From an uncultured Ruminococcus sp. (GTDB lineage Bacteria > Bacillota > Clostridia > Oscillospirales > Acutalibacteraceae), in NCBI GenBank assembly GCA_902763365.1, contig CACWRT010000014.1, forward strand, positions 1 through 37,168: 37,168 nucleotides of DNA, given 5' to 3'. Shown one piece after another: positions 1 through 37,168 of this stretch (its first letter is position 1; each line of letters starts with the position of its first letter). The translations under genes and the position numbers were made by a program. The notes below the pieces were generated by a model, which searched no databases, was not told the DNA's origin, and worked only from the letters and a program-made list of their open reading frames with translations.

Positions 1-13
1 CAATGGTAAAAAA

Positions 14-120
14 TGAGCTGCTCAAGAAGCCTGATACGCGGTCAGTACAGCATGAACCGCAAGTTCAGAGCGGATGCGCAGCGGAGCGATACCCGCGTTA
101 CGGGACCGGCGGCTCGCCGG
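14..120 (+). repeat. Dispersed nested-palindrome element, module B, copy 1
   Basis: Full-length copy of the repeat seen again at 21857-21951(-), 26511-26627, 28895-28998(-) and 31811-31919. The left end GAGCTGC can pair with the right end GCGGCTC, using one G-U wobble. ACGCGG pairs with CCGCGT further in, and TGAAC/GTTCA forms a small inner hairpin. The right end is the short palindrome CCGGCG-GCT-CGCCGG. It ends 15 bases before the -35 box of the next gene. The function is unknown. Confidence 0.85.
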
Positions 121-134
121 AATTATGATGACAC

Positions 135-163
135 TTGAATAAATCAATGAAAGGTGGTATACT
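135..163 (+). promoter_or_regulatory. Sigma-A-type promoter for the thioredoxin-reductase-like gene
   Basis: TTGAAT (135-140) and TATACT (158-163) are separated by 17 bases, close to the housekeeping consensus. It leaves an A-rich leader of about 100 bases before the start codon at 272. No riboswitch or clear hairpin was seen in that leader. Confidence 0.65.
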
Positions 164-271
164 AACAGTACAAAAAAGAAATGTTTAATTATAAATAAAG
201 AATAAAAATAGAAAATCTTAGTTAACTCAGTAAAAATAATAAAATAATCATCAAAAAAGAAGGCTATAACA

Positions 272-1138
272 ATGAAACAAACGTTGATAATAGGAGCAGG
301 ACCTGCAGGAATATCGGCATCACTGTATCTTGCCCGAAGCGGGAAAACCGCCGTAACCGTAGTAACAAACGGAGAGAGCGCACTTGCAAAAGCTGATCTT
401 ATCGAAAATTATTTTGGATTTGCACAGCCCATATCGGGAAAGAAGCTTATTGAAGACAGCAGAAAAAACGCAGAGCGTTTAGGCGTTACCTTTGTAGACA
501 GCGAGCTTGTTGAATTGCAGATCAATATGGATATGAAGTTTGATGCTGAAACCGCTGACGGAGAAAAGAATACCTATGACAGTGTTCTTATCGCAACGGG
601 TGCATCAAGAACAACGCCGCGTATTAAAGGACTGAAAGAGCTTGAGGGAAAAGGCGTAAGCTATTGCGCGATATGTGACGCATTTTTCTACAGAGGAAAA
701 CCTGTTGCGGTAATCGGTGCAGGAGAGTATGCGCTTCATGAAGCATTGACGCTTTCAAATACATCATCCGCTGTTACTGTGCTTACAGACGGAAAAGAGC
801 CATCATTTGAGAAAAATGAAAAAGTATCCTGCGATACAAGAAAAATCGCAGAGATCACAGGCAGCGGCAAAGTAGAAGCTGTCATCTTTGAAGACGGCGA
901 AAAGCTTGATATTTCCGGTATATTTATCGCAGTAGGAACTGCGGGCAGTACTGCGCTTGCGCGTAAGGTCGGCACACCTCTTGACGGGAACAAGATCATG
1001 GTTGATGAAAATCGTGCAACAGCAGTGCCCGGACTTTTCGCAGCAGGAGATTGTATCGGCGGACTCTTGCAGGTATCAAAGGCAGTGGCTGACGGCGCAA
1101 TTGCAGCAATGAGTATGATACGCTTTCTTAGTGAATAG
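272..1138 (+). CDS. Thioredoxin-reductase-like flavoprotein, probably ferredoxin-dependent
   Basis: Cytoplasmic FAD disulfide reductase of the low-molecular-weight thioredoxin reductase family, 288 residues. An N-terminal FAD-binding GAGPAG lies at residues 8-13, the redox-active CAIC pair at 132-135, and the C-terminal FAD motif with GD at 259-260. The central nucleotide domain begins GAGEYA (149-154). The HRRxxxR motif that grips the NADPH 2'-phosphate in classical TrxB is absent, and the equivalent strand reads VTVLTDG. Clostridial ferredoxin-dependent flavin thioredoxin reductases lack these NADPH motifs, so reduced ferredoxin is a likelier donor (inference). No thioredoxin gene is adjacent. 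The last codons and TAG stop fall in a TGAATAATGAATAG repeat. An NADPH enzyme with an unusual pocket is the alternative. Confidence 0.85.
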   Translation: MKQTLIIGAGPAGISASLYLARSGKTAVTVVTNGESALAKADLIENYFGFAQPISGKKLIEDSRKNAERLGVTFVDSELVELQINMDMKFDAETADGEKNTYDSVLIATGASRTTPRIKGLKELEGKGVSYCAICDAFFYRGKPVAVIGAGEYALHEALTLSNTSSAVTVLTDGKEPSFEKNEKVSCDTRKIAEITGSGKVEAVIFEDGEKLDISGIFIAVGTAGSTALARKVGTPLDGNKIMVDENRATAVPGLFAAGDCIGGLLQVSKAVADGAIAAMSMIRFLSE

Positions 1139-1158
1139 TGAATAATGAATAGTGAATT
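1131..1158 (+). repeat. TGAATAATGAATAG tandem repeat, copy 1
   Basis: Roughly two units of the 14-base motif. The repeat begins inside the last codons of the preceding flavoprotein and supplies its final Glu codon and TAG stop. Related tracts lie at 22130-22166, 24122-24151 (complement), 26391-26444 and 36932-36958. Confidence 0.8.
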
Positions 1159-1284
1159 TATGGTGAGAGACTGTCCCGGTGTCATGAAAAGTCTGAATAA
1201 TTATATTTCGTAGATATAAATATTGAAAATTGAATGAAAGTGGGATAGGACAAAAAAGTAGTGGGTGTTATAATTTTGCGGGTC

Positions 1285-1327
1285 AAGGGGCTCAGCCCCT
1301 TGCGGGGTGCAGGGCGAGGAGCCCTGC
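1285..1327 (+). repeat. GC-rich double hairpin, REP-like
   Basis: Two adjacent stem-loops. AAGGGGCT/AGCCCCTT has a single-base loop (1285-1301). GCAGGGC/GCCCTGC has a five-base loop (1309-1327). The composition is far more GC-rich than the flanks. It resembles REP-like intergenic sequences common in Oscillospiraceae (family knowledge). No T-run follows, so it is not a standard terminator. Confidence 0.6.
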
Positions 1328-1388
1328 ATTTAAAACAGAACTGCCCCAAGCGAGCGCTGTAGATATGAGGCACGCGCGGCTCGCCGGG

Positions 1389-1417
1389 TTGACAAGTAAT
1401 AAAGAAAAATCTATAAT
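1389..1417 (+). promoter_or_regulatory. Consensus sigma-A promoter for ilvD
   Basis: TTGACA (1389-1394) and TATAAT (1412-1417) are separated by 17 bases, a perfect match to the housekeeping consensus. The -35 box begins directly after a repeat end (GCGGCTCGCCGGG). Transcription would start about 55 bases before the ATG of ilvD. Confidence 0.85.
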
Positions 1418-1480
1418 ATAGGTATATGATATGCAGGCAGTTTCAGCCGCTAAATATAAAGATAAAGGCAGGTTTTTAAA

Positions 1481-3163
1481 ATGATAAGTGATGCAGTAAG
1501 CTGTGGAACACAGTGCGCACCTCAGCGTTCTCTTCTGAGAGCGTTGGGAATGACAGATGAGGAAATAGCAAAACCAATGATCGGTATAGTAAGCTCCTAT
1601 AATGAGATAGTACCCGGTCATATGAACATCGACAAGATAGTAAATGCCGTAAAGCAGGGCGTTGCTATGGCAGGCGGAAATCCTGTGGTATTCCCCGCTA
1701 TTGCTGTATGTGACGGAATAGCAATGGGTCATAAGGGTATGAAGTATTCCCTTGTTACCCGTGACCTTATAGCAGATTCAACGGAAGCTATGGCTATAGC
1801 TCATGCTTTCGATGCACTTGTAATGGTTCCGAACTGTGATAAGAATGTTCCGGGACTGCTTATGGCAGCTGCAAGACTGAATATACCGACTATATTTGTA
1901 AGCGGCGGACCTATGCTTGCAGGAAGAGTAAAGGGTGAAAAAAGAAGCCTTTCAAGTATGTTTGAAGCAGTGGGCTCTTACAATTCAGGAAAAATAAGTG
2001 CCGAAGAGCTTGATGAATTTGAAAATAAAGTATGTCCCAGCTGCGGTTCATGTTCGGGTATGTATACCGCAAACTCTATGAACTGCCTGACCGAAGTACT
2101 CGGTATGGGTCTGAGAGGCAACGGCACAATACCTGCCGTTTATTCCGAAAGAATAAGACTTGCAAAACACGCAGGCATGAAGATCATGGAACTTCTTGAG
2201 AAAAATATCCGTCCCCGTGATATAATGACGGAGGATGCCTTCAGAAATGCGCTTACAATGGATATGGCTCTGGGCTGCAGTACCAACAGTATGCTTCATC
2301 TTCCGGCTATAGCACATGAGTGCGGTATTGATCTTAATCTTGATATTGCAAATGAGATCAGCTCAAAAACACCTAATCTCTGCCACCTTGCGCCGGCAGG
2401 TCATACATATATGGAAGACCTTAACGAAGCAGGCGGTATCTATGCCGTAATGAACGAGATAAATAAGCTTGGGCTGCTTAAAACCGACCTTATCACCTGT
2501 ACAGGCAAAACAATAGCCGAGAATATCAGCGGTGTGCTCAATAAGAATCCCGAGATAATCCGTCCCGTAGAAAATCCCTACAGTAAAACAGGCGGTATCG
2601 CTGTACTCAGAGGTAATCTTGCCCCCGACTCCTGTGTAGTCAAGCGCAGCGCGGTCGCTCCCGAAATGCTCAAACATTCAGGCCCCGCAAAGGTTTATGA
2701 CTGCGAGGAAGATGCAATGGCAGCTATCAACGGCGGTGAAATCGTAGACGGTGATGTTGTGGTTATCCGCTATGAAGGACCTAAGGGCGGTCCCGGTATG
2801 AGAGAAATGCTCAATCCCACATCCGCAATTATGGGCAGAGGTCTGGGCAGTACAGTAGCACTTATAACAGACGGACGTTTCTCCGGCGCAACAAGAGGCG
2901 CCGCAATCGGTCATGTATCTCCGGAAGCAGCTGTAGGCGGTCCTATTGCTCTTGTCAAAAACGGGGATATAATTGAAATAGATATAAATGCAAATACCAT
3001 AAACGTTCAGCTCAGCGAAGAGGAATTTGCTAAGCGTAAAGCAGAATGGAAACCGAGAGAACCAAAGATAACAACAGGTTATCTTGCAAGATATGCGTCA
3101 CTCGTTACATCAGGAAACAGAGGCGCCGTTCTTGAAGTTCCCAGCTGTAATATAAGCAAGTAA
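1481..3163 (+). CDS. ilvD: Dihydroxy-acid dehydratase
   Basis: Cytoplasmic Fe-S dehydratase that converts 2,3-dihydroxyisovalerate or 2,3-dihydroxy-3-methylvalerate to the 2-keto acids, the third shared step of valine and isoleucine synthesis (also feeding leucine). At 560 residues it has the family's usual length. Likely cluster ligands are Cys77 (AVCDG), Cys119 (NCDKNVPG) and Cys191 in [16 protein letters not shown]. The C-terminal [18 protein letters not shown] region is intact. It is a lone gene here, with no ilvB, ilvC, ilvE or leu genes nearby and its own strong promoter. The ribosome binding site (AGGCAGG) is weak. A sugar-acid dehydratase of the same superfamily is unlikely given the motif match. 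Confidence 0.96.
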
Positions 3164-3183
3164 TCATTGTGATCTGTGTAGTA

Positions 3184-3213
3184 TGTGCAGAGCGGAAAGA
3201 TCTGCTCTGCACA
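3184..3213 (+). promoter_or_regulatory. Perfect 10-bp stem-loop after ilvD
   Basis: TGTGCAGAGC (3184-3193) and GCTCTGCACA (3204-3213) enclose a ten-base loop. There is no T-run after it, so it may stabilise the ilvD transcript or act as a weak terminator rather than a classical intrinsic one. The next gene's ribosome binding site follows about 10 bases later. Confidence 0.55.
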
Positions 3214-3234
3214 AGTATTTAAGGAGATAAAATT

Positions 3235-3969
3235 ATGTTTGAAATATCCGAAAAATTTGAATATCTCAGAGATAAAATAGAAAAAACTCTCAGAACTACA
3301 AATGAGATACATTATGTTCCCGCAAAGACTAAGCCGTGGGAAAGCAAACTGGGCGGCTGTCCCTATCTTAACAGCAAGGACGATTATCCAATGGATGTGG
3401 GCGGTTATCCTATGATGTTTTTAGCCCAGATCAATTTTGAGGAAATGCCTGCGCTTAACGGTTTTCCTGCAAAAGGGCTATTGCAGTTTTATATTGCAAA
3501 TACTGACGATTACGGATATGACGAGCCATGTAAGGTTGTTTTTATAGAAAATTATGAAAAGGATGAAACAAAGCTTTTGTCCGAAAACCCGTATCAGGCT
3601 GAAACAGAGGAAAACATTCCCTATGAAAAAGAATGTAAGATAATTTATGAACAGAAGGAAATGGCTGCTACCTGTGATGAGGATGCTTTTGACGAAATGC
3701 TCGAAGAGGTATCCGAAGACGATGAAAATGATTTTTATGATGAATTCGGAGACGGTCAGTCGAGAATAGGCGGCTATCCGTGTTTTGTACAAGGTACTAC
3801 GGAGTGTTACGAAACGGGAGAAAAGAATGTACTTTTATTGCAGCTTGATTGTGATGATGTGTCGGGACTTATGTTCGGCGACAGCGGTAATTGCCAGTTC
3901 TTTATCTCTGAGAATGATCTGCTTAATAAAAATTTCTCGGATGTAGGATATGACTGGGCTTGCTGCTGA
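3235..3969 (+). CDS. DUF1963 (YwqG-like) protein
   Basis: Predicted cytoplasmic protein of 244 residues with no signal peptide or membrane segment. Features typical of the DUF1963/YwqG family are the early KPWESKLGGCPYL segment, the GGYPMMFLAQINFEEMP core (about residues 61-77), and GGYPCFVQG and LLLQLDCDD near the C-terminus. The acidic middle, rich in Asp and Glu, is usual for the family. The biochemical role is unknown. Relatives sometimes act as immunity-like partners in toxin loci, but no toxin gene lies here. A clear AAGGAGATAAAATT ribosome binding site supports the ATG start. It is followed 33 bases later by a methyltransferase gene. Confidence 0.8.
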   Translation: MFEISEKFEYLRDKIEKTLRTTNEIHYVPAKTKPWESKLGGCPYLNSKDDYPMDVGGYPMMFLAQINFEEMPALNGFPAKGLLQFYIANTDDYGYDEPCKVVFIENYEKDETKLLSENPYQAETEENIPYEKECKIIYEQKEMAATCDEDAFDEMLEEVSEDDENDFYDEFGDGQSRIGGYPCFVQGTTECYETGEKNVLLLQLDCDDVSGLMFGDSGNCQFFISENDLLNKNFSDVGYDWACC

Positions 3970-4002
3970 TTTTAATGTGTTTATAGCTTTGGAGGAATGA
4001 AA

Positions 4003-4863
4003 ATGCGTGAAGCGCAGTGGGAAGATTATGAACTTATTGACTGTACTGACGGCGAAAGACTTGAGAGATGGGGGGATATTATACTTATCCGCCCCGATCC
4101 CCAGATAATATGGCATACCGAAAAGAAAAATCCGCTTTGGAAACAGGCTCATGCACGATATAAAAGAAGCTCCAGCGGCGGAGGTGCGTGGCAGTATAAT
4201 AAAAAAGTGCCTCAGCAGTGGAAGATAAACTATAAAGAGCTTACCTTCGGGATAAAACCTATGGGATTCAAACATACGGGAGTATTTCCCGAACAGGCTG
4301 TAAACTGGGACTTTGTATCTGATAAGATAAAAAAAGCGGGAAGACCTGTAAAGGTACTGAATATGTTTGCATATACAGGCGCTGCTACTCTTGCTTGTCT
4401 TAATGCAGGCGCAAGTGTCTGCCATGTTGACGCCTCAAAAGGTATGGTACAGTGGGCAAAGGAAAACGCTGCGCTCAGCGGACTTGCTGACAGACCTGTA
4501 CGCTGGCTTGTTGACGACTGCGTTAAATTCGTGCAGAGAGAGCACCGCAGAGGCAACAAATATGACGGTATAATCATGGATCCTCCTTCATACGGCAGAG
4601 GTCCCGGCGGAGAGGTATGGAAGCTTGAGGAACAGCTTTTTTCACTTGTGGAGCTTTGTCTGCCAATACTTTCTGATGACGCATTGTTTTTCATTCTTAA
4701 TTCATACACAACGGGACTTCCGCCCTCAGTAATGGAATATCTTCTGAGCGTTATGATAAAGCCGAAATTCGGAGGCAGAGTGTCAAGCTCGGAAATAGGA
4801 CTCCATGTAACACAAAGCGGACTTACACTGCCCTGCGGCAGCACTGCTATCTGGGAGAAATAA
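4003..4863 (+). CDS. Class I SAM-dependent methyltransferase (RlmI/RlmK-like)
   Basis: Predicted cytoplasmic RNA methyltransferase, 286 residues. An N-terminal beta-rich part (about 1-90) is followed by a Rossmann methyltransferase domain: motif I VLNMFAYTGAATLACLNAGA, the acidic VDASKG loop, a VDDCVKF strand, and the catalytic motif IV DPPSYGRG. This layout matches SAM-dependent methyltransferases related to the 23S rRNA cytosine methyltransferases RlmI/RlmK, but without their N-terminal PUA domain. The exact target base cannot be read from sequence. An ATG at 3997 lies only one base from the GGAGGA site (3991-3996), so the ATG at 4003 is the better start. Its TAA stop abuts the ecfA1 ATG, indicating co-translation. 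Confidence 0.85.
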   Translation: MREAQWEDYELIDCTDGERLERWGDIILIRPDPQIIWHTEKKNPLWKQAHARYKRSSSGGGAWQYNKKVPQQWKINYKELTFGIKPMGFKHTGVFPEQAVNWDFVSDKIKKAGRPVKVLNMFAYTGAATLACLNAGASVCHVDASKGMVQWAKENAALSGLADRPVRWLVDDCVKFVQREHRRGNKYDGIIMDPPSYGRGPGGEVWKLEEQLFSLVELCLPILSDDALFFILNSYTTGLPPSVMEYLLSVMIKPKFGGRVSSSEIGLHVTQSGLTLPCGSTAIWEK

Positions 4864-5712
4864 ATGGAAGAATATATAAAAATAGAAAATGTTTATTTCA
4901 GATATGATGAAGAGGATGAAAACAGCAGCTTTGCTCTTAATGGTGTAAGCCTGAGTATCGGCAGGGGAGAGTTTGTCGCAGTGGTCGGTCATAACGGCTG
5001 CGGTAAATCGACCCTTGCCAAACATCTTAATTCTCTTTATATTCCCACAACGGGAGAGATCTATGTGGACGGCATAAATACAAAGGATGACGAAAGACTT
5101 TTTGATATAAGAAAAAAAGTCGGACTTGTTTTGCAGAATCCCGATAATCAGATCGTAGCAGGTATAGTAGAAGAGGATGTAGCCTTCGGCTGTGAAAATC
5201 TGGGTATCCCGCCGGAGGAGATACGTATCAGGGTGGATAATGCCCTTAAAGCTGTTGATATGTATGATTACCGTATGCACTCTCCCGATAAGCTTTCAGG
5301 CGGTCAGAAACAGAGGGTGGCTATAGCGGGGATAATGGCGATGGAACCCGAATGTATCGTTCTTGACGAGCCTACAGCTATGCTTGACCCTCAGGGCAGA
5401 GATGAAGTTATGAGGGCCGTAAAAGCACTTAATAAAAAAATGGGTATTACCATAGTGCTTATCACACATTATATGGAAGAAGCCGTAACTGCCGACAGAG
5501 TTGTTATGATGGACAGCGGCGGTATCTTGCTTCAGGGCAGACCGGAAGAGGTTTTTTCTAAGGTCGAACTGCTGAAAAAGCACAGACTGGATGTACCTCA
5601 GGCTACGGAGCTGATATATCGACTGAGGGGCTGCGGCTTTGATCTGCCGGAAGGAATACTTAATGAGGAAGACTGTGCGGAAGCTATTTACAGATGCATT
5701 AAAAAGAGGTGA
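4864..5712 (+). CDS. ecfA1: Energy-coupling factor transporter ATPase EcfA1
   Basis: Cytoplasmic ATPase of a group II ECF transporter, which powers vitamin or metal uptake through exchangeable S components. It has 282 residues. Walker A GHNGCGKST is at 42-50, the Q-loop around QNPDNQ (91-96), the signature LSGGQKQR at 144-151, Walker B IVLDEP at 165-170, and a downstream switch His in LITHYMEE. It begins directly after the methyltransferase stop and overlaps the next ATPase gene. The ecfA1-ecfA2-ecfT-truA order is the classical Firmicutes arrangement. In many relatives it follows rplQ, but here it follows a methyltransferase. Confidence 0.95.
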   Translation: MEEYIKIENVYFRYDEEDENSSFALNGVSLSIGRGEFVAVVGHNGCGKSTLAKHLNSLYIPTTGEIYVDGINTKDDERLFDIRKKVGLVLQNPDNQIVAGIVEEDVAFGCENLGIPPEEIRIRVDNALKAVDMYDYRMHSPDKLSGGQKQRVAIAGIMAMEPECIVLDEPTAMLDPQGRDEVMRAVKALNKKMGITIVLITHYMEEAVTADRVVMMDSGGILLQGRPEEVFSKVELLKKHRLDVPQATELIYRLRGCGFDLPEGILNEEDCAEAIYRCIKKR

Positions 5713-5717
5713 ACGGA

Positions 5718-6572
5718 TTGTCTGTTATCAAAGCTGAAAATATAAAATTAGTATACGGAGCGGGCACTTCGTTTGAAAAGACAGCCCTTGATGATGTAAG
5801 CTTCGAGATAGAGAAGGGCGAATTTGTTGGAATAATAGGTCATACAGGTTCGGGCAAGTCTACTCTTGTACAGCTTCTCAATGGTCTGCTGAAACCGACG
5901 GAGGGAAAGATATACCTGAACGGCAAAGATATCTGGGAAAATCCGAAAAAAATCAGAAACGTTCGTTTTAAAGTAGGCATGGTATTCCAGTATCCCGAAT
6001 ATCAGCTTTTTGAGGAAACTGTATATAAAGATATTGCCTTCGGTCCTAAGAATATGGGACTTGAAGATGATGAAATAGATGAAAAGGTAAGACAGGCTGC
6101 CGTTTTTACCGGGATAAGAGAGGATCAGCTTGACTGTTCACCCTTTGAGCTTTCCGGGGGTGAAAAAAGAAGGGCGGCTATAGCCGGAGTTATAGCAATG
6201 GACCCGGAGGTTCTGATACTTGACGAACCTACTGCCGGTCTTGATCCCCTTGGAAGAGAGGCGCTTCTTTCTAAAATTGCTGATTATCATAAGGTAAGGA
6301 AAAATACTGTTATTTTAGTATCCCACAGCATGGAGGATATAGCAAGAATATCCGACAGGATTCTTGTAATGTCAAAAGGAAAAAGGATAATGCTTGATAC
6401 GGCGCAGAATGTTTTCTCAAAGGGAGATGAACTTGAAAAGACAGGATTGCGTGTACCTCAGATAACGAGGATAATGATGCTTCTGAAGGAAAAGGGAGTA
6501 AATGTTGATACATCTGTGCTTACGGTGGAAAAGGGATTTCATGAAATAATGAATATCCTTTCTCAGAAGTAA
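5718..6572 (+). CDS. ecfA2: Energy-coupling factor transporter ATPase EcfA2
   Basis: Second ATPase of the ECF module, which pairs with EcfA1 as a heterodimer docked on EcfT. Counted from the TTG start it has 284 residues, with Walker A GHTGSGKST at 41-49, signature LSGGEKRR from 145, and Walker B LILDEPTAGLDP. An in-frame GTG at 5709 overlaps the ecfA1 stop. However, the AAGAGGTGAA ribosome binding site at about 5704-5713 places the TTG at 5718 at the right spacing, so TTG is preferred. Translation is probably coupled to ecfA1. Confidence 0.94.
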   Translation: MSVIKAENIKLVYGAGTSFEKTALDDVSFEIEKGEFVGIIGHTGSGKSTLVQLLNGLLKPTEGKIYLNGKDIWENPKKIRNVRFKVGMVFQYPEYQLFEETVYKDIAFGPKNMGLEDDEIDEKVRQAAVFTGIREDQLDCSPFELSGGEKRRAAIAGVIAMDPEVLILDEPTAGLDPLGREALLSKIADYHKVRKNTVILVSHSMEDIARISDRILVMSKGKRIMLDTAQNVFSKGDELEKTGLRVPQITRIMMLLKEKGVNVDTSVLTVEKGFHEIMNILSQK

Positions 6573-6584
6573 AGGAGAAAAGCT

Positions 6585-7397
6585 TTGGTTAGAGAGATCA
6601 CGCTCGGGCAATATATGCCCGGTAAGTCGTTAATACATAAACTTGATGCAAGAACAAAAATAGTTTTGCTTATTGCATATATTGTTTTTATATTCTTGTG
6701 TAAAAATTTCATATCGCTGCTGATTATGTCACTGTTTTCACTTTTAGTGATTTTTATGACGAAAATAAGCTTTATGAAATATCTGAAAAGCCTGAGGATG
6801 ATACTGTTTGTAATTATACTCACGGGTGTGCTGAATGTTTTTTACGGCTCGGGAGATGTCCTCTGGCAGTGGTGGGAACTGAAAATAACCACGGGCGGAC
6901 TTATAAATGCCGCATTTGTTATTGTCAGGATATCAATGCTGATGATGGTAAGCTCTGTACTGACATATACTACTTCGCCTACAGATCTTACGGACGGACT
7001 TGAAAGACTTATGAAGCCGCTGACTGTATTTCATGTCAAGGTGCATGAGATAGCAATGATGATGACAATAGCGCTCAGGTTCATTCCTGTGCTGCTTGAG
7101 GAAACAGATAAGATAATGAATGCCCAGAAGGCAAGGGGCGCAGATATGGAAAGCGGTAATATTATACAGCGGGTCAAAGCACTTGTACCTGTACTTATAC
7201 CCCTGTTTGTGTCTGCATTCCGCCGGGCCGGAGATCTTGCAACAGCCATGGAATGTCGGTGCTATAACGGGGGAAAGAATCGTACAAGGATGAAGGTACT
7301 TCACTTTTCTCTGAAAGACCTTGGCGCTCTGATTAGCTGTATAGTGATCTTTTCGTCAGTTATAGTAAGCAATATGCTTTTTGCGGCTGTAATATAG
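6585..7397 (+). CDS. ecfT: Energy-coupling factor transmembrane protein EcfT
   Basis: Membrane scaffold that links the two ATPases to substrate-binding S components. It has 270 residues with several hydrophobic segments (about 26-60, 70-90, 108-130, 155-172 and a C-terminal segment from about 245). The first coupling-helix signature ARG is at 183-185. The second, usually ARG-like, reads ECR at 223-225 in AMECRCY. The TTG start has an AAAGGAG site five or so bases upstream. No S-component gene is present in the window, as expected of a shared, group II module. Confidence 0.93.
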   Translation: MVREITLGQYMPGKSLIHKLDARTKIVLLIAYIVFIFLCKNFISLLIMSLFSLLVIFMTKISFMKYLKSLRMILFVIILTGVLNVFYGSGDVLWQWWELKITTGGLINAAFVIVRISMLMMVSSVLTYTTSPTDLTDGLERLMKPLTVFHVKVHEIAMMMTIALRFIPVLLEETDKIMNAQKARGADMESGNIIQRVKALVPVLIPLFVSAFRRAGDLATAMECRCYNGGKNRTRMKVLHFSLKDLGALISCIVIFSSVIVSNMLFAAVI

Positions 7398-7421
7398 GAC
7401 GGAAAGCAAAGTGGAGAACGT

Positions 7422-8156
7422 ATGAGAAATATATTATTGACAATGATGTATGACGGCAGCTGCTTTCACGGATGGCAGATACAGCAGAATGCAGTTTCCG
7501 TTCAGGAAGTATTTCAGAAAGCACTGTTTACTGTCTTCGGTAACGTTGACATAAAGGGGTGCAGCAGAACGGATTCGGGAGTTCATGCAAATATGTATTG
7601 CGTAAGCTTTCACACCGGTCACCGTATACCGGCTGAAAAAATTCCGGCTGCGCTGAATAATTATCTGCCGCCAAGTATTGCAGTTTTATCCGCAAAGGAA
7701 ATGGATGAGGAGTTCCATGCAAGATATTCATGCAAGGGTAAGGAGTATATTTATAAGATATGGCATAATGATATACGTAATCCATTCCTTGATAAATATG
7801 CTTTGCATTATTGGTATCCTCTGGATATTGAACGCATGAATGAAGCGGCAAGTCATATAGAGGGATACCACGACTTTACCTCGTTCTGCACCCTTGATAA
7901 CAGGGAGAAGGGCGATTTTCACAGGACTGTCAGCAGAGTTTGTGTTTCCGAAGCTGAAAATATGGTAACGGTGACGGCTCAGGCAGACGGCTTTTTGTAT
8001 AATATGGTTCGTATAATAGTGGGTACGCTTTTATATGTTTCACAGGGGAAAATATCTCCGGATGAAATACCGTCAATTATCGAAGCCGAAAACAGAAAAA
8101 AGGCAGGACCTACTGCTCCTGCGCACGGTCTTTATCTGAATAGGGTATTTTACTGA
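7422..8156 (+). CDS. truA: tRNA pseudouridine(38-40) synthase TruA
   Basis: Converts uridine to pseudouridine at positions 38-40 of the tRNA anticodon arm. It has 244 residues, the usual TruA length. The catalytic aspartate is Asp51 in SRTDSGVHA. Other family segments present are YDGSCFHGWQ near the N-terminus, FHARYSCKGKEYIY, and the C-terminal NMVRIIVGTLLYV. It follows ecfT by 24 bases with a TGGAGA site, completing the conserved ecfA1-ecfA2-ecfT-truA operon. The ribosomal protein genes rplM/rpsI that often follow are not here. Confidence 0.96.
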   Translation: MRNILLTMMYDGSCFHGWQIQQNAVSVQEVFQKALFTVFGNVDIKGCSRTDSGVHANMYCVSFHTGHRIPAEKIPAALNNYLPPSIAVLSAKEMDEEFHARYSCKGKEYIYKIWHNDIRNPFLDKYALHYWYPLDIERMNEAASHIEGYHDFTSFCTLDNREKGDFHRTVSRVCVSEAENMVTVTAQADGFLYNMVRIIVGTLLYVSQGKISPDEIPSIIEAENRKKAGPTAPAHGLYLNRVFY

Positions 8157-8300
8157 GTATAGCCGACAGTTCGCCAAAAACTTGAAAATCATTGAAAACG
8201 GAGAAAATGTATAATTGTAAATACAAAATTATCCGCATAGTCACAGGCTTTTCTGTGTTTTATAATCAGCTAAATAGAAAAGAAAAAGGAGAAACAAGGT

Positions 8301-9554
8301 ATGAAGAAACCTGATTTCCTGAAAAGAAGAACAAACAGGGAAAATGACATAGAACGTAAGTATATGAGCTATGAGGATGTTCCTCTGACAAATTTCAGAG
8401 ATAATGACCCTGCCCCCACAAATCTGACAAAGAAGTTTTTCAAAGTATTCGGAATACTGTTTATAGGGGTGGTAGCGGTTCTTGCTCTTGTGAATATAGA
8501 TAAGCTTACGCCCGATAATATTTCTCACTGGATACAATACGAGCTTCTGGGAAAATCCGAAGGAAGCGGGTATCCTGTAAGATTTGTGGGTACATCTATA
8601 AATACTGAGAATTTTTCACTAATGGATCGTGCGCCTGTGTATTGCAGCAATACGTCTGTTGTGGTTCTGAATCCGAATGCCGGAGAATATCAGAATAACC
8701 AACACTCATTTGCAAATCCTATCATGAAAACGGATAACGATTATTCGATAATATACAATGCCGATGCCACGGGATACAGGATCATAAATCGCAGCTCAAC
8801 ACTTTATTCGGGAAACGCTTCCTATAAGCTTTTTGATGCGGATATAGCGGCAAACGGTACTTATGCGCTGCTTACATACGGAAACGATTACCTTTCCGAG
8901 CTGACGGTAAATGATAAGGATAACAAGAAACAGTACGGTTATTCCTTTGCAGAGTATTATGTAAGCAATGTATCCGTAAATTCAAGCGGCACCCGCGCAG
9001 CGCTCAGCGGAGTTTCCGCAAAAGACGGCGGACTTATATCCGTGATATATATACTGGATTTTTCCCAGAAAACCTATTATCAGAAATATGAATTTGAGGA
9101 TACATATATTTATGATATATGTTATCTTGATAATGATAAGGTAATAGCCGTGGGTGATAATTCTGTATACCATGTGGATATTGATAATAAGAAGCTTACG
9201 GAAATTTCCTATAATTCCAGGGTGCTTACGACCTATTCAATGAAAAGGAATTACGGCGTAGTGCTTTCACTGTCTATGAATCCCGACGGTCATGAATGTG
9301 ATATCATAGCGATCAATTCTGACGGCAAGAAGGATTCCGAGGTATCTACAGGCAAACGTATACTTTCCCTTGATTATTTCAATGAAAAGATATGTGTGCT
9401 TATGCAGAACGATTTTTCAATATATAATTTCAAAGGTTCTCAGCTTTATCACAAAGAGGTTTCCTCGGATTCAAGAAAAATATGCTTCTGCGATACTAAT
9501 ACACTTTATATTCTCGGCACAAGTAATATTTATAAGATTAATGCAGAGTATTAA
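8301..9554 (+). CDS. DUF5711 family membrane-anchored beta-propeller-like protein
   Basis: Protein of 417 residues with a charged cytoplasmic N-terminus (1-42), one membrane anchor at about 46-64 (FKVFGILFIGVVAVLALVNI) and a large extracytoplasmic domain. The outer part has recurrent short beta-strand units with D-N and Y-rich turns, such as YIYDICYLDNDKVIAVGDNSVYHVDIDNKK, which suggest a WD40-like propeller. This matches the DUF5711 family seen in Clostridia, whose function is unknown. A good AAAGGAG site precedes the ATG. It lies 144 bases after truA and may be a separate unit. The gene ends within a strong terminator. Confidence 0.75.
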   Translation: MKKPDFLKRRTNRENDIERKYMSYEDVPLTNFRDNDPAPTNLTKKFFKVFGILFIGVVAVLALVNIDKLTPDNISHWIQYELLGKSEGSGYPVRFVGTSINTENFSLMDRAPVYCSNTSVVVLNPNAGEYQNNQHSFANPIMKTDNDYSIIYNADATGYRIINRSSTLYSGNASYKLFDADIAANGTYALLTYGNDYLSELTVNDKDNKKQYGYSFAEYYVSNVSVNSSGTRAALSGVSAKDGGLISVIYILDFSQKTYYQKYEFEDTYIYDICYLDNDKVIAVGDNSVYHVDIDNKKLTEISYNSRVLTTYSMKRNYGVVLSLSMNPDGHECDIIAINSDGKKDSEVSTGKRILSLDYFNEKICVLMQNDFSIYNFKGSQLYHKEVSSDSRKICFCDTNTLYILGTSNIYKINAEY

Positions 9555-9601
9555 AAAAACCGTACCGAAAGATGTTTAGTCTTTCGGTACGGATGTTTTT
9601 T
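9553..9601. terminator. Bidirectional intrinsic terminator between the DUF5711 gene and htpG
   Basis: A perfect 13-bp stem (9560-9572 with 9580-9592) has a seven-base loop. An A-run lies on the left (9553-9559) and a T-run on the right (from 9596). It can therefore terminate the plus-strand DUF5711 transcript and the convergent minus-strand htpG transcript. Confidence 0.92.
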
Positions 9602-9611
9602 TATTTGCGGA

Positions 9612-11432
9612 TCAGATAAGATCCATTACTTCAACGCTTCTTTCAATGAAGCCCTCAAGTTCTGAGGCAGTAAGCTTGCGCTGGCTGAGTACTGCAAGAT
9701 CGTAGATATGTCTGCAAAGAAGATCTCTCTTTTCGTCATCATATTCGGTAATTCTTTTTATAACAGGGCTGGCTGTATTTATTATAAGTGTTTCCTTAGC
9801 CTTGTCATTATTTGCGCCGAACATATCTCCGTAAATACGATTCATGTCGTTTATTCTTCTCTGATATTCGTTTATGGTGATAACTGCGGGAGTACCTTCC
9901 GATTTCAGAGCCTGAGCTTTTATTTCAAGCTTATCCATACCGAGAGCGTCTTTGAATACTTCGATCAGCTTATCATTATCTTCGGCACTGTCCACGGCAT
10001 TGTCTGATTTCAGAGCCTCATCAACATCAGAGTCAATTCTTACGAATTTTGTACCTGATTCCTTATATTCAAGATAGGTGACAAAATGAGTATCAATATT
10101 ATGCTCAAGGATAATAGCGTCTATGCCGTTGTCTTTGAATATTTTAACATACTGAGCCTGAGCGTTCATATCGGATACATAGTAGATCTTATCATCATAT
10201 TTGGGTACTTCGGAGAATGTTTTGAATTCACCGTCAGTAGTTTTGTAAAGTATGATATCCTTCATTCTGTCATAGAATTTGTCATCCTTTATGCAGCCGA
10301 ATTTGATAAAGGGAGAAATATCATCCCAGTAGCTTTCATATTCCTTGCGTTCGTTTTTGAAGACGCTTACAAGCTTGTCTGCGACCTTTTTGGTAATATG
10401 TTTGGATATTTTTGCAACCTCGCCGTCATTCTGAAGGAAGGATCGTGATACATTAAGGGGAAGATCGGGACAGTCTATAACACCCTTGAGCAGCATAAGG
10501 AATTCCGGAACAACTTCCTTGATATTATCTGCGATATATACCTGATTTGAGAAAAGCTTGATCTCACCGGGCATGACCTGAAGCTTATCGGTCTGTTTCG
10601 GGAAGTAAAGTATACCCTTGAGATTGAACGGATAATCTACATTCAGATGTATCCAGAAGAGAGGGAGATTTATATCAGGGAAAACCTCTCTGTAGAAATC
10701 CTCATATTCTTCGGTAGTACAGTCCTTTGGAGCTTTAAGCCATAGAGGCTGAGTATTGTTAACGGGTTTTTCTTCCTTATCGTCGTCTTTTTTATCCTGA
10801 ACACAGGTGAAATAGATCTCATACGGCATGAAGTGGCAGTATTTTTTGAGAACAGCGCGCAGCTTTATGCTGTCACAGAATTCCATACCGTCTTCAGAGA
10901 AGTGCATGATAACGGAAGTACCTTTTTCAGTTCTTTCGCTGTCTGTTATTTCATAGGTGCTGCTGCCGTCGCTTGACCAGTGTACCGGTTCAGCGTCCTT
11001 CTGATAGGAGAGTGTATCGATCTCAACGGTATCGGATACCATATATGCGGAATAAAAACCAAGACCGAAATGACCGATTATACCGTCTTCAGCATCAGTT
11101 TTGTCGCTGTATTTTTCGATAAACTCCTTTGCGCCGGAGAAAGCAACCTGTGTTATATACTTCTCCACTTCATCTACAGTCATACCAAGACCGTTATCGC
11201 TTACGGTAAGAGTTTTTGCGTCTTTATCAAGGATAACGTCAATTCTCGGCTTAACATTGTCGTTCTCTGTTTCTCCTATGGAGCAAAGGCTCTGATACTT
11301 TTTAATAGCGTCACAGCCGTTGGCAATAATTTCTCTCAGGAAAATATCCTTGTCCGAATAAAGCCATTTTTTGATTATCGGAAACAAATTTTCCGAATCT
11401 ACCTTGATCTGTCCTTCTTTTTTCATTTTCAT
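9612..11432 (-). CDS. htpG: Chaperone HtpG (bacterial Hsp90)
   Basis: ATP-dependent cytoplasmic chaperone, 606 residues, near the family length. The GHKL ATPase domain shows REIIANGCDAIKK (about 34-46), VSDNGLGMTVDEV and the lid motif GHFGLGFYSAYMVSD. The middle domain contains LPLNVSRSFLQND. There is no C-terminal MEEVD tail, as is normal for bacterial Hsp90. The ATG at 11432 lies four bases after GGAGG, and a second ATG at 11426 lies ten bases after, so either start is possible. No CIRCE operator was seen upstream. It lies 83 bases after spoIIIE/ftsK and may be transcribed with it. Confidence 0.95.
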   Translation of the reverse strand: MKMKKEGQIKVDSENLFPIIKKWLYSDKDIFLREIIANGCDAIKKYQSLCSIGETENDNVKPRIDVILDKDAKTLTVSDNGLGMTVDEVEKYITQVAFSGAKEFIEKYSDKTDAEDGIIGHFGLGFYSAYMVSDTVEIDTLSYQKDAEPVHWSSDGSSTYEITDSERTEKGTSVIMHFSEDGMEFCDSIKLRAVLKKYCHFMPYEIYFTCVQDKKDDDKEEKPVNNTQPLWLKAPKDCTTEEYEDFYREVFPDINLPLFWIHLNVDYPFNLKGILYFPKQTDKLQVMPGEIKLFSNQVYIADNIKEVVPEFLMLLKGVIDCPDLPLNVSRSFLQNDGEVAKISKHITKKVADKLVSVFKNERKEYESYWDDISPFIKFGCIKDDKFYDRMKDIILYKTTDGEFKTFSEVPKYDDKIYYVSDMNAQAQYVKIFKDNGIDAIILEHNIDTHFVTYLEYKESGTKFVRIDSDVDEALKSDNAVDSAEDNDKLIEVFKDALGMDKLEIKAQALKSEGTPAVITINEYQRRINDMNRIYGDMFGANNDKAKETLIINTASPVIKRITEYDDEKRDLLCRHIYDLAVLSQRKLTASELEGFIERSVEVMDLI

Positions 11433-11461
11433 TTTACCTCCGTTTTTTATAGTTTTTTGCC

Positions 11462-11518
11462 TGTCCGTTTCGCTGCTGACGCAGCGACCAAGGGCTCTGG
11501 CGGCTTGCCGGCGCGTTA
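11462..11518 (+). repeat. Degenerate GC-rich repeat remnant at the end of ftsK
   Basis: The segment contains GGCGGCTTGCCGGCGCGTTA, which resembles a shuffled right end of module B (GGCGGCTCGCCGG together with CGCGTTAAGGG). The TTA complement of the ftsK stop codon lies in it. The homology is weaker than for the other copies. Confidence 0.4.
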
Positions 11519-14293
11519 AGGGAGCGCAGACCCTGCGCTGCTAGCGTTACGTTCCATCCATTGCTGATAGGTCATGAGAACCTGACGGGGCTTTGAGCCT
11601 TCGTGGGGTCCTACAATACCCATTTGTTCCATTTCATCTATAAGACGGCCTGCCCTTGCATAACCGACTCTGAAACGTCTTTGCAGCATGGAAGTAGATG
11701 CCTGACCTGCTTCAACAACGCATTTTATAGCTTCTTCTATCATCGGGTCGTGATCTGACGGTTCATCGCTGCCGTCATTTCCGCCCTTGTCGGGAACAGC
11801 ATTTCTTTCGATTTCTTCAAGAACGTGTTCATCATATTCGACTACTTTGCTGCTCTTTATGAACTCAAGAACCTTTTCGATCTCGGGGTCGTCCACAAAG
11901 CAGCCCTGTACACGTACAGGCTTTGTTTTACCGATAGGGGAGAACAGCATATCACCCCGTCCCAAAAGCTTTTCTGCTCCGCCTGTATCAAGTATTGTTC
12001 TTGAATCCACCTGTGACTTTACAGCAAAGGCGATACGGCTCGGAACGTTTGCTTTGATAAGACCTGTGATAACGTCAACGGACGGACGCTGAGTAGCTAT
12101 TACAAGGTGCATACCCGCAGCTCTCGCCATCTGAGCAAGACGGCATATAGCTTCTTCGACATCCTTCGGCGCAGCCATCATAAGATCGGCAAGCTCGTCA
12201 ATAACAATAACGATCTGCGGCATTTTCTTCAGCATCCTGTGCTGCTGCTCCTGAGGTTCGCCGCCAAGCTCGGACTGAGCCTGCGCAAGCATTTCATCTT
12301 CTTCAAATGTTCTGTCATTATCGTCGGTGACCTGTTCGGTTTCGATTACTTCATTTTCGGAATTCAGCCTGTCAACCATTCTGTTGTAGCTGTGCATATC
12401 CCTGACATTATATTCAGCGAAGGTCTTATATCTGTTGAGCATTTCATTAACCGCCCAGTTAAGGGCGCCGGCTGCCTTTCTCGGGTCGGTAACAACAGGT
12501 ACTAACAGATGGGGAATACCGTTGTATACTCCGAGTTCAACAACTTTAGGGTCGATAAGCATAAGCTTGACATCCTCAGGGCTTGATTTGTACAGCAGAC
12601 TTACAAGCATTGAATTGATACAAACGGATTTACCCGAACCTGTAGAACCGGCAATAAGCATATGCGGCATCCTTGCAAGATCTGCAATAACGGTCTTACC
12701 TGTGATATCCTTGCCGAGAGCAACTGTAAGATTACTCTTTGCGCTCTGGAATTCGTTTGATTCGACCAGATTGCGCATTTTGACAATTGTAACGTGTTTG
12801 TTCGGAACCTCTATTCCCACGGCAGATTTTCCGGGGATAGGAGCCTCAATTCTTACGCCTGTGGCGGCAAGATTCATTGCTATATCATCGGCAAGATTTG
12901 TTATCTTGCTTATCTTTACGCCGGAGGCGGGCTGAAGCTCATATCTTGTTACAGAGGGTCCACGGCTGATATTAACTATAGAAGTCTGTACCCCGAAGCT
13001 TTTAAGAGTTTCAACAAGCATTGTGCCTCTTTGATTAAGTTCAAGAGAGATATTGTGTTCTTCTTCCATAGGCTGAGCTTCAAGAAGGTTGAACGGCGGT
13101 TTGATATAATGTCCTGAAACTATGTTGTTGTCTGTGGGGTCAATATCGAAGCTTTCGGGCTGAACATCGGCTTTTTTCTTTTTGCCTTTAGCAGGTACAG
13201 GTTCAAAGAACGGTTCATTTTCAAGGTCAGCGACTGTTTCCTCGTCGGGAATATAACTCAGTTCAGCCGGATCGTAATCAAGCTGATCAAAGTCGAAATC
13301 CTCTGGAGGAACAAAAGCCGGCTCCGGAGCGGCAGGCTCAGGGGGAGAAGTCTGAGTTTTGCGTTTTTTCTTTTTCGGTTTTTCCGCAGGCGGATCAGGA
13401 GTTTCCTGAACTGTTTTGTTTTCTGAGGGTCTGTCAGGTTCATAGAAGGGAGTGTTTTTATATCTTCTGAACTGCTGATCCTGTTTTTTCTTTTTTGCAG
13501 TCCTGTTTCTGTCAAGCTGCTGCCTGATATATTCCTCTTTTACCTGTTTTCTTTCTTTTTCACGTTCTTCCGATTCTTTTTGTTTTACCTGAGTTCTTAT
13601 TTCCTTCTGATCGTTCAGATGACGGCCTATTTCTTTGACAGGCTGTTTAAATGAATTGAAAAGGTTGACCGCATATTTACCCAGGGAAAGGGCAAGGAAT
13701 ATAAAGAATAAAAGAAGCGCGATAAACCCTCCGCCTGTTTTTCCGATATATTTTACAAAGAGAATACCGAACATTGCCCCGCAGACTCCGGGACCTGCTT
13801 TATCGCTTGCCTCAAGAAGACTGTTATGTAGTTCATCGGGATAGCTGCGGAGAGGTTCATCGCCTGTGCCGAGGCAATAGATAGCAGTTGACAGCATCAC
13901 TACAGCGAGAGAGATAAAAACAGTCTTTTTCTGATAATCAGGTGTTGGTTCATCCTTTGCATTCTGATATGCGTTATACACCATAAGTACAGGCACCATG
14001 AATCCGAACATACCGAGTATACCGTGAAACAGCTCGTGTATGGAATGCCAGAGTTTTTCGCCTGACATGAAAAATACGAAAAACAGGAAGACTGCCGCCA
14101 CAAAAAGTATAATAGCTTTTATGAATCTTTTTCTCTGATATTCAAATTCTGCTCTTGCGGCTGCCCGTTTTTTTGCTTCGGCAGCAGAAGGCTTTTTAGC
14201 AGTTTTCTTTGCAGCGCCGCCCGATGAAGCTGTTTTCTTAGCGGGATTGCTGCCTTTTTTATTAGAGGGCTTTTTTGAACCTGATGAAGCCAT
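11516..14293 (-). CDS. DNA translocase FtsK/SpoIIIE
   Basis: Septal DNA pump that clears or translocates chromosomal DNA at division or sporulation septa. It has 925 residues. A Lys/Ala/Ser-rich tail (1-50) is followed by four hydrophobic segments at about 58-76, 88-107, 124-142 and 170-206, and then a charged coiled-coil and Pro/Glu linker (about 215-395). The RecA-like motor carries Walker A GSTGSGKS (549-556) and Walker B VIVIDE (695-700). The C-terminal winged-helix gamma domain (about 848-910) reads the DNA. An acidic, Gln-rich insert at about 640-690 sits inside the motor. The final residues SSAGSALP come from repeat-like DNA. Synteny with tepA favours SpoIIIE, but the same protein may serve both roles. 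Confidence 0.93.
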
Positions 14294-14325
14294 CTTCCGC
14301 CTCCTTTCTTAAAAATAATCGTAAA

Positions 14326-14380
14326 CGGGCAACACCTTAATGCTGCCCGTCAGCCAATCAGAATACGAGGGGCTGATTGG
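14326..14380. terminator. Tandem stem-loops between uppP and spoIIIE/ftsK
   Basis: CCAATCAG/CTGATTGG (14354-14361 with 14373-14380) overlaps the uppP stop codon. CGGGCA/TGCCCG (near 14326-14349) lies just beyond and is followed on the minus strand by a short T-rich stretch. They may partially terminate or protect the uppP message. The U-tract is weak, so read-through into ftsK is plausible. Confidence 0.45.
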
Positions 14381-15314
14381 TAAATATATTGACTCCGCCT
14401 GACAGCTCGATAAGGCTGATTATAAAAACAGCTATACCTACTATGGCTGTGTATATGATGAATACATACATTCTGTCAGTTTTGAGAAGCCATTTAAAAA
14501 GCTTGATAGCGAAAAATCCTACTACAGCAGCAACGATCATTCCTATGATAACAGGAACAAATTCTACGGTCACAGCCTTGCCGTCTTCGGGAAAAAGAGC
14601 GTCCTTGCCCTCTAAAAGAGCAGCGGCAACAATGGCGGGAGTTCCCAGAATAAAAGAGTAATCCAGGGCAGCCTGTTTGTTTATTCCTCTGAGCTCACTT
14701 GCAACGAGAGTTGATCCCGAACGGGACACACCGGGAAGTATAGCAGCGCAGCACTGGGTTATACCAACGGTAACGGCGTCAAGAACATTATATTTTTTGC
14801 GTCCTGCGCCGCCTTTTTTGAGCATACCTTTTTCCCGGTAAAGTCTGGTAGTATGCTTATTCTTTATATCTCCCAGAAGCAGCAGGACACTTGTTATCAT
14901 AAGAGAAATACCTACGACCATAAAGTAACCGCTTTTTGAGAACATATCGGCAAGATCCTTGATTTTCATATCAGTACCCGGGATGGGTAAAAACAGAAGG
15001 AAAAGGGGGAGAAGACCGATAATGACCATCATTACCATATTTCTTTCCTTATCCATTTTGCTCCACTTGAATTTGCCTGTAAAGATATCCTTGATCATAA
15101 GACCGAAGGCTTTCAGCAGCTTTAGTATCAGCTTGATATAAACAGCGACCACGGCAGCAAGCGTACCGATATGCAGCATTACGGAGAAGAAAAGATTATC
15201 TTCCTGCATACCCGTGATATGCTGAGTTATAGCCAGATGTCCGCTGCTGGATACGGGCAGAAATTCGGTAAGACCCTGGATAATACCCTGTATCACTGCG
15301 TTTAAAATATCCAT
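14358..15314 (-). CDS. uppP: Undecaprenyl-diphosphatase UppP (BacA)
   Basis: Integral membrane phosphatase that recycles undecaprenyl pyrophosphate to the monophosphate lipid carrier used in peptidoglycan and wall polymer synthesis. It has 318 residues. The hallmark N-terminal region QGLTEFLPVSSSGHLAI (active-site Glu and Ser) and the second conserved block LPGVSRSGSTLVASEL are intact, and many hydrophobic helices follow. An upstream ATG at 15362 is in frame. However, GGAGGT at 15322-15327 lies eight bases before the ATG at 15314, and the protein then begins MDILNAVIQG as in the family, so that start is chosen. Overexpression of this family gives bacitracin resistance in other bacteria. Confidence 0.95.
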   Translation of the reverse strand: MDILNAVIQGIIQGLTEFLPVSSSGHLAITQHITGMQEDNLFFSVMLHIGTLAAVVAVYIKLILKLLKAFGLMIKDIFTGKFKWSKMDKERNMVMMVIIGLLPLFLLFLPIPGTDMKIKDLADMFSKSGYFMVVGISLMITSVLLLLGDIKNKHTTRLYREKGMLKKGGAGRKKYNVLDAVTVGITQCCAAILPGVSRSGSTLVASELRGINKQAALDYSFILGTPAIVAAALLEGKDALFPEDGKAVTVEFVPVIIGMIVAAVVGFFAIKLFKWLLKTDRMYVFIIYTAIVGIAVFIISLIELSGGVNIFTNQPLVF

Positions 15315-15340
15315 CCTATGTACCTCCTTGACCGGTTTTC

Positions 15341-15374
15341 TCGGGAATATACTGCGTTTCAATTATATTCCCGA
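15341..15374. promoter_or_regulatory. 11-bp stem-loop between tepA and uppP
   Basis: TCGGGAATATA and TATATTCCCGA form a perfect stem with a twelve-base loop, just 5' of the uppP ribosome binding site on the minus strand. There is no T-run after it. It could be an mRNA-processing or stability element, or a weak attenuator. Confidence 0.5.
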
Positions 15375-15388
15375 TATGACGGTCATAT

Positions 15389-16183
15389 TCATTCTTTGTT
15401 TTTTTCATGTTTTTTCTTTTTTCCCTTTGCCTTATCTATCATCTTATAAAGAGCCGATAAAGCGTCATGCAAAGTTCCTATGTTATCTATCAGTCCTGCA
15501 TCAACTGCCTCTTGTCCGTCAAGTATAGTACCGATATCCATAACAAGCTCATCAGTGTTCAAAGCAAGTTCGTTATAGGTTTCGGGATCGATGGAAGAGT
15601 TATCGGTAACAAAAGTAGTTATTCTTCTCTGCATCCGCTGAAAATACTCAAAAGCCTGAGGCACACCCAGCATCAGACCGTTCATTCTTACAGGGTGAAT
15701 GGTCATGGTTGCCGATTTTGCGATAAACGATTTTTTTGCGGCAACTGCGATAGGAACGCCGATAGAGTGACCGCCGCCCAGAACAAGGGACACAACAGGC
15801 TTAGTCATGCCAGCCACAAGCTCAGCGATAGCAAGACCCGCTTCCACATCTCCGCCTACGGTATTCAGTATGATAAGCAGACCGTCTATCTGACTGCTTT
15901 GTTCCACAGCGGCAAGCTGGGGGATAATATGCTCATACTTTGTTGTTTTATCCTGCGGTGACAGGATATAGTGACCTTCTATCTGTCCTATTATAGTCAG
16001 GCATTGAATTGTGTATTTATCATTGACGGAAATAATAGAACCGGATTCCATAATGAAGTCGTGGTTGGATTGAGAGATCTCAGTCCCGTTAACGGTTTCC
16101 TGTTCAAAGGAGCGGCTGTCGGGTTGATCGTGATCCTCCGATGCGGATGCTTTCCCGGAGATGAATTTTTTATTGGAACTCAT
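15389..16183 (-). CDS. tepA: ClpP-like serine protease TepA (translocation-enhancing)
   Basis: ClpP/crotonase-fold peptidase of the TepA/YmfB type, 264 residues. The polar N-terminus (1-40) is followed by the core IEGHYIL, an [21 protein letters not shown] segment, the nucleophile motif [11 protein letters not shown] (Ser) and a TIHPVRM segment with the expected His. A lysine-rich tail [12 protein letters not shown] follows. There is no signal peptide. In Bacillus subtilis tepA sits next to spoIIIE, and the same neighbourhood is kept here with uppP between them. A start at 16219 is possible by frame. The AGGAGGT site directly before the ATG at 16183 decides for the shorter form. Its precise substrate is unknown. 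Confidence 0.85.
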
Positions 16184-16226
16184 GTTATACCTCCTGCCTG
16201 AAGCAAGGCATAACAGCACACATTTA

Positions 16227-16255
16227 AGTATACCATTTTTTGTTTCTTACTTCAA
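16227..16255 (-). promoter_or_regulatory. Sigma-A-type promoter for tepA-uppP-spoIIIE
   Basis: Read on the minus strand, TTGAAG (16255-16250) and TATACT (16232-16227) are separated by 17 bases. Transcription would begin about 35 bases before the tepA start codon. Confidence 0.7.
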
Positions 16256-16379
16256 GTGTCATTCTTATCAAATTTTGTATTTCACAAAATTATTATTTGT
16301 TATCATTATGGAAAATATACTTTTTGGCTTTGAGCTGTAAAAAAGGCTGCCTTTATACGGAAGTAATCAGGACAATAAA

Positions 16380-16405
16380 AAACTCCACTATGGTATGTGG
16401 AGTTT
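16380..16405 (-). terminator. Intrinsic terminator after the 183-residue orphan gene
   Basis: A perfect 9-bp stem AAACTCCAC/GTGGAGTTT has an eight-base loop. On the minus strand it runs into a T-rich tract (TTTTTTATT). It lies 38 bases after the stop codon. Confidence 0.85.
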
Positions 16406-16442
16406 ATAAAAAGATATAATAACTATGTATGTAAATTAGTAT

Positions 16443-16994
16443 TTAACAGCAAATACACCATTCAGCAAAATCCTTTACAAGCTGCTCGCCATTAGCTTTG
16501 ATGTTCTGTTCGGCTATTTTATCGTAATATTCTAACTCATGAATGATTATGGGTAATTCTTTACCGAATTTTTGAGTTAAAATTCCAAGTTCATGAATAT
16601 CACGAACTATATCAATGAGTATAGATACGAAAGCACTAGTAATTTCCGAAGTTTTCTCGATTGCTTCTTCATTGTCCAAAGAAATATCGTCATCTTCAAA
16701 ATATGGAAATCCACTTGTTATTATCCAATTTTTTACTGTTTCAGCTGTCTCATCTTCACCAAAAACAAAGAAATTATTTTGAAGCCAGAACGCATAATTC
16801 CATCTTGCCTCCTCTTCATCAGAAGCAAATTCTATTGTTGATTGAACCTGACTTTCGGTATTATATCCAAGTGTTACAGTGGGTTTGCAAGGGTTATCAT
16901 TATTATCATATACAAAAAGAGAGACGACATAAATATCTGTATCAGTCCAAGCGTTAATATTATCAACAATAAGCTGTTTAATTTGATCTTTCAT
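16443..16994 (-). CDS. Uncharacterised acidic protein, possibly DUF4303-like
   Basis: Soluble, acidic protein of 183 residues with no signal or membrane segment. I do not recognise it firmly. The C-terminal stretch FGKELPIIIHELEYYDKIAEQNIKANGE and the middle WNYAFWLQNNFFVFGE recall the DUF4303 family, found among small SUKH/immunity-like proteins, but this is from memory. It ends with CICC. AAAGGAGGTATTTT precedes the ATG and a good terminator follows, so it is its own unit. Its base and codon use are visibly more AT-rich than the neighbouring genes, which suggests recent acquisition. No toxin partner is adjacent. Confidence 0.6.
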   Translation of the reverse strand: MKDQIKQLIVDNINAWTDTDIYVVSLFVYDNNDNPCKPTVTLGYNTESQVQSTIEFASDEEEARWNYAFWLQNNFFVFGEDETAETVKNWIITSGFPYFEDDDISLDNEEAIEKTSEITSAFVSILIDIVRDIHELGILTQKFGKELPIIIHELEYYDKIAEQNIKANGEQLVKDFAEWCICC

Positions 16995-17049
16995 AAAATA
17001 CCTCCTTTGAATTCTAATTTGTAGCTGATTGTAAAAGTCAAAAAATCTT

Positions 17050-17069
17050 CTGTTTATGCGGATAAACAG
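17050..17069 (-). terminator. Probable terminator after the 17211-17819 gene
   Basis: CTGTTTAT and ATAAACAG enclose a four-base loop, a perfect 8-bp stem. On the minus strand the stem is followed within four bases by a T-run (GATTTTTTG). It sits about 140 bases after the stop, so some doubt remains. Confidence 0.5.
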
Positions 17070-17210
17070 CTTTGTAATTTACAATTTTTTCTCCGCCGCC
17101 ATCCGTCATTTCCTCCGCCGACGGCGCAAAAAATAACTACTTATATCTTAGTGAGCGGCATTTTACCGCTGAAACAAATTAGCTTTCATACATTTCTCAG
17201 GCGGGAAAGA

Positions 17211-17819
17211 TCATCTCATATGATTTTGTTTCCATTCATTTTTCATTCTGTCACGGTATGCCATATTTTCATTGGAATAACCGATGGCGGCATAAGGACA
17301 ATGTTCTGTAAAATATCTGATTATATTGTACTCTATATCATTGTCGCTCACATTCATAATGTTGATCTGATAGCGTCCTCTTGCTGTTTCAAAAACGAGG
17401 TTTTTGTTTGTTGTAACAAAATTAGTCTTATGCCTTTCTATATATACCCAGAATACTTCATTCATATAAGAAACAGAAGCAGGATTATCAGAAGCCGAGA
17501 TCATTCTGTCTGAAAGTGTGATATAATTATTTTTAAATCTGATATTTGAAAAATGTTCCTCTGCCATATCAAATATTTCGGGATTTGACCTTATTGCAAA
17601 GCTTTTTTCGGGATGTATCAAAACTACTATACCCATTATTATACATACAATGCAGATCAGAGAACAGACTGCGCAAAGTATAGTCAGGCTTGAGTAATTT
17701 CCGTTCATTATATTAAACAGCGCATATCCGCCGAATACCAGAAAGCCAAGAATACCTGCCCCAAGCATTACTTTAGCCTGCTTTGAAATTTCTTTGATAA
17801 TAATATCTTTTCCCATCAT
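17211..17819 (-). CDS. Small membrane protein with cytosolic PH-like domain (paralogue of 19233-19793)
   Basis: Unrecognised 202-residue protein. Two membrane helices at about 18-36 (MLGAGILGFLVFGGYALFN) and 44-68 form a hairpin. A beta-rich soluble domain follows (about 90-180: NNYITLSDRMISAS, EVFWVYIERHK, NLVFETARGRYQI) and ends in an amphipathic helix NIIRYFTEHCPYAAIGYS. This two-helix plus PH-like layout, and the CPxA-type ending, resemble the 186-residue protein on the other side of icd. The ATG at 17819 follows AGAGGATATA. The two flank icd on the same strand but show no metabolic link. The function is unknown. Confidence 0.7.
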   Translation of the reverse strand: MMGKDIIIKEISKQAKVMLGAGILGFLVFGGYALFNIMNGNYSSLTILCAVCSLICIVCIIMGIVVLIHPEKSFAIRSNPEIFDMAEEHFSNIRFKNNYITLSDRMISASDNPASVSYMNEVFWVYIERHKTNFVTTNKNLVFETARGRYQINIMNVSDNDIEYNIIRYFTEHCPYAAIGYSNENMAYRDRMKNEWKQNHMR

Positions 17820-17855
17820 TATATCCTCTTTTCTGTCCTGTCAATATAATAAAAG

Positions 17856-17910
17856 CAGCCTGTTATTCAGAGTATATCAGATAATTTTTATGCTCGGAAT
17901 AACAGGGCTG
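17856..17910 (-). terminator. Terminator-like hairpin after icd
   Basis: CAGCCTGTTATTC and GAATAACAGGGCTG pair with a single bulged base around a long loop. On the minus strand the stem is followed by CTTTTATTA. It lies 40 bases after the icd stop. Confidence 0.65.
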
Positions 17911-17950
17911 TGAAAATTTTATTACTTTATAAAGTCAAAATCATAAACTT

Positions 17951-19168
17951 TTAAGCATTTACAAGCTTATCAAGCCTTTTATTGATCTCGTCAAGGAAGG
18001 TTTCGCTGTCAACCTTTGTTTTGTTTTCAAGAGAAGAAAGCAGATAAAGGTCGCCTGTCATTATACCGTCCTCAATAGTGTCAATAGTAGCTTTTTCCAG
18101 GCTGTCGGCAAATGCGCTGAGTCTGTCATTTCCGTCAAGCTCGCCTCTCTTGCGCAGAGCGCCGCTCCATGCAAAAATAGTTGCAACGGAGTTTGTAGAA
18201 GTCGACTCGCCCTTGAGGTACTTGTAATAGTGACGCTGTACAGTACCGTGAGCAGCCTCATATTCATATATGCCGTCGGGTGATACAAGTACCGATGTCA
18301 TCATAGCCAGTGAACCAAAAGCAGTAGCTACCATATCGGACATTACATCACCGTCGTAATTCTTGCAGGCCCAGATATAACCGCCCTCACTGCGTACAAC
18401 TCTTGCAACAGCGTCGTCTATAAGGGTGTAGAAATATGTAATGCCTGCTTTTTCAAACTTATCCTTGTATTCGTTTTCAAAGATCTCATTGAATATATCC
18501 TTGAAACGGTGGTCATATTTCTTGGAGATAGTATCCTTTGTAGCAAACCAGAGATCCTGCTTCTTGTCAAGCGCGAAGTTGAAGCAAGCTCTTGCAAAGC
18601 TGCCTATGCTCTTGTCAACATTGTGAAGACCCTGAATAATTCCGTCAGTGCCTTTGAACTCATGGATAAGCTGTCTTGTTTCATTTCCGTCCTTGTCGGT
18701 TACAATAAGCTCAGCCTTGCTGCCCTCGGCAACGACCATCTCGGTATTCTTGTAAACATCGCCGTAAGCATGACGGGCAATTGTAATAGGCTTTTTCCAT
18801 GTTGAGATGTAAGGAGTGATGCCCTTGACAAGAATAGGAGTTCTGAAAACAGTACCGTCAAGGATAGCGCGGATGGTACCGTTGGGGGACTTCCACATCT
18901 GTGTAAGGTTGTATTCCTTTACGCGCTCGGCGTTTGGAGTAATGGTAGCGCATTTTACAGCAACGCCGTACTTTTTGGTAGCCTCGGCGCTGTCAACAGT
19001 CACTTGATCCTTTGTGTTTTCTCTGTTTACAAGACCAAGATCATAGTACTCGCTTTTGAGATCAACAAAGGGGAGAATAAGCTTGTCTTTTATCATAGTC
19101 CAGAGGACTCTTGTCATTTCGTCGCCGTCCATTTCAACAATGGGGGTCGTCATCTGAATTTTTTCCAT
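17951..19168 (-). CDS. icd: NADP-dependent isocitrate dehydrogenase
   Basis: Oxidatively decarboxylates isocitrate to 2-oxoglutarate with reduction of NADP, supplying glutamate precursor. It has 405 residues from the chosen start and is of the eukaryote-like homodimeric class ([86 protein letters not shown]). The open frame extends to 19252, but the extra 28 residues are not family-like. AAAGGA about nine bases before the ATG at 19168 supports the shorter form. Aconitase lies upstream on the same strand with one small gene between. No citrate synthase gene is in the window. Confidence 0.95.
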
Positions 19169-19232
19169 TTTATATTTTCCTTTCGCACAGATTATTATGT
19201 CATCACTTGTTAAGGCGGTAATATGACCATGC

Positions 19233-19793
19233 CTATATATTGGTTTCTGCATCGGGACAACGTTTGGATATTTCCCGAATTATATCGCCGAAAATACGTC
19301 GATTTCTATTTTCATGAGGTAAAGAGCGGAGCACAATTTTTTCTTTGCCTTTGAGCCGTACAACTATCATATCGCTTACAGGAATGAATTTATAATCCTT
19401 TATCACGAGTTTTATCTCTGCTATATCGGTACAATATACTGCTACTCCCATACCCTTGCAGAAAAGATAACGTTCACCGCAAATAATAGTATCGTTTGCG
19501 ATCCGGCTGCCATTTTTAAAATCGTAGTATATCTTTCCGCTGCCGTTGTCTTCCTCATGTTTTTTCAAGGTCTTACTGACGTTTGCACCGTACCATGGAC
19601 GAAGACTCAGAAACAGAAGTCCCACAAGCACCATAGCGATACCGCCGGCAATTGCCATCAGATCATCGTTTTTTACTGATTTTACAATAAAATAAAGTAA
19701 TGGTGATAAGGCAATTACTATTACTCCCATGACAGATACTATTTTTGGCGGAGTGCAGTAATCATATATTTCACGCTTTTGTTCGTTTGTCAT
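19233..19793 (-). CDS. Small membrane protein with PH-like domain (paralogue of 17211-17819)
   Basis: Unrecognised 186-residue protein. Two membrane helices lie at about 18-37 ([20 protein letters not shown]) and 46-64. A soluble beta-rich domain follows ([62 protein letters not shown]) and a C-terminal helix [19 protein letters not shown] ends the chain. The layout and the IIR...CP-A ending match the protein at 17211-17819, so the pair looks paralogous. Relatives with this shape are common in Clostridia without known function. The ribosome binding site is weak. It lies between icd and aconitase, so all may share a transcript. Confidence 0.7.
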
Positions 19794-19842
19794 AAAACGA
19801 CCTTACTTTCAAGATATCATGAGATCATTATAGGAATAAGTT

Positions 19843-19875
19843 CGGTGGATTCTTTTTTGAAAAAGAAGTCCACCG
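19843..19875 (-). terminator. Stem-loop downstream of aconitase
   Basis: CGGTGGA/TCCACCG extends through paired T/A tracts with one bulge, giving a long stem with a short loop. The U-tract after it on the minus strand is poor. It may stabilise the 3' end or terminate weakly. Confidence 0.5.
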
Positions 19876-19906
19876 ATATCATGATGTATTTTAAAGTGAA
19901 CTTTGA

Positions 19907-21841
19907 TCAGTTGCTGTTTCTTGTATAGTCAAGCAGACCGCCTGCGAGGATAATATCTCTTGTACGCTCGGAAAGCTCACAGAGTACGGGAATCTCCTTG
20001 CCGTTTGTCTTGTTTACAAGTTTAAGCTCTGCCTTGCCGTCTGCAATAAGCTGACGAACATCAGGCAGAGAAAGCTCATCGCCTTCGCTGATGCTGTCAT
20101 AATCAGCCTCATTTACAAAGGTAAGGGGAAGAATACCTGCGTTGATAAGATTAGCTCTGTGAATTCTTGCAAAGGATTTTACAACAACAGCCTTTACTCC
20201 AAGATAAAGGGGAGCGAGAGCTGCGTGTTCACGGGAGCTGCCCTGACCGTAGTTTACACCGCCTACGATAATGCTTGCGCCAAGCTTCTTTGCTCTTTCG
20301 GGGAAATCCTTGTCGCATACAGTGAAGCAGTGCTGTGAAATAGCCGGGATATTTGAACGCAGAGGAAGAATCTTTGCGCCTGCGGGCATGATATGGTCTG
20401 TAGTAATATTGTCGCCTACCTTGAGAGAGCAGGGAACGTCAATGCTGTCTGCTAAAGGAGCAGTTGCGGGATAAGGCTTTATGTTAGGACCTCTGAGTAC
20501 CTCAACGCTGTCCATTTCCTCTACGGGAGCGGGAGCGATGACCATATTATCATTGTATTCAAACTTTTCAGGCAGCGGGATATCTACGGCGTCACCGAGA
20601 GTTCTCGGATCGGTAAATACGCCTGTAATAGCGGATGCGGCAGCAGTTTCGGGGCTTACAAGATAGATCTGACCGTCTCTTGTACCGCTGCGGCCTTCAA
20701 AGTTACGATTGAAGGTTCTCAGTGAAATACCCTTGCTGTTGGGTGACTGACCCATGCCGATACACGGACCGCAGGCACATTCAAGTATTCTTGCGCCGGC
20801 TTCGATGATATCAGCAAGCGCGCCGTTTCTTGCAAGCATATTGTAAACCTGCTTTGAGCCGGGCGCTATTGCGAGGGAAACGCCGTCGGCAACAGTCTTT
20901 CCCTTGAGAATAGCTGCAACTCTCATAAGATCAAGGTAAGAAGAGTTAGTACATGAACCGATACAAACCTGATCTATTTTCTGAGGACCTATTTCCTCGA
21001 TCGTCTTTATATTGTCGGGGCTGTGAGGACATGCGGCAGCAGGAACAAGCTTTGATAGATCAATGTCAATTATTTCGTCATAAACTGCATCTGCGTCGGC
21101 AGAAAGCTCTGTCCAGTCTTCTTCGCGGCCCTGTGCCTTCATGAATTCCTTTGTTATCTCATCGGAGGGGAAGATAGATGTGGTAGCGCCAAGCTCTGCA
21201 CCCATGTTTGTGATAGTCGCTCTCTCGGGAACAGTAAGAGTCCTGACGCCCTCGCCGCCGTATTCAACTATTTTACCTACGCCGCCCTTGACAGACATTA
21301 TCCTGAGAACCTCGAGAATAATATCCTTAGCGGAAACCCAGGGCTGAAGCCTGCCGGAAAGGTTTATTCTTACCATTTTCGGCATGGAGATATAATATGC
21401 GCCGCCGCCCATAGCTACAGCAACATCAAGACCGCCCGCGCCGATAGCCAGCATACCTATACCGCCGCCTGTGGGTGTATGACTGTCAGAACCGATAAGA
21501 GTCTTGCCGGGCTTGCCGAAGCGTTCAAGATGAACCTGATGGCAGATACCGTTGCCGGGACGAGAAAAATAGATTCCGTGTTTTTTGCATACAGACTGGA
21601 TAAAACGGTGATCGTCAGCGTTTTCAAAACCTGTCTGGAGAGTGTTATGGTCGATGTAGGCGACGCTTTTTTCGGTTTTTACTCTGGGTACGCCGATAGC
21701 TTCAAATTCAAGATAAGCCATTGTACCTGTAGCGTCCTGTGTTAATGTCTGGTCGATTTTAAGACCCACTTCACTGCCTACGGTCATTTCACCGCTGAGC
21801 AGATGAGCCTTAATGATTTTCTGAGCGATAGTATAGCCCAT
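19907..21841 (-). CDS. Aconitate hydratase (short bacterial type)
   Basis: Fe-S enzyme that interconverts citrate and isocitrate through cis-aconitate, feeding icd. It has 644 residues, shorter than AcnA/AcnB and in the size class of the Aquifex-type or mitochondrial-like bacterial aconitases. The catalytic part holds GSDSHTPTGGGIGMLAIGAGG (about 117-137) and cluster ligands Cys297 (IGSCTNSS), Cys357 and Cys360 (CACGPC). The C-terminal swivel domain has GDNITTDHIMPAG and NYGQGSSREHAALAP. Homoaconitase or isopropylmalate isomerase is the alternative, but the fused swivel domain and the icd neighbour favour aconitase. The AAGGAGG site (21850-21856) directly touches a dispersed repeat. Confidence 0.92.
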   Translation of the reverse strand: MGYTIAQKIIKAHLLSGEMTVGSEVGLKIDQTLTQDATGTMAYLEFEAIGVPRVKTEKSVAYIDHNTLQTGFENADDHRFIQSVCKKHGIYFSRPGNGICHQVHLERFGKPGKTLIGSDSHTPTGGGIGMLAIGAGGLDVAVAMGGGAYYISMPKMVRINLSGRLQPWVSAKDIILEVLRIMSVKGGVGKIVEYGGEGVRTLTVPERATITNMGAELGATTSIFPSDEITKEFMKAQGREEDWTELSADADAVYDEIIDIDLSKLVPAAACPHSPDNIKTIEEIGPQKIDQVCIGSCTNSSYLDLMRVAAILKGKTVADGVSLAIAPGSKQVYNMLARNGALADIIEAGARILECACGPCIGMGQSPNSKGISLRTFNRNFEGRSGTRDGQIYLVSPETAAASAITGVFTDPRTLGDAVDIPLPEKFEYNDNMVIAPAPVEEMDSVEVLRGPNIKPYPATAPLADSIDVPCSLKVGDNITTDHIMPAGAKILPLRSNIPAISQHCFTVCDKDFPERAKKLGASIIVGGVNYGQGSSREHAALAPLYLGVKAVVVKSFARIHRANLINAGILPLTFVNEADYDSISEGDELSLPDVRQLIADGKAELKLVNKTNGKEIPVLCELSERTRDIILAGGLLDYTRNSN

Positions 21842-21856
21842 TGATCCTTCCTCCTT

Positions 21857-21951
21857 GCGACGAGCCGCCGCACCCTTAACGCGGGTATCGCTACGCTCTG
21901 AACTCGCAGTTCATGCTTCACTGCCCGCGTATCAAGCTTTTGTAGCGGCTT
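21857..21951 (-). repeat. Dispersed nested-palindrome element, module B, copy 2
   Basis: On the minus strand it starts with AAGCCGC and ends with GCGGCTCGTCGC. The AGCCGC/GCGGCT outer stem, the ACGCGGG/CCCGCGT stem and a perfect TGAACT-GCG-AGTTCA hairpin are all present. The right end abuts the AAGGAGG of the aconitase gene with no gap, so the element would form the 5' leader of that message. Confidence 0.85.
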
Positions 21952-22073
21952 ATTTTTGCTATATAGTTCGTATTGCTATAAAACCATACCGAGCACTATA
22001 AACTTTGAAATGCCATACTTTGAGCTAAAAGCTTTGAACTGCGAAGCTGCGTATCGGACTTTTTGAGCGGCTC
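21952..22073 (-). repeat. Module A repeat with truncated module B left end
   Basis: On the minus strand, 22073 to about 22046 is a left-end fragment of module B (GAGCCGCTC then GATACGC). It is followed by module A (CTTCGCAGTTCAAAG, TAGCTCAAAG, GTTTATAGTG, GGTTTTATAGC), which leads straight into full module B at 21951. The same A-then-B order occurs at 31609-31919. Confidence 0.75.
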
Positions 22074-22129
22074 ATTTTTAAAATTATAGATATATTATCC
22101 TTCAAAATGAATAATTTGTCAAGACTTTT

Positions 22130-22166
22130 AATAATGAATAGTGAATAATGAATAGTGAATAATGAA
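22130..22166 (+). repeat. TGAATAATGAATAG tandem repeat, copy 2
   Basis: About two and a half units of the 14-base motif, in AT-rich intergenic DNA away from any stop codon. Confidence 0.8.
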
Positions 22167-22443
22167 GGTTCGGGGTCACCTTACTAAAAGCTGACGGCTG
22201 TTTTTTCATACAGAAAGCGATTATCCGAATGAATCGATTCAGATAAAAAGATAATAAAACTGAAAAAAATACAAGAAATTTTCAAAAAAGTATTGAAGTA
22301 TTATGAAATATATGATAAACTGTAAACAAATATATTTATGTGTTATGTCATCACGTGAATATATTGAAATTATTTCAGCCCTGACAGCAGGTTTGCGGGC
22401 TGATAACAGTTTCAAAACAAAAATATCAAGGAGGTAAATCAAA

Positions 22444-23856
22444 ATGACAAACTCGCAGAAAACCACTAAAAAAGCGGTTCTTGCCGGTTTCTTATCGCTT
22501 CTGCTTTGTGTATCGATGCTTATCGGTTCAACATGGGCATGGTTCACAGACAGCGCAGTTTCAAGCGGAAACAAGATACAGGCAGGTACTCTGAAGCTCA
22601 AGCTTGAAATGAAGAACAAGACAAACGAAGAGTGGAAGGACATTACTACAAGCTCCGACCCTGTATTCAACTATGATATGTGGGAGCCGGGCTATACAGA
22701 AGCAGCTGCACTCAGGATTACAAACGACGGCAGTCTTGCGCTTAAATATGCTGCAAAGTTTGTAGGCACAGCAGCGCTTACAAAATTAGCTGATGTAATT
22801 GATGTTTACACAAGCGAAACAGAGACTCTTCCGTCAGCAAGAACTGATCTTGATACCTGGACAAAACAGGGTACATTGTCAGAGTTCTTCAATACTGCAG
22901 ATACATTTGTAACAGGTACTCTTACAGCAAGTCAGTCCAAGTCTCTTGCAATTGCATTCAAAATGCAGGAGAGCGCAGGCAATGAATATCAGGGTCTTAG
23001 CCTTGGCGGCGCTTTCGATATCCAGGTACTTGCAACACAGTGGACAGATGAAGCTGACAGCTTCGGAAACGACTATGACGCTAATGCATTTTTAGGTGTA
23101 AGGTCACTGAAAATAGGAGATAAGTCGTATAATGTTTCGGATGAATTTGCAGATTCATTAGGAAATGATATTGACGATTCAACAAACAAGATTCCTGCAA
23201 ACACAGCATTCACAGCTGAAATTATGAATGCAGCAGATCTTGTAGCTCTTGAGCAGATGATTGAAGACGGTGTAATAGCTGTTAACAATGGCGAGATAAG
23301 AAGAACTGTAAATATTGGTGCAGATATTGATATGAGCGGCATCAATTTGAAGCCGCTTGGAATAATGAGACTGGCACTGAATGGTAACGGTCATTCGATA
23401 TCTAACTTGACTGTAACTCAGAATTCTGTTGGTAAGAGTGGACTGTTTGGATACGGCGGTGATTGTATAATAAATGACCTGACGTTGATTAATGTTACTG
23501 CTAAAGGTTGTCAGGTAGGTGCTTTCTTCGGACAGACAGAAGGCGGAACATTGAATAATTGTACATTGGCAGGAAACGTAAATATTACATGGGAACAGTG
23601 CACGTCTGATTATAACGAAGAATGGAACGGTGCCGGAGCATTAGTGGGTTGGTCAAACGGAACAACGTTGAATAACGTAAAGATAGCTGATAATACCACT
23701 ATTAATATAACACGTACTGGTATGATTGTTGAAAGTGCACCAGGTGCTGTATCATCTCAGGGTACAAAGAATTATATTGGTGCGGGTTCTGATGCAGATT
23801 CCAACTCAGATAAAGTTATAGTTGGTTCAAACGTTTCTGTACATGTTGTAGATTAA
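22444..23856 (+). CDS. TasA-like secreted protein with SipW-type signal and beta-helix C-terminus
   Basis: Exported protein of 470 residues. The N-terminus (KKAVLAGFLSLLLCVSMLIGSTWAWFTDS) is a SipW-dependent-type signal as in TasA/camelysin proteins. A TasA-like beta-sandwich follows (about 35-200: AGTLKLKLEMKNK, MWEPGYTEAAALRITNDGSLALKY). From about 275 the chain changes to repeating strands (INDLTLINVTAKGCQVGAFFG, LNNCTLAGNV, GAGALVGWSNGTTLNNVKI) that look like GLUG or right-handed beta-helix rungs. TasA relatives form biofilm fibres or surface proteins, and this role is inferred. No sipW-type peptidase gene lies in the window. AAGGAGGT before the ATG and a strong terminator mark a single-gene unit. 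Confidence 0.82.
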   Translation: MTNSQKTTKKAVLAGFLSLLLCVSMLIGSTWAWFTDSAVSSGNKIQAGTLKLKLEMKNKTNEEWKDITTSSDPVFNYDMWEPGYTEAAALRITNDGSLALKYAAKFVGTAALTKLADVIDVYTSETETLPSARTDLDTWTKQGTLSEFFNTADTFVTGTLTASQSKSLAIAFKMQESAGNEYQGLSLGGAFDIQVLATQWTDEADSFGNDYDANAFLGVRSLKIGDKSYNVSDEFADSLGNDIDDSTNKIPANTAFTAEIMNAADLVALEQMIEDGVIAVNNGEIRRTVNIGADIDMSGINLKPLGIMRLALNGNGHSISNLTVTQNSVGKSGLFGYGGDCIINDLTLINVTAKGCQVGAFFGQTEGGTLNNCTLAGNVNITWEQCTSDYNEEWNGAGALVGWSNGTTLNNVKIADNTTINITRTGMIVESAPGAVSSQGTKNYIGAGSDADSNSDKVIVGSNVSVHVVD

Positions 23857-23920
23857 TAATTTGTTAACATGAAACTGGGCAATAAAAGATTATTATTTAC
23901 TCAGTATATATTACTTTTTG

Positions 23921-23952
23921 CCGGGCAAACCATAAGGCTTGCCCGGTTTTTT
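23921..23952 (+). terminator. Intrinsic terminator of the TasA-like gene
   Basis: CCGGGCAA/TTGCCCGG is a perfect 8-bp stem with a ten-base loop, followed by six T residues. It lies 65 bases after the stop codon. Confidence 0.92.
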
Positions 23953-24011
23953 GATTGATTATAGTAAGAATATTATATTACACATTTAAGAAAATAATTT
24001 TCTGTATTGAC

Positions 24012-24040
24012 TTGCAATTTAAGAATGTTTGTTATAATAT
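24012..24040 (+). promoter_or_regulatory. Probable sigma-A promoter for the small peptide and RpiR operon
   Basis: TTGCAA (24012-24017) and TAATAT (24035-24040) have 17-base spacing. Overlapping TTGACT (24007) and TATAAT (24033) are also present but 20 bases apart. A dispersed repeat separates it from the first gene. Confidence 0.5.
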
Positions 24041-24049
24041 TATAGTGAG

Positions 24050-24151
24050 TAATGAGTCCTCCCATCAGTCGCCTGCGGCGACAGCTTCCACAAAGGGGAA
24101 GCCAAGGGGCGGTTCGCCGTACATTATTCATTATTCATTATTAATTTTTCA
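24050..24151 (+). repeat. REP-like GC-rich repeat joined to a TGAATAATGAATAG tract (complement)
   Basis: The first part (about 24055-24118) reads CATCAGTCGCCTGCGGCGAC then CTTCCACAAAGGGGAAGCC. It has short hairpins (GTCGCCTGCGGCGAC, CTTCC/GGAAG) and matches a repeat style common in Oscillospiraceae (family knowledge). The second part (24122-24151) is the reverse complement of the 14-base tandem motif. Both would be transcribed in the leader of the downstream genes. Confidence 0.65.
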
Positions 24152-24172
24152 TTAAATAACGGGGTGGAAGGA

Positions 24173-24283
24173 ATGTTCAAGAATAAGAAAACAAAACTGA
24201 TAGTAAGGATAGTTGCGATAGTATTGTGTGTAATGATCGTGCTGAGCGTATTCTCGATACTGATAGCATCATTAAATTTTTAA
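24173..24283 (+). CDS. 36-residue single-pass membrane peptide (DUF4044-like)
   Basis: Short gene with a GGTGGAAGG ribosome binding site and an ATG at 24173. It encodes a basic N-terminus MFKNKKTKLIVR followed by one hydrophobic helix (about 12-33) and ends NF. Size and layout resemble the DUF4044 family of tiny Firmicutes membrane proteins, whose role is unknown. It ends 15 bases before the RpiR regulator gene and probably shares its transcript. Confidence 0.6.
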   Translation: MFKNKKTKLIVRIVAIVLCVMIVLSVFSILIASLNF

Positions 24284-24298
24284 GCGGAGATAATTGAA

Positions 24299-25174
24299 AT
24301 GAATTTATTGTCACTTATCAATGAAAGAATGACAGGCTTTTCAAAAGGTCAGAAGCTGATAGCTTCATTTATTACCGAACATTATGATAAGGCAGCATTT
24401 ATGACAGCGTCAAAGCTTGGTACAACTGTGGGAGTCAGTGAATCTACTGTGGTACGCTTTGCGACAGAATTGGGTTACGACGGTTATCCTAAAATGCAGA
24501 AAGCGATGCAGGAAATGATACGGGATAAGCTGACTTCGATACAAAGAATAGAGGTCACAAAAAACCGTTTCGGAAATGACGATATACTCTGGGGAGTTCT
24601 GAATCAGGATATAGAAAAGATACGCAAAACCATTGAAGAAACATCAAGGGAGGATTTCAGTAATTCAGTCAAAGCTATATCAAAGGCAAAGACGATCTAT
24701 ATATTTGCGGTAAGGAGCTCTGCTGCCCTTGCATCGTTTTTGGGATACTATTATTCTCTTATATTCGATAACGTAAAGGTCATAAGCAATTACGGAGAAA
24801 CAGAGATATACGAGCAGCTTTTCCGTATATCCCGGGATGATGTAATAATCGGCATAAGCTTTCCGAGATATTCAAATGCCGCGGTAAAAGCAATGTCATT
24901 CGCAAAAAGACAGGGCGCAAAGGTCATAGCCCTTACCGACAGCATGACAAGTCCTTTGTGTGAGATGTCCGACTACGTTCTTATAGCAAAAAGCGATATG
25001 GCTTCCGTTGTTGATTCTCTTGTTGCGCCGCTGAGTATGATAAATGCGCTTATAGTTGCAACTATAATAGAGCTTGACGGGGTGGTCGAACAAACATTTA
25101 CAAATCTGGAAAATATCTGGCAGGAATATGATGTATACAGAAACAATAACGGGGAGGACACTTTTGAAAAATAA
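24299..25174 (+). CDS. MurR/RpiR family transcriptional regulator
   Basis: Sugar-responsive DNA-binding regulator, 291 residues. The N-terminal helix-turn-helix domain (about 1-77) contains ASKLGTTVGVSESTVVRFATELGYDGYPKMQ, the typical RpiR motif. A SIS phosphosugar-binding domain follows (about 105-245: IYIFAVRSSAALASFLGYY, DVIIGISFPRYSNAAVKAM, ALTDSMTSPL). Members sense phosphosugars such as MurNAc-6-P or glucosamine-6-P. No sugar catabolic gene is adjacent, so the effector is unknown. The 3' end overlaps the start of the flavoprotein gene. Confidence 0.92.
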   Translation: MNLLSLINERMTGFSKGQKLIASFITEHYDKAAFMTASKLGTTVGVSESTVVRFATELGYDGYPKMQKAMQEMIRDKLTSIQRIEVTKNRFGNDDILWGVLNQDIEKIRKTIEETSREDFSNSVKAISKAKTIYIFAVRSSAALASFLGYYYSLIFDNVKVISNYGETEIYEQLFRISRDDVIIGISFPRYSNAAVKAMSFAKRQGAKVIALTDSMTSPLCEMSDYVLIAKSDMASVVDSLVAPLSMINALIVATIIELDGVVEQTFTNLENIWQEYDVYRNNNGEDTFEK

Positions 25175-26402
25175 AAGAACTGTAATTATCGGCGGCGGCG
25201 CGGCAGGACTTATGGCGGGTATCACTTCGGCACAGACGGGCAGCCGCACTGTTGTGATTGAGAAGAATAAAAAAGCAGGAAGAAAGCTGTATATAACAGG
25301 CAAGGGAAGATGTAATGTCTGTAATAACTGCGACGAAAAAACTGTAATAGCAAACGCCCCTACAAACGGAAAGTTCCTGTACAGCGCCCTCAGCCGTTTT
25401 TCACCGAAAGATACTATGGACTTTTTTGAAAAGCACGGATGTCCGCTTAAAACAGAAAGAGGCAGCCGTGTTTTTCCTGTGTCCGACAGGGCAGGAGATA
25501 TAGTTGATACACTTGTCAGGGTACTTGAAAATTCAGGCTGTGAGCTTTATAGTGATACTGTAAACGATATTCTCATCGAAAACGGTGAAATAAGGGGAGT
25601 AGTTCTGTCAGACGGCAGTACAATGGAGTGTGACAAGCTTATAATAGCAACAGGAGGAAAGTCCTATCCTCTTACAGGTTCTACCGGTGACGGATACGCC
25701 TTTGCCGAGAAGGCAGGACATACCATAAAACCCCTGCGTCCTTCTCTTGTACCGCTGGAAACGCAGGAGCATTTCGGATATGATGCGGAAGGACTGCTGC
25801 TGAAAAATGTATCGGTAAAGGTGATTGATACGGCAAAGAAAAACAAATGTATCTATACGGATTTCGGAGAAATTGAGCTGAGAAGATACGGACTGTCCGG
25901 CGCTGTGATACGCAGCGCATCCGCGCACATGAAAAACATGGAAAGCGGAAGATACCGTATTGAAATAGACTTGAAGCCCGCATTAAGCGAAGAAACCCTT
26001 GACGCAAGACTGTTAAGAGAGATAGAGAAAGCCAATACAGGAAAATATACCGATATACTCTGTACTCTCATGCCGAAAGCGCTTGTTGAAGATTTTGTAA
26101 AAATAAGCGGCATACCGTCCGATAAAAGATGCAGCGAGATAACAAAGCAGCAGCGTAAAACCATAATTGATACGCTAAAAAAACTGACGCGTACTGTAAC
26201 GGATTTTCGTCCGCTTGAAGAAGCCATAGTAACCTCGGGAGGAGTCAGTGTAAAGGAAATAGACCCGAAAACAATGGAATCCAGACTTGTAAAAGGACTG
26301 TATTTCGCCGGAGAAGTAATAGACGTTGACTGTTATACAGGCGGCTTCAATTTGCAGACAGCTTTCTCAACAGGCGTCCTCGCGGGCAGTAATAATGAAT
26401 AG
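25164..26402 (+). CDS. HI0933/BaiN-family FAD-dependent oxidoreductase
   Basis: Predicted cytoplasmic flavoprotein of 412 residues. The N-terminal dinucleotide fold VIIGGGAAGLMAGI binds FAD. TGKGRCNVCNNC follows at about residues 40-55, and ATGGKSYPLTGSTGDGY and the C-terminal GLYFAGEVIDVDCYTGGFNLQTAFSTG are family hallmarks. Reported BaiN-type members reduce steroid intermediates, but the substrate here is unknown. The frame is open from 25074. The GGGGAGG at 25151-25157, six bases before the TTG at 25164, fixes the start and overlaps the regulator's end, implying coupling. The final Glu codon and TAG stop come from the TGAATAATGAATAG repeat. Confidence 0.9.
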   Translation: MKNKRTVIIGGGAAGLMAGITSAQTGSRTVVIEKNKKAGRKLYITGKGRCNVCNNCDEKTVIANAPTNGKFLYSALSRFSPKDTMDFFEKHGCPLKTERGSRVFPVSDRAGDIVDTLVRVLENSGCELYSDTVNDILIENGEIRGVVLSDGSTMECDKLIIATGGKSYPLTGSTGDGYAFAEKAGHTIKPLRPSLVPLETQEHFGYDAEGLLLKNVSVKVIDTAKKNKCIYTDFGEIELRRYGLSGAVIRSASAHMKNMESGRYRIEIDLKPALSEETLDARLLREIEKANTGKYTDILCTLMPKALVEDFVKISGIPSDKRCSEITKQQRKTIIDTLKKLTRTVTDFRPLEEAIVTSGGVSVKEIDPKTMESRLVKGLYFAGEVIDVDCYTGGFNLQTAFSTGVLAGSNNE

Positions 26403-26444
26403 TGAATAATGAATAGTGAATAATGAATAGTGAATAATGAATAA
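26391..26444 (+). repeat. TGAATAATGAATAG tandem repeat, copy 4
   Basis: Nearly four units of the motif. The tract begins within the last three codons of the flavoprotein gene and supplies the TAG stop at 26400-26402. Confidence 0.9.
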
Positions 26445-26510
26445 TCAAGCGGCATATGCGGTAAGAATTGAAGGAGAGTTAAGTAAGCGGCAAAGGACAA
26501 AGTGAAAAAA

Positions 26511-26627
26511 GAGCCGCTCAAAAAGCCTGATACGCGGGCAGTAAAGTATGAGCGGCGAGTTCAGAGCGGATGCGAAGCGGAGCGATACCCGCGTTAAGGG
26601 TCCGGCGTCACGCCGGCGGCTCGCCGG
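26511..26627 (+). repeat. Dispersed nested-palindrome element, module B, copy 3
   Basis: Full copy with an outer GAGCCGC/GCGGCTC stem and an ACGCGGG/CCCGCGT stem. Near the right end it has an extra CCGGCG-TCA-CGCCGG hairpin. The right end runs directly into the purine-rich ribosome binding site of the gene at 26645, leaving 17 bases to the ATG. Confidence 0.9.
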
Positions 26628-26644
26628 GGAGAGGAGAGAAGTAA

Positions 26645-27058
26645 ATGGGATTTCAGGATGACTGGATGATGAGACAGATAGAGATGATGGCGAAGTTTGT
26701 TGCGAATGTTGTATTCGGGAAGAAGGATTCGCAGGTTGAGTATGAGATAGTCGGGGACATAAACGATACCAATACGCTCACTCCGACAGATATTCTGCAC
26801 CTTGAGCTTATGAAGATGATAAGGGAAGGTCTTTACGGAGAAGCCGAGGATATGCTTTTTGAGAATATGCAGTATAATGACAAATACATTGAGCTTTCCA
26901 CAGATTTCTATAAACGACTGAATGATCTCAGCAATGAACAGCTTGAAGCGGGCGGTTTTTCCCGTGATGAGGTATATGACGGCTATATTGAAATAATGTC
27001 GCTTTTAGGTGTGCCGATAGATGTTTTCGGACAGGCAGACAGAAGCGATTATCAGTGA
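26645..27058 (+). CDS. Conserved hypothetical protein (DUF6483-like)
   Basis: Soluble, acidic, mostly helical protein of 137 residues. The N-terminus MGFQDDWMMRQIEMMAKFVANVVFGKK (MRQI then FLAK/FVAN-FGK) is typical of a small Clostridial family I recall as DUF6483, with the pair of helices at about 50-110 looking TPR-like. The function is unknown. GAGAGGAGAG precedes the ATG by a few bases and is fused to the end of a dispersed repeat. It is an isolated gene, with a small membrane peptide gene 85 bases downstream. Confidence 0.65.
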   Translation: MGFQDDWMMRQIEMMAKFVANVVFGKKDSQVEYEIVGDINDTNTLTPTDILHLELMKMIREGLYGEAEDMLFENMQYNDKYIELSTDFYKRLNDLSNEQLEAGGFSRDEVYDGYIEIMSLLGVPIDVFGQADRSDYQ

Positions 27059-27143
27059 CCTGTTTAATTAATTATCAGAATAAAAAACAGCATGACAGCA
27101 TATAATGAAAAGGGAGATCATCTTTTCATTCGGAGGTGCGGTC

Positions 27144-27284
27144 ATGCTTTTATTTTTGACAGGGATGACAGTGGGGATATCCATAGGGGTAATATGTATG
27201 GCATTGCTTACAGCGGCATCCGATTCGGACAGGGATGCCGAGATGATGCAAAACAGAAGGAAAAAAACAGCAGACAATAACTGA
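27144..27284 (+). CDS. 46-residue membrane peptide (DUF3789-like)
   Basis: Tiny gene starting at the ATG at 27144, six bases after GGAGGT. The product begins MLLFLTGMTVGISIGVICMAL, a single membrane helix with glycine-spaced residues, followed by an acidic then basic tail (SDSDRDAEMMQNRRKK). This resembles DUF3789 peptides found in Clostridia, whose function is unknown. It is followed at once by an intrinsic terminator, which supports a real short transcript. Confidence 0.65.
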   Translation: MLLFLTGMTVGISIGVICMALLTAASDSDRDAEMMQNRRKKTADNN

Positions 27285-27290
27285 ATCCCG

Positions 27291-27326
27291 GGCAGATCGT
27301 ATGAAAATATGGTCTGCTCTTTTTTG
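27291..27326 (+). terminator. Intrinsic terminator upstream of spoIIIAA
   Basis: GCAGATC pairs with GGTCTGC (one G-U pair) around an A-rich loop and is followed by a run of T. It separates the 46-residue peptide gene from the spoIIIA operon. Confidence 0.85.
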
Positions 27327-27410
27327 TCGGAATTTTTGTGGTCTATTATTGGCATTAGCTTTCTATAATTGACTATAACCAAAAGAAATGAACCGGAAAG
27401 GAGAAAGCAG

Positions 27411-28358
27411 ATGGATCGCAGTGTAAGCATCAAAGCATTTGACGAAACCGCAAAAATGATAAGCGGGACACTATCGGAAACACTTCTTCGCCTGCCCGCA
27501 AATAAAAAACCGTATATTCAGGAAATAAGATTGCGCAGCGGACGCGCAGTCGCGCTGACCGAAGGAAACGAAACCATTTTCATGTGCCGTGACGGAACAG
27601 TACTCTATACCCCCACAGAAAGGGCTGTAATATGTTCAAGACAGGATATACATGATACATTCAAAAGCATCTGCGGCTATTCGGTCTACAGCAGACAAAG
27701 CGAAATAAATAACGGCTATATCACAGCACCAAACGGCAGCCGCATAGGTATCTGCGGTACGGCAAACCTGAAAAACGGCGAAATAACCTCAATCACCGAT
27801 ATAACCACAATGAATATACGTATCTCACGCCAGATATTCGGTGCGGCAGATGAGATAATAAAACGCTTGTTTCCGCTGAGAAACGGTATTCTTATTGCAG
27901 GACCGCCCACAAGCGGAAAAACAACAATACTTCGTGATATAGCCTATAACATATCCTTAGGAAAAAGCACGGGAATAAAAAGAACCTGCATAATTGACGA
28001 AAGGGGTGAGATATCGGGAGGAATTAACGGCAATATAGATACGGGGCTTTCGGATGTGCTTGTGGGATACCCGAAATCTTTGGGTATCATACAGGCAATA
28101 AGATCCCTTTCTCCGCAGGTAATAATATGCGACGAGGTGGGAACCTCCGAGGATGTCAGGACAGTATTGCAGGGCGCAAATGCAGGCGTATACATTATAG
28201 CTACCATACATTCCGACAGTTTTGAATCCCTTATGAAAAGAAAACAGGGAAGAGAGCTTTTAGCTTCGGGAGCATTCGGGAATGTTGTTGTTCTTGATAA
28301 TGAATCGGGCGCAGGCCGCATCAAAGAATGGATAGATACAGAAATGCTGCCTGCATAG
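27411..28358 (+). CDS. spoIIIAA: Stage III sporulation protein AA
   Basis: Cytoplasmic ATPase of the SpoIIIA-SpoIIQ channel, made in the mother cell and needed to maintain the engulfed forespore. It resembles type II/IV secretion ATPases. It has 315 residues with Walker A GPPTSGKT at 164-171, an acidic box CIIDERGE (193-200) and QVIICDEVGTSEDV as Walker B. A TTG at 27369 is in frame, but AAAGGAG about seven bases before the ATG at 27411 decides the start. A weak sigma-E-like pair (TCTATTA near 27342, CTATAATT near 27363) precedes it. It is the first of eight genes in the usual order. Confidence 0.95.
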   Translation: MDRSVSIKAFDETAKMISGTLSETLLRLPANKKPYIQEIRLRSGRAVALTEGNETIFMCRDGTVLYTPTERAVICSRQDIHDTFKSICGYSVYSRQSEINNGYITAPNGSRIGICGTANLKNGEITSITDITTMNIRISRQIFGAADEIIKRLFPLRNGILIAGPPTSGKTTILRDIAYNISLGKSTGIKRTCIIDERGEISGGINGNIDTGLSDVLVGYPKSLGIIQAIRSLSPQVIICDEVGTSEDVRTVLQGANAGVYIIATIHSDSFESLMKRKQGRELLASGAFGNVVVLDNESGAGRIKEWIDTEMLPA

Positions 28359-28378
28359 TGAAAAAAGGGGGAACAAGA

Positions 28379-28888
28379 ATGGTTGTAAAGCTGATCGGTG
28401 GAATACTTATCGTAATGTGCGGAATGTTTACGGGGATGTACCTTTCGGGAAAGACAAGGGAAAAGACGCTGTTTTTGCAGCAGTATATATCATTTCTGAC
28501 TCAGACAAAGGCCATGATAGAATACTCGGGAGAAAATATAGGAAATGTGCTTCTTAGAGTACATTCCGTACCGCTGATGGATCATCTTATAGGTGAAGTA
28601 ACGGGGATGCTTGATTCGGGTGTGGATTTTGCATCAGCATGGATCAAAGCGGCAGGACATTCTGCTGAGAGAAACGAATTTGACAGAGCTGATCTTCCAC
28701 TTGTTATGGATTTCGGCGATGGATTCGGAGAACGAGATGCGGCAAGAGAAGGCGCAAAAATACAGCTTGTGATAAACAATGTCACATCAAGACTCGAACA
28801 ATCCGAAAAGGACAGCCTGATAAAACAAAGACTATACAGAACAGTAGGAACATTCTGCGGTATACTTATCGCCGTTGTACTTATTTAA
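28379..28888 (+). CDS. spoIIIAB: Stage III sporulation protein AB
   Basis: Membrane protein of the sporulation channel, related to GspF-type secretion platform proteins. It has 169 residues. An N-terminal membrane helix (about 3-21) is followed by a helical domain with FLTQTKAMIEYSGENI and FGDGFGERDAAREGAKIQL, and a C-terminal helix GTFCGILIAVVLI. The frame is open from 28328, overlapping spoIIIAA. The GGGGGAACAAGA site fits the ATG at 28379, which gives the normal N-terminus MVVKLIGG. It stops six bases before an inverted copy of the dispersed element. Confidence 0.93.
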   Translation: MVVKLIGGILIVMCGMFTGMYLSGKTREKTLFLQQYISFLTQTKAMIEYSGENIGNVLLRVHSVPLMDHLIGEVTGMLDSGVDFASAWIKAAGHSAERNEFDRADLPLVMDFGDGFGERDAAREGAKIQLVINNVTSRLEQSEKDSLIKQRLYRTVGTFCGILIAVVLI

Positions 28889-28894
28889 TGACCG

Positions 28895-28998
28895 TCGAGC
28901 CGCCGGTCCCATAACGCGGGTATCGCTCCGCTGACGCTGCGCTCTGTCTGAACAGCTTATGGTGTACTGACCGCGTATCAGGCTCTCTGAGCGGCTCT
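28895..28998 (-). repeat. Dispersed nested-palindrome element, module B, copy 4
   Basis: On the minus strand it has GAGCCGC at the left end, ACGCGG/CCGCGT inside and GCGGCTC at the right end. The inner hairpin segment has diverged. It is oriented against the spoIIIA operon and abuts the spoIIIAB stop codon. Confidence 0.85.
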
Positions 28999-29089
28999 TT
29001 ATCGCATTATGGATTTAATGCTATTGTTATCTGATTTTTGCGATAAAGCTTGTGACACGAGTTGGTGTAAAATGATTCTGGGAAAACTA

Positions 29090-29246
29090 AATTCTTCAAT
29101 AATTTTGAGCGAGGAATACAAAATAACAGGCGATAAAAAAGTAATAACCGCGACAAATAAAGGCAGCAGTGACGAGTTCAGAGCGGAACGTAGTGAAGCG
29201 AATCCCGCGTTAAGGGTCCAGCGTCACGCTGGCGGCGGCTCGCGAG
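29090..29246 (+). repeat. Variant (class 2) repeat, copy 1
   Basis: The right half matches module B from GAGTTCAGAGCGG to GCGGCTCGCG. The left half is different and is shared with 36986-37130, including the blocks AAAATAACAG, AAAAGTAATAACCGCGAC and AAATAAA. It ends 21 bases before the spoIIIAC start codon. Confidence 0.8.
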
Positions 29247-29266
29247 GTCACAGGAGAATAGGGTAA

Positions 29267-29461
29267 ATGAATATTGATTTTATTTTCAAAATAGCTGCAA
29301 TCGGTATAATAGTAGCTGTGCTCAGCCTTGTTCTTTCACGTTCGGGGAGGGAAGAACAGGCTATGATGACTACGCTTGCAGGTCTTGTAGTGGTGCTTCT
29401 GATGCTTGTAGAAAAAATATCGGAGCTTTTCACCACAATAGAAAGCCTGTTCGGATTCTGA
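29267..29461 (+). CDS. spoIIIAC: Stage III sporulation protein AC
   Basis: Small channel membrane protein, 64 residues, the usual size. Two hydrophobic helices, about 4-21 (FIFKIAAIGIIVAVLSLVLS) and 30-48, are joined by a basic/acidic turn SRSGREEQ, as in the family. The ribosome binding site is AGGAGAATAGGG. The stop codon overlaps the spoIIIAD start by one base (ATGA), so the two are coupled. Confidence 0.94.
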   Translation: MNIDFIFKIAAIGIIVAVLSLVLSRSGREEQAMMTTLAGLVVVLLMLVEKISELFTTIESLFGF

Positions 29462-29853
29462 TGGAAATAGTTACATTGTGTGCGGCAGCGGTAACAGCCG
29501 TTATAGCAGCAGCAGGACTCAAAAAGTATTCCCCCGAAACAAGCATAATGCTGTCTTTGGCATGCGGTGTAATGATACTTCTGACAATACTTCCGAAGTT
29601 TACCCCTGTGTCTGATGAGATAAACAGGCTTATAGGTATGAGCGGACTTGACAGCTCCTATGCAGAGGTTCTTATAAAAACAATAGGCATATGTATACTC
29701 GGTAAATTCACGACCGATCTTTGTAATGACAACGGATACACGTCCCTTGGTTCAAAAATAGAATTTGCATCCAGATTATCCGTACTGATAATATCTCTGC
29801 CCCTGTATGGAAATGTGATAAATATGGCTGCGGATCTTCTGGGTGTATCATAG
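29461..29853 (+). CDS. spoIIIAD: Stage III sporulation protein AD
   Basis: Membrane protein of the same channel, 130 residues, related to SpoIIIAC and lengthened by further helices. Conserved stretches include AGLKKYSPETSIMLSLACG, YAEVLIKTIGICILGKFTTDLCNDNGYTSLGSKIE and the C-terminal PLYGNVINMAADLL. No separate ribosome binding site is visible, which fits translational coupling to spoIIIAC. Confidence 0.95.
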   Translation: MEIVTLCAAAVTAVIAAAGLKKYSPETSIMLSLACGVMILLTILPKFTPVSDEINRLIGMSGLDSSYAEVLIKTIGICILGKFTTDLCNDNGYTSLGSKIEFASRLSVLIISLPLYGNVINMAADLLGVS

Positions 29854-29864
29854 GCAGGAGAAAA

Positions 29865-31004
29865 ATGAAAAAAATTATTTGTATAATATCTGCGGTAACT
29901 CTGATATTTCTGTTTCCCTTAACGGTCTGTGCCGCAGACGGGAATGAAGCAGAAGAACTGTACCGCGACCAGCTGTCGGCAAGCGGCGCAGGCAGTCTGC
30001 ATGAACAGCTGCCCGAGGAAACAAAAAAGCTTCTCTCGGATATGGATGTTTCACTGGGCAGTATAGACGAACTGAGTTCCTTCAACGGCGGAAAAATAGT
30101 TGAAACAATTACATCTGTCATTGCCGAAAAAGGCAGGACGCCGATTCCTACAGCATTTGTTATACTCGGAGTCATGCTTCTTTGCGCATTTACAAACGGA
30201 TTTGAGATAAAAGCAGGAAAAGGCGTACAGGGAAACATTGTATCAGCGGCGGGTACTTTAGGTGTTTGCGGCGCAGTAATAGCTCCCGTTACCGATCTTA
30301 TAGTAAGGTCAGGAGAAGTAATACAGGGCGCATCGGGCTTTATGATGCTTTACGCTCCCGTTATGTCAGGGTTAATGATATCGTCAGCCCATGAAATACA
30401 GGGAAGCTCCTACTACACGCTGCTTATGGGAGCTTGTGAAGTCATAGGTATGCTGTCCTCGAAGATACTTTTTCCCGTAATAAAAATTTTTCTTGCTTTG
30501 TCCATTACCTCGTCGGTATCACCCTCGCTGAATCTTTCGGGGATAACGGAGTCCCTCAGCAAGTGCATGAAATGGGTGATGAATTTTTCCCTCGGCATAT
30601 TTGTTACTATACTTACTGCCCAAAATCTTGTTACATCATCTCTTGATGACGTAAGTACCCGCGCGCTGCGGTTTGCCATGAATTCATTCGTTCCGGTAGT
30701 CGGCGGTGTTCTTGGAGAAGCTCTGGGAACATTCAGCGGCAGTCTTTCATTGCTGAAAAGCGGCACAGGTGTTTTTGTGATAATTGCTTCGGGCTGTATG
30801 TTTCTTCCGCTGCTGACAGAATGTCTGATATGGAGGATATGCTTTTTTCTTCTGGGAGAAGCAGCCGATATTCTGGGCATAGCGCCTGTGAGATCGGTAA
30901 TGAAAGCGATCGGCGCAGTATTATCACTCATAACGGCAGTAATGCTGACAATACTTGTAATATTTATAATTTCTACCGTGATAGTTCTTATAGTAGGGAA
31001 ATAA
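29865..31004 (+). CDS. spoIIIAE: Stage III sporulation protein AE
   Basis: Large membrane component of the sporulation channel, 379 residues. A cleavable-looking signal (MKKIICIISAVTLIFLFPLTVCAAD) is followed by a short external segment and then about seven hydrophobic helices from about residue 85 to the C-terminus (FVILGVMLLCAFTNGFE, FMMLYAPVMSGLMIS, FVPVVGGVLGEALGTF, TAVMLTILVIFIISTVIVLIV). It follows spoIIIAD by 11 bases with a GGAG site and has the normal family length. Confidence 0.95.
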   Translation: MKKIICIISAVTLIFLFPLTVCAADGNEAEELYRDQLSASGAGSLHEQLPEETKKLLSDMDVSLGSIDELSSFNGGKIVETITSVIAEKGRTPIPTAFVILGVMLLCAFTNGFEIKAGKGVQGNIVSAAGTLGVCGAVIAPVTDLIVRSGEVIQGASGFMMLYAPVMSGLMISSAHEIQGSSYYTLLMGACEVIGMLSSKILFPVIKIFLALSITSSVSPSLNLSGITESLSKCMKWVMNFSLGIFVTILTAQNLVTSSLDDVSTRALRFAMNSFVPVVGGVLGEALGTFSGSLSLLKSGTGVFVIIASGCMFLPLLTECLIWRICFFLLGEAADILGIAPVRSVMKAIGAVLSLITAVMLTILVIFIISTVIVLIVGK

Positions 31005-31057
31005 GCAGTTTGTCGGGAAGAGTTCGTTTTTTATGAAAGGATTTTGGTATTAAGGCG

Positions 31058-31537
31058 GTGATAAAGCTGGACGAGATAAATTCATGGACAATGGCAGTAT
31101 GTATATGTTGTGTAATAGCCTGTCTTGCAGAAATGCTGATACCCGACCCGAAATATGAAAAAACTGTACGTTTTGTACTTGGAAGTCTTATGCTTTGCGC
31201 AATGATCGAACCTTTAAGGAGTATCACGGCAGACAGTGTACAGATAAGTGACAGCTTTGATATTGAATATGAAGCAGATACGGAACAGATGAGAAAAACA
31301 GAGAAACAGTATATAGAGAAAAAACTTGCCGATACCGTAAAAGACAAGCTTACAGAAAAAAATATCGAACTGAACAGTATTTCGGTAAATGTGGGATATG
31401 ATGAAGAGAACGTGCCTGTATCCGTAAGCTGCCGTGCGGTTTTGGCTGAAAAGGACAGCAGAAATATCGGTACAGTAAGGAAAGAGATAGCCGAAATACT
31501 TGGTGACGAAAGTATTATTACAGTTTCCGCAGAATAA
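31058..31537 (+). CDS. spoIIIAF: Stage III sporulation protein AF
   Basis: Channel protein anchored by two N-terminal helices (about 9-27 and 36-52) with a C-terminal domain facing the intermembrane space. It has 159 residues. The start is uncertain. GTG at 31058 is annotated here, but the nearest strong site, AAAGGA (31036-31041), is 16 bases away and would fit an in-frame ATT at 31049. The domain from about 85 has NSISVNVGYDEENVPVSVSCRAVL, consistent with the ring-building fold of the family. Confidence 0.9.
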   Translation: MIKLDEINSWTMAVCICCVIACLAEMLIPDPKYEKTVRFVLGSLMLCAMIEPLRSITADSVQISDSFDIEYEADTEQMRKTEKQYIEKKLADTVKDKLTEKNIELNSISVNVGYDEENVPVSVSCRAVLAEKDSRNIGTVRKEIAEILGDESIITVSAE

Positions 31538-31608
31538 AAATCATATTTGACTGTACGGCGCATAAGATGATAACATGGGAAGTTGATACTGACAGTACAA
31601 AAAGGCAT

Positions 31609-31800
31609 AGCGGCTTCGCAGCTCAGAGCTAAGGGCTCAGAGCTCAGAGCTATGGCGGCTCGGATTTAATAAATGCTTAAAGTGGTTTTATAGCGATACC
31701 CGAGGGCTTCGCAGCTCAAAGCAGTTAGCTATTAGCTCAAAGCGTGGCGGCTCATGGTTTATAGTGTTTAGAGTGATTTTATAGCGATACAAACTATGAA
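31609..31800 (+). repeat. Two tandem module A repeats
   Basis: Two units of about 95 bases. Each has CTTCGCAGCTC, repeated AGCTCAGAGC or AGCTCAAAGC words, GGCGGCTC and TTTTATAGCGATAC in the same order. They precede module B directly, as a single module A does at 21952-22045(-). The internal AGCTC words make the region slippage-prone. Confidence 0.75.
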
Positions 31801-31810
31801 ATAACCAAAA

Positions 31811-31919
31811 ATGAGCCGCTGCCAAAGCCTGATACGCGGTCAGTACAGCATGAACTGCGAGTTCAGAGCGGATGCGCAGCGGAGCGATACCCGCGTTACG
31901 GGTCCGGCGGCTCGCCGGG
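31811..31919 (+). repeat. Dispersed nested-palindrome element, module B, copy 5
   Basis: Full copy with GAGCCGC/GCGGCTC, ACGCGG/CCGCGT and a perfect TGAACT-GCG-AGTTCA inner hairpin. It ends 49 bases before the spoIIIAG start codon in the same orientation. Confidence 0.9.
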
Positions 31920-31967
31920 GTTCGCCGGCGAAAATGTAACTGACTTAACAGATCGGAGCAGAAGAAT

Positions 31968-32570
31968 ATGAAAGACAAAGATAATGAAGCGGCTTTGACC
32001 GAAAATAAAAAGGCGCTGAGCAGGCTCCTGAGCAATGACAGGATACTCAGCATAATAGTAATGCTGGGGATTGCGGGGATAGCGCTGATATTTATATCAT
32101 CTTATCTTTCCCCCGTCAGCAGTGACAGTGAAACAAATACCGAAGAAATAAGCGATACCGATACGTTTTCTGAAAATTACAAAAATGAACTGACAGAGGA
32201 ACTGGGGAACATGATAGCAAGTATTGACGGAGCAGGCAGAACGAAGGTTATGATAACACTGGAAGGAACTGTACGCGACGTATATGCGGCGGACACCGAT
32301 ACAAACGGCAAGGAGTCCTCAAGAAAGACAGACAGCAATGAAAATGCGGACAAGCAGAATACCGAAAAGAAAACATATACCATTATAAGAGGACGTGACG
32401 GATCGGAAAAGGCGCTTTCAATAGGTCAGCTGCTTCCCGAAATAAAAGGAGTGCTGGTGGTGTGTGACGGAGGGGACAGGGAAGATGTGAAGGAAAAAAT
32501 AATACAGGCAGTTTCTGCTGCATTGAATATTACAAGATCACATATATATGTTACAGCTTTGCAGAAGTAA
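31968..32570 (+). CDS. spoIIIAG: Stage III sporulation protein AG
   Basis: Forms the large ring of the SpoIIIA channel in the intermembrane space. It has 200 residues. A cytoplasmic stretch (1-20) and one membrane helix at about 26-46 (ILSIIVMLGIAGIALIFISSYL) are followed by a polar linker. The ring-building domain contains LGNMIASIDGAGRTKVMITLEG, a hydrophilic insert rich in Asn, Lys and Glu, and the C-terminal LPEIKGVLVVCDGGDREDVKEKIIQAVSAALNI. All match the family. The ribosome binding site (GGAGCAG) is modest. It is separated from spoIIIAF by a repeat block. Confidence 0.93.
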   Translation: MKDKDNEAALTENKKALSRLLSNDRILSIIVMLGIAGIALIFISSYLSPVSSDSETNTEEISDTDTFSENYKNELTEELGNMIASIDGAGRTKVMITLEGTVRDVYAADTDTNGKESSRKTDSNENADKQNTEKKTYTIIRGRDGSEKALSIGQLLPEIKGVLVVCDGGDREDVKEKIIQAVSAALNITRSHIYVTALQK

Positions 32571-32612
32571 ATACATTTAAGTAATAAAAATTTGTAAACT
32601 GGGGGAATCATC

Positions 32613-33230
32613 ATGTCATTCGGTAAAAGACAATTGGTTATAGCATCTTTAGTGGTGGCTCTGGGAGCAGCAGTATATCTTAACTGGCAGTTTTCCGATG
32701 CTGAAAGCATAATGGAAACAAAAACGGAAACAGAATCTTCCGAAGTAAAACAACTGGGTCAGACAACATATGTAAATACCGAGCTTACCGCAGAAAGCTC
32801 CGAGATAAAGCAGCAGTCACAGAATTCATCGCCGGAGAGCAGTAAAGCAGCCTCCGAAAGCTCCGCCGATAACGGTTTTTTCTCCGAACAAAGGGTAAAA
32901 AGGGATAAAGGAAATGAGCAGGCGCTCGAAATAATGACAGATGTGATAGGCTCACAGGAGGAAAACGGGGCTAAAAAAGAGGAAGCGCTCAGTTCGGCAG
33001 AAAAATTGTCCGATACTATTAAAAAACAGACCGATCTTGAAAATGAGATACGCATAAAAGGATTTGAAGATGCTTTTGTTACTCTTAATAACGGCAGCTG
33101 CAGCGTCAGCGTTTACGGAAAAGAGCTTGATGACGCAGCCGTTATTATGATAAAAGATATGGTCAACAGACAAACGGGAGTGGAATTCGACAGTATAACC
33201 GTTACTCAGGCGAGAAAAGACGGAAAATAA
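32613..33230 (+). CDS. spoIIIAH: Stage III sporulation protein AH
   Basis: Mother-cell partner of forespore SpoIIQ across the intermembrane space. It has 205 residues. One N-terminal membrane helix (about 6-22, LVIASLVVALGAAVYLNW) is followed by a long Ser/Glu-rich linker (about 25-100). The C-terminal YscJ/FliF-like domain ends MIKDMVNRQTGVEFDSITVTQARK. The linker has repeated SSE motifs. It is the last gene of the operon. A GGGGGAATCATC site precedes the ATG. No spoIIQ or lytM-type partner gene lies in the window. Confidence 0.93.
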   Translation: MSFGKRQLVIASLVVALGAAVYLNWQFSDAESIMETKTETESSEVKQLGQTTYVNTELTAESSEIKQQSQNSSPESSKAASESSADNGFFSEQRVKRDKGNEQALEIMTDVIGSQEENGAKKEEALSSAEKLSDTIKKQTDLENEIRIKGFEDAFVTLNNGSCSVSVYGKELDDAAVIMIKDMVNRQTGVEFDSITVTQARKDGK

Positions 33231-33420
33231 TTCCCAAAATGAGAATATTACAATCTTGTAATAAAAGTGTAAAAAAATTATAACCAAATGAGTATAATGT
33301 GTTTCTTAAAAATAGGCGAAAATTTAGTATAAAATCCTCAAAACGGCATTGAATATTATGTGTAAAGTGCTAAAGTTGCAATTTAGGAGAAATTTTTTTC
33401 GAATAATCGGCATTATTTTC

Positions 33421-33449
33421 TTGCAATAATTGTTAAAAGATTGTAATAT
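33421..33449 (+). promoter_or_regulatory. Probable promoter of the C39-like secreted protein
   Basis: TTGCAA (33421-33426) and TAATAT (33444-33449) have 17-base spacing in an AT-rich 257-base intergenic region. An ACGGAGGTC ribosome binding site follows before the ATG at 33488. Nothing else was recognised in the region. Confidence 0.5.
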
Positions 33450-33487
33450 ATATATGGTCAAATAAAAACTACGGAGGTCATTATTTA

Positions 33488-35182
33488 ATGAAACCTAAGA
33501 AACTACTATCAGTTCTTCTTTGCACTTTAGCAATTTCACCCGTTTGTATGATAGGCTTAACTAATAGCACCAATGCAGTTAATATGTCTGATCTTAACGC
33601 TTCTGACGTTTTTGTAAAGCAGCAGGAAAGCGATACCTGTACGCTGGCATCGAATGTAATGCTTCTCAGAAGGGCGGCTATCCTCAGGGGTGACAGCAAC
33701 TGGAGATCAATTACAGAAAGCGCCTGCCGTTCGACCTTGTGGGTAGAAGGCTGCGGAATGAGATTCAGCTATACTTACAATGGTATCAGCGTAAACTGCG
33801 GCAGAATATACGGTGATTCGACCGAAACACTTAAACAGCTTCTCAGAGAGCATCCCGAAGGAATAGTAGCATATGATTACGATCATCCTCACGCAATAAT
33901 GCTTACAGGCTATTCGGACGGAGTATTTTACTGTTCCGATCCTGCAAGATGCTGCGGAGAAGGAATAATAGATGCGAGAGACTCACTGATAAGTACCTCG
34001 GGTATTGAGGCGTATTGGTATGTGACAAGCTCGCTTCCGTCGCTTTCAACATCGTATTCATCATCCTCTGTCAAAAACACCTCAAGTCTCAGTTCGGCTG
34101 AGATCGCGCTGGGAAATAAGGTAACAATATACGGCAATGCGGAAAATGCGGACGGCAGTGTTGTTTATACTTATCAGTATAAGCAGTCAGCCAATTCCGA
34201 ATGGAAGACCATAGGAAACGCGCAGACAAATAAAAACAGTCTGAAATTCCTGCCGAAGGCTGAGACAAGCTATGATATAAAGGTAATTGCCGAGGACGAA
34301 AGCGGAAATACAAGCGAGAAAACAATGAAGCTTACCGTAAAGGAAGAGCTTGGCAATAACAGCTATATTGATACAGCAGAAATAAGCTATGGAAACGATG
34401 TAACCGTATACTTCGGCGCGCAGGGCGGCGTAGGAAAGTATCAGTACGAAGTAGATGTAAAGAAACCCAGTGTAGACGGTTATATTCGCCTTAAAAACTA
34501 TTCTTCAGCAAGTACAATGACATATCATCCCTGGGAAACAGGTGATTATACACTCAGGATCAATGCAAAAGACGGTCTCGGAAATATATCTTCAAGGCTT
34601 GTTTCCTTTAAAGTCGGATATCAGCCTCTTGAGAATGTATCAGATACAGATAAGGGTTCAATGCAGTTCGGTGAAGATCTGAAATTCTCACTTTCAACCA
34701 CAGGCGGCGCAGGCGGAGTAAGCTATGAAGTAAAAGCCCTGAAGCCCAGCGGTGATTCATGGATAACACTCAGAAAGAACTGCACATCATCTTCCTATGT
34801 ATATCATCCATGGGAAGCAGGTACATACAGATTCAAGGTAGTTGCAACAGATAAAAAAGGCAATATTGCCAATAAGCTTTTTACAATGTTTGTAAATGCG
34901 GATAGACTTGATAACGCATCATCACTTGAATCATCCACTGTTGATTACGGTTCTGATCTTGTTATCATGACGGCAGCAAACGGTGGTACAGCTTCATATA
35001 AATATGAGCTTAACATAATGAAGCCCAGTGGCAGCGAATGGATCAATCTCAGGAAGTACAGCTCCTGCGGAGCATCTGTAAAGTACCATCCATGGGAGAA
35101 AGGCGTATACAGCATTTGCGTTAATGTGATGGATTCATCGGACAATGTGGCAAGCAGATATTTTACATTCCGTGTAGTATGA
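33488..35182 (+). CDS. Secreted C39-like cysteine protease with four C-terminal beta repeats
   Basis: Exported protein of 564 residues. The signal peptide (1 to about 30, ending TNA) is followed by a papain-like/C39-like domain (about 38-180). Likely catalytic Cys51 is in QQESDTCTLAS, His135 in DHPHAIMLTGY and Asp151 in CSDPA. A Ser-rich linker (180-202) leads to four repeats of about 85-90 residues. Three of these share YHPWE-x-G-x-Y followed by a D-x-x-x-N-x-x-S/A ending (triple-tyrosine-motif style). The repeats probably bind wall or polysaccharide (inference). In C39 families Cys-His enzymes cut leader peptides or wall-linked proteins, and the substrate here is unknown. There is no LPxTG or dockerin. 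It is a single-gene unit with a terminator. Confidence 0.82.
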   Translation: MKPKKLLSVLLCTLAISPVCMIGLTNSTNAVNMSDLNASDVFVKQQESDTCTLASNVMLLRRAAILRGDSNWRSITESACRSTLWVEGCGMRFSYTYNGISVNCGRIYGDSTETLKQLLREHPEGIVAYDYDHPHAIMLTGYSDGVFYCSDPARCCGEGIIDARDSLISTSGIEAYWYVTSSLPSLSTSYSSSSVKNTSSLSSAEIALGNKVTIYGNAENADGSVVYTYQYKQSANSEWKTIGNAQTNKNSLKFLPKAETSYDIKVIAEDESGNTSEKTMKLTVKEELGNNSYIDTAEISYGNDVTVYFGAQGGVGKYQYEVDVKKPSVDGYIRLKNYSSASTMTYHPWETGDYTLRINAKDGLGNISSRLVSFKVGYQPLENVSDTDKGSMQFGEDLKFSLSTTGGAGGVSYEVKALKPSGDSWITLRKNCTSSSYVYHPWEAGTYRFKVVATDKKGNIANKLFTMFVNADRLDNASSLESSTVDYGSDLVIMTAANGGTASYKYELNIMKPSGSEWINLRKYSSCGASVKYHPWEKGVYSICVNVMDSSDNVASRYFTFRVV

Positions 35183-35191
35183 TTTTTAAGG

Positions 35192-35223
35192 GGACAGCCG
35201 TATAGTTCGGCTGTTCTTTTTTT
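35192..35223 (+). terminator. Intrinsic terminator of the C39-like gene
   Basis: ACAGCCG/CGGCTGT is a 7-bp stem with a seven-base loop, followed by an unbroken T-run. It begins about 10 bases after the stop codon. Confidence 0.9.
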
Positions 35224-35258
35224 AGAGTAATGCTCAAATTATGCAGGGAGGAAATGCT

Positions 35259-35810
35259 TTGGAAACACTGACGGTAAAAAGAAATGAAGGCAAAAAAGAG
35301 ATAAAGACAGCATTTGTTTTTTCATGTCCGGGGCAGGAAGAGCTCAAAAGCGGAAAGCTTGTAAACGGACAGACAGGGAAAAATCTTGACGGGATGTTAT
35401 CCATACTGAAACAGCAGTATCCGGATATATTTCCCTCAGCTGACAGATATGACTACAGGATAACCAATTCATCTGAGAATGTGCATTATAAGGCGCTGGA
35501 TAACAGAAGCGAACCAAAAACAAAGGAAATAACCGCTCCCGAAAACCTGAAACGGCTGTATGATGATCTTTGCGGGTATGAGTATATAATAACCTTCGGA
35601 CGCTGCGCTGCGCTTGCAGTGGAAGAGATGCTCGGAAATAATAATATTTCGGGCGTAAAGACAATGTATTCACGTCATTTGTCTTTCCTGAGCCTTAACA
35701 GCTCCATAAAAACCGATATAAACGGAGAACCTATCCCCAGAGGAGATAAAAACGGTACATATAAAAGGCTTGAGGTTGCGGCAAAGAATATATCAGACCA
35801 GCTTGTGTAA
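35259..35810 (+). CDS. Uracil-DNA glycosylase-superfamily-like protein
   Basis: Soluble protein of 183 residues. The N-terminal VFSCPGQEE and GQTGKNLDGML blocks look like the GxDPG/GxxTGxxL region of the uracil-DNA glycosylase fold. The ITNSSENVHYKAL segment and the C-terminal ITFGRCAALAVEEML and SRHLSFLSLN follow the same order as family members (the His near SRHLSF may match the second motif). Enzyme activity is uncertain, and many members of this group are uncharacterised. An ATG at 35241 overlaps the AGGGAGG site itself, so the in-frame TTG at 35259, seven bases after the site, is chosen. Confidence 0.65.
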   Translation: METLTVKRNEGKKEIKTAFVFSCPGQEELKSGKLVNGQTGKNLDGMLSILKQQYPDIFPSADRYDYRITNSSENVHYKALDNRSEPKTKEITAPENLKRLYDDLCGYEYIITFGRCAALAVEEMLGNNNISGVKTMYSRHLSFLSLNSSIKTDINGEPIPRGDKNGTYKRLEVAAKNISDQLV

Positions 35811-35817
35811 AAATAAA

Positions 35818-35856
35818 GACCGGAGCAGATCAGTGTAGACTGAACCTGCTTCGGTC
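35818..35856. terminator. Intrinsic terminator between the UDG-like and S1 genes
   Basis: GACCGGAGCAG pairs with CTGCTTCGGTC (one G-U pair) and is followed on the plus strand by ATTTTTTATT. It lies between convergent genes and mainly serves the plus strand. Confidence 0.85.
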
Positions 35857-35871
35857 AGATTTTTTATTCGC

Positions 35872-36837
35872 TTACAGACACTTTCTGAGAAGAACAGGAT
35901 CCTGTCTTTGCATGAATTCAAAATCTGTTTCGATCAGCTTGTCGGAAACAGAAGGTGAATAAACAAAGTGATCCATATGGTCGTCATGATAAAAGTATTC
36001 GGGCTGGGGAGGACAGTAGTCATAATCAAAGGTGTCAATGATAATGAGCTTTATTTTCATTCTTGAGGGGATGATATTTTTTATAAAAACGCTTGCCTGC
36101 TGACCCGCACGGATATTATCCTTCATTTCCGCAAGACCTGCCAGATTAGGCGCAAGCTCAACAAAAGCGCCGTAATCCTCGACTGAACGGATAATACCTG
36201 CAACAGTTTCACCAATATCAAAACGAGCGGCATTTTCTTCCCAGGTACCCAGAAGCTCCTTGTGAGTCAGACTGATCCTGTTTCCCTCGAAGGATCTGAC
36301 TACCGCTTTAATATCCATACCTACTCTGAATCTTTCCCTTGGATGATCTATTCTTGACACAGAGATCGAGTCAATAGGTATCAGAGAAACGATACCGCAG
36401 CCAATGTCGGCGAAAGCCCCGAAAGAATCCAGATGAGTTACCTTAGCGTCAATAACATCGCCGGGGATAAGCTGTCTGATATATTCATCCATACATCTTT
36501 CCTGAGCAATTCTTCTTGAGAGGACGGCGATAGTTTTTCCCATTTCATTTTTTCTCAGATCGGTTATTACAAAACAAACAGGTCTGTTTACACGGGAGAT
36601 TACCGCAATATCACGTACAGTACCTTCCCGTATTCCTATAGCGCCTTCTTCCCGTGGGATAATGCCCTTGATGACCCCGAGATCAACAATAAGATTGTGT
36701 GAGCAGTCACATACAATAGCTTTTGCCTCAAGTATGCGCCCTTCGTGCCAGGCTTCCGTAATAGAAGCCAAAGACTGCATAGCGTTCAGATTTTCGGTCG
36801 TACCAATTAGTTTACCTTCAGGATAATATCCTGTCAT
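35872..36837 (-). CDS. S1 RNA-binding domain protein
   Basis: Cytoplasmic RNA-binding protein of 321 residues. An N-terminal degenerate S1-like fold (about 30-75: GRILEAKAIVCDCSHNLIVDLGVIKGIIPREE) is followed by two clearer S1 domains. One is at about 125-190 (GDVIDAKVTHLDSFGAFADIGCGIVSLIPI, with RISLTHKELLGTWEENA) and one at about 205-270 (GETVAGIIRSVEDYGAFVELAPNLAGLAE). A tyrosine/acidic C-terminal tail follows. It is shorter than ribosomal protein S1 and is a Clostridial S1-like factor. A role in translation or mRNA handling is likely, but the target is unknown. AAAGGA lies about 11 bases before the ATG. The gene is monocistronic. Confidence 0.85.
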   Translation of the reverse strand: MTGYYPEGKLIGTTENLNAMQSLASITEAWHEGRILEAKAIVCDCSHNLIVDLGVIKGIIPREEGAIGIREGTVRDIAVISRVNRPVCFVITDLRKNEMGKTIAVLSRRIAQERCMDEYIRQLIPGDVIDAKVTHLDSFGAFADIGCGIVSLIPIDSISVSRIDHPRERFRVGMDIKAVVRSFEGNRISLTHKELLGTWEENAARFDIGETVAGIIRSVEDYGAFVELAPNLAGLAEMKDNIRAGQQASVFIKNIIPSRMKIKLIIIDTFDYDYCPPQPEYFYHDDHMDHFVYSPSVSDKLIETDFEFMQRQDPVLLRKCL

Positions 36838-36931
36838 TTTGCTTCATTCCTTTCCTGAGGCAATGCCTCTGACTCTTTTCTTAACATTTATATGAACTTA
36901 AACGGCACATTATGCCGGGAAAGCTTTTATA

Positions 36932-36958
36932 ATTAATAGTGAATAATGAATAATGAAA
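36932..36958 (+). repeat. TGAATAATGAATAG tandem repeat, copy 5
   Basis: About two diverged units (TTAATAGTGAATAATGAATA), in intergenic DNA upstream of the S1 gene on the opposite strand. Confidence 0.7.
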
Positions 36959-36985
36959 TAGTAACCTATATCTACCGATTATTAC

Positions 36986-37130
36986 TAAATTATTTAAAAG
37001 TAACGGTGAGGAACATAAAATAACAGCCGATATAAAAGTAATAACCGCGACAAATAAAAGTTGCAGTGACGAGTTCAGAGCGGAGCGTAAGCGCAGCGAT
37101 ACCCGCGTTACGGGACCGGCGGCTCGCCGG
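36986..37130 (+). repeat. Variant (class 2) repeat, copy 2
   Basis: It shares its left half (AAAATAACAG, AAAAGTAATAACCGCGAC, AAATAAA) with 29090-29246 and its right half (GAGTTCAGAGCGG to GGCGGCTCGCCGG) with module B. It points rightward, toward the window edge. Confidence 0.8.
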
Positions 37131-37168
37131 TTAGTGTAAAATTATAGTTGGCAAAAATATTAACAATG

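Follow-up and report, generated by a model that had tools for sequence, protein, structure and literature searches.

A modular, hairpin-ended repeat beside predicted promoters in an uncultured Ruminococcus genome

Repeat copies in the window and across genomes

The window, the 37,168-nucleotide stretch of DNA analysed here, is a whole contig (C14) of the 3.31-Mb, 211-contig genome of an uncultured Ruminococcus sp., hereafter the host genome. All five full copies of a dispersed element that an earlier note had reported from the window were found in place. They score 84.7-128.1 bits with a family covariance model, values that are not independent evidence because the 40 copies from which the model was built include them. 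The model search added two plus-strand copies of a divergent class (alt), scoring 33.6 bits (model match 29126-29231) and 48.2 bits (37023-37129). The features of the window are as follows.

14-120, plus strand: full main-class copy at the contig start, followed by a -35 box TTGAAT (about 135-140) and a -10 box TATACT (about 158-163)
1370-1388, plus strand: right-end remnant ending GCGGCTCGCCGGG, read by eye
about 21857-21952, minus strand: shortened main-class copy between the promoter and the Shine-Dalgarno sequence of acn (aconitase family)
22022-22074, minus strand: weak left block with heptamer leader (model E 0.4)
26511-26627, plus strand: the copy singled out by the earlier note, a long form with CCGGCGTCACGCCGG plus GCGGCTCGCCGG
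28893-28998, minus strand: copy between spoIIIAB and spoIIIAC, with a few nt separating its right end and the spoIIIAB stop codon
29126-29240, plus strand: divergent-class (alt) copy, with the spoIIIAC Shine-Dalgarno sequence shortly after its right end
31612-31760, plus strand: heptamer leader modules (GCTTCGCAGCTCAGAGC...GGCGGCTC) ahead of copy 31811-31919
31811-31919, plus strand: full main-class copy, about 49 nt before the ORF at 31968
37023-37130, plus strand: divergent-class (alt) copy, then the first part of a leader unit (GTTAGTGTAAAATTATA...), truncated where the contig ends
1129-1157, 22130-22166, 24122-24154, 26391-26445 and 36927-36964: heptamer arrays TAGTGAA/TAATGAA

The remnant at 1370-1388 abuts a perfect promoter, TTGACA-N17-TATAAT (1389-1417), upstream of ilvD (ORF 1481-3163), and copy 26511-26627 ends about 18 nt before the ATG at 26645 of a gene for a DUF6483 protein. 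No promoter matching at least 9 of 12 positions follows copy 31811-31919. The weak left block at 22022-22074 is the first part of the same acn-leader insertion as copy 21857-21952, and copies 28893-28998 and 29126-29240 form an inverted pair. The intergenic heptamer arrays constitute a second dispersed repeat, some of them near the element.

The unit is modular, comprising an AT-rich leader, a left block (GAGCCGC..CTGATACGCGG), a core (CAGAGCGGATGCGAAGCGGAGCGATACCCGCG) and a right GC hairpin (CCGGCG-GCT-CGCCGG). Among 113 leaders, 54 are of the GTTAGTG type, 26 of the CATGGCATC type, 9 and 4 of two further types, and 20 unclassified. Tandem right-end units of 27, 35 or 41 nt follow 41 of 192 copies, and the next leader unit follows 25 of the 192. 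In 27 of the 178 copies with a complete hairpin, the 3' half of a hairpin comes next, in 12 of these 27 with a length of only 5-6 nt. Repeated modules and numerous intergenic copies give the element the modular build of a BOX-like small interspersed repeat. Separately, GAGCAGCTCATTTTTT may be a candidate minus-strand terminator.

One copy used as a BLAST query matched 71 places in its own genome, itself included. The left block CTGATACGCGG, with at most one mismatch, occurs at 260 places versus 32 for a reversed control, and the core pattern at 216 versus 0. From the host genome, the covariance model recovered at least 150 copies that are complete or nearly so; loci fetched through this list favour the full-length main class and under-sample the divergent class. 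Because 49 of the 150 listed copies start less than 400 nt from a contig start, the true copy number is likely higher, and in practice the repeat is likely to interrupt the assembly of these genomes.

Among 250 family genomes drawn, which contained only two other members of the genus, the core pattern occurs 41 times in G077 (same genus) and at most twice in each of the remaining 248, in dissimilar sequences where these were printed. Under strict filters, model matches are present in at least 12 of 64 genus genomes, host included; G077 had none with the model, which therefore misses diverged forms and makes 12 a lower bound. BLAST matched 6 of 40 relatives, the host genome included, and all six belong to the genus. 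A scan of a species-genome collection, with a pattern written to exclude the main class of the host genome, found only uncultured Ruminococcus sp. RUG12914 and uncultured Clostridiales RUG132 among named assemblies. These share identical DNA with G065 and G047, respectively, both of the same genus; RUG presumably marks rumen assemblies. No match to the element was found in phage and plasmid records, nor in viral contigs with one exact main-class pattern. The element is, as far as these sequence searches extend, apparently restricted to one Ruminococcus-type genus, and searches of the open-access literature listed no comparable repeat from Ruminococcus or related bacteria.

Placement at promoters and order within arrays

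Promoters were predicted by sequence after the 128 terminal copies with enough flank, and a sigma-A-like promoter (at least 9 of 12 positions) lies within 90 nt after 98 of them. The median distance between the hairpin end and the start of the -35 box is 11 nt (0-33 nt in 92 of the 98), and the -35/-10 spacer is 17 nt in 89 of the 98. Mononucleotide-shuffled flanks gave a mean of 15.2 and a maximum of 25 such promoters, while control stretches gave 11/125 at 400-494 nt downstream and 3/52 at the same distance upstream. On the left side, a close outward promoter accompanies 13 of 46 leftmost copies and none of 11 leader starts. The other 30 of the 128 terminal copies lack a promoter of at least 9/12, and several of these abut a Shine-Dalgarno sequence. 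In relatives, a promoter follows 31 of 56 terminal copies (25 have none), against 3.6 in shuffles and 8/54 further downstream. Since the rule holds in these diverged relatives, it seems to belong to the element. A promoter carried as part of the mobile unit was rejected on account of the varying offset and sequence of the -35 box.

The copies fall into 131 clusters, in 128 of which all copies share one orientation. With genes called as longest ORFs, both neighbours were resolved for 36 arrays; 9 clusters were unresolved, 3 of mixed orientation, and the rest too near the locus end. The downstream gene is co-directional in 108 cases, opposite in 11 and none was resolved in 3, the 108/119 being partly due to divergent gene pairs. 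The upstream gene is near random in direction (22 co-directional, 19 opposite, 5 without resolution). The 36 arrays comprise 16 in divergent, 15 in tandem forward, 3 in tandem reversed and 2 in convergent settings, with significant differences between forward and reversed tandem (p = 0.0075) and between divergent and convergent (p = 0.0013). On contig C33, two back-to-back arrays each abut their own outward promoter.

The promoters beside the element also differ in their spacers. GGGG occurs in the spacer of 25 of the 98 element-abutted promoters versus 2 of 89 other perfect promoters (Fisher 3.9e-6), in sets chosen differently: a match of at least 9/12 for the former, perfect matches for the latter. 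Two of the 89 proved to be element-abutted (C33:9120 and window 1389), and after they were moved the comparison set stood at 1/87 (6.0e-7). Within 97 perfect promoters (of 103 in the genome, with 3 repeated sequences left out), GGGG is present in 5 of 10 element-abutted promoters versus 1 of 87 others (2.2e-5). One G-tract promoter pattern occurs at four places genome-wide, three of them behind an element. Examples of spacer G-tracts of at least four are C53:18027-18055, C72:106-134 and C138:116-144, and two relatives (L087, L132) show others on inspection by eye.

Orthologous sites revealed variable occupancy. The spoIIIAB-spoIIIAC spacer measures 378 nt in the host, filled by the inverted pair of copies. 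It ranges from -4 to 110 nt in the 28 relatives, out of 29, for which it could be resolved, and no copy was seen in the relatives' printed spacers. The acn promoter was recognisable by eye in the 24 relatives read (of 29). In the host, two element pieces lie between this promoter and the Shine-Dalgarno sequence, and hairpin-like stretches occur upstream of it in G012, G020 and G047. At dapL, the element lies upstream of the -35 box in the host and in G005, one of 21 relatives read (of 29). The 20 others have no clear copy, with a hairpin-like remnant in G020. The -35 and -10 boxes are outside the element, and by eye the dapL boxes exist in relatives that lack it.

These observations bear on the main rival explanation, selection for an upstream function. 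The element would then be domesticated regulatory or insulating DNA, its arrays selected for shielding the promoter, absorbing supercoils or binding a protein. Such a role would fit the tight, oriented abutment on -35 boxes in the host genome and relatives as well as the enrichment of spacer GGGG. It is nevertheless unlikely in our judgement, because most of the relatives read have dapL and acn promoters free of the element, which was seen at only about a tenth of the listed perfect promoters in the host (8/97, plus C33:9120 and window 1389 on inspection of part of the rest). Its occurrence before Shine-Dalgarno sequences within operons or leaders, and the near-random direction of the upstream gene, likewise argue against this explanation.

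Arrays that mix the two classes have a fixed order. In all 22 of them among the loci examined, the divergent class is promoter-distal (adjacent order 22 versus 0, p = 4.8e-7), and we infer that it is older than the main class. Among 14 pairs compared within main-class arrays, the promoter-proximal member is closer to the consensus in 10 (p = 0.21, not significant), so the direction of growth rests on the alt/main order. Of 49 leader-type units, 35 start at most 26 nt from the intact right hairpin of another copy, 8 inside a broken hairpin and 6 elsewhere, which places 43 of the 49 at or in a hairpin. Tandem duplication would give the same pattern for the 35 of 43 that follow an intact hairpin.

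A passive filler of dead space could arise if the repeat inserted anywhere between genes, and deletion bias and selection then trimmed the DNA until the repeat touched a functional signal. The abutment of -35 boxes and Shine-Dalgarno sequences alike agrees with this, and growth of the right end by 27-, 35- and 41-nt tandem units is consistent with slippage. However, passive filling predicts neither the orientation bias among tandem settings (15 versus 3), nor the scarcity of convergent sites (2 versus 16 divergent), nor the fixed order of alt then main copies, and we consider it quite improbable.

Base-pairing, target sites and candidate enzymes

The earlier note had proposed a mobile or cis-acting structured RNA under selection for nested stems. 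Its complementary words are indeed present (GAGCCGC, GCGGCTC, ACGCGG and CCGCGT, with TGAAC/GTTCA in several copies), but the structure built on them did not withstand analysis. The left word is GAGCTGC in copy 14-120 and AAGCCGC in copy 21857-21952. The former had been read as a tolerated G-U wobble; this C-to-T change is a common allele carried by 49 of 107 copies.

Across the same 107 copies, the right arm of the outer stem is GCGGCTC in 104 and the left arm is variable. All seven pairs are possible in 76 and impossible in 31; compensating changes were sought and none was seen. Mispairs amount to 67 G-U versus 22 A-C cells, mostly from the one common allele. Minimum-energy folds of two window copies leave the outer stem unused, and the consensus fold of 40 copies is without it.

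The second stem, ACGCGG/CCGCGT, centres on a self-complementary CGCG. Covariation seemed visible by eye, an impression that permutation tests do not bear out: exchanging arms between lineages gave equally good pairing (7986 of 20000 permutations at least as stable), and for the flanking pairs 4240 of 20000 permutations were at least as good. The test used 14 lineage labels from 12 genomes (RUG132 = G047, RUG12914 = G065, two labels for the host); 4 of 75 rows were left out as tandem partials, and the row own21951 is without a core.

Pairing is preserved through sequence changes only in the right hairpin, which remains perfectly paired across at least seven different stems with little wobble (CCGGCG at 195 places, CCAGCG 40, GCAGCG 13, GCGCCG 12, GCGGCG 12, CCGGCA 6 and GCGCAG 4). 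Stem and loop swap as a block, which looks like the exchange of DNA modules and not like base-by-base compensation. GCGGCTC is better explained as part of this local hairpin, CCGGCG-GCT-CGCCGG.

An RNA is favoured by the nested words, by hairpin pairing that survives several sequence changes, and by a folding z-score of -2.23 in one copy, though the score is only -0.78 in copy 26511-26627. Against it stand the lack of covariation in either stem and the consensus fold, in which a single pair of 26, located in the right hairpin, changed on both sides. The absence of any Rfam match also counts against an RNA and agrees with the earlier statement that the element has no named family: gathering cut-offs gave 0 matches over the whole window, and an E-value search of 26300-37168 gave one snoRNA match (E 0.82) below its cut-off. 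A copy situated upstream of a promoter is outside the mRNA of that promoter. Moreover, the upstream gene is divergent for 19 of the 41 leftmost arrays resolved, so those of the 19 arrays that lie upstream of a promoter belong to neither predicted transcript. This, together with the variable sites and the strong sequence differences between species, makes lineage-specific mobile DNA a better fit than an RNA gene, and we give the structured RNA very little credence.

The element is dispersed and possibly mobile, as had also been suggested, but its identification as a classical MITE was not sustained. Such an element, belonging to a DDE transposon and bounded by the 7-bp terminal inverted repeats GAGCCGC/GCGGCTC, would account for the many copies, the short inverted words near the ends and the lineage-specific presence. 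Yet the left arm is variable, and both words sit inside the leader and the hairpin, so that repeated sequence runs past both arms instead of ending there. In 24 flank pairs, some representing the same site twice, the mean best repeat was 0.83 versus 0.83 when permuted, with 256 of 500 permutations at least as high, which leaves no target duplication beyond chance. Up to 150 nt read after each of 13 left-only pieces gave no sign of a transposon gene. We regard a classical MITE as highly improbable. At one two-unit insertion (L052, contig C41), an 8-nt direct repeat, GCGATAAT, flanks the element and is the only candidate longer than 3 nt among the 24 pairs.

A genome search for PF01797 returned two genes, both IS200/IS605-type tnpA beside tnpB. 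Within this family, no transposase with element-like ends was found, and neither gene is a repeat-flanked, RAYT-type Y1 transposase without tnpB. IS200/IS605-type pairs act on single-stranded hairpins in general. By eye, one of the two genes (L105) has a divergent-class copy upstream. Mobilisation by IS605-type elements through shared ends was considered and set aside, because inspection by eye showed no likeness between their ends and the element. Two tandem repeats were also seen by eye: one with a unit of some 100 nt (CTGCTCTGAGCCCTGAGCTCTGAGC...), present about three times close to an IS605-type element (L105 2640-2880), and a short one, GAACGATGTTCTCACCTTTGAG, in several copies beside an IS605-type element (L104 70-180).

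A proposed mode of spread and known repeat systems

The best explanation, in which we place slightly more than even confidence and which is drawn from genome sequence, is that the element would be a non-autonomous, modular, palindromic mobile DNA repeat entering at hairpins beside promoters. Negative supercoiling from transcription might, conjecturally, extrude the GC hairpin upstream of promoters. A putative hairpin- or single-strand-acting enzyme, supplied in trans, could then insert a new unit at the extruded hairpin. Each insertion would bring a fresh hairpin, such that arrays would grow toward the promoter, and selection on the -35 box or the ribosome-binding site would presumably halt their growth.

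A more specific form of this proposal is offered only tentatively, as a possibility on the less likely side. It holds jointly that the repeat is a self-propagating hairpin cassette, landing in one orientation where GC hairpins are extruded immediately upstream of active promoters and regenerating its landing site, and that polar arrays grow promoterward at about a hundred loci per genome through an enzyme new to repeat families.

The ordered arrays constitute a relative record of insertions. The abutment of promoters makes testable how such repeats choose their sites, including a possible guiding role for supercoiling or hairpin extrusion upstream of promoters.

Several known systems share features with the element. 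REP/BIME palindromes, which are associated with RAYT transposases, are intergenic GC-rich palindromes in arrays whose hairpin is the likely recognised feature. The element likewise consists of GC-rich intergenic palindromes in arrays, but its unit is longer and composite, and the PF01797 genes found are of the IS200/IS605 type beside tnpB. Integron attC arrays consist of head-to-tail hairpin units, with growth presumed to occur at one end beside a promoter. The element also forms head-to-tail arrays of hairpin units; in contrast to attC arrays, it has no genes between the units in the arrays read and occupies many loci per genome. By description only, it can further be likened to the STAR elements of Staphylococcus, which are interspersed intergenic direct repeats of Firmicutes.

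According to the available parts of the sources, Correia elements of Neisseria are short repeats mapped immediately upstream of genes, as the element is, but unlike it they carry 26-bp terminal inverted repeats and promoters of their own (PMC10969869, PMC3049150). The closest likeness is to BOX of Streptococcus pneumoniae, described in the available part of the source as short modular Firmicute repeats with a variable number of modules, predicted hairpins and no proven enzyme (PMC3049150). In the same part of that source, BOX, RUP and SPRITE are over-represented between convergent genes, with BOX only slightly so between divergent ones (PMC3049150). Pneumococcal-type repeats thus pile up between convergent genes, presumably where they do least harm (PMC3049150, as far as available), and the element does the opposite. 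Set against BOX by description, it is rare at convergent sites and abuts promoters. The element is BOX-like, with a new placement rule.
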